Positions 1-64,000 of a stretch of 64,000 nucleotides of DNA are shown here, in pieces (position 1 is the stretch's first letter; each line of letters starts with the position of its first letter). A program made the translations under genes and the position numbers. Where the stretch lies: the NCBI RefSeq assembly GCF_004664715.2, contig NC_051083.1, positions 114,958,534 through 115,022,533 of the forward strand. Direction: 5' to 3'. The DNA is from Peromyscus leucopus. Lineage: Eukaryota; Chordata; Mammalia; Rodentia; Cricetidae. The notes beneath the pieces are model-generated. The model made no database searches and was not told the origin of the DNA. It saw nothing but the letters and a program-made list of their open reading frames with translations.

Positions 1-89
1 ATTTGTCTTAATACCCACAAATACCCACAAATAAGTGTAGTCTTTACTTCTCATCAAAGAAACCTCTCTTTGCAACAGAGACTACTAAA

Positions 90-645
90 GAAAACCACAA
101 ATGAAAATTCAGAATTGTAGAGCCCAATTCCAATAAATACATGTACAAAACACTCACGTGCCCAAGGCTCATGGAACATTATGAAAGAGGGGCCAGAGAG
201 GTTATAAGAGCCAGAGAGAGAGAGGATCAGGGAGTTTTCTGTGAGATTGCATCTCCTACTAAAACTAGAAAATACACCCATAAAGTTTCACCAACTTGAC
301 TGCCAAAAGTATACAGAGAAAAGCCCAAGGGGCTTCAACCCTACACAAAGAACTCTAGACAACAGAAGAAAGATGAGAACAGGAGAGATGTTCTTCCTCA
401 GTTGACTGCCTAGTGCCAAAGTCATTTCTGAAACTATACATACAAGTGACATGTACTGGTTATATTTAGGAATATACATGTATGCACATATAAACACATA
501 CACATATGCATGCAGTAACAATTATTGAGAAAAAGAGGTCAGGAATTTGATTGAGTGGGGAGGGTGTATAGGAGGGCTTGGAGGAAGGAAAAATAATGGA
601 GAAATGTTGAAATTATATTATAATCTCAAAAAAAAATCATCAAAC
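90..645 (+). mobile_element. L1 (Lx-type) 3' UTR fragment
   Basis: The stretch follows the order of a rodent Lx-type L1 3' UTR: a gene-free block with an in-order set of landmarks (near 200-300 and 380-520), a G-rich run around 555-600, and a terminal A-rich tail near 628-640. The tail on the plus strand sets the orientation. No ORF2 sequence is included, so it is 5'-truncated or starts upstream of the window. The family name is from memory; the left boundary is uncertain. Confidence 0.6.
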
Positions 646-723
646 AAACCTAAGAATATATGAAAGGCCATAAGGAAACTTGTTACTTTGCAACTTAATG
701 GAAAAAGTTAAATAAGTGTCTGG

Positions 724-1060
724 GCAGATAACTCTGTCAATAAAGTTCTAGTTTTGCAAGAACTAGGGTCTGAGGTTTATCTCCAAAACCCGAATAAAAA
801 CGTGTGTGTAGTAGCATGTGCTTATATTCTTAGTGCTGGAGAAAAACAGATGGGATACCTGTGGCTGACCTTCTTCTAGTCAAATCTAATTGGTAAACTA
901 AAGACCAATGAGATACTGGATCTTAATGGAGGTGGATGGATTTCCTGAGGATCATATCCAAGATAGTCCTCCACAGACTCATTTGCACTCGCACGCATGT
1001 ATGCACTCATAGGAACACATGTACACAGACAGCACACATAAACAAATTAATTAAATGAAA
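724..1060 (+). mobile_element. B4-family SINE (tRNA-like head joined to B1-like body)
   Basis: A degenerate tRNA-derived head (about 724-790) is followed by a B1-like middle and an end rich in CACA/GCAC steps (980-1045), then an A/T-rich tail. This order matches B4/RSINE-type composite SINEs. It is diverged and interrupted, so boundaries are approximate. Confidence 0.5.
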
Positions 1061-1189
1061 AACATTACAACAATGGATTTCTAATTCCAATGTCTGTTGC
1101 ACTATATCTATTTAAATATATATGTTATGTACCTCATCACATTTTGTTTTTTTTTCCTCAAAGATTTTGAGTATCAATTTATAAAGATG

Positions 1190-3300
1190 AAAGGTTTTTA
1201 GAGGATACCTTTTATTTACTTTTATTTATGTCATTTCTGGCTCTCTTCTTTTCTTTCAATTTTTCCGTCCCACATCATATTGTTCTTTTTATCTGAAAAA
1301 AAAATACTATCTATTGTAGCACAGTTCTGCTAAGAGCAAATTATCTATAAATTACTTTAACCCTTGTTTGTGTGAGAAATCCTTCAGTAATCCTTTCCTT
1401 TAGTAGGTACAGATTTATGGGTTGACAGATATTTTCCATTACTTTAAAGATGTTACCCAACTGTCTTCTGGATAGCATGGTTTCTGAGGATAAATCAACA
1501 ATGTTTCCAATCTCTGATCTTCTGCATGTACTTTGTCATTTGAACATCAATATTCTGTTTTTAGTATTTTATCTCTTTGTGTGTATGTGTGTTTACACAC
1601 ATTTTTGTTTCTCTGAGTTTCTTAGATATGTAACAAGAAGTCAATATTTTGGAAAAATAATTCTACATCATGTTTTCAAATAATCTTACTACCCCATTTT
1701 TCTGAAAATTGAATTGTTTGTATTTAAGTCAGAAATAAGATGCCTTACATCTTTTTGATACTTTTTTTAAACTTTTCTTTATTTTGTATTATAGTTCAAA
1801 TAAGTTGTAGTGACTTATTGTCCAGTTAACCAGTTCTTTCTTTCCCTCTTTCCACCTTTAATAAGGAGATCTTCATCTGTGCAATTTCATTCCAATATCA
1901 CTGTTATTGCATATGCTACCATTTCAGATCGCTCCATTTTGCTCTTTCATATCATTTTTATTGCTGTGCTGCAGTTCTACATCTAGTCTTGTATGTAGTT
2001 CCATTTTTTTCACTGAGTCATTTATAACACTAATTGTACTTCTCTTAAAATCCTTGTCTCAGCAGCTCATTATCTGCATCAACTTTGAATCAGGTTTTCA
2101 TGGTTGTATTATTTCTTAACAATGAATTATTTTTCCTTGCTTTTGGTTTAGCTTTTATTTTTTTATTTGATTACAGATACATTTTAGGTGCACAGCTAAG
2201 ACTAAGGTAAATAGCAACTATGCCTGGAAATGGCCCTGCCTCTTTTCTGTAAAGCCATTTAACTGCAAAATTGAGTCAGTCCCCTGAGGACCTGAGCAGG
2301 CACTGTGGTTTGTGCTACCCTTACCATCAGTATGCCACAAGATTTGAGGTTCTCTAGCAGCAGCTCCTGCTACCATATGCTTAGTGGCAATTGAAATTCT
2401 GGAGGGTTTTTCATCTTCCTTCTCATATTTTGGCTGCCGTTGCATACCCAAGCCATAAAGGGAAGTCTCTATCTGTGCTCTTGCTTCTCTTCCAGCAGTG
2501 AAATGTGGATTATTATTTGATACTAGGCAGCTCACAGGAGCATGGCATGTTCTCTGTTCCCATGTTCCATTCTCAATCAGAGGCAAGCCCTTTGAACCTG
2601 GGCTTCAGGAATTGATCTTCCTAATATTCCTGGTAGTGTTAACTGTGGCAACAAAACTCTACATTCTCTCTCTGAATGTCCTGTCCTGGAATGGGAATGT
2701 CCTGTCTCTTGTTCAGTAGCTGCAAATTTATATTTGATACATTTGTAGGCTCCTGGACCTACAAAAGTTCTCTGTCCTTCCTGGTGTGATAGAAGGTTTT
2801 TGCTTATATTCTCTCCCCTAAGAGCAATGGATTTTATGGCACCCCAGGTACAAAAGAACTTCCTTTCAGAGACAAATAAATTTTGTTTCTCCTCGTTCCC
2901 AAAAGTGATTGATCTTTCCCTATGCTAGGGAAGTGGGCTTTCCTGACTCCCTCACTACCTGTTTCTTAAAAGTTTGATGTTACAGGAGAACAGACTCTGA
3001 GCCCCGTCACTCACCTTTTTCACAAACATCTCATATAAATGTATAGAAAACAGCATCTGGGTGTATATGAACAGCTCCTTCTGGTGTTAGAGATACCCAA
3101 CAATTTCAAACTAACATGATTTCTAATGCTTCTCTAACCACTATCTTCTGAAATGAAGCCCAAATTTGAATTGTTCTCATACACAGAGTACTGAAACCCT
3201 CGTTTGCCTCTATGTGTACTAACTTCCATACACAGAAGGCCCGGCCTTTAACTTATCAATTCCTGAATCCTCCTTACCAGCCAACTTCAATTTTTATTTC
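1190..3300 (-). mobile_element. Ancient L1M-type 3' region
   Basis: A long T-rich plus strand with segments resembling the antisense of old mammalian L1M 3' UTRs, for example around 1420-1500 (AAAGATGTTACCCAACTGTC) and 2030-2110. Short ORFs here have no recognisable domains. The part after 2200 is less certain. Confidence 0.4.
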
Positions 3301-3441
3301 TTCTTAGGCAATTGCAACCAACACGATGTCTTTCTCAGTGATCCCCTCTTACCATTTTTATGCAGTCTTAAATGTTTCCAATTTGTAAGTGAACATTTAC
3401 TATGCAATGGTTAGTTTATTACATAGCATTATATTTGTGTT

Positions 3442-3444
<3 letters not shown>

Positions 3445-3491
<47 letters not shown>
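3445..3491. repeat. (TG)n microsatellite
   Basis: About 23 nearly pure TG dinucleotides. Confidence 0.95.
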
Positions 3492-3492
<1 letters not shown>

Positions 3493-4357
3493 ATATATTG
3501 GGTGCCTAATGTCCTAGCAATATAATTTAGCTAGGAAAACAGTGGTAAGTTCTCTTTGCGTCACACTGACTGAAACAACAAAACAAATACAGCATTTCCA
3601 GTTTCCTTTAGTTGGTGTTTGTGTGATATTAGTCCATTAGCAGATTAGTTGGACAAGTAAGATCCAAACAGTGAAATGCTGCAAAAAGAGGAGGGATATT
3701 AAAGCACAATGGCTCTGAGTTGCACTCTTAGATCTACTCTTAGGTCTACTGTAAGGCTTCTGATGAGATATTGAAGTTCAAAGGAGAGAATAGTATCTCT
3801 ATGTTTGGGAACAGAGAAAGTGGCTCACAGCAAAGAAATAGAAAACAAGTAAAGTGTGTTGGCAGCAAGGGAGAACAAAGTCCTGTAATATTACTTGGAA
3901 AGGGTAAAGTCAGAATAGAGCATTACTGTGAGTGGGTGTGTTCTGAGGTGGCATTGGTGTAATTTTTTAAAGTACTGGCAGTGAAGTTAATGCAAACCAG
4001 TTAAAGAATTTTCTCTGACATAAGTTAACCTTGTGGGTCTGAAACTTATTATCATCCCCCTACATACTTCTTCAGGAAAATGGTCATTAACTACTTGGAT
4101 AAGTTCAGAGAGATGGATAAGGGACCAAAGGAATTATGATTCCATGTCTATAGTGTTAAGACTTCAGCATAAAGGTATGCCATTTGTAATGATGTTGATC
4201 TAGAAGGTGAAGCAAACCAGTGCATTATAGGTTAAACTGCTATCAACTCCATTACCCCTCTGAGTGGGCTTTGGGGGAGATGTAATTTAGGATCTGAGTT
4301 CTCTGATCTATCTTTAATCTGTGTTTTACATTTAGTTGGATGTAAAGTTACCTGCGA
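3492..4357. other. No gene recognised
   Basis: Single-copy-looking AT-rich sequence. The only ORF is a 63-codon one at 3771-3962 with low-complexity content and no domain. Confidence 0.5.
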
Positions 4358-4480
4358 TGGACTAAATGTTTGTATAGCTTCAAAATTGATGTTAATCCCC
4401 AGTGTCACACTATTCAGAGGTGAGACATTTGTGATGTGATTAAGTCATCAAATAACCATTTGATAAAGATGAGTGTTTAG
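4358..4480 (+). mobile_element. MaLR-type LTR fragment (MLT1/MST-like)
   Basis: The segment has the MaLR order: a GGACTAAATGTTTGTATAG-like start, then CCCCAGTGTCACACTATTCA, then a GATTAAGTCATCA motif. It is old and strongly diverged. Confidence 0.45.
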
Positions 4481-6504
4481 AAGGCAGTTGGAAACTATAT
4501 TACTTTAGTGATATGATAGTAGTGCTTGCTATGTATAGGAGTATTCTTACTTGCCAGGCTATACTGTTTGACAGAGAACTCTCAGAAGCTATGCCTGGAG
4601 TGATTTGGGGTACAAATTACAAAGTAGTTTCCAGAGGAGAGTAGTTGACTTCTAAACCCAACAGAGAACATGGAATCCTGTGGAAGTCTCCATTCCTCTG
4701 AGAGTCCATGGTCTTTTGTTTCCAGCCGGGCTGACCCTAACTTAGTTTCCTATGAATTCTGTCTTTGTTCTTCTCTGCCTCTCTACTATGCCCCAAAGTT
4801 ATGTTCTAATGTTCCCAGGAAGTGTTCCTGTCTGAACTCCAAGGTGACTTTATAAACTGCAACTATGAAGAGCCTGGATTCTGCCCTTCAATTTCATTAA
4901 TGTAAGGATAGCCATGATTTTTCTGAGCTAGCTCCTAAACAGGCATAAGAACACATGTATATTGGAAGGACGGTGCTTTGGTTCTGGATCTGTTCTTTCT
5001 GTAGAAACAGTTACAAGTAACATTTTCTTTTCTGTATTCATTCAAGTATTATATATAAACAATTTCTAAAGTCTCTCCTGTCTCAACAGTCCTCTTCAGA
5101 GTGAATTATCAGGCACTAAGGAGAATGTGGGATTCATATCTCCTGTGAAATTTGGAAAGGATGGGAGATGACATTTATGAAGTGTGCAATGAGCAAAACA
5201 CTCACTTATATTGTACATTATTATTTCAATAACAATTCATAACTTGAAGAGATTAGTGGGTGTGAAGTGAACATATATAAGAAAATACCTGTTCAACAAG
5301 TTTCTCTGCCTTATGCTTCAACAACTCTCCACCCAGCTTACTAACCTTTAAAAATTATAAAACAGCAACTCAGTAGGATAAAGTCATTGCCGAGACATAG
5401 GATTCCACATGGCCCTCTGGGTATGATGGCTATAGTTAGTTTTCCTCTGGATCTTCTACATTATAGAATGCACTGGATTAGTGGGCTTAGAGCCCTTTTA
5501 ATCTTTGCCTCAGTTCATCTTTGTGACCCAGGGACAGTGCTTGTGGGATGACTACACAGAAATTTCAGATGTGGCACAAATTTCCCTATACAATGTTACA
5601 ATTGGACCCAAAGAGCTTGAACCCTTCATCTAGGCCTCATTAACACTGCATACCTCTTTTGGGCTAACTACCCCCTAGGGTATTACTTGGGTTAACTGGC
5701 CTAGGTTTCTTGTAACCCCTGACTTCCAGCTCTATTCTCCTTATATGGTATAGAGAAATGACAATTGGCCACTTTCTAATAAAAGGAAAGGTGATTCTCA
5801 ATAATTAGGATTGCATTTAGAAAATCATCTCTTTGTCTTGAAGAATATTAGGAACTGAATCAAGAGCGGAAGACATGGGAGTGGCTACCGCCAGAAATGA
5901 GAGTGATAACTAGCCCTAAGGAAGGGAGTAGGGTAGGTATTGTCTGCTTATAGGTATGATGTTTGCATCAGTGGGGCTGAACAGAGGCATGAATGGCAGA
6001 ACTGACTGTAGAGACAACTTCCTGACTTGAAAATAATCTTATGAATCAAGTCCCTTTAGTGTTTTCCTGTGCTTAACAGAAGGAATGGAAATGGGTTTGG
6101 ATATAGGCTGCTTAGGTTTGGTTTACTACCAGCAATGTGCACAAAACAATGTTGAGTTTAGGATGCCATCAGTGGATTTTAGTATGAGATGAAGGAAGTA
6201 GTTAAAAAAATACTTAGGACAAAAGTCAAATTTGATGGTCTCTTTTGGTCCTTTCTACCTTTAGGGTGACCTAAACTGTTTAATATCTTTGTGTATGTCT
6301 CTTTCACTGTGTATATCTGTTTCTATATCGTTCCTTCTCTGAGACATCCTTTCTTTCCTTCAGGTTATAGGGGATCAGAGTACAGGTTTTTCTACTATTT
6401 AATGAGGCCAGTCCACCTAATATAGAGCCCCAGTGTTAGAGGTCAATCTATATGCTACAAACTAAGTGACATTGCATTTAGAGAGGCCTAACTTGTCTTC
6501 TGGA
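4481..6504. other. No gene recognised; possible weak MIR near 5160-5275
   Basis: Non-coding sequence. Around 5160-5275 there is a weak MIR-like order (reduced TTATTATTTCAATAAC core). No long ORF, splice-bounded coding block or RNA gene is visible. Confidence 0.4.
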
Positions 6505-6750
6505 AGTGGCATTGTATTTTAGAAGAAACGCAGGCTTTGAAGATGAACAATATTGTAAATCTAGATTCATCTCCTAGCTTTAAGATGCTGAGAGATTTAG
6601 CTTAGCCCCCTTTCTCCATCTGTAAAACTGGAATAATCTTGGCTCCCTTCTCCTAGGACTGTTGTGAAGATTTGCTGAGATAATTTATGGAAAGAATTTA
6701 GTTCAGTGACTAGCATAGAATAGTTACTAAAGGTGTAGTTGTTGGAATGA
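6505..6750 (-). mobile_element. MIR SINE, antisense
   Basis: It reads as the antisense of MIR: a CTCCATCTGTAAAACTGGAA core near 6614-6633, GACTGTTGTGAAGATT near 6658, then a CAGTGACTAGCATAGAA tail near 6704. Confidence 0.7.
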
Positions 6751-6823
6751 ATGAATGAGTAAATATTGCTACATTGCTTCCCCTCCCTCCATGTGATAAA
6801 AGGATCTTTAAAAGGCTTTGTGG

Positions 6824-6992
6824 GCCAGGCGGTGGTGGCACAGCCTTTAATCCCAGCACTTGGAAGGCAGAGGCAGGCGGATCTCTGTGAGTTCAAGGCC
6901 ATCCTGGTCTACAGAGTGAGTTCCAGGAAAGGCGCCAAAGTTACACAGAAAAACCCTGTCTTGAAAAACAAAACAAAACAAAACAAACAAAC
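6824..6992 (+). mobile_element. B1 SINE with target-site duplication
   Basis: A full-length B1-type element with the B1 A/B-box core (TTTAATCCCAGCACTTGG) and an AACAAAAC-rich tail. A perfect 14-bp duplication AAAAGGCTTTGTGG occurs at 6810-6823 and 6993-7006. The left copy is preceded by TT, giving the TT/AAAA L1 endonuclease cut pattern. Short ORFs over it are SINE shadows. Confidence 0.93.
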
Positions 6993-7009
6993 AAAAGGCT
7001 TTGTGGACT

Positions 7010-7256
7010 AGGAAGATGGGTCAGTGGATAAAGCGTCTGCTTGACACAGTAGTCTTGTTACTGGGAGATAGGAGGAAAGGGAGGAAACTATCCAGAAACA
7101 CATGAACCAGCTAGTCTAGAGTTTACAATGGCAAACAACAAAGAGATTCTGTTTCAACAAAAAGACTGTCTCAAACAAAGGGCAAGGTGAGCATTGACAA
7201 CTGAGATGATTCACTGACCTTCATACATGCTTCTTAGCAAGTAAGAATCTGTAGTT
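7010..7256 (+). mobile_element. B4-like SINE
   Basis: The tRNA-derived head AGATGGGTCAGTGGATAAAG (near 7013) is followed by a B1-related middle and then a (CA)n-bearing tail. It is diverged. Confidence 0.55.
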
Positions 7257-7267
7257 ACACACACACA

Positions 7268-7305
<38 letters not shown>
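7257..7305. repeat. (AC)n microsatellite at SINE tail
   Basis: Nearly pure AC repeat with one ACAT interruption, at the tail of the B4-like element. Confidence 0.93.
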
Positions 7306-7307
<2 letters not shown>

Positions 7308-7415
7308 TTTTAAAAGGATTTTGCTCTCCTGTAGTTAAATGGAAAACAATGGATGTAGGTTCAACTAACTCCAACTAACTCCACCTCTCTGAGTCATTAA
7401 AATATTGCCTACTCC

Positions 7416-7565
7416 AGCCAGGCAGTGGTGGCACACGCCTGTAATTCAAGCACTTGGGAGGCAGAGGCAGGCGGGTCTCTGAGTTCAAGGCTAGCCTGGG
7501 CTACCAAGTGAGTTCCAGGAAAGGCACAAAGCTACGCAGAGAAACCCTGTCTCAAAAAAACCAAA

Positions 7566-7566
<1 letters not shown>
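7416..7566 (+). mobile_element. B1 SINE inserted into a MIR
   Basis: A full B1 body beginning AGCCAGGCAGTGGTGGC and ending with CCCTGTCTC and an A-rich tail. Flanks AATATTGCCTACTCC (7401-7415) and ATATTGCCTATTCC (7616-7629) are an imperfect target duplication with one substitution. Confidence 0.92.

Positions 7567-7619
<53 letters not shown>
7567..7619. repeat. (TA)n microsatellite in B1 tail
   Basis: About 26 pure TA units that grew from the 3' tail of the preceding B1, inside its target duplication. Confidence 0.95.
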
Positions 7620-7621
<2 letters not shown>

Positions 7622-7745
7622 CCTATTCCTTAGTTTTCTTAGGTATAAAATGTAGATAGCAAACACAAGTGTTCAGGAATTTTGTGAAAATTAAATAATC
7701 TGCAGGATAGCACAGGACTTGGAACATGGTCTGTGATTCATAATG

Positions 7746-10154
7746 TTAGAGCCCTTTCTCAGCCTACGTAAGTGGGCTAAATTAGTTCTCGAACAATCAC
7801 ATTAACTATATATTATTATCATAATGAGATGATGTATATGGAGACACCTAATACAATATGATGCAGGTGGTCGATAAATGTTTGTTTCCTTTCTATTATT
7901 TTCCTTAAGTCAACTATTATCCTGTCAACAATAATGCTTTTGCATGAACTATGTAAATATTTTAAAGAACTAAGCACTAATCTTACATTGTTACTTATGG
8001 CAGTTTGGTCACCTCGCTCATAATCAAAATTATCTTGATTTTAATAATATGACAAGTTATAGTTATGAAGTATAGACTAATTCCTGCCTTAATATTGTGA
8101 ATGATGAGTATATTAATTTGATATTTCAAACTGTAACAATGACTGGAAAACATTTTATGTATTAATAACCTGTTTTCCTTACCATTTAAAAATATCACTT
8201 TTTTACTCATCATAAATGGAAGAAAGTTTGGGATATACGTTTGTAGAACTACAGGTTGGTGGAGGCTGCACTCCTCTGACTTACCCTCTACCATGACTAA
8301 TTTGTATGCTGGAATCTTCAGAGTGAGTCAGAGAGTAGGATATATTTATGAAGCAAAATTCTTCATCTAAAATAAATCTGACCTTAGGATATACTGCTTT
8401 GTTTTGTTTACCTTAGTTTCATCATCTGAAACATATATTATCAATACTTGCTTGATAGAATTGTCTCTAAGATGAAATAATTTCTCAATAAGTCAATGAC
8501 CAAAGACTTTATCACAAGGTTCACAAAGCAGGCCGTGTGCAACAGATGTTACCAGCTGCCATTGCTGTGACCATGACCACCATCACCTCTTCCAATGACA
8601 ATGAGATAACAACAGCATTGAAGAACTGTTCAAGAAGCTTGCAGAATTATAAAAGAATTGTGTATAGACTCATGAGAAATTCCAGATCTCTGAAAAGGGA
8701 ACTGAAAATATTCTTCAACTTATTCCCCACTTTAAAAAAAATCATCTCAAAAGATCTTTGTCAATATTTCCTGAGTTGCTATCGAAAATGTGTGATGCAC
8801 CAGGACTCTTTCAGAGCCATAGACCATGGAGCAACCACCCATATGTTTTGTTACCATGGCCCAAGTGTCAGCTGTAGAAGGCAGAGAAAATGGGGCCAAA
8901 TGTAATGTGAATTCGGGAAAGTCCTTGACAATTTTCCTAATTTGAATTGTGGTAGAATATATTTCAGTTTTTTTCACCACCAGACAGAGTATATTAGCTT
9001 TCTTGTTTTGTTGAGCCTTGACTAATAGGAAATTTTCAACAACTTTTTCTCTATCTTGAAATAAAGCAGAGAGACTGTTATGTAGAGAGATTTATCTATG
9101 TATCATGCATATTCAAGGAAGCAGGGAGAAGGAAATATATCTAAGTTGATTGAGTTCTTTTTCTTTTGAAAAACTAATCATTTGTTTGGCTGCTCTGGAG
9201 ACTAAATTAATTCAGGCAAATTTCCTGGAGAGCATGCTAATGGCTCAGGTGAGAATAGTGAACCTGAATGTGTAGTCTGGAAACTTTCAATGAATTGCCC
9301 ACCAGGATGTGTTCGTGACTCGACTGGAGGTAAAAATCGGAGGCAGAGAGAGTCCAGAGACCTTTATTCAATGACCACTCAAAATGGAATGCTGAATGCT
9401 CCAGATAAATTGTGTGCATGCAGAAACACTGGTGGTCACTAATGGACCTTAGAATTCTAAACATCTTACTCTTTCATATAGTTTACTTAGACATTCCATC
9501 CTTCTTTCCCTCCCTCCCACACTTCATTTCTTCCTTCTTTCCTTTCTTCCTAAATGTGTACTGAGTATGCAGAATGTCTCAGTATTAGCTAACAATACAA
9601 TCAACATAAGCACTGTTCCTACTGTCATGGGCTTGACCATTTATAACTTTACTGTTCCTCTATCAAATATACACAATCACCTACTAGTCAGATTTCTTAG
9701 CTTTCTTTAATTTCAAATATTTAAGATTTTTGCCAAAGGAGAGCTTTGTTTTCAGGCTGTAGAAGACCAGATCGACATACAAAGAGAACTGGAGCAGAGG
9801 CACCTCTGACAGAGCCTTGCAGTGTGAACAGCTCAAGGACTCTCCTGCTCGCTCTGCTCACCAACATTGTGGAGAGGAGGTGAGATGTGCTTAATTAAAG
9901 CATACAACAAGCAGTATCACAAAGGAAAAAAAAAGAACTAAATAACAAGAATAGAGAATAGAGAGACACAAACTATTTCCAAATATGAGTCTGGAAATAC
10001 ACAGAATGTATTCTTTCCCTCTTCATTTAAAAAAGTTGCTTGTTATGAATTTACAGCACTAACTAATAATCACATATGTGGTCAATCCACTAGTTTGTCT
10101 AAAAGAGAAATTAGAATAGGTCTGTCTAATTTCCTCTATTCTCGATCCTTGATA
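7746..10154. other. No gene recognised
   Basis: Unique-looking AT-rich DNA. The 122-codon ORF at 8537-8905 has no domain, no coding-like neighbour and overlaps a similar antisense ORF. A pyrimidine-rich tract lies near 9498-9552. A weak L2-like fragment is possible near 9550-9660. Confidence 0.45.
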
Positions 10155-10190
10155 TGAGAGAGAGAGACAGAGAGATAGAGAGAGATAGAG

Positions 10191-10252
<62 letters not shown>
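10155..10252. repeat. (GA)n/(GATA)n compound microsatellite
   Basis: AG runs surround a short GATA run (10191-10208). The matching antisense ORF of Leu/Ser repeats is an artefact of this repeat. Confidence 0.93.
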
Positions 10253-10255
<3 letters not shown>

Positions 10256-10297
10256 CATATTGCCATCAGTTGTTGGCAGTGGCTCCTGAGGGTTTAT

Positions 10298-10479
10298 TTT
10301 TAATAATTTATTTTTATTTAGTATGCACTAGTATTTTGCCTGCATGTGTATCTGTGTGAGGATGTCAGATCCCCTGCAACTGGAGTTACAGACAGTTGCA
10401 TGTGGGTGCTGGGAATTGAACTCAGGTCCTCTGGACGACCAGCCAGTGCTTTCAACCACTGAACCATCACTCCAGCACT
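10298..10479 (-). mobile_element. B2/B3-family SINE with target-site duplication
   Basis: The T-rich tail is at the left and the tRNA-derived promoter end at the right (antisense CACTGAACCATCACTCCAG near 10457-10475). A perfect 14-bp duplication TCCTGAGGGTTTAT lies at 10284-10297 and 10480-10493. Confidence 0.88.
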
Positions 10480-10493
10480 TCCTGAGGGTTTAT

Positions 10494-11084
10494 AAGATAA
10501 GAGAAATAAAGCCAGATGCTCTGCCAATATGGGCTGGAATCATGAGCCTGGGTCCTGGGCTTCACTGGGTGTGCACCATCCAGTGTGCACCATGGGACAG
10601 GATGTGGAAACTCACCCTGTCATGCTTAGGAAATACAGCATATATGACATATTTTCAGCCACTTATTCATGAGCACATCAAAAAGGCATTAAGTGTTGAC
10701 CGGCATTGGGAATACAAGAGCAAATCCAAACATTTTCTTTCACTTTTCCAGACTCAACAAACATGATTTCCATGAGTTAACAACCTCCAAAGGGGGAAAT
10801 AGACATCAGTCATGTAAATAATAACATTGAGAACAGAACATGAGTTCACTGCTATTGTAGTTTTTCACTGTTTAAAAGTGCTTCTCAGCTGATTGGTATT
10901 TGGGGGTGAATAGGACCACACTAGCTTTCTTCAATGATTGCAAAGGCTACATCCAGAAAGAGACAGGTCCAAGTTGGACAAAATCAGTGAGCTGGCCATA
11001 AAATAGGTAGAATTTAAAGAGATTGTAATTTTGATTTCTTTCTAATGGTTACAGCTTATCAAACCCAGAATAGGTCCTCTCTCT
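10494..11084. other. No gene recognised
   Basis: No coding signal. A weak, old L2-like stretch may cover about 10650-10770. Confidence 0.45.
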
Positions 11085-11220
11085 CAGAAAATGGCTGAGC
11101 GGTAAGTAAAGGCTTGTTACAGAACCTGATGGTTTTAGTTCAATCCCCAGAATGCAAGTTGTTCTAATCACCACACACATGCCATGGCAAGTATACTTCC
11201 CACATAAAAGAATGAATGAA
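11085..11220 (+). mobile_element. B3-type SINE
   Basis: The degenerate tRNA-like head AATGGCTGAGCGGTAAGTAA is followed by a CAATCCCCAGAATGCA B-box area, a CACACACATGCCATGGCA block and an AATGAATGAATGAA tail. Confidence 0.65.
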
Positions 11221-11269
11221 TGAATGAAAAGGAAATACTAGCATTAATAACTTATGACTATTTTAATGT

Positions 11270-11445
11270 ATTTTATATAGTACTTTAAATAACATTACAA
11301 TGATAGCTCATTTAAGCCACGCATTCATTTTGTATATGAGTTAAGGAAGATAGCATTATTTTCATTTTAGTGATAAAGAAACTGTATCTCAGAGAGATTA
11401 AGAATATCACTCAAGGCCACACAGCTACTAAAGGATCAACAGGAA
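11270..11445 (+). mobile_element. MIR SINE
   Basis: Sense MIR features: GATAAAGAAACTGTATCTCAG (position about 11371) followed by AGAGATTAAGAATATCACTC and GGCCACACAGCTACTAAAGG near 11416. The nearby 101-codon ORF runs through it and is not supported as a gene. Confidence 0.75.
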
Positions 11446-11778
11446 TGCAAAATCACTATCTGTACATTGGTTCTGGAGAAGGACTTAAGGGAAGACCTCT
11501 TCCCTTTGTTCAAGGTGTAGATAAGTTGTTTCCTGACAAGGAAGGGATCGAATGGAGGGCCAGACTTCTAGGGAACAGGTTGATATTTACCAGTCCAGAA
11601 CTCAGGGTAGTGCTATGCTCTGTAAACCAGTCTGGTGCATGTGAACCATTTTGTTATCTGCCATTTCTATTTTAAGCTTGTGTTCCCTGACGTCAGTATG
11701 AATGTAGGATTAGGCTGATGAACGTGATCAAGGGTGCCCTTCTTTCCAGATTACACTTCAACCATCTGCTTACTCTAC

Positions 11779-11839
11779 CTCTGTCTCTCTCTACTTCTAT
11801 CTCTCTGTCTCTGTCTCTCTGTCTCTCTGTCTCTGTCTC

Positions 11840-11888
<49 letters not shown>
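11779..11888. repeat. (TCTC/TCTG)n-(GT)n compound microsatellite
   Basis: Pyrimidine-rich TCTCTG units to about 11842, followed by about 23 GT units. Confidence 0.93.
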
Positions 11889-11890
<2 letters not shown>

Positions 11891-12059
11891 ATTCATCTTA
11901 AATTCCATCCTTTGGCAACTGAACACACACTAGCTTAACAATTTGCCATCAAAAACAAGAAATAAGATTACTTTGCTTGACAGAGTTGTCCATTTTCCCA
12001 ATAGTCCTCCCAGCATGAGAGGAGAACTTCTCCACGAATGCAGATTCTTTGTGTGCACA

Positions 12060-12105
12060 GGCATGTGTGTGCATGCCTGTGCGTGCACGCGCGTGCGCGC
12101 GCGCG

Positions 12106-12148
<43 letters not shown>
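12060..12148. repeat. Alternating purine-pyrimidine tract, CG-rich then (CA)n
   Basis: A run of GTGT, GCATGC, GCGTGCACGCGCGTGCGCGC and then about 21 AC units. The central part is strikingly CpG-rich for this window. Overlapping ORFs are repeat artefacts. Confidence 0.93.
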
Positions 12149-12150
<2 letters not shown>

Positions 12151-13829
12151 CCCTATAGCTCTGTTTTAAAACTTCTTTTCTTTTGAATATATTTTTCAAA
12201 GTTCTGCCTAATAATCATGGATTGTATCTCGAGGCCCACTCACTAAAAGCAGGTTGAGTCATAAGCAGGTTGTACAAGTCCAGGAAACCTGCAGCGATGA
12301 CTAAGAGAGTCATTATTTGATAAAAGGGGAAAAAATAGGTATTGGTTTGAAAGAAAGGCTGGGGGAGCATGAAGAACTTCTTGAACAGGGAAAAACCACT
12401 TAGAAGCTAGCTGGCAGGATGAGTGGGGGCTGGACAGAACCAGGCTTCTGCAGTAAGACTTGCTGCTGCATTTTAATCACATCTCTATGTGACTGGGTTT
12501 TTTTCCTCTTTCTGTTTTTTTTTTTTTCATCAAGCAGGGAAGGACACAGAGGGGAATTCAGCAATAACCTGGCTCTTTCAACTTTGTACTTTACTCTGTC
12601 CCTGTCCCTGCACGTTTTTAAATTGAACTCTGGAAATTTTTTTCAGTGTGAGTTCGAACAGATGTACACACTGTATACTTTCTCTCACCTGGTAAATATT
12701 GACTGTTTAAAATTAAACTCTTGCATCATTCTTTGAACATCTTCAGTGGCTTCAAACTAGGTATGATCATGATTTAACACACACCACCAGGTATTAAAAT
12801 AAAAATGTACAAGTTTATAACTGTCAGGTGTTTACCACCAACCTTTGACTTTAGTTCTGGAATGTATATTCATGTCCACTTTGCTTACAGCATTTTGTCA
12901 TAATGCCAAACATATTTTCACAGTAAAAAATTTTCTCTTGATCATTCTGCTATAAGCCTTAACAAAAATATCTTTGTAAAATGTAATTTCAACAAAACCT
13001 GCTGTGGCCAGAAGTCCTCCAAATGTTAAATAATCGTAGAAGTAGCTGTTCAGCTACTAACTGGCTAAGTATTAATTAGAACCTGGGACAATACCCCAGC
13101 CTCTATGTCTTAATGACTCTCTGCTGCTGTGCTCTGGGATCTCAGAGAGGAAAATGAGGACAGTCTTACTGAGATTCAACCTGTCTGATAGGTAAACCTT
13201 TCTCTTTCCCATTTGGAAGAAGGAATGTGAAAGAAGAGGCAAGAAAATAGAGCTAGAGTATCTCCTCAACCCTAGTCATATTAATAGCAGATAGATGTTC
13301 CAGAAACATCTATGTGAAAATTGGAAATTATCCCCATCTGTGCACCTGTAGGGCAAGGTGCTTTTAAAGCAACACCATTTATATTTTAGACTGGAAATTT
13401 ATGTGCTGTGGGCACTGTCCTGTGTGCACTGCAGAGAACCGATCAAGCCACCTGACCTCTATCCCTATATGCCAGCAGTAGGACCCCTTCAGGTTGTGAC
13501 AACCAGAAACTTATGGAAATATTGTCAAACATTCCAGCATGTAAACTCAAGTTTGAAGATTGCTTACTTATACAGCTTGTTAAGAATGTAAAACGTCATT
13601 CAACCAAGTATGGTATTTTAATTGTGTGAACAAAGGAAAATCTGGACACTTTAGCTTAATTTCTCTTTCTATATAAGAGTGGAAGTTGTTGAGTCCATGA
13701 AGAAACTGAACTGTTGGAAACTTCTAGAGATGTTTGGGCCTGTCTAAACATCGAGTCTTAAATAAACCCAATCTAGTGTGGATAAACTAGAAGTCATGCT
13801 ACTTAATAATGTGAAAATATTCTGCTGGT
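12149..13829. other. No gene recognised
   Basis: The 105-codon ORF at 12419-12736 spans a poly-T run and lacks any domain. No repeat family was confidently identified here. Confidence 0.45.
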
Positions 13830-13990
13830 TATTGCATCATTGTGTGATTCCACTATTATGTCATACCATAAAGTATGCTCACATAAATTAAGATGGCCAC
13901 AGCCTTATTAGATACTATAATCTTATGGTACCACCACCATGCATGAAGACTACTACGTATTGACTGAGTTGTCACTATGAAGCACATAAA
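13830..13990 (+). mobile_element. Ancient DNA-transposon-like relic, family unassigned
   Basis: The block around TATAATCTTATGGTACCACC and GTATTGACTGAGTTGTCACT resembles a widespread old mammalian repeat with a tract of the type 'TTATGGGACCACC...TGACCGAAACG...GCACATGA'. I cannot name the family with confidence. Confidence 0.35.
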
Positions 13991-14436
13991 AATATTGGGC
14001 TATACCACAGATGAGAAACAAATGGGAGGATGAAGTTACTAACAATAGATATCACAATGAAATCTATTTATTTTGCGTCAACTATGATAATGGGTATTTT
14101 GCATGGATTATTGTGCTGATCAATCATAGTATCTCTGGAGGTAGTTAAACTTATTTATTTGTTAGGGTAGGTTAAGATGCTGTAACAAAGGTCTCAGAAT
14201 ATTCATTATCATACAAAATAGGAATATGTTTATCTCCATGATAAGACTCCCAATTCTACATTTTCATCCCAGTCAAGAAACTCTTCCCTTTTCGGAACAT
14301 TTCTAGAAGTTACACATCTCATTCTGTCTATGTACTCATTGTTTCAACCCAACTTCAAAGGTGAATGCAGATTTCTGATAGACACCTATGCATATAATCA
14401 GCTACAAGAAGTCTAAGACCATTTTAAATTTCAAAG

Positions 14437-14596
14437 TTTTATTTAAAAATTTTAACATGCATTTAATGTGTGTGTGAGTTAGAGGAAAACTTGAAGGCGT
14501 CCGTTCTCTTCTTCCACCACGGGTTCTAGAACTTATCTCAAGTTTTCAGGCTTAGAGGTGAGCACCTTTACCTGCTGAGCCATCTGGCCAGCCTGG
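14437..14596 (-). mobile_element. B3-type SINE, antisense
   Basis: The right end CCTGCTGAGCCATCTGGCCAG (about 14571-14591) is the antisense of the tRNA-like head. The body contains the CTTCTTCCACCACGGGTTCT block, and an AT-rich tail lies at the left. Confidence 0.8.
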
Positions 14597-15861
14597 AAAT
14601 AATGTTTTAGCAGAACATAACCACCCTAATTCATTTTTATATTATCTATGCAGCTTCCTAACTTTCATAGCATTTAAGAAAAACTTATGACAAATACTAA
14701 GGTTGGTTCCCAGATCTTAAAATGTTACTTTCTGGCCTTTAAGAAAAAGAAAAAAATTAAATCCATGTTCTAAAAGAGAAAATGGATATTTGGAAATGTA
14801 TAAGAGGTCCTGTGAAATTTTCTACTTTGCATGTGAGGGCACAGAGGCAGACTGAACATACCTAAGTGTTTCAGCGTCCTATGTGGGAATGTTGCTGAGA
14901 TATGAACACAGTTTTGTTTTGCTCAAGAGACAAAATCATATTCATCCCATCATACTACCTCATCAAATTATAAAGAAAGTATCCATCTTGTCTTCTCTCT
15001 GCTAGGCAATATTCTAAGAAAGGAGAATTCATTAGTGAATAATAAAGAGACATCCCTGCTTTCATGGATTATGCATTAGAAAAGCAAATTATTAGAATTA
15101 AATTTAATGTATTAATATTATATGGTGTGTGAAAAGTGATACAAGCCAAAAAAAGAGTTCAGGAAGAAGGGAAGGTGGCAGCGGAATTGGGTAGGGATTG
15201 ATTGCTAGAAGAAATGGTTAACGATGACCTCAGTTTTGAAAAAACCATGGAGAATGAGACTCAGCCAAAAACTTTTGAGCCGGAGGAAGGAGCCTGTGCT
15301 GAGAACATCCAGTGAAAATCCTGAGTTCCTCCTCAAAGAGGAGGTTGAACTAAGGGTCAGGAGCTGGACAAGAATGGGAGCCAAAAGAACAAAGAGAGCA
15401 GTGTGGGTGCCCACAGCTTGTGTGTGGTGGGGAACTGGTACAGAATGGTTGTGGAAGAAGAAGGCTAGCTGAAAGGTACAAGAGCACTGCCTTTTAACTC
15501 TTTTAGAGAAATTTTTTCTAAAATCCCTTTGTACAAAACCAGAACACACACGCAGGTACACAAACATATAAATTATAGTAGGCACTATGTCTAATTGTAT
15601 GGTGGAAAGATCGTACCTATTGAAGTCACACAGGACTGTGTATATCCACTCTGCTACATGTTGATTTGATGAGTCAGGAAAATTGTTAGTATTGTTATGA
15701 CACGATTTATTGAATATTCTTTAAATGGCCCCTGCTTCATATACGTGATCTCATCAAAGCCTTACATAGTTAGATAAGTTTATGCTAATGACATTTGAAA
15801 GTATCTTGGGGTTAAATTAAGTGTTGAAATTAAGTGGTGATAGCTAATAGTAATAACAGGA
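14597..15861. other. No gene recognised; old L2/MIR traces
   Basis: Weak old-repeat similarity near 15000-15090 (L2-like) and 15710-15800 (MIR-like). The 126-codon minus ORF at 15205-15585 and its plus shadow have no domain, and neither is supported. Confidence 0.4.
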
Positions 15862-16045
15862 TTTGTGAGATGGTTCAGTGGATTAGGGCACTTGCTGCTA
15901 AGCCTGATGACCTGATTTTGATTTCTAGGACTCACGCTCTAGAAGGAAAGAACAGACTTCCAAAATTGTCCCCTGATCTGCGTATATGTGCTATGATACA
16001 TGTTCATACACACTAAATAAATAAATTTAAATAAAAATTAAAGTA
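15862..16045 (+). mobile_element. B3-type SINE
   Basis: The tRNA-like head GAGATGGTTCAGTGGATTAG is followed by CTTGCTGCTAAGCCTGATGA and ends in an AAATAAATAAAT tail near 16014. Confidence 0.8.
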
Positions 16046-16214
16046 ATAAAATCATACAAATTTCCTTGTGTGCATTTATAGTGTTTTTAAATTTTTCACT
16101 ATGTAGTGAATAGCAATGTTGGTTAATCTTTCTATGGGGATGTTTTCTCAATACTTTTTCCATGTAAACAAAAATCTTTAGTGCTTCTTTAGTATTGCTT
16201 TATGTCAGAAACTC

Positions 16215-16380
16215 CTCCAATCACATGTATTTCTCAAATGAGACAGCTAATGCTCAAGAGAGGTGAAGTAACTTGGCTGAGGTTACATAGCCAATACATT
16301 GAGAGGGTGAGATTTGATCCAGGCAGTGTTGCTTTGAAGTTCATGTGCTTCAGCATTATCCCAACACTGCCTTGCCAAGC
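16215..16380 (+). mobile_element. MIR SINE
   Basis: The sense MIR core AATGAGACAGCTAATGCTCA is followed by AGAGAGGTGAAGTAACTTGG and GAGGTTACATAGCCAATACA. Confidence 0.75.
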
Positions 16381-16448
16381 AGACCAATAACAAAGTGGAA
16401 GAAAAAATCTTAGTTTCTTTTCTGTTGTTGCCTATACATATGGAAAGC

Positions 16449-16803
16449 TGCTGTGGGATAATGCTCTTGTACACTAGTTTAATAAAACGCCGATTGCCAG
16501 TAGCCAGGCAGGAGGTATAGGCAGGGTGAGCAGACTAGGAGAATTCTGGGAAGAGGAAGGGCAGAGTTAGGAGATGACAGCCTGCTACCCAAGGAACAAC
16601 ATGCTAGCAGACCAGTAAACCATGGAACACATGGCAAAACATAGATGAATAGAAATGGGTTAATTTAAGTTATAAGAGCTAGCAAGCAAGAAGCCTGCCA
16701 TGTGCCATGCAATTGGTAATTAATATAAGTCTCTGAGTAGTTATTTTATAAGCAGTTGTGGGACCGTGGGCCAGGCAGGGCCAGAGAGAAACTTTCAGCT
16801 ACA
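16449..16803 (+). mobile_element. Solo LTR, mys-like class II endogenous retrovirus
   Basis: A 355-bp unit starting TGCTGTGGGATAATGCTC and ending CTACA is flanked by a perfect 6-bp duplication GAAAGC (16443-16448 and 16804-16809). TG...CA ends with a 6-bp duplication fit a class II (ERVK-like) LTR. Two related copies occur in this window (23150-23490 and within 60012-62750). No internal retroviral sequence adjoins it, so it is a recombined solo LTR. The family name 'mys-like' is from memory. Confidence 0.88.
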
Positions 16804-16809
16804 GAAAGC

Positions 16810-17852
16810 CTGTTTATTTAGACCTAACCCATAGTCATTTTCTTCAAATGTCAGGCAAGTCCTACAGAGCAAATATTCCAATTGACTGACTACATAAACC
16901 CAAATTTGAAGTGAGAACAAAGATTATATATGAGCCCTTTCTCTTTAAATGTGTGAATGTATCAAGATGTATGTGTACCTGTATATGTATGCATGCATGT
17001 GTTTGTTTAGATACATGTAATACAATTCTAAGTGGTAGTTTAAAGTGTAATCTTCTAGGCTTCATTCCCAAGCATAAATTCCAATATTTTATAAGGCAAT
17101 ATTTAAAGATAAACAATCCTTGGAATTGGAAGTGAGTGTGGTTGGGGTGCATTGTATGAAATTCCCAAGTAATTAAAAAAAAATTGTGTTGGGGGGGGAA
17201 CAAAAATCTAAATTCTCCTTTAGGGTATACACATAGTTTTCTACAACATACTTTGTCAAGGAACTGCACCAGGGACAGCGTTTCCAAACAAGCATGGATG
17301 ATCCCACAGCATCGATGGAATGTTTCTCTGCAACAGTCATGCCCTTTCACCCCTTAGTTCATGCTTTACTCAAGAAGGCCACAAATATGAACTGCTGGGA
17401 TGGCCACCATTTCTTGGAATTGTCAATATCTAGGAAGTATTTTCCATGTGAATTTCTTCTGTGAAAACAACAGATTCTAATCATGGTCTCTATGTACCTC
17501 CTTCAAATGTGAATTTGAGAATATTAGCTTGCTGTTTTAGATTTACAGGTGTTAACCTGCTCATGGCATAATTTTTTCCTTTAGAGTGGGGAATAGATTT
17601 TCATTAGGCTGTCCTTCCTGTTTGGATTCCTCGTTCTTGTTTCATACTCTGCTCAGATGACAGATCAGTTGATATCTAGAAATAGTTTCCCAACAGCAAA
17701 CCTAACTGTTTCTGATAAGAACCAGAGTCAAAGAAATAGTCCCATCAGTGCAGAGCTCTAAACACTGATATACATGGATCACATGGGGGAATCTAAGTGG
17801 TAGAGTGAGCAGACATACTGGAATGGAGAAACTAAGACTGTCTCAGGAACAT
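16810..17852. other. No gene recognised upstream of the OR pseudogene
   Basis: The 162-codon minus ORF at 16862-17350 has no recognisable domain and crosses poly-C/poly-A stretches. No clear promoter or splice acceptor for the OR fragment is visible. Confidence 0.4.
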
Positions 17853-18195
17853 ATGCCTGCAGTGGGGCCAGGAAATACCACTATGGTTGTAACTGAGTTT
17901 TTTCTACCAGGGTTTCTAGACCTCAAGGAACTGAGCCCCTTGCTCTTCCTGGTATTTGGCATTATCTGTCTGGTCACAGTTTCTGGTAACCTTCTTCTTG
18001 TGGTGCTGGTATGCACCCAACAAAGACTCCAGACTCCAATGTACTTCTTCCTAGCAAATATTTCTTGCCTCAAGGTATGTTATAGATCCAACATTGTACC
18101 CCGGATGCTGGTGGACTTGCTGCGGGAAGAAAGGGCATTCTCCGTGAGCTCCCTGTATCATTCAGCTGTACTTCTTTGGGATGGCTATGATCTAA
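17853..18195 (+). pseudogene. Class II olfactory receptor pseudogene, truncated after start of TM3
   Basis: ORs are seven-helix odorant receptors of sensory neurons. This fragment encodes an OR N-terminus: an NTT glycosylation site shortly after the ATG at 17853, TEFFLPGF, helix 1 with GNLL, and LQTPMYFFLANIS in the intracellular loop 1/helix 2 region, then IVPRMLVDLL. The frame then breaks within 18150-18156, where seven bases occupy the place of six. In the next frame 18157-18189 reads IIQLYFFGMAM, the expected start of helix 3, followed by TAA at 18193. No DRY motif or helices 4-7 follow. An in-frame open stretch runs back to about 17805, but upstream residues are not OR-like. It belongs to a different subfamily from the intact OR at 36 kb. 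It cannot make a working receptor. Confidence 0.93.
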
Positions 18196-18230
18196 ATACA
18201 TTGTGTGTGAAAATTACAAAGAATAAATAA

Positions 18231-19679
18231 AATTATTATAGTTTTAAAATGAAAATCATATCCCTCTTCCAGCGTCCATTAACTGCTCATCGTCTTCCAA
18301 TGATAGCCCCTCCCGGGTTGATGTTGGAGCTTTGACTGGTTTGATATTTTATGAATGCTGTAAGTTAATGTGTGTGACCACCATACAGTATCCTAAAGGC
18401 ACTGTTTCATTGCACTCTTCCCCAAACTCTGGCTTTTGTATTCTTTTCATCCCTTCTTTTCATGATGTACCCTGAACCTTGGAGAGGATGGCATGGCATT
18501 CCATTTAAGGCACAACTTTCAACAGTCACTTATTCTCCATTCTTTGAATTTTGTGAGTCTCTGCATTAACCACTATCTACTATGAAAAAGAATAGAAGAC
18601 TGATGGAAGACTAAGAGCATGCATTTATGCATGTAAATTTATGCATGTAAACATAAGCATTTAGTTTGATTTCATGTTCATTTAACATAACAACAGTAGG
18701 TGATTCTTCCCTAAGGCCTATGACCTCCCCAACCATGGGGATCCAAGCCTCAAATCCAATCAGAGAGTAGCTGCTTACCCCTGTAATAGTCCTACTGTTG
18801 TATTGGTGGGCATGTACTAACAGACAGGTCATTATTATAGCTCATGAGGTACACAGCTAGGTAGGAGCACTGATGACTTTTTCTCCTCCAGCAGTTTACG
18901 TATCACCTGTTATTAGGAAAGTTAGCCAATCAGAAATGTGCCTTAAGCACTTGCAGTAGTGTCTCAGACACTTGGATTGCTGCGAGCACATTTTTTTTTT
19001 TCCAGATTGACTTTCCTTTAGCATTTACAAGTATCTACTGCATTTTCATTGTCTTTCTGTTCTCCTCCAGGGTCTTTTTACTGATATGTACCTGAATTTT
19101 TCTCACTTGGACTCACATGTGTTTCTATTTTTTTGCTTTTGTTGTCAGTTACAAAACATTATCAAATGACATAATAAAGCTACATACTTCAAGAGAGAAG
19201 AAATTAAAAAAGGATTCTGCTCAGAAAAGGAAGAGAATACATGGATTCATTTATTCAATCAAAATATTTATTGAAAGCCTAATATTATCCATGAATTGTG
19301 CTACGTGCTAAGAAGAGAATAATGAACAATGTAGACAGTTTCCAAGCTCAAAGATATTATCGTTTAATAGCCGTGGTGTCAAATTGTTCAAAATTTATGT
19401 TTTAACATTGTAAACTATGTAGATCTTGAAAGAAGTACCCGTAAATCTCAAAGTGAAGCTCCAAGGCTTCTATTTACCTTAATTTTAAAAGGAATTAATT
19501 AGTCTGAAACAACCTAATAGAAATACCCAATAGCATTTTAATGGGACATATAGACAAAGAACAAGGCACATGAGCTTCACCTTCTCTTAGAACCCTTTAT
19601 GACTGACTTTGTGTTATGCCTTCCCCAGAGAAGGATTTTATTCTTCATCTTTCATGTGTAGCATTACTGGTCCATGCAA
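18231..19679. other. No gene recognised; possible old L2 near 19245-19370
   Basis: No OR helices 4-7 are found after the pseudogene break. TTCATTTATTCAATC and AATATTTATTGAAAGCC near 19248-19280 resemble the antisense of an L2 3' end. Confidence 0.4.
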
Positions 19680-20280
19680 TTTTGTGCATAGGTTCTATCT
19701 TCCCATGAGATTGTAAGCCCTTTAAAGACAGAGACAGAGAGTCATTTGAAGTTGCACTTAGCATAGTAGATACTTGACATTTATGTAGGATGGAATAAAA
19801 GCTCCTTAGCTTGGCACTCTATGTTTTCCATGGCTTTACTCCTGCCTCCTCCAGTCTCATCTCCTAGTAGGCTGCATCTGACAATTTACTGTATCATTGT
19901 TGTAAATAGTTACTCATACCCATACACTATTTATACACTGCCTAGATAATATTTTCAACTTTTTGACCCTTAGATTCAACATTATCTTCAGAAAGATTAG
20001 CCTGTCTTTTTTCATTTATCACATTGTAGAGCCAAATGATGCTCTCCTATTGCTATAGGACTCACAGTGTGCCAAAATTTAAGGAATTGTCATTTTATCT
20101 AGATTCATCTATAAATCAAAATATTTGTTGGATTTATTGTTCCCTTCTGAGATTTTTTTACTGAAGCATACCTGAGTTTGTCTTGCTAGGTATACTTATA
20201 GCACTACAAATTTTACTACTGTGTCTTCTATATCCAGAAGAATGCTTGCCCTATAATAAATATCGAGTGAATTTTTTTTT
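19680..20280 (+). mobile_element. Old L2-type LINE 3' ends (two stretches)
   Basis: The stretch 19700-19800 (GAGATTGTAAGCCCTTTAAAG ... CACTTAGCATAGTAGATACT) matches the order of an L2 3' end. A second, similar one ends near 20275 (CCTATAATAAATATCGAGTG). Strongly diverged. Confidence 0.45.
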
Positions 20281-20565
20281 AGTTAATTGCTGAGTGCTCT
20301 TCTACCTTTACTAAACTATTTAAACCATTATTACTTTCTTGATTTCAGGTATCACCTATATCATGATAGTCTCTCAAGGGATTAATATTTTTATAAGCAC
20401 TGTGAAAGAAGAGTGCAGCATTCAAGGAAGGCACATAACAAGGGTAATTTATTTGGGTCATATTGAGACTATTGGAGAAGGATTCTCTGAAGATGTAGCA
20501 TCTGAAAAGTGAGCCAAAGGACAAATAGGAATAATCCAGGCAAAGATCAAGTATAGATTGGAGAG

Positions 20566-20690
20566 AAAGAGAAAGAAAATGAAGTTGGGTGGCTAGAGAG
20601 GTGAGGGAGATCTGGGAGGAACTGAAGGAGGGGAAAACATGATCAAAATATATTGTATGAAAAAATAGTATTTTCTTTTAAAGATGGGGT
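20566..20690 (+). mobile_element. L1 (Lx-type) 3' terminus
   Basis: GGTGGCTAGAGAGGTGAGGG, then GAAAACATGATCAAAATATA and TTGTATGAAAAAATAG, form the familiar rodent L1 3' terminal block just before an A-rich end. Only this terminus is present. Confidence 0.7.
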
Positions 20691-20735
20691 AGGGTAGTGG
20701 GGAGAAGAGCTAACAAGGTCCATAGTAGTAAAGAC

Positions 20736-20910
20736 ATTTTGTAAAAAAAAAAAAAAAAAAAAAAAAATTCAAGACAGAGTTTCTCTTTGTAGTTTTGGTG
20801 CCTGTCTTGGATCTTGCTCTGTAAACCAGGCTGGCCTTGAACTCACAGAGATCCACCTTCCTCTGCCTCCCAAGTGCTGGGATTAAAGGCGTGTGCCACT
20901 GCCGCCTGGC
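20736..20910 (-). mobile_element. B1 SINE, antisense, with an unusual tail
   Basis: An antisense B1 body (TTCAAGACAGAGTTTCTC at 20767 to CCGCCTGGC at 20910). A perfect 13-bp duplication TAGTAGTAAAGAC lies at 20723-20735 and 20911-20923. The tail side carries 25 A's on the plus strand (20743-20767), so the element's own strand has poly-T where poly-A is expected. Confidence 0.9.
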
Positions 20911-20923
20911 TAGTAGTAAAGAC

Positions 20924-22504
20924 TTGAGTGTTCTGGGAACAGAAAAAAGACAAATGTAGTTAGAAAGTAGTGGTCACGGGAGAGAGTATCAGACCTAAGA
21001 CTGGAAAGCAACAACTTAATCCAGAGCTTCACTGGACTTCACTGTGAGATTGTAATTCTTGAATGGTCACTAGTAGAATAACATGATCTACTTTATGTTT
21101 TTAGATCTAACTGAATGCTGGACAAAGATTAAGTTTTGACAGCAGTAAAGAGCTGATAGCTGTTGGCAAACTAGTTAGAACACAACTACACTGTTGTTGG
21201 TCAGGGATTTTGATGATGTGGGTTAGGTGAATATCAGCAGAGATGAAAACTGAACTGCATTTGATATATTCAAAAATAGAATTGATGAGATTTTTTGATG
21301 ATTTACATGGAGGAAACATCAATAATACTTCCTTTGCAGTAGTTGTGAATTGAATAAGTACTTGAACTAGTCATTGAGATATAGAATGCTTGAGTAGGAC
21401 CAGGTTTGTGGGAGGGGAAAAATGATACATCCCATTTTGCACGGAAATGTTCTGATTTGGTGGTAGATGTCAAGTAGATAATTGTATATACTGATTTGGA
21501 AATCTGGAGAGATAGATAGTTCAAAAATATAAATTTAGAAGTCATGAGCATGTAGGTGGCATTTAAGAGCATGGAAGTGGGTACAATCATGCAGAGAAAC
21601 AATTTAGAGGGAGAAGAGAACCCAGAATAGAATCATGGAAATTCCATCACTTAGACATCAGGTAGATAAAGAATATCCAACAGGTGAGGGTAAGATAAAG
21701 AGGTAAGAAGCAAACCACACACTTAGGAGAATATATTTAAATAAGAGATAAATTATGCTGAAGGAAGGCTATTTAGCAGGGGAATAAGCTACCTACAAAC
21801 AAGAGTTTATTGTATGTGATAACCTGGACATCATTGACTACTTCAGTAAGGAAATCCTTATAGTGATGTGTGTGCAGCTGTACTGGAGTGGCTCCAATGA
21901 GTGGCAAAAAAGAAAAGAAGAGAAGACATTATGTATAGCTAGTTGTTTGAAGAAATTTGACCCTGAAAGGAAATATTTGTAGTTAGAACTAGAACACAAA
22001 GCTTGAGGGAAGACATTACTTTTATAATATAAGTAGAAAATGTTTGATTTTTTTAGTAAATAAAATTGTAAAATGACTTTATGAGTCTCAGAATTTGGGT
22101 TTAAGGATGGAAAATGGGTGTTTATGCTAAAGCAGCAATAAAGGCCTGTAGAGATAAAAACTCCTTCTGGTCTTGAATACTATTAAAGATGGAGAAGTTG
22201 AAGAAGCAAGAGACTGTAAGGACATGTTTCTTGCAAAGGCACAAAGTTCCCAGGTCCAGAGCACATGTGAAAAACATTGGTCCCTGATAAAACAAGTGAC
22301 ATTGATATTGTAACAAATATGTACCAAAATCCTACTATCTTCTTGGTTTTCTTTCAAATGCTAGGGATACAATAATGCATAAGTCATAATTTCTGTTCTT
22401 TGGCATTCCCAGATTGATGGGACAGACAGACAATTAAATTGATAGTTATAATTAGGTTAATTAATACTATGATAATGGCAGGAATCTATGGAAGAAGAGA
22501 CATT
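20924..22504. other. No gene recognised
   Basis: Overlapping short minus-strand ORFs at 21107-21602 and 22122-22357 have no domains. Weak L2-like similarity near 22330-22480. Confidence 0.4.
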
Positions 22505-22925
22505 ATTATAAATTGAACTGTTCTTCTCCCCAAATAAAGTTATATTCATGTCCTAATGTCCAGCACTTCTAATACAACTGAGGTTATCTTCACTGAGGTT
22601 ATGAAGTTAAAATGAGTTCATGAGGATGGTCCTTAATTAATTATGACTAGGACTCTGATAAAAGAAGAACACTGGACACAGGAATAGACACAAAAGAGAG
22701 TACTGTATGATCATAAAGGTATAAATCAATGGGATACATATTCATGCTAAAGAGTGTCAAAGATTATCAGAAATCTATAAGAAGCCAGGAACAAATCATG
22801 CAGCAATTTCTGCCACAAAAGGATCAACCTTGAGTTGATGTCAGTCCCCAAGACTAAGAGAAAGTAAATTTCTGTTGTTTGTCACCCACTTGGTTAGAAG
22901 AAGCCCATAATATGAATTCAGACAG
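22505..22925 (+). mobile_element. MaLR LTR (MLT1/MST-like)
   Basis: Features in MaLR order: GAACTGTTCTTCTCCCCAAA, GTCCTAATGTCCAGCACTTC, AATGAGTTCATGAGGATGG, CTAGGACTCTGATAAAAGAA and, near the 3' side, GTAAATTTCTGTTGTTTGTC. It is old but long. Confidence 0.7.
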
Positions 22926-23149
22926 TCTAGCCACTCTGGAGAACAATGGTCATGGTAAAGGAAGCCTTCCCGAAGGGAATGTTGTCTGTGCCAAATCAAG
23001 AGGAACAGATTGAATTTTGTGGGGAGGAGCTGGGAGGGTATTCCACAGAAGGTGATCACCATCTGTACTAGTTTGAAAGTGAAAGAGATTATGCACATCC
23101 AAACTGCTGCACTTGATCTAATGTGAATGTATGTGCAGTGAATGGTTCA

Positions 23150-23490
23150 TGTTGCTGGAGGGCTTCTCTCCAGGTTCCCCAAGCCCCGCAGTCCCACAAT
23201 CCACTTATAAAATAATCACTCAGACGCTTATATCACTTATAAACTGTATGGCCATGGCAGGCTTCTTGCTAACTGTTCTTTTATCTTAAATTAACCCATT
23301 TTTATAAATCTATAGCTTGCCACGTGGCTGGTGGCTTACCGGCGTCTCTACATGCTCTTCTCCTGGCGGTCGCTGCAGTCTCCCTCTCCTTCTTCCTGTT
23401 TCCCCAATTCTCCTCTCTCTGTCCCGCCTATACTTCCTGCCTGGTCATTGGCCATCAGTGTTTTATTTACATAGAGTGATATCCACAGCA
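23150..23490 (-). mobile_element. Solo LTR, mys-like class II endogenous retrovirus
   Basis: A 341-bp unit with TG...CA ends. A perfect 6-bp duplication GGTTCA lies at 23144-23149 and 23491-23496. Read on the minus strand it starts TGCTGTGGATATCACTC, as in the copy at 16449. Small ORFs over it are antisense LTR shadows. Confidence 0.9.
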
Positions 23491-23599
23491 GGTTCATGGT
23501 GGTGAAAACAGAGACCTGAGAAGCTGAAGCCAGCCTCGTGAAAAGCCTTCTATTCCAAGACAAATATTTTTTTCTTTTTCCTAAAATCAAGTGCCTACC

Positions 23600-23810
23600 C
23601 TTTAAATCTTCATGCCCCCTTTAGTGTTTACCTGTATAACTTAATTTCTCCAAGAAGCCTCCTCTTGCATCTACTACAGTATTTCTTATGTGAATAAGAA
23701 CTTTTTTACTTGATCTATTTTAATGTACAAATTCTTGAAGAGAAGCAGTGGTACTCTGACTGATTAGATGTGCCCAGTGTGTGTTGAAGGAAGTGGTTAG
23801 CTAATAGTCT
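23600..23810 (+). mobile_element. Old L2-type LINE 3' region
   Basis: AATTTCTCCAAGAAGCCTCC followed by TACAAATTCTTGAAGAGAAG and a GTGCCCAGTGTGTG-like block fits a diverged L2 3' end. Confidence 0.5.
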
Positions 23811-24432
23811 GCTTTCAGTAAATGACTATGTGACATCTTCTTAGAGATGACATCATTACATTTAGGCTCACTTTGCAGTGATAATCTATGACATTCTATA
23901 TTTTCTTTTTACACTTTCTCCCGTTCATGAACTTCACCTTGGTTCTCATTTTACCCTTTCACTTGATTTTTCCCAATAGGCCAAGGTCCCTATAGGTGCT
24001 ACATAACCTTCTTGTATACCACACCAGCAGTCCTCACTTCGGGCAGCCTATCCTGGTTTCTACTGTCCCCAAGGAAGACTGGTCCACACCATGCAAAGCC
24101 CTCCAGTCCAACCTTGCCACTTTGTTTCTACTCCTGGTTCTGCTTAACTCGGTCCAATCAGGGTCAAGAATCATTTTCAAGCAAATCATTCTGGCATGAA
24201 TTGGCCAAAGAACAGGTGGCAGCTATTGCTGAAAGCACAGGATGAAGCAATGGATTGTTGGGCTGCACAGGAGGGCAGAATAAGATAATCTAAGTGAGCC
24301 AAGTTGACCCATAGAATCCATGTTAAAGATGGTAAATAGGGCCCTGGAACAGGAAGACTGGTGGTCAACACAGACCACTTGAAAGACATGTGTAAATTAG
24401 ACTGACTTCATTAAAAAGTATACATCTTCTCA

Positions 24433-24587
24433 GCTGGGCAGTGGTGGTGCATGCCTTTAATCCCAGCACTTGGGAGGCAGAGGCAGGCGGATCTCTGTGA
24501 GTTCGAGGCCAGCCTGGTCTACAGCGGGAGATCCAGGAAAGGCGCAAAGCTACACAGAGAAACTCTGTCTCGAGAAAACAAAAACAA
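24433..24587 (+). mobile_element. B1 SINE with target-site duplication
   Basis: An intact-looking B1 body starting GCTGGGCAGTGGTGG and ending GTCTCGAGAAAACAAAAAC. Flanks AAAAAGTATACATCTTCTCA (24413-24432) and its near-identical copy (24588-24607) are a 20-bp target duplication with one difference. Confidence 0.93.
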
Positions 24588-24651
24588 AAAAAGGATACAT
24601 CTTCTCATGATTGCCATATGTGCTTATATAACATACCCCAATTTGAATGTG

Positions 24652-25891
<1,240 letters not shown>

Positions 25892-25930
25892 TACACACAC
25901 ACACACACACACACTCACACACACACACAG

Positions 25931-25988
<58 letters not shown>
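25892..25988. repeat. (AC)n-(GATA)n compound microsatellite
   Basis: AC units to about 25930, followed by about 14 GATA units (25931-25988). Confidence 0.94.
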
Positions 25989-25989
<1 letters not shown>

Positions 25990-26690
25990 GGAGTAAAACA
26001 GCCATCTCATTAATTTAATGTTGGAAATAATTTAGTTACTCTCTCGCCTAGTGATATTTACATGAGTGCATGTCAGAAAAGAAGAAAAAAATTAGCAAGC
26101 ATTTCATTAACAACTCTCTCTCTCCACCCCACCCCCCTCACATACACACGGTGCTCATCAAGAATCCTTATCTGCTCTTTGAAATCAGACTCAAAGACTC
26201 TAGTGTGACACACCTTGGTTGAAAAATACTGTAATAGCTATCTATTTGGCAGTGGTCAGGAAAAGACCTGTTTTCAAGTGTATGTCCAAAATAAAAGACA
26301 TGTCCAAAGAATACTGATCATTGAAGTCAAATTGCTTCAAATATTTAAGATAGGTTCATCTTTTCACAGTAATTCTTCTTGATACAATTTGGCCTTAAGT
26401 TGATTTTAGGTCATCATTATGGACAGCAATCACTGGATTTTGCTGAGATGTAGAGATATCCTAAAGGAACTCTCATGAGAAGCACCAGGTACTTTAATCA
26501 TCCACTAAAGGGTCCTGGGCTATTTACTTTTTAAGAAGTATCTTGTTTTCTCTCTAAAGTCTTTGACTACTAATTATATTGTATATACCTCCAGTAGTCC
26601 TTTGACATTTACTATTCTACCTTAAGTTCAGCAACCAAACTCAGTTAAAAATGTGTATATAAAAAAATAAAATAAAATAAAATAAAAAAG

Positions 26691-26835
26691 CCGGGCGTTG
26701 GTGGCGCACGCCTTTAATTCCAGCACTCGGGAGGCAGAGCCAGGCGGATCTCTGTGAGTTTGAGGCCAGCCTGGGCTACCAAGTGAGCTCCAGGAATGGC
26801 GCAAAGCTACACAGAGAAACCCTGTCTCAAAAAAA
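26691..26835 (+). mobile_element. B1 SINE
   Basis: GCCGGGCGTTGGTGGCGCAC starts a full B1 body ending CCCTGTCTC plus an A-rich tail with AAAT units. An AAAAT-rich run lies directly upstream. Confidence 0.92.
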
Positions 26836-26849
26836 AAATAAATAAATAA

Positions 26850-27734
26850 AAGTGTATGAAGTGCTATTGAGAGTCTTGGTGTGGAGTTTCTAGAAGTAGT
26901 CTTCATAAGTTTGGGTGGATTATTTTTTGTTTTATCACATTGGGCTGCTCTAAGATTATTAAAGAATAATCTTTATTTTTCAGTTCCACAAATAATAGGA
27001 AATTATAGTTTTTAAGAAGGAGGCCTTTAGGTACATGTAACATTTTAGTCATGTGGATAAATGCGTAAGTTCATGATATACAACTGCCTCACTTGTATAC
27101 CAAGTTTGAGAGTTTTATAAGTTATCAGGTATGAAAAGAAAGAATTTGATTGGTAAATTACTACCTTACATATATAATGGAGAGTAATAGTATAGATTTT
27201 ATTTACATCTGAAACACTGATATACTTTTCTATTTACTAGCAAAGATTCCATTAAGCCATCTACTTAAATAAAATTAGTATTTTACATTAACTTAAATAG
27301 ATTATCATTTATAAAATTAATTATTTACATTTGGAAGTAACAGCAGAGAATAACAATACCTCAATTAATTATTTCACTAAGAAGAAAGTTCACTTGAATA
27401 AATTCTGTCCTGTTATGCAAAGATGCAGAGGATTAATGGAAGCTTTGTATAGTAGTAGTGGCAGCTGTTAGTGGGAAAGGCATATACTACCATCAACTCA
27501 GGAATGATTGGTTTGTGTTAATGTCCCAAAGAAACAGAGATACATTCCCTGAGCCTGGGAGAACCTCACTCTCTTCTTGGATGATGGCTGAAATGGAATC
27601 CTGTTTCTGACATTAACTCTATGAAAGAAGTAGTTGAATAACAAGAATCCATATTAATGGAAATGTTATATTACAGCTTTGAAAGATACTCTGACCTTGC
27701 TAATTCTGAATAGTTGTTCAATCAATTAATAGTG
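26850..27734. other. No gene recognised
   Basis: AT-rich sequence with no ORF of note and no identified repeat. Confidence 0.45.
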
Positions 27735-27905
27735 TGTGCTCAGTATGTGCCATGTACCATGCTAATTGTTTTATGTGTCATTTCATCAACTCCTTTGAGG
27801 CGGATATTATTTCATTATGTAGATAGGGAAACAGCAGCTCAGTGACAGCAAGTAATACACTTGACCAAGTTATCAGCAAATGCTCAGATTTAGGTTCCAA
27901 AGTCA
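27735..27905 (+). mobile_element. MIR SINE
   Basis: CAGTATGTGCCATGTACCAT, then TTTCATCAACTCCTTTGAGG, GATAGGGAAACAGCAGCTCA and an AATGCTCAGATTTAGGTTCC end, in MIR sense order. Confidence 0.8.
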
Positions 27906-28822
27906 GCACTAACTAACTGATATAGTAACCGATATCAAATACTTCAGTAACTCAAGACACAGGATAAGAAAAATATCATAGGGTCTTCTAACTGGTACAT
28001 GAGAATTAGAGTAAGCTCCCTACCCTAAACCCTACTTACCTATTCTTCAATCCTGTGTGGCAGTGACCTTTAGTTAGTCCAAGCTATGATTACAAAATAT
28101 ATGAAAGAGAAAGAATGGCACAAGTGTCCTGACTTTTAAAATAATCATCCTTGAGGTTACATTTATGCTGCCCAAAGGGAAGTTGTTACTCAATGTCTGG
28201 AACCGTGGCCAAGGCCAAATTGGCAACATGCTTTAAACTCTCAGGAACCAAACCTTTAAAGTCTACTAACCAGTTTGACACTAGCTGGCATTGGCATCAA
28301 AATGCTTGTTCTTTCATGTCATTGCCAGGAAAAAAAGTGATGACTATTATTTACAGAAAAAGATCACTATCAAATGTTGTATGTCATGAACTTGCAAGTG
28401 GGATACTTTACATGTTAAGAGATGCTTACTAGGGGCTGAACATTATGGAGAACAAAAAATGAGACTGCTCCAAAAGATTTAGTGACTGTGTCTATGATAA
28501 TGTGTCAGTTGGTCATCTAGTCCTCCACAAGAATGATGGGAATATTGAAAATGTCAGAGATTTGCTTCATTAATTATCTTTATGCCTTGCAACTGTAAAA
28601 ATGATGGCAAATGAACCCAGCTTGATTGAAGAAGCTGACTTTGGTTGAAGAAACCCAAAACACGAGTGAACTTGTGGTAAAGATGTCAATGCCTTTTGAG
28701 TGATGAATGAAAACAGGGAACATACGACATTTGTTTTGAACTTTCAGGGGAAGCTCGTCAAACGAGGTGTTTTGGAACAGAATTGTAACCAGGGCGACAA
28801 ATGGTTTATATGCTAGACTCTT

Positions 28823-28826
<4 letters not shown>
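27906..28826. other. No gene recognised
   Basis: A 93-codon plus ORF at 28151-28432 was examined; no recognisable domain or gene structure. Confidence 0.4.

Positions 28827-28885
<59 letters not shown>
28827..28885. repeat. (GA)n microsatellite
   Basis: About 29 uninterrupted AG units. Sense Arg/Glu and antisense Leu/Ser ORFs are artefacts. Confidence 0.96.
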
Positions 28886-28887
<2 letters not shown>

Positions 28888-30685
28888 TTGGCATGGCAGA
28901 GACCTCAAAACAAGTGCAGAATTCAAATACAGATGAAAAGTTGTGTTCTTTTATTGTTATTATTTACTTGTTGATTAACTGATATTGTCCTCTCAAAAAC
29001 AAGAATTAAAGCTAGTAGAATAGACATTCAGAAGCACTGGAAAAATTGTGTGATTGAATTCTTCATTAACAAGTTTGACATAACTTTTGACATTTTCGTT
29101 TTGACTGATGCTGCCTAATAATCCTTGGAGTTCCAACTCTGTCCTCAGTTCTTGGGACAAATATAGCTCAGAAAATTAAGAAATTAATTTTTACTGACTT
29201 TGTCATTTCATTACTTAACTTCCTATGACTTTGATTTAGAACCACTTCTCTTACTTAGTTTTCCAATTGATATTTCAGTGCCCTGAAAAGTAGAGTTCTA
29301 AATTATTCTCATTTGAGTATACAAATTCTGATGGCTGTGGCATACATTCCATCCTATTATTTTAATATCACCATGAAACAAAGTTTATATAAGGTATGTT
29401 AAAGTACACCTCGACCAGCCAAGAGAATATTAAGAGCTGATACTATATCCCTATATTCCATTTGCATGTTTATTCATATTTACACTGGCAGTTTTTTAGA
29501 CTATAGATGAAGAGAGGGGCGGGAAATGAACTAGAGGAGCCTTCAGGACTTTACAAGAGGAAAAATGGGAAATAAGTTAAAATTTTGCAATCTTGAATAA
29601 CCTGCAGAGATGTACTGTGTTATTTACCTGTATTTTTGTGTTTGCACTACAATTCACCTCTGTACTGCAATCCATTTGGCAGAGTGCATGATGCCTGTCT
29701 AACTCTTAGCATGATCCTCTTTCTGAGAAGTCAGACTACCTCTTGACCATCTCTTTGGAATTCTACCTCTATTTGCACTGTTCTGAAACTCAGTAAGTCT
29801 TTTACTTGAGTATTGTCGCCGCCACTCTCCTGAAAACAATTCTACTTCTGCCTATACTACATGGACATCTTTATACAGAGATGTAATACAACCAAGGGTG
29901 TGGTATAAACATACAGGTATTATTGGTACTCTTCTACTAGGCCAATCCTGAAGCCTGCTTTACCTCTTCCTTCTTATTCCAGGTTTTCTCACTCTAGATC
30001 TCCTCTCTCTCTTCCCTGAGCAGATGCTGAAGTACCAACAAACCATCTGGCCCACACAGTGAGGGTTAAGGTACAAATTGGAGCTGTAGCTCTTCTAATC
30101 TAGTATGACAGTTTGTACTGATCAGGTTAATGGAGGATAATTTCTCATTGGCTTGTACAGAGACATGAAAATTTAATCTGATTTGCTATTAATTACTCTG
30201 TCCAATCATTAACATAATGTTTCACTAAATAGAGAAAAAAAAACTATTCACACTGCATAGGCAAGTATATCAACCAGAGCTCAGCAATAGAAAAGTGTTG
30301 CCTTTGGGGTACAGAGAAGAAGCTATACTGCCACTGGAAGCATGACCTACACTTTGATATGCTTCTTAGTATTAGTGATAGGCTATCTTGAACCATATGC
30401 AGTCTTCCAGTTCTGGACAGAATGACACCCATTTGTAAAGTGATTGGCAGTGGATCCTAGAGTACACTGTGGTGTGGGAAACAGAATGGAGTGAATTGAC
30501 CCACAAGGAGATTAAATAACCATATCTTGAGTGAGAACAACATAATGCTTTATCAAACAAATGAAATGACTTTAGATGGCTCTTTTTGTTCTTTCATTAA
30601 CAAATTTTATTAAACAAATCATTCCGTGTTAAGTGCTCTGCTTGATGATAGAGTTATAGAAGTCAAACAGAACTGACATGAGTCA
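28886..30685. other. No gene recognised
   Basis: No coding signal and no confident repeat family. Two short overlapping minus ORFs at 30244-30560 have no domains. Confidence 0.4.
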
Positions 30686-30703
30686 TGCCTTGGTGAAATT
30701 TAT

Positions 30704-30787
30704 TTATTTATTTATTTTAATAAATATTTTTATTTTATAATTAATTTAATTTTACGTATCAGCCATGGATTCCCCTGTCCTCCCTCT
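30704..30787 (-). mobile_element. 5'-truncated L1 3' end with target-site duplication
   Basis: On the minus strand this reads as the L1 3' terminus: GGGGAATCCATGGCTGATAC followed by an A/T-rich tail. It is part of a 109-bp insertion bounded by a perfect 18-bp duplication TGCCTTGGTGAAATTTAT at 30686-30703 and 30813-30830. The insertion's other end is a tRNA-Gly-like piece (30788-30812). Confidence 0.85.
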
Positions 30788-30812
30788 GTGATTCAGTGGT
30801 AGAATTCTCACC
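30788..30812 (+). pseudogene. tRNA-Gly 5'-half-like fragment fused to L1
   Basis: It reads GTGATTCAGTGGTAGAATTC plus TCACC. From memory of the tRNA-Gly(GCC) gene, 23 of 25 bases match its positions from about 7 to the start of the anticodon loop (D-arm and anticodon 5' arm). It stops where the 18-bp target duplication begins, and the next four bases TGCC would also fit the tRNA. It cannot be a working tRNA. Confidence 0.75.
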
Positions 30813-31011
30813 TGCCTTGGTGAAATTTATGATACAGGTAGAAGATACGCATATGTGCATATATGTTTATATGTATATACACACACATTTGTTATATTCA
30901 TATAACAATTTAATTGTAGTTGTGAAAATTTGTAGTGAAAAACCAGAGTGCTTGAAAAGCATATATATAAAGACTGGGTGGCACCCTATTGACTGTCCAA
31001 ATTAAAGAGGA

Positions 31012-31120
31012 ATGGAGCTGGGCCCAACAGAGCATACTTAGAACCCCAGCACTGCAGCGATTGAGAAATGGCATGGCCATGAGTGTTAGAGCAACACAGA
31101 CCACATGATTCCATATCTCA
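31012..31120 (+). mobile_element. Old, diverged B1-like SINE
   Basis: GAGCTGGGCCCAACAGAGCA, then GAACCCCAGCACTGCAG and a CACAGACCACATGATTCCATATCTC end, show the B1 layout with many changes. It lies directly left of the L1 insertion. Confidence 0.4.
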
Positions 31121-31125
31121 TTTTA

Positions 31126-31140
31126 AAAAGGAAAGAAAGA
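31126..31140. repeat. Target-site duplication (left) of the 5'-inverted L1
   Basis: AAAAGGAAAGAAAGA here is repeated exactly at 32717-32731. The left copy follows TTTTA, a good L1 endonuclease cut context. Confidence 0.85.
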
Positions 31141-31845
31141 GGTAGCCCCACTGGTGATGTGAGTAGCAGTCCAGTCATCCTTGTTCCACATCTAGCATCT
31201 TCCTATGAGTGAGTACATACCATATTTGTCTTTCTGAGTCTGGGTTACCTCACTCAGGATGATTTTTTCTAGATCCATCCATTTGCCTGCAAACCTCATG
31301 ATGTCATTGTTTTTCTCTGCTGAGTAGTATTCCATTGTGTATATGTGCCACAATTTATTTATCCATTCTTCAGTTGAAGGGCACCTAGGTTGTTTCCAGG
31401 TTTTGACTATTACAAACAATGCTGATATGAACATAGCTGAGCAAGTGCTCTTGTGGTATGATTGAGCATTTCTTGGGTATATGCCCAGGAGTGGTATAGC
31501 TGGATCTTGGGGGAGATTGATTCCCAATTTTCTAAGAAAGCGCCATATTGATTTCCAAAGTGGTTGTACAAGCTTGCATTCCCACCAGCAGTGGAGGAGA
31601 GTTCCCCTAGTTCCACATCCTCTCCAGAATAAAGTGTCTTCAGTGTTTTTGATCTCAGCCATTCTGACAGGCGTAAGGTGGTATCTCAGAGTTGTTTTGA
31701 TTTGCATTTCCCTGATGATTAGAGATGTTGAGCAATTCCTTAAATGTCTTTCAGCCATTTGAGTTTCCTCTGTTGAGAATTCTCTGTTTAGTTCTAAAGC
31801 CAATTTCTCAATTGGACTATTGGTCATTTTGATGTCTAATTTCCT
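31141..31845 (-). mobile_element. Inverted 5' part of an L1: ORF2 C-terminal segment
   Basis: L1 ORF2 makes the endonuclease/reverse transcriptase that copies L1 and SINE RNAs into the genome. The minus strand encodes about 210 uninterrupted C-terminal residues ending near 31192. Visible are [20 protein letters not shown], the Cys/His motif region [40 protein letters not shown] and MEYYSAEKN. The first Cys of the C-x3-C-x7-H-x4-C motif is Phe, a damaging change. Upstream ORF2 (endonuclease, reverse transcriptase) is absent, so the copy is dead. It abuts a plus-strand L1 3' UTR at about 31845. Confidence 0.93.
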
Positions 31846-32716
31846 CAGGAAGGACATGGAGAAATGGATGAGATCTATGTGAACAGCCTGGACATGAGTG
31901 GGAGCAATGAAGGGCAAGGGTCGAGGGAAAGAGAGCGGGAGATCCTAGCTGGATCAAGAAAAGAGAGGGAGAACAAGGAATAGGAGACCATGGTAAATGA
32001 AGGCCACATGAGAAAAGGAAGAAACAAAGAGCTAAAGAGGCCCACAGAAATCCACAAAGATGCCCCCACAAGGGTCTTCTGGCACTGGTCGAGAGACGGC
32101 CTGGACTGACCTACTCTGGTGATGGGATGGCCAAACACCCTAATGGTTGTGCCATGGGCCCCGTCCAAGGACTGAGGAATCTGGATGCAGACATCCACGG
32201 CTAGGCCCCTGGTGGAGCTCTGGGAGTCTAATTAGCGAGAAAGAGGAGGGTTTATATGAGCAAGAATTGTTGGGGCCAGGGTTGGATAAAGCGCGGGGAC
32301 AAATAGCCAAATGAATGGAGGCGCATGAACTATGAACCAAGGGCTGAGGGGCCCCCAACTGGATCAGGCCCTCTGAATGGGTGAGACAGTCGATTGGCTT
32401 GGTCTGTTTGGGGGGCGTCTGGGCAGTGGTGCCAGGTCCTGGGCTTGCTGCATGAGTTGGCTGTTTGAATCCTGGGACTTATGCAGGAACGCTTGGCTCA
32501 ATCTGGGAGGGGGGGACTGGACCTGGCTGGACTGAGTCTACCAGGTCGATCTCAGTCCTCGGGGGAGACCTTGATCTGGAAGGGGTGGGAGTGGGGGTTG
32601 GGCTGGGGGGAGGAGGAGGTGGGCGGGAGGGGAGAGAATGGGGGAATCTGTGGCTGTTATGTAGAACTGAATAGTATTGTGGAATAAAAAAATAAAATAA
32701 AAAAAGAAAAAAAAAG
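31846..32716 (+). mobile_element. Sense 3' UTR part of the same L1
   Basis: Plus-strand L1 3' UTR: AGGAAGGACATGGAGAAATG at the start, GGCCTGGACTGACCTACTCT near 32099, a G-rich stretch (32575-32645), GGGAATCTGTGGCTGTTATG near 32641 and an A-rich tail to 32716. Together with the inverted part it makes a 1576-bp insertion within one 15-bp duplication. ORFs at 31817-32823 are 3' UTR shadows. Confidence 0.9.
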
Positions 32717-32731
32717 AAAAGGAAAGAAAGA

Positions 32732-34239
32732 ACAAAAACTAAAGAAAAGAAAAAGAGAGAAGGAAGGAGAGAAAGAATGTAATGTGTGAAAGCTCCTAGG
32801 AGGCAAATGGGCTTGAGGAACATAACACCAGGGAGACAGGAATTTGAAGAGCAAGAAAGAGGAAAAAGCTGAGATTTGGGCTACAATTATAAATTCTTTG
32901 GCTAGGAGTGGGAATAAGATAGGTTATATGTTTGGGGATCCTGTAACAAGGTATCTGTTGTTCACTTCCATGGAACATTTGGGCTTTTTCCTAAGGGCAA
33001 AGGGAAACTGTTAAAGATTTCTAGGTTTAGTTGATGTGAGGGCAGTAGATATTTTTAATCTTTCCTAATGGCAAGCACACTCAACAAATTCTTCAACTGT
33101 ATTCAGAAACACTCGTATGTGGCTGGAGCAGATGAGGCATTTCCACTGTTCATCTGAGCAGAAGGCAGAACCCCTGAGAGGCTGAACAGTAATTACACTT
33201 CTACTCTAGATCCAGGTTTTAACCACAAGAAGTGTGTTCTGCAGGCTCTATTTCATAATTGAGGGTAATTACAAGGAGTTAAAACTAGATTAGAGACAAT
33301 TAGGCCCTATACAACAGGGAGCTCTGTGGGTGGTCGGGAAGGGAGTAGGAAGAACCAGCTGGGGAAGTGTTTCCCAAACTGCTTGGCATTCTTGGACTCA
33401 TTTTGTAAGTGGAGGTTTGGGGATAGCTATCTGTGCTTCTGGTGTCCCTAGAGGTAGCACCAGAAATTAGATTTAACCACACATATACATGTCACTGATA
33501 GCCAATCAAGATTACCTTGTCCTCAAGCTAGAGAGTTTCATAGGCCAGATACCAAAATTGGAAACAAGTGGCAAAGAAAGATAGATGATGAAATACATTG
33601 CTCTTCAATGGAAGAGGCCCTATTGGAACAATGACATTTTTTTTTCTCACTCTGACTTTAGATATCGTGGGGTAGATATGGCAAGCACGGATACTTACTA
33701 CCTTTGAGTCCATTTTGGAAGTCTGGTGTGGCTGTTCCACAAAATTGGGGAAAAGGAATAATGAGTGAACTTGAGAGTTGGCTAGAGGCCAGCTGAGAAG
33801 CTTTGACCCCATCCCTTGGACATGGAGGGTAATAAGCAAAGAAGAGTCAGGTTTAGCTTTGGACTCTATAAGATCCATCTATATACTATGGGAAGGAGGT
33901 GCAGGAGGACAACAAGGGACAAGGCTGAGATCATTCAGTTGGAAGGAAGTGGAGGTGACACTAAGGAATGGACTGAGGAGAAAAAAGAGAAAAAAGTGTA
34001 GTAAGTGTATGCAGCAAAAGTGACTTATTTCACTTATCTACCATATATCCATTTTTTTACTAGTCACTGATTGACTTAATCAACAAGTGATTATTTGTAA
34101 CTGTTCTGTGTGGAATGCCATGCTAGGAGAAATTAAGAGGAATAAGGACTTATCCCTGAGCCATAGACCCAATAGTTTTGGTTGTCTAATGAACACAGTG
34201 TGATCAGCCTTTAAACAATATATACACCACCAACAAAAT
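32732..34239. other. No gene recognised
   Basis: A purine-rich flank (32732-32780) is followed by unassigned DNA. The 116-codon minus ORF at 33528-33878 overlaps two plus ORFs and has no domain. Confidence 0.45.
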
Positions 34240-34500
34240 GGACTTGGCAGGTTGTATTTATATGTATTTGTGCATATAAATACATATATACATGCATGCA
34301 TACATACATACATACATATGCACACATAAATGTGTGTATATAACAATACTAATCAAAGAGAAATATGCTATCAACTTGAGAATGGGGATGGAATATGGCC
34401 AGAGTTCAAGGGAAGGTAGCTGGGGGTAGGTTGAAAGGAAGAAAGTGATGCGGAAACATGATGTAATTCTATGTCAATTAAAAACATATTTTTAAAATTT
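34240..34500 (+). mobile_element. L1 3' end fragment with (CATA)n tract
   Basis: A CATACATA run (34286-34318) is followed by GAATGGGGATGGAATATGGC, AAGAAAGTGATGCGGAAACA and TGATGTAATTCTATGTCAAT, then an A/T-rich end, in L1 3' order. Confidence 0.5.
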
Positions 34501-35028
34501 TATTTTAAAAACATGAGGACAATGGTATTACAGTCTTTGAGGGATTTGATTAATTGTCCGAGTGAGTGAACTAAATAGTTGCTCTAGCATTTTAGAGATG
34601 GTTTTCATCACTAGAAAGACAGCTGAACTAAAGAAACATGACAAAATGAGATATGCCCAGTGTAATATTAATGAAATTCAAGGTGATATACAGTGAAGGG
34701 CCTTGCTAGGCAGAAGCTAAGAAAAGATAATAGGAAGTCTTGGATGATGAAGAACAATGGAAATAGCACTATGACTGTGTATATATATAGGAAGTGGGGA
34801 GAGATTTTTGAAGGCATTTGCTTGTGGATACATACAGACACTGGTAGGTAATATAACTAAGAAACCTTAATACTAGCAGATAATTCTATCAACTTCTCTC
34901 ATAAACACAGAAAAAGAAAGTGAGGAAGGAAGGAGTTTTTATAGAATGAAGCTGTTGTTGCAAACTGGATTTTTCTAATGACTGACACATAAATTGCACA
35001 TAATAACAGATTTAATATGACATTTACA

Positions 35029-35029
<1 letters not shown>
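34501..35029. other. No gene recognised
   Basis: No ORF of note; weak MIR or L2 traces at best. Confidence 0.4.
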
Positions 35030-35060
<31 letters not shown>

Positions 35061-35291
35061 TAATGTAATTTGATCAACTTTACCCCATACTCTCTCACTC
35101 CTGCTCCCTTTGAGCCCTGCTTTCTTCCTAGCACTTTCTTCTATTTTTATATTATTTTAAAAACTAGGTTCCATATGTGAGAAAAATGTGATATCTTTCT
35201 GAGTCTTGTTTATTTTACTTACATGATTATCTCCAGCCAACTCCATCCATTTCCTTATGAATAACGTAAGTTCAACTTTCTTTAAGCTTTG

Positions 35292-35336
<45 letters not shown>

Positions 35337-35465
35337 TGTGTGTGTTATACATAAATATATGTACACATATGTGTATGTATATGAATGAATGTTATATTTT
35401 CTTTTTCAGTTGATAGGCACTTAGGTTGATTTTGTATCTTGGTTCTTGTGAATGATCAAGTTTTG
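35030..35465 (-). mobile_element. Old L1, antisense, ORF2 3' region
   Basis: TTTCTGAGTCTTGTTTATTT, then ATGATTATCTCCAGCCAACT, CCATCCATTTCCTTATGAAT and TGATAGGCACTTAGGTTGAT match the antisense of the L1 ORF2 C-terminal coding region. A (TG)n run lies inside it. Confidence 0.75.
35294..35345. repeat. (TG)n microsatellite
   Basis: About 25 TG units with one TC interruption, within an old L1. Confidence 0.94.
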
Positions 35466-35735
35466 GTGTTTCTAGTTTCCTCTTAAAATGAACCAATATA
35501 TGGTAGAGTAGCCTGGTGGAGTTACATCCATCTTGATGAATTTACTCTTTCTGTTCAGGGGTTCACCTGAAATATTAGACTGTAAAAACTGGAGGGAGAG
35601 TCCCTCCCTTGCTAGTGATTTCCTGGAAGAAGGGAACAGCAGTTGCTTGAAATGCCAAGTTGTCAATCAAGTATCTGACCCCCGTTAGAGAAGTTCAAGC
35701 TGCTGGGGAAAGGACTCTGGGCATGGAGAAGGCCA

Positions 35736-36674
35736 TTAGGTCTTCACGGCATGCTTCCACTCACTCAGGAGTCTCTGCACTGCCCTTTTAACATCCTTGT
35801 TTCTCAGGCTATACACAATAGGATTGACCATGGGGGTGACCACAGTGTAGAGCAGTGAGAAGATTTTGTTTAGGGCAGTGGCCTGAGTCGCTGTAGGGAT
35901 AGCATATACTGTTCCCAGAGTTCCATAGTATAGAGTGACCACAATGAGGTGGGAGGAGCATGTGGAAAAGGCTCGTTGTTTTCCTGCAGCTGATGGTATC
36001 CTGAGGACAGCAACCACAATGTTTATATAAGAGGCTACAGTAAGCAGGAAGGGCACCATGGTGACAAAGGAAGCCATGAGGAAAGTAGCTTTTTCTACTT
36101 CCTCAGGATCAGAACAAGCTAGCTTCAACACAGGGGCAAGGTCACAAAAGAAATGGTCAATCTCATTGGATGCACAGAACTGCAGCTGGAAAGTCATAGT
36201 GACAGTGACAATAGGGGTTATAAATCCACCCACCCAAGATCCACCTGCAAGCAAGATACATGTGTGGAGGTTCATGAGAGATGGGTACCGAAGTGGGCTG
36301 CAAATAGCAAGGTATCGGTCATAAGACATGGCTGCCAGGAGAAAGCACTCAGCTACTGCCATGGAGCCAAAGAAATAAAACTGAGCCACACATCCTGCAA
36401 AAGAAATTGCTTCTGAACCAGAGAGAAGGGTCTTCAGCATCTTAGGAGCAATAGAGGTTGTATACCAGATCTCGAGAAAGGAGAAATTGGATAGGAAGAA
36501 GTACATGGGAGTTTGGAGGCTTCGGTCACTGAAAGTTACTGTAAGGATGAGAATATTCCCCAGTAAGGTCATTATATAGATTCCAAGAAATGTTCCAAAA
36601 AGGAAAAACTGTGACCCGTGGAGGCTTCCAAATCCCAGAAGGAGAAATTCTTTGATTATGGTCAGATTACCCAT
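35736..36674 (-). CDS. Olfactory receptor, class II (family 11/6-like), intact
   Basis: G-protein-coupled odorant receptor of the olfactory neuron surface, expected to signal through G-olf and cAMP. It encodes 312 residues, a normal OR length. Visible: NLT glycosylation site at residue 3; GN (39-40) in helix 1; PMYFFLSNFSFLE (56-68) in helix 2; Cys95, expected to pair with Cys187; MSYDRYLAIC (116-125), the DRY motif with the rodent OR flank; FFCDLAPVLKLACSD (175-189) in loop 2; SY (215-216) in helix 5; KQRAFSTCSSHL (232-243) in helix 6; PMVNPIVYSLRN (281-292) in helix 7; a Lys/Arg-rich tail. The frame stays open 39 codons further up to 36791, but that extension reads through a strong splice acceptor (36699-36700) and is unlike any OR N-terminus, so I place the start at 36674. 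Single coding exon. Family placement is from memory; the exact orthologue is not assigned. Confidence 0.96.
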   Translation of the reverse strand: MGNLTIIKEFLLLGFGSLHGSQFFLFGTFLGIYIMTLLGNILILTVTFSDRSLQTPMYFFLSNFSFLEIWYTTSIAPKMLKTLLSGSEAISFAGCVAQFYFFGSMAVAECFLLAAMSYDRYLAICSPLRYPSLMNLHTCILLAGGSWVGGFITPIVTVTMTFQLQFCASNEIDHFFCDLAPVLKLACSDPEEVEKATFLMASFVTMVPFLLTVASYINIVVAVLRIPSAAGKQRAFSTCSSHLIVVTLYYGTLGTVYAIPTATQATALNKIFSLLYTVVTPMVNPIVYSLRNKDVKRAVQRLLSEWKHAVKT

Positions 36675-36697
36675 CTCTATCCGATTCAGGCTTAAGA

Positions 36698-36714
36698 TCT
36701 GAGGAGAGGAAGTA
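36698..36714 (-). promoter_or_regulatory. Predicted splice acceptor before the OR coding exon
   Basis: On the minus strand a pyrimidine-rich run TACTTCCTCTCCTCAG ends in AG at 36700-36699, leaving a 24-base leader before the ATG. OR genes usually have upstream non-coding exons spliced to one coding exon, so this fits. It also argues against the upstream in-frame ATG at 36791. Confidence 0.7.
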
Positions 36715-36859
36715 TAAACAACTGGTAAAGGAGCAAACACTACTGGAAGGGAGCAAGAGCACCAGAGAAACTTTCTAGCACATAAACTCAAGTGTTGTTT
36801 CTTCTCCCCTAGAAGATACTTCGTACATGTTCTACTAAGTGGATTTACCTAGTAGCTGC

Positions 36860-37240
36860 CACATTTCTCCTTTTCTCCTTGCTTTGATGAAATAATTGAC
36901 AAATGACCAAAAGGAGGAGATGTTTATTTTGGCTCATGGCTTGAGGGATGCAGTAGTTTGTGATGGAGAAAGCATAGCAGCAGGCTACTCTATGGTGGCA
37001 TGAACATGTGGCTAGGATGCCACTCACATTTCAGTGGACTAGGAAGCAGAAATGTGATAGCAAGCTAGAGATACATTATAAAATGGAAGGCCTGCTTAAA
37101 TTGCTCACTTTCTCCCATGAGACTCCACTTCCTAAAGGTTCTACAACCTCCCCCAAACAGTGCCATGAGCTAGAAACTTAGTGTTGAAACATATGAGTTT
37201 ATGGGGAATATTTCTCATTCAAACCATAATGGTTGGAAAA
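36860..37240. other. Possible interspersed repeat, family unassigned
   Basis: GATGTTTATTTTGGCTCATG, GGCTTGAGGGATGCAGTAGT and GCATAGCAGCAGGC, with AGTGCCATGAGCTAGAAACT later, resemble a rodent dispersed repeat containing 'TTTATTTTGGCTCA', but I cannot name it. It lies in the likely intron or promoter side of the OR. Confidence 0.35.
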
Positions 37241-37466
37241 GGACCCCAAGTTAAGGCTCCCTTAAGAGAGTGACTCCAATGATCTTTTTTTCTCCACTTT
37301 TTCCTTTGACATAACTGGTGTGAAACTACCTTTGAGAGTCTCACAATAGGAAGCAAATACTATATAATGATGACATTTAGCAGAAACTTCACTTCTTTTT
37401 GTCTTCTACCTTATTTATTTTATGATAATATAATATAAGCAATTTCAACATTAATGATTGACTTTT

Positions 37467-37520
37467 TTTGTTTTTTGTTTTTTGTTTTTTTGTTTTTCGA
37501 GACAGGGTTTCTCTGTGTAG
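37467..37520 (-). mobile_element. Minimal 5'-truncated B1 with target-site duplication
   Basis: The 54-bp insertion is T-rich (37467-37497) plus only about 23 bases of the B1 3' end (CGAGACAGGGTTTCTCTGTG and TAG). An exact 15-bp duplication TAATGATTGACTTTT lies at 37452-37466 and 37521-37535. Confidence 0.88.
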
Positions 37521-37689
37521 TAATGATTGACTTTTAAAATATAGCACATATTGATATATATCACTAGAGGACACAGGAAAGAATTTCAAGCATCTGAAAT
37601 CCATTTATTTTTGTTTCCTTTCATGTTGACTTTCTTATTGCTATGTAGTCTTTATTACCAGATACAATACGTATCTTAAACACCTTATT

Positions 37690-38275
37690 AGTTTTTGTTT
37701 TATTCTTTTCTCATATATTACATTCTGTCTGCAGTTTCCCCTCCCTCCCCTCCCCTGGTCTCCCCCCTCCACTCTTCCCCAGGTCCGCCCACCTCTGCCT
37801 CCCTTCATAAAAGAGCAGGCCTTCCAGGGCCATCGACCAAACAAGACTCAGCAAGCTACAATAACATTTTTTTATGTGTTAAGGAAAAAATACTTTTCTA
37901 ATGTGATTTGGATAATGTTGTACTGTAAACTGTGTTACTTTTTTTTTGTAATGATAGCAAATCAAATGTCAATTTAAACTCAAGTGTGCTTGGGAAAAAA
38001 AGAATGCACTCACGACACTTCAGAAAAAAAATAGATTCAATTGGAGATTCTCAGGTTAAGCAAAATAAATCAGATTCAGAAAGATTAAAAAACGATCAGG
38101 CACATACCATCAAATGAAGGCTGGACAAGGCAACCCAGTAGGAGAGAAAAGGTCCCACAAGAGGAGGCAAAGAGATAGAGACAATCTCTGCTCCCTCTCT
38201 TAGGAATCCCACAAGAACAGCAAGCTATTCAGCCATAACATATGCAGTTTCCCTTAACTTGGTATTACCTGAACT
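37690..38275 (-). mobile_element. L1 (Lx-type) 3' UTR, antisense, interrupted
   Basis: Two ordered pieces match the antisense of an Lx 3' UTR: 37735-37860 (pyrimidine-rich, then AAGAGCAGGCCTTCCAGGGC and CAGCAAGCTACAATAAC) and 38095-38270 (GGCTGGACAAGGCAACCCAG, TAGGAGAGAAAAGGTCCCAC, GAATCCCACAAGAACAGCAA). About 230 bases of unrelated AT-rich DNA separate them. Confidence 0.65.
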
Positions 38276-39662
38276 TCTGAAACAGTAGTTAAGACTCAAT
38301 AACAATGTGAGTCCCAAATCTTAAAATAACAGTAAGTCAGACAACTCTTTCCTATTGAACTCCCCCACCCCCAAATCGGGGTGAATTTCACTAACATCAC
38401 TGGAGGGCAGAGAGGAATTCAGACATATTGATCTTAAATTACCTATAAGAAAAACAAGAGTTTCTGCTGGGCTCTGTGGATGTGTAGCTGATTGCTTCCA
38501 TGGCATCAAATTCCTATGGAAATTGAGGGAAATGTATGTAAAGTTATTTACTTTAAATGTTAGAGGAAAATAATGTTCCATCTTTCATAAATGAAAATGA
38601 CATTCATGACTCACAAGCAGTAGGATGTGCATTAAGTGGTTTCTTCTCCTGCCCCCCAGTAGCAGGGATGGGTTGGCAGTGAGTCATGGATACAGATTCC
38701 CCTTCCCCACTTGCCGCCCTGTGGTGCTCAGAGACCCATATTTGTGAAGTGGTTGTCTGATCATAGTCTTGGCCTGTGATAGGATTAGAAATCAGTCTGT
38801 GCTATGGCATGAGTGAGAAGGTATGAAACTAAAGATAGGGGCCCGATTCCATCAGTGTTCAAAGTTGAAGGCTCAGTCTGTGACTGGGAAATAGGGAACA
38901 GCCACCTTTTCTGGTTCATTTCGGGTAATGACGTTTCCTGAAAAGGTTACAGATAAATCACATTTTTTTTGCATGTGAAATCTTTGTTTAACTGTACTCA
39001 ACAAGTTGGTTATTCAAAAGAATCTTCTTTGGGATGCTTCTGAAATATGAAGGAATTTTTCATAATTTACCCTTTGCATCAATCCAGATGTTAGTGTATT
39101 AGGGTTGTGTTAAGGAAGATTCACCTATGCTAGAGGAATATAGGACACTGTTACTGCTTGAGGTAGCATTGACAGTGATTACAGTGAATAAAGAAAATCA
39201 ATCAGCAGCTAAGGTTGTCCCTGGAGGTGACAGCTGCTTCCTAATTGGGGAATTAAACTGCAGTGTCCTCTTACCATTTTACTTTGTCTTCAGAGACTGC
39301 CAGCCTGCATTTAGAACCAACATTAACATCATTAGATTTTTTTATCATTCAACCCCAAATCTCATTAATTAGTAATGGAATAAACTTGATTTTCCCCTTT
39401 GGCTTACAAGCGTGTTCTTCGGTGTGTCCAGATTCAAAGGCTCACAGCCTTCCTAAATCCAGTTTTATTGCAGTGAAGAGAGGTTAATATACATGCCAAA
39501 GAGAAGCTTAGAAGTCTTCACTGTTTCATTCTCTTACCACACATCCTTGGACACATACTATGTACCATATTATTGAACTGGTAGGCACTAGGGATGAAGC
39601 CATAAGCAAAGAAGACATGCTACCAGTGTTTATTAAGGTTATAATTTAGTGGTAAGAGTAGG
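38276..39662. other. No gene recognised
   Basis: ORFs at 39127-39487 overlap each other and have no domain. Weak L2-like similarity near 39530-39660. Confidence 0.4.
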
Positions 39663-39670
39663 CATTAAAC

Positions 39671-39865
39671 CAAGTGGTTCTCAACCATCCTAATCTTATG
39701 ACCCTTTAATACAGTTCCTCATGTTGTGCTGACCCCCCCAACCATAAAATTGCTTTCATTACTACTTCACAGTTGTAATTTTGCTAGTGTTATGAATCAT
39801 AATATAAATATTTTTGGAGATAGAGGTTTGCAAAAGGGTCACGACCCTCCAGTTAAGAACCACTG
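39671..39865. mobile_element. URR1-like hAT DNA transposon (non-autonomous)
   Basis: The 195-bp element starts CAAGTGGTTCTCAACC and ends TTAAGAACCACTG, which are terminal inverted repeats. A perfect 8-bp duplication CATTAAAC lies at 39663-39670 and 39866-39873, the hAT hallmark. The internal CATGTTGTGCTGACCCCCC and TAAAATTGCTTTCATTACTA fit rodent URR1. Confidence 0.9.
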
Positions 39866-40411
39866 CATTAAACAGATGAAATTCTGACAATTAAGTGTAA
39901 AACTGTGACTATGTTAAGTGCTTTGAGGGAGAGATATAGGACCTTGATACAAAGAAAAATGTATAGGAAAAGGTGACATAGTTTTTGTGACATGATTAAA
40001 GAAGATACAACTGAGGTGGAAGTTATGTTTTTATGTTGAGATCAGATGTGTGAGGAATAGTCAGATATGAGAAAACCAGAATGGGAATCAGGAAACAGAT
40101 CAGAAAGCTGATGTGCTCCAGTCCCAGCAAGAAATGGCAGGTAAACACAAGCTGGAATGGGTAAGATGACCTAATTTTAGGGCTTTTATACAGTACCATC
40201 ACAATGTTCTTGAACTTCTTTAAATGTACTTTAATGAAAGGTTAATTTAAGAAATAAAATGCATTTAAAATATATTAGGATCAGGCATGAAGTTCAAGAA
40301 GGGAATGAGGATGAAACTCAAGATTTATCTTCAACAACTACATGGATAAGCATGGCTTTCCTAAGGCAGGAAGATCAACGGGAGAAGGCATTTTCTTCTC
40401 TTCCCCCACTT

Positions 40412-40413
<2 letters not shown>

Positions 40414-40490
<77 letters not shown>
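40414..40490. repeat. (CT)n microsatellite
   Basis: About 38 uninterrupted TC units. Confidence 0.96.
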
Positions 40491-40493
<3 letters not shown>

Positions 40494-42399
40494 AGATCTA
40501 CTGGTTTATGATCCATTTCTGAGATGACGGTTTCTACCCTCACATAGGTTGGTCACTTAGTGATGGATAGAGGTCTATCTCTGAGTGATAGGGCTCTCAG
40601 TGTGACTAAAAAACAAGCTCTTAAGCAAATGCATCACAAATTATTGCTCTTGTTTCACCTAAAAAAAACCAGGAAAGAGAACGAATAGGTCAGTGTAACC
40701 TTTACTCACCCTGCAGAAATTGCTCAAAGCCTGGGGTTAGCAACTGAATATCAGGAGCAATCTTGCACAAGATGTACAAGAGAGCTCAATTTGATGGGAA
40801 TTGTCAAAATACCTCCAATATGAGCACCATATCTCAACCATCATTAAGGACGACCCAATTACACAGAACTTCCAATTATCTGTTTTTCCCCCTAAAAGTT
40901 GTGTTTTATTTGATTTTGCTGTTGCATGAAAGAGGTAGATGACAATGGAATGAGTTCAGTCAAGAAAACAGTTCTCAGGGGTCACCTTGGGGTCAGAATG
41001 CTCTCAGTCTTATTCTGTCTCTCTTCTTCATGTTCATTTATAGTTATGACCATTAAGAATGGATGAAAAATGCTGGTCAGAGGTTCTAAAAGATCTACAA
41101 TTAGTAGAATGATTTAAGTGCATCATTATCTCTGATTTACTAAGTAGGGACAGTGGGTTCAGCATTCTTTATAGGACCATTAAGTAAATGCGATGAAAAA
41201 CAGTTTTGTTCTTAGCTTCCAGTTACACAGAAAAGCTAATTAATAATGTCCCCTGGACTTCTTCCCTTGATATTTTCCTTAACCAAGATTCATCTCAGTA
41301 TTAATATTCCTATGCCATTATAATCATCAAAAGGTAAAGCTGTTTGGAAGACAATATAAAACTCCCCAAATTCACATCTACCACCATGTAGTAATGCTTA
41401 TATTAGTACAAGCATAAAATCAAAGTGCAGAAACTTCAGTAAGGAATTAATGACTATGTGAAGGCCAAAGGCATGGCATCTTCTGGGATCAACCCAGGAG
41501 ACCCTTTGGGAAAGGGAGGAGGTGAGATGGAATTTGAAGAACAACTGAAGGTTGGTTAACAGAAGGAAAGTGAATTTTGTCTGTACCAATTAAGTACTCT
41601 ATTCTTCCTTCTTCCAAACCCCACTTCTACATATTAAGACAGAATGTCGACTTGAAGTGCTGTTAGGTCTATATTCTACTCAAAGTGTCAATGGCTTATA
41701 TCAAGGGTAATTCATTTGATGCTAGAAATCAGGGTAGCACTGGCAAGTAGAGAAGTTCACCTTTGCAGCTTAATCCTCACTATTTAGGTCAGCTTTTGTT
41801 CCAAATACATATTAACCTCTTCCCTAAAGGGACACCTGAGAGAGAGAAGAGCAGAATTATCTACAGACGGAATCTTTGCAAGCACAATGAAAAAAGAGAG
41901 CTTTAGTGCTGCTGCACTAGCTTCCTATTCCAGAGGGAAGTTGGTTACTTTGTTTAACTCTCAAAAACAAATGTTTTTCTTGAATAACTCAAGTTTGTAC
42001 CACACAGAAGAACATTTTGGAGAAAGGTTTCTTTTTTCCCTTGAAAACAACTTGTAAAATATTATAAATATTATAGACAGCTCAGTTTTTAAAGCAATTG
42101 CACATTAATGCTAGAAAACTCTGGTTTCCACGGGAATGATTCTGTTATTTGTATTTTTGTACCTTGAGACATAGAGCCAGAGATTTCTAAGATTCTTTAG
42201 ACTAACATTATTGAGACTCAGAAGTGGACTGGGATATCAGCATTATTGAGACCTGGTGACAGATATTTCTGATTCAACTATATTCTTTGATGCCAAATAT
42301 TTTTCCAGTTCTATTCCATTTGTCAATATGACAGACAATGAAACAGGCTAGGAAATATCTCGGACCAAATGACATGTTTTGTATCTGTAGCCTAAATGT
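40491..42399. other. No gene recognised
   Basis: No coding signal and no confidently assigned repeat. Confidence 0.45.
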
Positions 42400-42520
42400 G
42401 AAAATGGCAAAAAATTATCTGGGCAAGTTGTGTAAAATATAGGGTAGGAAGAGATGAAAGAGTAATCAAAATATATTGTGTGAAAAAGATCTATTTTCAA
42501 TTAAAAAATTTGTAAAAAAA
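42400..42520 (+). mobile_element. Possible L1 3' terminus
   Basis: TAGGAAGAGATGAAAGAGTA and ATCAAAATATATTGTGTGAA, then an A-rich run, echo the L1 3' terminal block seen at 20620-20680. Confidence 0.45.
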
Positions 42521-44084
42521 TATGCTTTTACTTTTGGTTGTAACTATCAAGATATTACATATAAAATGTAGAGAGTCTACAAAATTTAGTAAAATCTGAG
42601 CTAAATATGTATCTAAATTAAATACCTAAATAATATCAAATATTTTTGAAGCATGTCTATAAATTTGTAGCTAAAGATCTGAAATCAATGAAATTCAGAA
42701 AACATTCAACAGTAATCCTTTATAAAAAGGTGTCAAAATGAAGCTTTAATGAGTTTGCTTTTTAACCAATAGCACTTTTTAAATTGGTTTCTTTTTTTCC
42801 TCTTGCCCTGAGGGGAGAGAAAATGCATTTGATAGACTTCCTGTACTTATTCCACTGACTTATATGTCAGGGAACTGAAATGTTTCAATCCATCACTTTA
42901 ATACTTATCTGATCATATACTCATTATTTTAGGTATATGAGTTGTAGGAACATTTTTCTTGCATCTTTTAGTTTTCAGTCTGAAATTTGGCTTGGGTGAT
43001 GGAGAAAAAACAGTCCTTTGCTTCGACTTCCTTACTCTGTAACATTTGAGGGTTCTAGTATAAAATAAAGAATAAGAATATTAATAAAATGACCTCATAG
43101 GCATGCATGAAGTTTTTATAAATTAATGAAATAATCCATACAAAGTGCTGACAAGATCCATAAGGAGCTTCACTATACTTTGACAAATGTGTACCTGCGT
43201 TTAAGTGATCCCTTCAAAGTTGCGTGTCACCTCACTTTGTTTTCCTCTGATTTCCTTCATGTAACTAGTGCAAGCACTGAATGTCCTATGCATTTTCAGT
43301 AACAGCTGATGTGACTCCTGCACATCCAAGTTCAAACCTTAAATTTTAGTTTTAGTCCCTGTCATCAGAAACCTAGATATATGTTTCTTACCTTTCACTG
43401 TCTTTTTCTCCTCCACTCCAAAAGACTGGTCACCATGACCTCCTCATCTGGATGATTCATTCTGACATAGAAGCAGGCTCCACCTTCAAGGGCATTCTGA
43501 GTCTAGCTGCTGCTCCAATGGCTCAAATTAATATCCTGCTAGAACTTGCTCCCATTAGGGATTCAGGTCCTGCCTGTTTGCTTAATATGTTGTACTCATG
43601 AAAATCAATTTCCCCTAAGCCTCATTCCCAGGGGTAATATTTCTCCACTTAACTGAGAAAGCTAAATAAAATGGTAGATCATCTTGCACCAGCAAAAGCC
43701 TCACCAACCCTTGAATTCTGAACTTGATGAGTTCAGAGGAGCCAACTGTAAGCAACATTTTAAGGGTCATTCTTATCCGCTTCAAGAGAACTGAGCATAC
43801 AGCATATAAATCAATATTGATGATTTTAAATGACTTGCAACTATTCATTAAAACACTTTACCTATTTGACAACCTTTTCAAAGTTGTTAATTCAAGTTAT
43901 TGAATACACTCAAGAGGAAAGTAACTGCATCATTCAGACAGAAAATATTTACTGAATGCTTGCTACATGTACAACATCTCACCGTAGGCTCAATTTGAAT
44001 TAGGTATTGAATAGTTCACTAAAAGTGTATTATTTTAAGCTTTGGCAAAACTATCCCATTGTCAAATGTATTCAGGGAGATTTT
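42521..44084. other. No gene recognised
   Basis: The 77-codon minus ORF at 43615-43848 has no domain. Weak old-repeat signal near 43930-44000. Confidence 0.4.
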
Positions 44085-44094
44085 ATCTATCTAC

Positions 44095-44139
<45 letters not shown>

Positions 44140-44150
44140 ATCTATCTATC

Positions 44151-44212
<62 letters not shown>
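44085..44212. repeat. (CTAT)n microsatellite
   Basis: About 30 CTAT units, with two ATC slips near 44138-44151 and a C/T interruption near 44093. Three overlapping Tyr/Leu/Ser/Ile ORFs are artefacts of it. Confidence 0.96.
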
Positions 44213-44213
44213 T

Positions 44214-44310
44214 GTTTACGATAATTCCTGACCACAGTTTCCCCTCCCTCCACTCCTCTCAGTCCCCCCACACACCTCCTCTCTTCCCCCGATCCACTCC
44301 ATGTACCTTT
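44214..44310 (-). mobile_element. L1 3' end-like fragment, antisense
   Basis: ACCACAGTTTCCCCTCCCTC and CTCTTCCCCCGATCCACTCC match the pyrimidine-rich block also present at 37735-37790. Confidence 0.5.
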
Positions 44311-45009
44311 CTTATCTAAAATAAGTCTTGTAGGAAATTTTGGAGAAGTGAGGAATATTTTGTAAGATTACTGATATTCTGGTTGCTAAGTCTGTCTTAT
44401 AAATTTAAATACTCAAAATGTTTAAAAGTGAGTCATCTCTTTCATTTAAATTGACCATTATCCACAATCATCATAATCTGACAATATGGTACTCTGATTT
44501 CTCTGGGTTTCAGATAGAATCAGGGATGCTATTATGTCCTCAAAGTTGAGACACCTTCAAAGAGCACACTTCTTTTTTTCCCCTCATTACATTATCTTTC
44601 TCTAAGGAAGGCATTAGGAGCCAAAGATGTTTTCATTCTTCCTGAAATATTCCCTGGGACAGCAACAGGTACATTTTAGAACTTTCCCTATATCTTTATT
44701 TCTTAGGATAAAAAGAAAATAATCAATCTGGTGGTGGCTAGATGGTAGAAAATCTAGATAACAGGTTTCAGTTCTCAAAAGCACTGTCTGTACAGACATG
44801 AATCAGGAGAGACTGAACAATTGGACAACATGTTCTGAAATCTGTTGATGAGGGTGTATTGCAGATTGCAGGTGGCATGATGAAGATTCATCTGATACCA
44901 GAGTCTATTAGGTGGACCCCATGCCCATCATTTAAGTGTCAAGAGAAAGGATTTTTTCTGGAAAACAGATATTGACTTGCACAGGAGTGGTAGAAGAGTG
45001 GAGAGGGTA
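44311..45009. other. No gene recognised
   Basis: A 61-codon minus ORF at 44614-44799 has no domain. Confidence 0.4.
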
Positions 45010-45225
45010 CATACTGTGACATCAGAAAGAACCCATCAAATCCAAGCCTGCCTCTTATTAGATGGATGGCCTTGTACAAATTTCTTAAATTTAGTGGATA
45101 ACATCTACTTCATCCTCAAAATTTAGACAATCTAAGGTATCGTTAGGTTGCTGTGCTGTTTAAATGGTAGTACCATATACACAAAGTTCATATTAAATAG
45201 ATACTCAAAAAATTAATTCTTCCTT
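45010..45225 (-). mobile_element. MIR SINE, antisense
   Basis: GCCTGCCTCTTATTAGATGG, GCCTTGTACAAATTTCTTAA, TTCATCCTCAAAATTTAGAC, GTTGCTGTGCTGTTTAAATG and AAATAGATACTCAAAAAAT occur in antisense MIR order. Confidence 0.75.
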
Positions 45226-46394
45226 CCATGTCTTATGTTTCTTTGATGAAAACTTGGGGGGAAAGACCATGGGCTTCATTCACTACAAAGAAAAGCACAT
45301 GGAATGCTAGAATGATACAGAGATTATGAGTTTAAAAGAAGCACAATTTTGTGTCAAGTGGCATGTAATATTTAAAGTTCATAGAAACCTAATTTACCAG
45401 TCAGTGCATTTCCTGGGGGCAAAGAGATGACCATAACTCACATGATTTACTGAACAATGCAAAATTTGGAGGGCATCAATCAAGCTTAGAGATGATCTTG
45501 CTTGGACATAGATTTGTCCTTCACAGAACTTACTTAAGAGCTGCCAAGGAAAGACATTTTGAAAATTGGATGATTGGTTCTCAAAGTTTACTGGTAGACT
45601 AAAAGCAAAGTTTGAACTAGGCAATCTTTGATTCCTGAGGAATGCTATTGATATAGAGTGGCAGCTGGGATCTGAGCAGGCTAGTAAGTGCCGTTACATA
45701 AAGGAGTCTAATTTCCTACTCTGTATTTTTTTTTTTCATCACAGATTCTAGATGGTGAATTGGATCATAAGTTTAATGAACCCCTCTTGTAAGAATTTCT
45801 AGTAGGTAGGAGGGTGGTTTTCATCAAAGCATAAGTGGAAAGGACAAAGGAACAAGATCTGAGGTTGTCATAGGAACCTCTTTCCCCTCAAGGGCCATCA
45901 GCAGGATTAAATAATGGTCATGGTGCGTACTAGCAATACTAAGGATCATGGAGTATGGTAAAGTACAAGCCAGAAAAGAAGATGTGTGGGAGTATGAGGT
46001 AAGGGAAAAAGGAGGAAAAGAGGTATTAGTACCACTACTAGCAAGTTTAATCTCTCCACAGTTGGAGTTGGCCAAACTCAGAGCCCCTCCCTTTGTTCCA
46101 CTTGAGCATGTAGTCTCCAGCTACTCAGGTGATTGATATTTACTAAATACATGTTTTGTACCGTGGAAGGTACTGTGGACAACACAGGCAATATTAGAAC
46201 ACGGGTGTGTAGGAAGGAAAATTGAGTGTGTCATGCAAGAAAATGGGCTTTATATAAAGCTGAGATGGACAGTGCAAAGGACTAGAATTGCAAGCAGCAG
46301 AGAAAGTGTTCTAGAGTGGTATTCTGGGTGTGACCGACTCCAGTATGGATGATAGAAGAGGGCATTTAAAACTGGCAAAATGGATTGATCAGAG
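45226..46394. other. No gene recognised
   Basis: Overlapping 62-83 codon ORFs on both strands (45394-46136) have no domains. Confidence 0.4.
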
Positions 46395-46605
46395 GGACAA
46401 AAAGACACTCTGTTTTATTTGTACTAGGTACCATGTTGAGCAGTCCAGGAAGCATTACCCTACTACAGATCATAAAGACCAGATCCCATTTTTTAACTTG
46501 ATTTTTATAAATGATAACTCTGAGGCCAGAAAGGCTAGACAAAGTCCAATGTCATACAGCTATGTAATATCAGGGACCGGTTTCTACTCTACTATTTGCA
46601 AGTCA
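46395..46605 (+). mobile_element. MIR SINE
   Basis: TACTAGGTACCATGTTGAGC, then AACTCTGAGGCCAGAAAGGC, AATGTCATACAGCTATGTAA and GGGACCGGTTTCTACTCTAC. The 109-codon ORF crosses it and is not supported. Confidence 0.65.
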
Positions 46606-48097
46606 TCTCATGATGTGTATGAAAGCTCAGTGTGTCTGCAGTACAGGACATATGAATAGGGTGAATGAGAATTAGTTGGAAAGGCAACTGCAGCCATACT
46701 GTAGAGCATCTATCCCAAGAGCCAAAAGAGTAAAGGCTGCATCTAAAAAGCATCAGAAAACCATATAAAGTCTTAAAGCAGTGAACTGACAGACAAAAAG
46801 GTGCTTTAGGAAGATTTATCTCTCAGTAGTGCAGAGGATATATGGAAGAGAGGACTGAGTAGAAGCAATTAGGAGGCTATTGTAACACACTAGTCTGGGT
46901 ATAAGATACTGTATAAAGCACTCAAATGAAGAAAGGCAGGGAAGAAAGTTGACAGAGTGAGTGAAAAGAAAGGTTTGACTAACTGGATGTGGGGATGGAG
47001 AAGGAGTTAAATAATGAATGCTAAGTGTGGCACCTTTGTCACTAGAAGAATAGTGATGCCAGACATGATATTTGGGGACTGCTAACTTGTGGAGAAATTT
47101 GGACTCAAGATGATTAAAACTAGGAGAATCTCTGGAGTTATCCTTACAATTATGGGAAACATGAGCTCAATCTGGGCAAAGAGAAGAATCTAGAACCCAA
47201 GCTTGAGAGAATCTGATTCAGTTCCTGTGGCAAGGGGTCACAGTGAAGGGGCAGGTGAGAGAGATAATGGAGGGAGGGTAGACATTGAAAATCATGAAAA
47301 AAGAATTTGTAGAAAGGTGAATAATGAAAATTATAAAGATAAGAGAAGGGTCAGAAAGAAAAGATAATGAGAAAAACAGTCTTAATTTTGATGGTGATAA
47401 GTTTTATAATGATTGATGGGGATTAGTTCCAAGATAGAGCCAATTGTAAGCAGGTAAAGATGAGAATAAGTCTGATACAATGGAGAAAGTGAACATAGAA
47501 TGTGCTTAGAATTTTTCTGATGAATTTCAAGGGGCAAATAGATACTCAAAGGATGCTGCTGGGATTGTGAGAGGTCTCTTTGCAGTAAGGGTTAACTTTG
47601 CTATACTATTTATTAAATAAAAACAAATATTCTCAGTCTAACATTTATTAGTGCTGATGTAAAGATTTAAGTCATAGGTATCGGGTCAGGCATCCTAGTT
47701 GTTGAAATGAAGTCTTGATGAGAACAGGAGGGCATAGGGCCAAAGATGAGGTGGAATGTCCACAGCAAATACAGTGGCATTATCTTCTTTGGAAAGTCAA
47801 AAGAGAAAGGTGAGGTCAACCAAAGATACAGAAATACTTATGGAGAAATATGGGAGCTTTAAACTGGAGACATTTTGAGTTTTTAAAGAAGTCTGTGTAT
47901 CTTTCACAGGCTGATCTTTGTGGTAGGAAAAATTCCCTAAATAACAAAAGGCAAATGAAAATGGGATTGAGAATGTGAAGAATATATGTTGCTAGAAAAA
48001 GTAGAGTATGTAGAGCACAGGAAGAGCTAATTCAAGGATATGAATCAACATCTATTCCCATCCATTGAGTGCCTGTTGTATTTCTCTTTTTAAATTT
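46606..48097. other. No gene recognised
   Basis: A purine-rich plus strand without any notable ORF and without a confidently assigned repeat. Confidence 0.45.
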
Positions 48098-48260
48098 ATT
48101 TTATTTTTGAGATTATAGTATAATTACATTTTTCTTTTCCCTTCCTCCCTCCAAAATCCTTCTATGTACCACCTTCTGCTTTTCTTAATGGCCTTTGTTT
48201 CTTTGTTATTGCATGTGTATATTTATATGCATATACATATATGTTCTTAAATATAACCTG
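48098..48260 (-). mobile_element. L1 (Lx-type) 3' end, antisense
   Basis: ATTATAGTATAATTACATTT, then TTCCCTTCCTCCCTCCAAAA and GCATATACATATATGTTC match the antisense of the L1 3' UTR found at 480-640. Confidence 0.75.
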
Positions 48261-48437
48261 TTTAATTTTATTTATGTGTATGTGTGTGTTCTTGCATGAA
48301 TTTATATGCACCATGTTTGTGTAGAATCTGGAGATATAGGTAGTTGTGTGCTACCTGATTTTGGCATGGAGTATTGAACTTGGGTTATCTGGAAGAACAG
48401 TAAATGCTCTTAACTTCTAAGCCATCTCATGAGCTCC
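48261..48437 (-). mobile_element. B2/B3-family SINE, antisense
   Basis: The right end AACTTCTAAGCCATCTCATG is the antisense of the tRNA-like head. TTGAACTTGGGTTATCTGGA fits the B-box region. It directly follows the L1 3' end and probably inserted into it. Confidence 0.75.
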
Positions 48438-49124
48438 TGTGTTCCTTTTCTTATGGGAGATATTCAAAGGTTTGTGGAAACTATCACAGATTGTAGTTTT
48501 TCTTCATGTAAGTGTATAATAGCAACCCTAAATCCCAGGTACTAGTATTTTCTCCCCAAAGAAACTCTATCCTAGCCTTTTAATTATTATTCTTTAATAA
48601 AAGTAATTCTGGGAAGAGAGAGAGCCTAACTAAGATAAATCCCTAGGAGATAAGACAGGTTTGGAGAATCCCAAGTTGTATATAGAGAGTTTTGCCTGTT
48701 ATTCCCTCAATCCAAAAGTAAAATATTGTAGGGAGGACTCTATCATACTCTGTCCCTCACTTTGTTCTTCCCCAAAGTTGAGTGTCTTAGGATAAGAGAT
48801 GAAATTAGCTGCCATGGTAACCTGTAGCTGTACATGGTAGCCTTTTCTTTTTGCCAGTTCTGGGTTCTGCGCCTCTGTTCTCAGTTCACTGTTTTGAAGT
48901 TCACACAAATAGGCCTAGGACCATATGCCAAGGCCTAGGACCTTGTCTAGTGTACAGTGTCTAGTAGTAGAAGAAGAGGGAACTCTTACCTGCATCCAAG
49001 ACAAATAAAACAAGAAAGAGGAACTGAATAATAGAAATAGTGCATAAAAGCAGCTTGCTGAGGATAAGGAGGCCAGTGCTACTAACCAAAGTATCTGACA
49101 ACCACACCACCACATCTCAAAATC
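48438..49124. other. No gene recognised
   Basis: Short minus ORFs at 48699-49115 have no domains. Confidence 0.4.
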
Positions 49125-49245
49125 ATTTAATTATCTCAGGCAATCTCATGAAATGGCTACCATAATTTCCACTATACTGGTGGAGTGAAATAGACACACA
49201 GAGAGGCAAAGGGACTTGACTGACATTGCATGGCTGTTGTTTTAA
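49125..49245 (+). mobile_element. MIR SINE
   Basis: TTATCTCAGGCAATCTCATG, then ACACACAGAGAGGCAAAGGG and CTTGACTGACATTGCATGG. Confidence 0.6.
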
Positions 49246-49303
49246 TTTAAGCTTTCAATTGCTAAAACCCTATTCACATGAATTTTGTTGGCTTATGGGG
49301 TTG

Positions 49304-49348
49304 GTTTGTTTGTTTGTTGGTTGGTTGGTTGGTTGGTTGGTTGGTGGG
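49304..49348. repeat. (GTTT)n/(GGTT)n microsatellite
   Basis: GTTT units then about seven GGTT units, followed by GGTGGGTGGGTT. Confidence 0.9.
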
Positions 49349-52300
49349 TGGGTTAGTGTTTTTTTAAGTAATTAAGAGCTATAGACAAATGTTTCCTCAG
49401 TTCATATGGTGGTCAGTGCCTCAAACTTATCCTTAGGACTTAAAGGCAACATCTTCAAAGGAGGTTCTCTTCAGATGTCTTCTCTCTTGTGGACACATCT
49501 TCTTTCTCCAGCCAACAAGCTCTTTTTATCTTCTTACAGCACCAACAGTTTCCTCTGCCCCAGGACTTGCTTACCCCATCTCTCATCTCTCAGGCAACCC
49601 CTATCTCATCATTGTTCAGGGGACTCTTTAGTCCTGGCATGAGTATGATGGGCTAATTCCCTGGCAGAAGCAGAATAGAGACTCTGATATTGGTTAAACT
49701 GTTGATTCAATAGCAAGTTGCCATCACATTTGTGGTTTAGAGCAATTATGACTTCTTTTTCTTCTAGTTCTAGAGACCAAAATTCTAAAAGCACTCTTGT
49801 AGACTCAAGTACAAGTGTCAACAAGGCCATCTTCTCAACAGAGACCAGAGCTACCCAATCAAGCTTCTAGAACTTTATTCCTGCATGTTCCCTTATGCAA
49901 GAAAATTTACTGCATTTTCAAGGATAGTAACTTCAAGTTCCTTTTTGTTTTTGTCATATTGTCTTCTCTGTAGCTACATCTTCCTCTGTTCCCTTCTTAG
50001 AAGACCCTTGTAATTATATTTATGCCTCTCTCAAGTGATGCAAAGTGAACTCCCCCTCAAAGTCATTACCATAATCAGATCTGCAATATCTCTTTTGTCA
50101 TATAAGGTAACATCTAGAAACTCAGACTTTTATCACAGCATCCAAGAATGTAATTATACACTTAAAGCTGGAACTCTGTCCCTTGCTTTTGGAGTAGATA
50201 AATTACAACCTTAGGAGGGAGAGAATGAGGACATGTTATAAGTGTGGATTGCAGTCAGAAGAGTTCTATAAATCTGAATTTTATAGAAATGAAGCTAAGT
50301 GTGGAGCATGGATGAAATCTCTTTATTCACAAGCAAAGAGAGGTGAAAAGAAAAATTAGGACTTAAAGGGAATGAAAAACATGCTTTCAATATGTTTGCC
50401 TTCTTTGTTTTTCTCTCCTAATTAGAAGTTTTTGTTTTCTTCCCCCCTTTGGCAGAGGGAAGTTGAGTTGAGTGTGACATGGTGCCTTTAGAGACGAATG
50501 AAAATGTCTAGAACTCGACTCTCCTCTATCTCATATCCAATACTCCTCACCACCACCCTTGTTGCCAGTCAGGCTCTTCTTGCTGGTTTGGAAGTGTGGC
50601 TACTCATGGTAAGGAATAGAGAATGGAGAAAAGCAGGAGGATTTTCTAGGAGAAGCCCTCACATTACTCCAGCACAGGCCAGAGGAAAGTTTTCCCAATG
50701 GAACAGTCTTAGGGATATGTGACATTTGGGATGGTGTTAAACAGAGTAACCGTGAATTACAGGGCCATCCTTGATTACTACACCCTTTTGTTCACTGACC
50801 CTTAATATTGCTGTATAATAGATGGAAATCCTCAAAGAATTTGCACACTTGCACAGTGATGCTTATCTTGAGGAACAGCTTTAATGGCAGTTGGGAGGGC
50901 TAGACTGAAAGCCTGTTGAGGGGAATATAGAACGGGAGTTTGCAGGCCTATGATTTTGAAAACTATAGAAGGACCCATTTGAATGTGAGTTTAGGGTATG
51001 TGCCTCAGGCAAAATTCCCATGGTTTTGGAGTATTAGCAACAACATCATAAGCTCAATGAGGGCTTGATTTATGAACACCAGATGCAGATTTGTGAACTG
51101 ACATTTTTTGTAGAGTTAGCAGCTGGCTCTCCATATTTTGTTTCTGTTCCAGGACATCTATTGTATTGCTCGATGATCCTCCTTATAGAAAACTCATGAC
51201 AAATTCTTCTTCAAGACTGACACCAGGAAAAAAGTTAGTTTATCTCTGTGAATGTGTTTCTCTCTTCTGCCACATAATAAGAGCAATGAAAAATAACCTC
51301 TAATATACCCACACCAGACGTTGACATAAACTTTCAGCTATGAGAGTTTGAGTTTACTAGAGGAGAGTGTAGGATAATGGTATGCTGGTGAAGCCAAGGT
51401 AACTTCCAGCTTTCTCCAAACTAGGAAAGCAGGGCATGCTACACTTCTGGAAGGAAGGACTACTGATCCACATACACAGACCTGAACAGAAGTTCAGGAA
51501 ATCCCTGTGAAAAGATAATGGCACTGAAAAGTTAGAAGCTGAATTGGGCTGAGATGTTTTCTAGCAGAAATGTTGGAGCTAAGCCAGGCTATAAGGGCTA
51601 GGAAAAGCCAGAACCATGTAGGAAACAAATCTCAGCAACGTTACTGATTCAGAGGATTAAGAAGCTTTTGGACCTGTAGAAACTCAAGCAGAAAGTAAAG
51701 GTATAATTATGCATGGGCTGTCTATAAAGACTACTACTGATCTGATGGCTCCACAGAAGTACACTGAACCTTCAGTTACAGGGTCCAGGGAATATTTGAC
51801 TTTATAAATTCTTTTAACTCTCTAGAACAGTTCAATTATGCCTTCCTCTGACCATTTTTAATTGATTATAAGGTAAATGGGTCACATCTCTCAGAAATCA
51901 GTATGAAGACCAGCATGAATGGATGAATGGTATTATAACAAGACAAGTGTAAACATTATCTTTTGATTTTCACCTTGGTTGCTAGGAAACTCCACTCAGA
52001 ATTGTACTCTTGATTGTTCTAGCATCCTAGAATTATGATGGGGCAAGGGAGGGTTCAGTATATTTGATTTGCCTCTATCTTCCTTTTGCACTGCTTTTAT
52101 TCTTTGGTAACAGATTTCAGTCAAATTGTACCAAGGATTAACCCATTGGAAAGCCCCTCAATTCTTTTTAAAAATAGGGAATAAATTAGCATTTAGATGC
52201 ATGAATATTTTCTCTGTAGGCTTATCAAATTACACAAGTGTCTTTCCTTAAATTTAATAGTGTGGAGCAATTGACCTTACCTCAAGCTGTACTCAACTTT

Positions 52301-55300
52301 GTCATTCACATCTGTAGCTATTGGCCATGAGGAGTCTCAAAGAGTGTATATGCTGCTGAAAGTCAATGGAATCTTTGCTGCAAAGGAAAGAAAATACCAC
52401 ATTTTTGTTAGATGCTTTTGTTACCCATGGCATCGCAATAACACTTTCCTCAGGTTTCTTGCCTTGGGAACATCTAATGGCAAGATGCTTTTGATACTTC
52501 AGTAACTAAAGCTCCTTTAATGGAATTCGTGATGGACCTGCCTTGTTTTGTTCTATAGTGAAAAATGTTATAAGGAAGTTGCAGTATATATTTTGTTGGT
52601 AACGATGCCTTAAGCTATTAAGGCCATTTGTTATTTTCTGAAAGCAAGAGAGATAATGCTCACTAAGAAAATTCACTGCACTGCAGTAGCTCTAAGTATC
52701 TTTCCTACAAACTTCTCTGTAGCTCTCACGGGTCTGTCTCCCTCTTCATCTTTCTCATGTCCTTAGCAAATGCTCCCTAGGGGGACAGGGTGTCACTGCT
52801 CTTTCAGTACTGAGGAATGGAATTCTGAATCATAAACATGTCACAAATTAGGGCTAAGTTAATGCAGCCCCCTCTACAATCCTCTCTTATGACCCTCTTG
52901 TCTATTTGGCTCTCCCTGTCTCCTGAGTCCAGCCTCCTCCACCAATGATTCTGGCAGCCCTCTGAAGACCTTGTCCTTGACTCTGCTCCTATTCTTTGTC
53001 TATGATTCAGGCATTGAAGTTCCCTTAACCCAATTTCTCTCTGAATTGAAAATGCAAATGCGCTGCTCTATTGTCTGTATTAAGTGTTTACAAGAGGTTT
53101 GTGCCAGGGCACAAAGCTCTGTATGGAGAAGCACAAGCAAGTGGGGGTGGGGAAGCATGATGGTCTTAGAATCAATCATCTGCAGTCAGCAGTAAGAGCA
53201 CTTTGCTCTATGCAGGCATATGTCTGGCAAGAGAAAAACTGAAGGGGTAGGTAGGGACAGAGCAGTGAGAAGTACTGTGTATATTCATTTCATCATGAAG
53301 CCCAGGTAAGCTGGACTGGAGAGCTGGGAGACATCACAGAAGATGGAGGGGTGATTTCTAACTCAGTCCAAATCTCTCGATACAACAACGCTACTGCCAT
53401 GGCAGCTGAAGATCTCAGTAATGGAAGAAAAGTGTAAAAGAAAGAATGGCTTTCCCATCTTCTTTTCCTATCAAATCCAGGACATCAGGAGCATGCACTT
53501 TTCTTATATCTAATATGCTGTGATGTGATACAAAGGGGCCCTAACCTAGTTCTACGCTACATGGCTGGGACTTCATGAACTTCTTGTGCTAATAGTTTGC
53601 CTGTACTATTAATTGAGGATGTTTGATTTTCTAGTTTCTGTTTTCAAAAAAAAAACACTTGTAGTTCAACAATAACACAGAAGCTTCAGCTTTGACATCT
53701 AATGGACCAAATCCACTTGAGAGTGCTAACATTTTATAACCACCATCTGACTGGTCTCAAGTGTGTGAAAACAGATTTCACAGGGACAGTTATTCATAGG
53801 GGCATTCAGGGGTGGTGGTGGTGGTGGTATACAACCCATAGATCAATTTTTGACTTCTTTTGACCAAACACCAAAGCTACTTCTATCTGAAATTCTCAGA
53901 AACACTATAGAAAATTAGTGTAACTGATTGATGTGACCTAATAGAAATGGGAGTTGACGCTTTATCCTTCCAGAACAGGTGATTAGAGGCAAATGAGGGG
54001 CAGGTTTCCATGGCAACCATGTGATTATCAAAGACCCGAAGGAGGTCTCTGAAGGGAAAGCTTTGATAAAGAGTGTGAACCCCCAAAAGGGAGATATCAC
54101 ATTAGGTCTTTGCATTTTAAGGACATGATGGAGTGTGAAATGGATATAGGCCGGGCAGATATACATCTCGAGCTGTTCTGTGATCTGAGACAACAGAGTA
54201 ATCATTTGAGACCATAAAGCTCATTTCTTCATTACTTTACTCCCTTCTTTATCCAACTTTCTTTGACACTGAAAGACAGCAGGAGGGTGTTTGGAAACTC
54301 TTGCAGTTATGTTTAGGACCATGGTTGGTGGATGGTGATCAGTCCAATATGCCTCCTACACCTTTCCTTTCTCCTCATCAAGATGTCTTATATTCTTATA
54401 ATTCTTGAAACTAATCACGGAAGCCCACTGTAGTCCTGAGAGAAGCATTGTGAAGGAGGGCTTTTGCTGAGAGAGGTAAAACAGGATATAAACTTCATTT
54501 GTGAGAGCAGTATGGGTGAAAACTTTCTGTTTTCTCCCTCTTAGGAGTACACAGTCTTGTTTGATGACAGCCCCGAGGGCTAAGAGTGCAACTTGAAACC
54601 AATCATCACTTTCTTCTTTCTTTGAGGACTTTTCTGACTTCCTGTGACCACTTGCCAAGCTTGCTCTTTCTCCTCCCCTTCTCTCCATTCATGAACACTA
54701 TGAAGTCTCTGGTTATTTACTTTCCCCAGATATTTTCATGAATCTTATCTCCCCAATTCTTCTTCCAACTCACACTCCCAAAGACTTTGCTGACATCTGA
54801 CATGTCACATTTGATGAAATGTCTATCTAACACTGGATTCTCAGAGACCTGGAGTAGTTTCTAATTTGGGTCAACTGTACCAACTAAGGACAAGAATGGG
54901 GGGGTGTAACTGTAGAATTTTCTTAATTTTTGTTATCTGCTCTTCCTTAAAACTGACTCATTGATTCTGTAAACTAGCCCAGTAGAGTAGAGTTTTAATC
55001 ATTTCATCTTGCTGCTGATGGAACTCACAAGATTCATGGATGTGCAGTATGAAATTATAGTTCTGTTTGTGTGAGAAGCATGATTTGAATCTCAGTCTGC
55101 TGACTTCAAATTCATTTTGGTTTTTGCTCTATTCTAATAGACATATGTATGGCCTTAGCCATATCTTTCTGGGAAAATATGTTATTTTGGCCTCTGGTAG
55201 ATGCAGGAGAGTAGGAGAAGCTTCTTTGAAGATTCAATCTCATTCCTATAATCCCATAGGGTTTACCGTAGAGCTTTTATTCTGTTTTCACTGAATGTAA

Positions 55301-57744
55301 AGATAGGTAATTCATTCTGTTTCCTATTGCAGAATATCCCATTCTTATTCTAGGCTTTGGAGAACCTGAACCACATGTCTCTCCTCTCTGACTGGCTTCA
55401 TGATTACACATTCATTCATTCATTTGCTCATTCAATGATTTGCTCAAATTGAGTGTCTCTTAGGTACTAGGAACTAAGCAAAGTTGAAGATCTATTGAAG
55501 ATGAAGTCATAGTCCCTACATTGCTGTGGCTTATAGTCTACTGAAGGATTCAGAGACTGCAATAGATAATGGAAACACAAGACTGAGAGAACTGATTTGG
55601 AGCATGGAAATTTTGATCAGAGTCCGGAGTGAGGAAAGTTGTAAGGGGTTTATCTTTGTAAGAATCCATGTTTCCACATTTACTGTCTTCCAGTACTAAC
55701 CCCCTCTCAATGTACCATTTTTTGTTCTCCAGAGTAGCAAGTACTAGGTCACAATTTTATTTTAAAAATACACTTGTTTTGGATGGAAGACGGGAAGGTA
55801 TGTTCGTCATATGAATCATCATTTTTAGTCTTTCAGGAAAAAATATAATGCTCAAATGCCCTTTCCCATTGAAATTCTGGGAAGTATTCTAGGAAATTAG
55901 TTCACAACTGACTAATGTGATCCCCTCTAACAAAAACAGTCTCATATAAACATATCCAATGAGAATAGAGGCCTTAGATTGCCTAGGTACATAAAAGTTA
56001 ATGGATGAATTTTTTATTAACCTCTTTTGTAAATAAAGGCCCCTACCTCAGAAAATGATCAGTAAGTGCTGTCCTCTACATAGCTCTCTTCCTGTGTCCC
56101 TCTTCCGAGTGTGGGCATTTATGTGCACTGCAATGACCTTTCCTTTCCTGTAATCTCCTTCCCTGAAAGCTGGTTTTCTCTGGTTGTTTTTCTTAGAACA
56201 GGTTTGATAGAGAAATTCACATTGTGGCATGAATGGATAAAAACAACTTAATGCTGAACCTACCCTTTGTAAGATATGCATTTTAATAAAAAGCAGCCAC
56301 TCAATTTGGAGACCTAAGTCCCCTTTCAACTTCCTATGCCTATAATCAATTTATTTTTCAAAAACTGAAACACAGGGCCTCCACTTCTAGGTCTTGTAGA
56401 CTTACAATTTAGATGGGAAAAAAATAAGCTACAAGAAATTTGGCTTCTGGTCATTATTTGAGACTAGAGGGGTATTTTTGTCCTCTGTGACAAGTTCCAG
56501 CTCTGCCACAGGTGTGTGATTTTGTCCAACTCTAGAAGTGTATTTGTTTCTAATCACGTCTTATTCCTTTGAAATCAGTTATTAAACAGATTTAACCCAT
56601 GCAGAATGAGGTTGAGAATTAAAGGTGTGCCACCATTATCTTGGTGATATGAAGATAGGGAAGATATTATGATGCTCTGCATAATGGCCTGATTCTGATT
56701 GATTGTAACACAGAAGTCACTCAGCTTCCCCTTATAGGTTATCAGACAAGCTACACATCTGTGTAGTGACCATGTAGGCTGTTGTATATGATTGAGGATA
56801 AAGCTGATTTAGGAAGGAGTTTGCCAAAAGATAGATGATGATAATAAAGGCTTAGCATGCTGCAGACACTGTGGTGAAAGACCTCTGGATGAAGGAGGTG
56901 CATTAATTGTCATTTCAAAGATGAACAAGTTGAAATTCCTTAACTAAATTGAACAAAATCATGTAAAAAATCTAAGAGGAATTCAACTTAATCATAACCT
57001 TGTTCTAAAAGCTGTGTTTTTCCTTAACCACTGCACAGTCCTTCTTTTGAATGGAAATAGGTGGATGGATGATGTACCACACTCTAAGCCATGGAGAAAC
57101 ACAAGTTTTACCAATGTTATATCCTATTTAGTGGTGAGATTGGACAAGACGTTCTCCAAGGGTATTGCTATCCCAATCTCACTAGAAGCAAGAATTACTG
57201 AGGAGTGGTAGGAGAAAAAAGTTAATGAAATGGTTGTTTGATGTCGTGTTGTAGAAGTTCAAGTGTTGATCCAAGGAAGAATCTAGAATTTCAGTGATTA
57301 AAGACAAATTTTCAGTAACTAAGGAAGTTTTCAGAAAGTATAATTGAAAATATTTTCAGAATTTATACAGAGGGCTTTGGAGATAAACAAACAGTAAAGC
57401 TTAACAGAAACACATTTAATAAAAGTAATCATTCAGTACTATGAGACATTAGATGAGGTTTATTGTGAATTGTTTTCCCCATGACTGTCACAGAGAAAAC
57501 ACCCAGTATCGTGATTACCAAGGTAATTTCTATTAAGGGTAATAGGTGTTTGGAGAAAATGATGTTTTGTTGTGCTCCATTCTACAAGGGCCAGAAGGTT
57601 CTGTTTTGGCGTATATAGCATTTACAAAGGAGGTACTGATCTAATAATCCCCAAATAACAATCCTGGTAACATCACAAAATGATTCCTATTGTTGGATAG
57701 AACAAGTGAGATTTCAGGTATAATGGAGATAAATTCCTATGTGG
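49349..57744. other. Long stretch with no supported gene
   Basis: About 8.4 kb. All ORFs are 60-110 codons, mostly overlapping and without domains; the longest is 110 codons at 54356-54688 minus. A GGT run lies at 53811-53828. Weak old-repeat traces: L2-like 55400-55560, MIR-like 56490-56660 and 56850-57000. I see no splice-bounded coding block, RNA gene or OR motif on either strand. Confidence 0.45.
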
Positions 57745-57885
57745 CAGTCCCTTGCCTGAGAGACCAGAAGCCTGGACTCCAATTCTAGTTCTGTCACTAA
57801 TTAACTGTGTTACCTTGAAACACAGTTTCTCGTGAGCCCAGATTTCCAATTTCTAAAATGTGGGTGCCACAGTAGAGTCCTTATC
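57745..57885 (-). mobile_element. MIR SINE, antisense
   Basis: GACTCCAATTCTAGTTCTGT, then CACTAATTAACTGTGTTACC and CCAATTTCTAAAATGTGGGT are the antisense MIR core. Confidence 0.7.
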
Positions 57886-58136
57886 TGCCCTTCTAGTTTC
57901 TTTTTCATTTTTTTGTTCTTTTCTTTATTGTATTTTTCGAGTTTCCACAAATAAGACATGAATCTTTTCTCATTGTGATAATGTTTAAAAAATACCAAAA
58001 TCACCATTTAGCTCCCAAATTCACATCAACTTCAAGGTAGAAAATATGTATGCTGTATATGATTCTAGATGATCACTATATGTCTAGAAATGTAAATATA
58101 TATGGTTTTGTGTTTGTTTTATATACTTATTTTAAA

Positions 58137-58201
58137 ATAAACAGTATTAAACTATTTTTTGTAAGTTTATTTTTAATTTTTATGGCACTTATTTTTTTGC
58201 G

Positions 58202-58254
<53 letters not shown>

Positions 58255-58352
58255 TGTAAGTCAGATTCTCTCCTTCTACTATGTTAGTTCCAAGGTCAAA
58301 CACAGGTAATTAGGCTTGGTGACAAGCACCAGTAACTGCTGAGCCATCTTGA
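58137..58352 (-). mobile_element. B3/B4-type SINE, antisense, containing a microsatellite
   Basis: The right end TAACTGCTGAGCCATCTTGA is the antisense tRNA-like head. CTCTCCTTCTACTATGTTAG fits the B3 body. A (CT)n(GT)n tract occupies 58204-58257. Confidence 0.6.
58204..58257. repeat. (CT)n-(GT)n microsatellite
   Basis: About 17 CT units followed by about 9 GT units. Confidence 0.95.
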
Positions 58353-58604
58353 GTTGATTTGCAATTCAATACCATGTCAGGCATATTTTTCATGTCAGTT
58401 ACATATAATCTGTCTCATTCTTTTAAACTGTACATACCATCAATTGAGTTGGACATTCTACAGTTTAATATTTCAGTTTTAGACTGTAAAACTCCTCTCT
58501 AAACTCCTAGTGCCAATTGCACATCCATTAATGGTTTTACAACTTTATCAACATTTGAGAAGGTAAAGGGCAAAACAGTTTTCTCTAGTAACGTTTAAGG
58601 CTAA

Positions 58605-58760
58605 ACATTTATAGTAATATAAATATTTATATTTTAACATTATATTTATATTTTGATATTACTATATAAATATTTTATAATTTATAAATATAATATAATT
58701 TATAAGCTATATATTATATTTCAATTACTATATAATTATACTTTCATATTAATATAATAT
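58605..58760. repeat. AT-rich palindromic tract
   Basis: Almost pure A/T. ATAGTAATAT (58611-58620) pairs with ATATTACTAT (58656-58665), and further ATATAA/TTATAT pairs extend the self-complementarity. Confidence 0.8.
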
Positions 58761-58940
58761 GTACTCGTGTGTCTGTGCACATGAGTGCAGGCGTGAGCTG
58801 AGGCTAGGAGTGTTGGATGTCCTGCAGCTGAGTTTATAGGTGTCTACAAGCCACATTACACGGGCACTGGGAACTGAATTCTGGACCTCTACAAACACAG
58901 TGTGTGCTCTTAAATGCTGAGTTTTCTCTGCAGTCCTTGG
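58761..58940 (-). mobile_element. B2/B3-family SINE, antisense
   Basis: GGGCACTGGGAACTGAATTC, then GACCTCTACAAACACAGTGT and CTCTTAAATGCTGAGTTTTC are the antisense B3 body and head. Confidence 0.7.
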
Positions 58941-59079
58941 TTTTGTGTTATTATCAAAGAATTTTATTTATTAAGAATTTGTTTTTATTTATATCATGAG
59001 GTATGATTTTTACCTTTGTTTCTGCCTATCTCTGTCTTTATGTCTCTTTGTGTAATACATATATACACATGTTTTTCTA

Positions 59080-60011
59080 ATTTTCAAATGTCCTAAAGTA
59101 TGTATTGAAAAGTTAATACTCTCACCACTTATTTCAGATGCATCTTTTTCATATACTAAGCTTCCACTTATTTACATAGCTCTGGTTTAGGGCCTTTTTT
59201 TCTGTTTCATTGATTTCTTTGGCTACTCTTATATTGGTACAAAATTATTGGAATAACTATAGCATTCTGATGTATTTTGATATCTGATAGAATAAATTTG
59301 TTTTTTTCTTTTGCCTTGCTTATTTCTGTAGTTTCTATTCTTGCTCAATTTTAGAATCCAATTCAAATTCAACAATCATTACTACCTGTAATTTGATCAT
59401 AAGTATATTTAATTTAGAGAGTAATTTGATCATTAATGACATTTTTAAAACAGTGATGAATTCCATGTATAGGTATTATGTACCTTGCTTAGGATGTATT
59501 AGATAGATATTTGAGTATGGCCTATAAGGGTTATTTGAGGTTTAGATGCTTTATGATATTTCTTCTTAAGTATTTTTTTTAATATGAATGAGATCCTTTT
59601 CCTGTAACATTTTAAAATTGGTTACTTATTTCATCCATGAAGCAAAACATTTATACATTGTTTGGCCCCATGGATTAAAAATAAACAAAACTTTTTAATT
59701 GGATCTAGTAGATTTCCATTGGTTTATTCTGAATTTTCAAGGTAAATAATTTTATCTAGTACATCATAATATATATATATGTCTTCCTTATTTATCTTTG
59801 CTTATTGAATTGGTTTGGGCTTCCATTACAATGTCAAATACAATATAATATATAAAATATATTTGATATATTTTTAATTTCTAACTTCTATAGATATTCT
59901 CTTGTTTCACCATTAAATGTACTGTTTGCTTTATGTTTATGATACATACATATATATGTCATAGATTAAGGATATTTGAGTCCTTTGGTCTTTACTTAAA
60001 ATATTTATTAC
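59080..60011 (-). mobile_element. Old L1, antisense, ORF2-derived
   Basis: TTCTGTTTCATTGATTTCTT, then GGCTACTCTTATATTGGTAC and AGTTTCTATTCTTGCTCAAT match the antisense of an L1 ORF2 region; the reading frame is gone. The LTR element at 60012 is inserted at its right side. Confidence 0.55.
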
Positions 60012-60352
60012 TGTAGCTAGAGTTTTTCTCTCCAGGTCCCACCAAGCCCTGGCAGTCCCCTAGCCCACTTATAAAATAAACATACAGACATTTATTTTAT
60101 TTAAACTGCTTGGCCATTAGCTCAGGCCTACCATTGTCTAGCTCTTACTCTTATACTCAGCCCATTTCTGTTAATCTATATGTTGCCATGTATTCTGTGG
60201 CTTTACCGCCATGTGTTCCATGGCTTTACCTGTTGCCTTTACATAATGCTCCCTGGACAGCAGGCTGGCGTCTCCCCCTCTCAGCCTTCCTGTTCTCTCA
60301 ATTCTCCTCTCTGCTAGTCCTGCCTGTACTTCCTGGCTGGCTACTGGCCAAT
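60012..60352 (-). mobile_element. LTR arm (minus), most of one LTR
   Basis: Read on the minus strand it matches the solo LTRs at 16449 and 23150 from GGCCAGTAGCC to the CTAGCTACA end. Relative to the plus arm it carries a 25-base repeat of a GGTAAAGCCA segment. The last 40 or so bases at the LTR start are missing here and found instead at 62717-62750. Confidence 0.85.
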
Positions 60353-60376
60353 TACTGTTTTTAAAACAGCTTCCTA

Positions 60377-62439
60377 GTTGTCTCTCTCAAGTTGGTGGTT
60401 CCTGGCATGCACGTTTGACCAGCAGTGTGGCAGGAATGAAGCATCTACAAGTGGCACACTACACTGCGTGGTAGATTTAGTCTTTGCTAGTACAAATAAA
60501 AGAGGTTTCTGGGCTACACGCTGATTTGATAGAAACATAGAACCACTATTTATAAGAGTTAATGGCTCCCAGAGCTGGCTATGGCCCAGAGCTGGTGGTA
60601 AACATACCACCGCCATGTTGGGAAGCTGAGGTGGGCAGAGCCACCAGCCAAAGCTGCTATTTTAGCCCTAGTAATGCTGCAGTTTAAAACAATAGATTCA
60701 CAGTAAGACAGATTCAGATGGAACAAGACTTTAAATGGTTTACAATGTGTGTAAAAATGTACGTAGGCTTGGAAGAGAAAAAAAAAGAAATATATACAGT
60801 TATAAAGAAATAGTTTTTAAAAATAAAGTCTTTAAACAGACAGTAAAGGTAGTATAAAATGAGCCACATAAAGATGGATATTACACAGAGAATCTGGATT
60901 GTGTTGTCTTTGGGATTTTCAACTGCAGAAAAACATTTGATCGTAAAAGCTTTTGAGTTAAATATGTATATTTTAAAGTTACCTTGACTTCAAAATTTGG
61001 ATGTAAGGATATGTTGCTTTGGAAAGGAGGCTCTGCTTTTGTTTCCACAGAAAGCCAGAGACAATGAATTTGTTCCAGATTAAGATACAACAGGTTTGAC
61101 CCATGACCCAGATGATCCAACATCCAGAACGGTTTCAAGGCAACTGGTTCAGACAATACACCCTCATGGACTACTCCATAATCCTAAAATTTTCTTTGTG
61201 TTCCCATAAGATACAGCGCCCCCCTCCAGCAGGAAGTAGTAAGAGAAGCCACGCCCAAATTCCCAAATATACCAAGCAGGCTTTGGAGATGGAATTGGCT
61301 CACTCGTTCTCTAAAACCAAACATATTGCTAAAAAATTTCTTTGTCCCATATCAGAAGATCCCTCTGGTGTGGCACGGAGAAAAACCAATATTTTTATTT
61401 AAATCAGGTTGATTATAAAAGCAATCTTTTTCTAAAGAAAAAAAAGTGGATATGATATAGATATAATAGGATGAAAGGGTAGATTATTGAATCTACTTTT
61501 AAAGAGCAACTTGTTTAAAATGTTTTATATTGCTATGGATTTTAGTTTATTGATACAAATTTAAAAAATTTTGTTATACTGTATACATATTTCTATTCTT
61601 GTTTGAGGTATTATGTTTATGTAATTCATTTAAATTGTAATTGATAATTAAGAAATACAGATTAATAATTAGTCTTCTATGATAGTCAAACTTATAGTCA
61701 TGTTGTTTTCTAGGTACACATAGATATAATTCAGTTAGGTAGGTAATCTTCAAACACTTCAAAGATCTACAGAATATGATATTTAAAATGTTTTAAAAAT
61801 TTAAACTTTCTGGACAATGAGACATGTCTGCTCCTGGCAGCACCAATTTACTTCAGAGGGGAGGATGGGCATCAAAAACACTCCATATGGAGTTTATCTT
61901 CACCTTGACAAAAATAGCCATTTAGGCAAGAAACTGTTCTTGCCTGGACTGCTTGATCAATTGGACATGAAGGACCCATAGGAAGGTGACCACTGAAATT
62001 TGCTTGGCAAAATGGTCCTTCAGGTTTCTGTTTCACAGAGGAAACTGCCAGACATTCTACAAGACACAGAGAAAAATGACTGAGAGACTCTAGGCCTGTG
62101 GGCTAAAGACAGATGCCCCAAATTTACAAAGGAACATTAGGTGACTGACCAGGCTGCCAGCTGTCTCTGTCTACCCTACAAGTCTCCCAAAAGTTGCTTG
62201 AACCTTCTCCTGTTTTGCACTCAGGTAATAGTATATCCTTCTGGGGTCTTTGATATAATTAAAGACTAGATAGTTATAATTTCCTCACTTAAGATAAAAG
62301 ATAAGTTAGATATAAAACCATAGACTCACAAATATAAGATAGATGGGATGTCTTCTTTAATATTGTAACTGTAATTCTTGCTTGACAATTGTTTTTTTAT
62401 AAGTAATTTTACTATGTTAAAGTTAAAAACCTTACTTTT
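60377..62439 (+). mobile_element. Internal non-coding retroelement sequence
   Basis: AT-rich, about 2 kb, bounded by the minus arm and the polypurine tract. A GC-richer block (61100-61290) contains AACCCTCATGG-like and CAGCGCCCCCCTCCAGCAGG stretches recalled from mys-like elements. The 99-codon plus ORF and 91-codon minus ORF here have no retroviral domain. Confidence 0.6.
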
Positions 62440-62461
62440 AAAAAAAGGAAAAAAGGGGAAG
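62440..62461 (+). promoter_or_regulatory. Polypurine tract before LTR
   Basis: Uninterrupted purines AAAAAAAGGAAAAAAGGGGA and AG immediately precede TG of the plus-strand LTR. In retroelements this primes plus-strand DNA synthesis. It fixes the internal region as plus-oriented. Confidence 0.85.
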
Positions 62462-62711
62462 TGCTGTGGATGATTGATTGATAAATAAAACTCTGATTGG
62501 CCAGTAGCCAGGCAGGAAGTATAGGCAGGACTAGCAGAGAGGAGAACTGAGAGAACAGGAAGGCAGAGAGGGTGAGACGCCAGCCTGCTGTCCACGGAGC
62601 ATCATGTAAAGGCAACAGGTAAAGCCACGGAACATGTGTCGACATATAGATTAACAGAAATGGGCTGAGTATAAGAGTAAGAGCTAGACAATGGTAGGCC
62701 TGAGCTAATGG
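62462..62711 (+). mobile_element. LTR arm (plus), 3'-truncated
   Basis: Starts TGCTGTGGATGATTGATTG and follows the LTR through ACAGAAATGGGCTGAGTATA to CCTGAGCTAATGGCCAA, where it stops about 100 bases short of the LTR end. It is very similar to the reverse complement of 60012-60352 across about 230 bases. Confidence 0.88.
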
Positions 62712-62750
62712 CCAATCAGTGTTTTATTTATCAACCAATCATCCACAACA
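62709..62750 (-). repeat. Inverted LTR-start segment at the right end
   Basis: TGGCCAATCAGTGTTTTATT to CATCCACAACA is the reverse complement of an LTR start, the mirror of 62462-62503 with a few differences. TGGCCAAT recurs at 60345-60352. Confidence 0.85.
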
Positions 62751-62965
62751 CATTACTAGTAGGGGTACTAATCATGCCAACATTAACTCTCCATGCATAT
62801 TTTGAAAGATTCAGCTGAGCAGCTAGTTTCAGGGTCTCACTCCAGTCAGTTTTGAATCCTTCAGTGATTGTACTTATACTGACACTGACATGGACTGTTT
62901 TTAGGAGGTGACTATTTTAAATTCATTATTATATACATTGAAGTATTAATTTAATCAGAGTTTTA

Positions 62966-63090
62966 AAGGGTTAAGACTGTAAACATACCCCCTATGTAGA
63001 GTAGATAGGGGTAGGGTAGAGGGAGCAAAAGAAGAGGAGGGAGGGGGAACTGTGGTTGGTATATAAAATGAAAACAAAACAAAACATAAA
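62966..63090 (+). mobile_element. L1 3' terminus
   Basis: GTAGGGTAGAGGGAGCAAAA, then AGGGGGAACTGTGGTTGGTA, TATAAAATG and an AAAACAAAAC tail, in rodent L1 3' order. Confidence 0.65.
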
Positions 63091-63279
63091 CATGTCTTTG
63101 TTGTATATAAGGTCCCAGAGGAACCAGGGAAGAAATGGTAATAAAACATCAAATAAATTATAAGATAGGAAAAATTTAGAGCCCAAAATAATAATTAAAA
63201 AAAGGAGCACCAAAGAAAGGAAATAGAGTACCAGACTCAGATTGTCAATGAGGGGCAATCAACAAGGAAGAACATAACT

Positions 63280-63978
63280 TGTGGATTCCTGAGAGCTTCC
63301 CCGGCACCCTGCCTCTTTCTATTCCCACGATGTCTTCATTTATCATGGTATTTTTTTCCTTCCCTGCTCTCCCATTCTGTCCCTGTTCCATCTCGATCCT
63401 CCCATTTCCTTATCTTCTCATGCCCCATTCTTTGCCCTCCATTCTCACCCCCCACTCCCAGTTTTCTCATGTAGATCTCATCTATTTCTCCTTCGCTGGG
63501 CTATCTATGTGTCTCTCTTAGGCTCCCTCCTTGTTAGCTAGCTTCTCTGGAGCTGTGGGATGTAGTCTGATTATCCTTTTTACATCTAGTATCCACTTAT
63601 GAGTGATTACATACTATGTTTGTCCTTCTGAATCTGGGTTACCTCACTCAGGATGATATTTTCTAGTTCCATCATTTACCTGCAAATTTTGTGATATCAT
63701 TGTTTTTTACTGCTGAGTAGTTGTATATATGTGCCACATTTTCTTTACCAATTATTCAGTTGAGGGGCATCTAGGTTGTTTCCAGGTTCTTGCCATATGA
63801 ATAATCTGCTATGAACATAGTTGAGCATGTGTCCTTGTGGTAAGATTGAGCATTCCTTGGGTATATGCCCAAGAGTGGTATAGCTGGGTCTTGAGGAAGA
63901 CTTATTCCCAATTTTCTGAGAAACCACCATACTGATTTCCAGAGTGGCTATACAAGTTTGCATTCCTACCAACAGTGG
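63280..63978 (-). mobile_element. Inverted 5' part of a second L1 (3' UTR start plus ORF2 C-terminus)
   Basis: Antisense L1: GAGAGCTTCCCCGGCACCCT, AGATCTCATCTATTTCTCCT, TTGTTAGCTAGCTTCTCTGG, then the ORF2 end GAATCTGGGTTACCTCACTC and GGGCATCTAGGTTGTTTCCA. It parallels 31141-31845 but also contains about 300 bases of 3' UTR. Frameshifts break ORF2. Confidence 0.88.
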
Positions 63979-64000
63979 TGGACTGGTCTACGCTGGTGAC
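63979..64000 (+). mobile_element. Start of the sense 3' UTR part of the second L1 (cut by window end)
   Basis: TGGACTGGTCTACGCTGGTG resembles the plus-strand L1 3' UTR at 32102-32122 (TGGACTGACCTACTCTGGTG). Only 22 bases are visible, so the call rests on this match and on the break of ORF2 homology just before it. Confidence 0.6.

Follow-up and report, generated by a model that had tools for sequence, protein, structure and literature searches.

Inverted LTR arms within one imperfect target-site duplication in Peromyscus leucopus: probable strand switching at an inverted repeat in the LTR of a mys-like element before integration

The element at 60012-62750 of the window, i.e., the whole stretch of 64,000 nucleotides of Peromyscus leucopus DNA that was analysed, is a non-coding ERVK-like (class II, mys-like) element, and it is likely that this non-autonomous element was rearranged during reverse transcription and then integrated as one unit. 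An inverted repeat in the LTR connects the start of U3 with a site shortly after the TATA box, and strand switches at this repeat recur inside target-duplicated units elsewhere in the genome. For this class of insertions, strand switching before integration is close to shown, which rests on two loci (L097 and L109). For the window copy, we infer it from the shared junction, the proper U5 and U3 termini, a target-site duplication whose agreement is rarely reached by chance, and an arm divergence like that of one ordinary provirus.

Structure of the Element

A preliminary description had reported inverted LTR arms, a repeated octamer, a polypurine tract and a truncated plus-strand LTR, and the sequence is as described. 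The order on the plus strand is TATTAC, the LTR from position 352 to 26 inverted, internal sequence from +69, the polypurine tract, U3 from position 1 to about 254, U3 from position 42 to 1 inverted, and CATTAC. In the orientation of the LTR, this amounts to a single LTR interrupted between positions 26 and 42 by 2.35 kb of opposite sense, where the outer ends make up one minus-strand LTR (positions 352-26 on the left and about 42-1 on the right).

The left target-site duplication, TATTAC (60006-60011), is followed by the left arm (60012-60361, minus strand), which is the reverse complement of the LTR from 352 to about 26 with the U5 end (TGTAGCT..) outermost. This arm contains a 23-nt tandem duplication (60185-60230, 87% between copies), which is missing from all three other sequences covering that stretch in the alignment. 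At the left junction (60361-60363), the minus-strand LTR meets plus-strand internal sequence at a place where ordinary copies have the 5′ LTR, the primer binding site and about 68 bp of leader. The non-coding internal sequence of the family (60363-62439, plus) leads into the polypurine tract (62440-62461, plus) and then into the U3 of the plus-strand LTR (62462-62715, positions 1 to about 254), of which R and U5 are missing. Within this U3, the first copy of the inverted repeat lies at the U3 start (62492-62514, plus, LTR 31-53), a TATA-like box lies at 62670-62675 (plus, LTR 209), from which the U3/R border is predicted near LTR 240 with a putative start site, and the second repeat copy coincides with the right junction (62698-62721, plus, core TGGCCA at LTR 248). 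The mirrored U3 start (62709-62750, minus, LTR 42 to 1) ends in ..CCACAACA and is followed by the right target-site duplication, CATTAC (62751-62756).

The inverted relationship of these parts is evident in direct comparison. The segment 62717-62750 is the reverse complement of LTR 34-1 and is identical to the plus-strand U3 start at 31/34 positions; a mirror copy of the plus-strand LTR start (62461-62508) lies at 62704-62751, and the arms at 60105-60361 and 62487-62720 show 85.6% identity in inverted orientation with gaps counted. The longest listed ORF touching 59500-63500 has 99 aa. TG..CA termini and a polypurine tract ahead of the 3′ LTR are both present in the window element. Two direct LTRs are absent, the LTR pieces being inverted, whereas the ordinary relative L095 is a provirus with direct LTRs (1100-1452 and 3633-3983) and a perfect GAAAGT duplication. 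The window copy is also without a tRNA-type primer binding site, which was lost together with its 5′ LTR and leader.

Inverted Repeat in the LTR and Right Junction

In ordinary LTRs, the U3 start (31-52) and the stretch 237-259 are inverted copies of each other, GCCTG(A)GCTA[A/C]TGGCCAA[G/T]CAGT; the latter stretch follows the TATA box by about 30 nt. A transcription start at about the same distance from the TATA box would place the second repeat copy at the U3/R border. The right junction of the window copy falls inside this 22-nt imperfect inverted repeat, and the palindrome TGGCCA, pointed out in the preliminary description, is the core of it. The repeat alignment beats all 200 mononucleotide shuffles in 24/51 LTR copies, and no more than 3 of the 200 shuffles reach its score in 37/51. 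The remaining 14 copies have a weaker inverted repeat, the score of which is reached by 5 to 125 shuffles, as expected if old copies have decayed.

Both junctions had been placed at the octamer. The right octamer (62709-62716) is indeed located at the junction, but the left one (60345-60352) belongs to the ordinary LTR sequence; the breakpoint on that side lies at 60361/60363. The junction letters of the window copy, AATCAG, occur in none of the exact ordinary borders listed, which are a part of 3,088.

Fold-Back Junctions in the Genome

A scan with a 35-base pattern of the right junction, allowing up to 3 mismatches, gave 18 places, and the reversed-pattern control gave none. On reading, 12 of the 18 places were fold-backs, representing 11 insertions including the window; the others (L103, L104, L105, L107, L111 and L113) match the pattern without being fold-backs. 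A scan with the pattern of the sister subfamily gave eight places, all of them fold-backs and three of them new, with a control of zero. Taken together, the scans yielded 14 insertions at 15 places, i.e., the window and 13 others, in which U3 turns back into its own start. At the same stringency of up to 3 mismatches, the ordinary borders for one subfamily number 3,088. For L110 and L112, the mirrored parts were recognised by eye, from the similar sequence in L100, L109, L115 and L116 and from the U3 start in L114, rather than by aligning an inverted start copy inside the locus. The junction letters vary among the loci (AATCAG, GAGCAG, AAGCAG, AACCAG) and the mirrored ends come from different subfamilies; therefore, the fold-backs are taken as separate events.

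One of these insertions, L097/L098 (= L049/L050), was assembled twice and first found as two places. L049 lies on a separate 425-kb contig (C1355) and L050 on C22, with the same flanks, as a duplicate haplotype or a segmental copy.

Perfect 6-bp duplications surround the whole rearranged unit at 5/13 of the other insertions (L097/L098, L102, L108, L109 and L112), where several boundaries of the duplicated units were read by eye from the printed sequence. L097 consists of U3 followed by its own mirrored start, 289 bp in total with U3 at both ends, between two copies of GTTTTC. L109 consists of a normal 5′ LTR, internal sequence, polypurine tract, U3 and mirrored start, again with U3 at both ends, between two copies of CACAGT; its mirrored end reads ..ATAGTA, not ..CA. 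In both loci, the duplication directly abuts the mirrored U3 terminus, which indicates that the mirror existed before integration and that this terminus was the inserted end.

The other three units have U5/U3 outer ends, as the window copy does. L112 is 269 bp long and comprises an inverted U5 end, plus-strand U3 from about 127 and the mirrored start, with AAGATG on both sides. L102, with TTCCTC on both sides, comprises in 533 bp an inverted LTR, the tract with about 60 bp of internal sequence, plus-strand U3 from about 180 and the mirrored start. L108 (C7:76824852, minus) is 1,213 bp long and is flanked by CCCTGT on both sides; it begins with an inverted LTR from another family, together with the tract of that LTR, and continues with the internal end of the mys-like family, the tract, U3 and the mirrored start. 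The second LTR family is abundant, and its 39 other scored copies begin at query 34-45, with 24 beginning at 41, the first element base. The joined flanks of L108 form an uninterrupted repeat sequence, which we take to be a B1-like SINE. This hybrid suggests co-packaging of RNAs from two LTR families.

A confirmed target duplication is lacking at 8/13 of the other mirrored loci. In L115, with an inverted U5 piece on the left, and L116, with a U3 start on the left, the hexamers match at only 3/6 positions by eye, and no duplication was found in the sequence examined for L099, L100, L101, L106 and L110. L117/L118 (C10:9613270-9615270) starts inside plus-strand internal sequence, and the near-matching hexamers CCGTGA and CCATGA adjoin its ends; here, an end lacking an LTR may have been joined. 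The same locus put an end to a junction-letter rule, in which T goes with an inverted U5 left end and G with a U3 left end. The rule had held for 4/4 T loci (window, L102, L108, L115) and 5/5 G loci (L097, L109, L100, L106, L116), a tally that includes several loci without a duplication and leaves out L112, which reads C, as well as L099, L101 and L110 (left end). L117 was the next T locus, and the predicted inverted U5 left end came out wrong.

Left Junction and Arm Divergence

Across the left junction, 27/29 LTR-side matches stop at 60360-60362 (query 49-51), and 10/10 internal-side matches begin at 60363 (query 52). Since the LTR-side matches run this far, LTR positions ~26-42 are present on both sides of the insert. 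The microhomology at this junction is only about 2 bp, as judged by eye. The junction is spanned by none of the 39 other scored places (1,058 candidates). Thus, the search for the same junctions elsewhere, proposed with the preliminary description, succeeded for the right junction, with 13 other insertions, and not for the left (0/39). The idea that a single rearranged lineage had spread in a burst was dismissed, because the left junction is in no other scored place and the other loci have different junctions.

The two arms, A and B, differ at 13-16 of 226 positions depending on the alignment (about 6-7%), which resembles the divergence between the LTRs of the ordinary provirus L095 (24/350) and suggests that the arms may be of one age. 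In a comparison with 51 LTR copies, the arms share minority letters, one of which is found in only 2/50 others. However, the distance between the arms is no smaller than that from arm A or B to the nearest other LTRs, so the comparison of the arms reveals a divergence like that of one provirus but no closer kinship than with the nearest other copies, and dating does not separate the models.

Target-Site Duplication

TATTAC and CATTAC agree at 5/6 positions with one mismatch, as the near-matching flanks had been described, and random TG/CA-anchored pairs within the window reach a 5/6 match in 0.67% of draws. Among the scored rows labelled 'solo?', 27/39 have a 6-bp duplication whose copies differ at no more than one position (16 being perfect), with the caveat that two pairs of rows seem to represent one place or insertion each and that the label missed at least two 5′ LTRs. 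Elsewhere in the window, two old solo LTRs of this family are flanked by perfect 6-bp duplications: one on the plus strand at 16449-16803 with GAAAGC (16443-16809 with the duplications), and one on the minus strand at 23150-23490 with TGAACC, read on the minus strand (23144-23496 with the duplications). These results indicate that 6 bp is the norm of the family. A search of the genome with the flanks found no paralogous empty site for the window insertion.

Mechanism and Alternative Explanations

In the proposed process, DNA primed at the polypurine tract would copy about 42 nt of U3. The 3′ end of this DNA (CTGATTGGCCA) would then anneal to the plus-sense repeat at LTR 248-258, either on RNA or on the plus strand, where 10/11 bases pair as counted by eye. 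From the annealed end, synthesis would proceed backwards through U3, the polypurine tract and 2.1 kb of internal sequence until it reached a point about 69 nt past the LTR; the strand would then switch again, to position 26 of a minus-sense LTR, and extend to the U5 end. Such a product would have proper U3 and U5 ends and would therefore be inserted by integrase, with a duplication of 6 bp. The preliminary description had suggested that the element integrated as one unit following strand transfer at the palindrome. The right-hand half of this suggestion is well supported by the 13 other insertions and their five perfect duplications, but the left junction lies away from the palindrome and is spanned nowhere else scored.

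Several observations count against integration as one unit: the mismatch in the window duplication, the unique left junction with little microhomology, the arms being no closer to each other than to some other copies, and the mirrored loci without a confirmed duplication together with the failed prediction at L117. In addition, the exit (LTR 42) and the re-entry (LTR 26) are only 16 bp apart, which would be automatic if a broken minus LTR had been repaired. This last point leads to the main rival, the repair of an older minus solo LTR, in which a fixed LTR was broken at positions 26-42; the repair would have begun at the inverted repeat, used the DNA or RNA of another element as template for about 2.35 kb, and finished by end-joining. 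Both outer ends and the target duplication then belong to one minus LTR, LTR ~26-42 flanks the insert on both sides as found, and the left junction resembles end-joining. However, the repair would have used an imperfect inverted site in the presence of thousands of better-matching LTRs, the ordinary borders counted above, and the same switch occurs in L097 and L109, whose termini and duplications cannot come from repair. We regard this repair as unlikely.

Rearrangement of an ordinary minus provirus within the chromosome, by inversion between the inverted repeats of the LTRs with deletion or conversion, is very improbable. The inverted repeat could mediate inversions, and L112 and L102 can be read as an inversion plus a deletion. 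By reconstruction, however, the window copy would require at least three events, namely two inversions and the loss of about 170 bp, since one inversion alone cannot yield a left arm complete from 352 to 26. L097 and L109 cannot be made in this manner; U3 on both sides is not easily produced by a later inversion.

An assembly error joining pieces of several LTR elements is hardly credible, even though the family is highly repetitive and one assembly was examined. The window contains no N, each 150-base flank matches only the window place in the genome and lies directly beside the matching hexamers, the arms have diverged by the amount given above, and another mirrored insertion was assembled twice (C22 and C1355). 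The remaining readings were rejected: simple inversion of a normal provirus predicts an order that misfits the left arm; a nested second insertion lacks complete LTRs and its own duplication; L1-type retroposition into the LTR lacks a poly(A) end; and a DNA transposon with terminal inverted repeats is contradicted by termini that are LTR U5 and U3 ends and by the longest ORF of 99 aa.

With rearrangement during reverse transcription as the preferred explanation, a broader proposal can tentatively be made, at somewhat less than even confidence. The inverted repeat built into the LTR of this family at the U3/R border could serve as an alternative strand-transfer site, repeatedly giving integration-competent DNA with U3 at both ends, or with U3 and the U5 of another family, and making short or long units with terminal inverted repeats that are still accepted by integrase.

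Comparison with Known Systems

In snap-back, or self-primed, reverse transcriptase DNA, the nascent strand folds on an inverted repeat and copies itself to its 5′ end. Such DNA is known as a test-tube product, whereas products of the window class were integrated in the germline with target duplications.

Elements with inverted LTRs are already known. Hughes and Coffin reportedly described in 2002 a HERV-K-related element that is a precedent for inverted LTRs. Their paper is cited in the report on HERV-K124, an element whose LTRs are truncated and inverted; the processes proposed for it are LTR inversion and template switching (PMC3625200). In the window copy, too, one LTR is truncated and runs opposite to the other, a likeness of structure only. 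Unlike the window class, these two elements are single human loci with an unsettled mechanism, and the available text of that report mentions neither a recurrent inverted repeat nor the target duplication of HERV-K124 (PMC3625200). Among HIV-1 proviruses, asymmetric LTRs were found in 26/88 and inversions were rare, and a template switch between two packaged RNAs was proposed for the former (PMC9278108). These cases are similar in that integrated proviruses carry differing LTRs or an inverted interior; they are mostly deletions, however, and the available text describes neither a U3 fold-back at a fixed repeat nor two-U3-ended proviruses (PMC9278108). A literature search, mostly of papers outside subscription, revealed neither recurrent U3 fold-back at a fixed LTR repeat nor proviruses with two U3 ends.

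The fold-back insertions form a natural series of integrated products recording strand switching of reverse transcriptase at a palindrome. The insertion of two-U3-ended DNA in the germline with perfect 6-bp duplications (L097, L109) bears on the strictness of integrase for one U3 and one U5 end, and the series provides a concrete way in which LTR elements could give rise to elements with terminal inverted repeats. For annotation, inverted LTR arms in one target duplication need not mean a chromosomal inversion or a misassembly.

Relatives of the Element

The mys elements of deer mice were reportedly described by Wichman in 1985. We take the window family to be mys-like from its element size and LTR length. 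Non-autonomous ERVK elements related to mysTR have been described in deer mice (PMC10089650), and, as far as the available text of that report goes, the window family resembles them in its non-coding internal sequence, ordinary copy of ~2.9 kb, LTRs of ~350 bp, 6-bp duplications and high copy number (PMC10089650). An ordinary mys-like copy has two direct LTRs, unlike the window copy.

The family is a large non-coding LTR family, with 7,085 candidate places for the LTR and 4,384 for the internal 5′ part in the genome of 2.475 Gb, 40 of each being scored. Searches of phages and of viral contigs gave no match. Oppositely oriented copies of the family (L091, L092, L093) are clustered within 8 kb, some of them head to head; on inspection, they look like old adjacent or nested elements. 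In an ordinary copy, an LTR of about 352 bp precedes a primer site of tRNA type, TGGCGCCCAAC.., and then a leader, and window base 60363 corresponds to a place about 68 bp behind the LTR in such copies. This primer site is presumably of the tRNA-Lys type. A tRNA-Lys(CTT)-like match, perhaps a pseudogene, is located on the minus strand of the window at 14884-14964.
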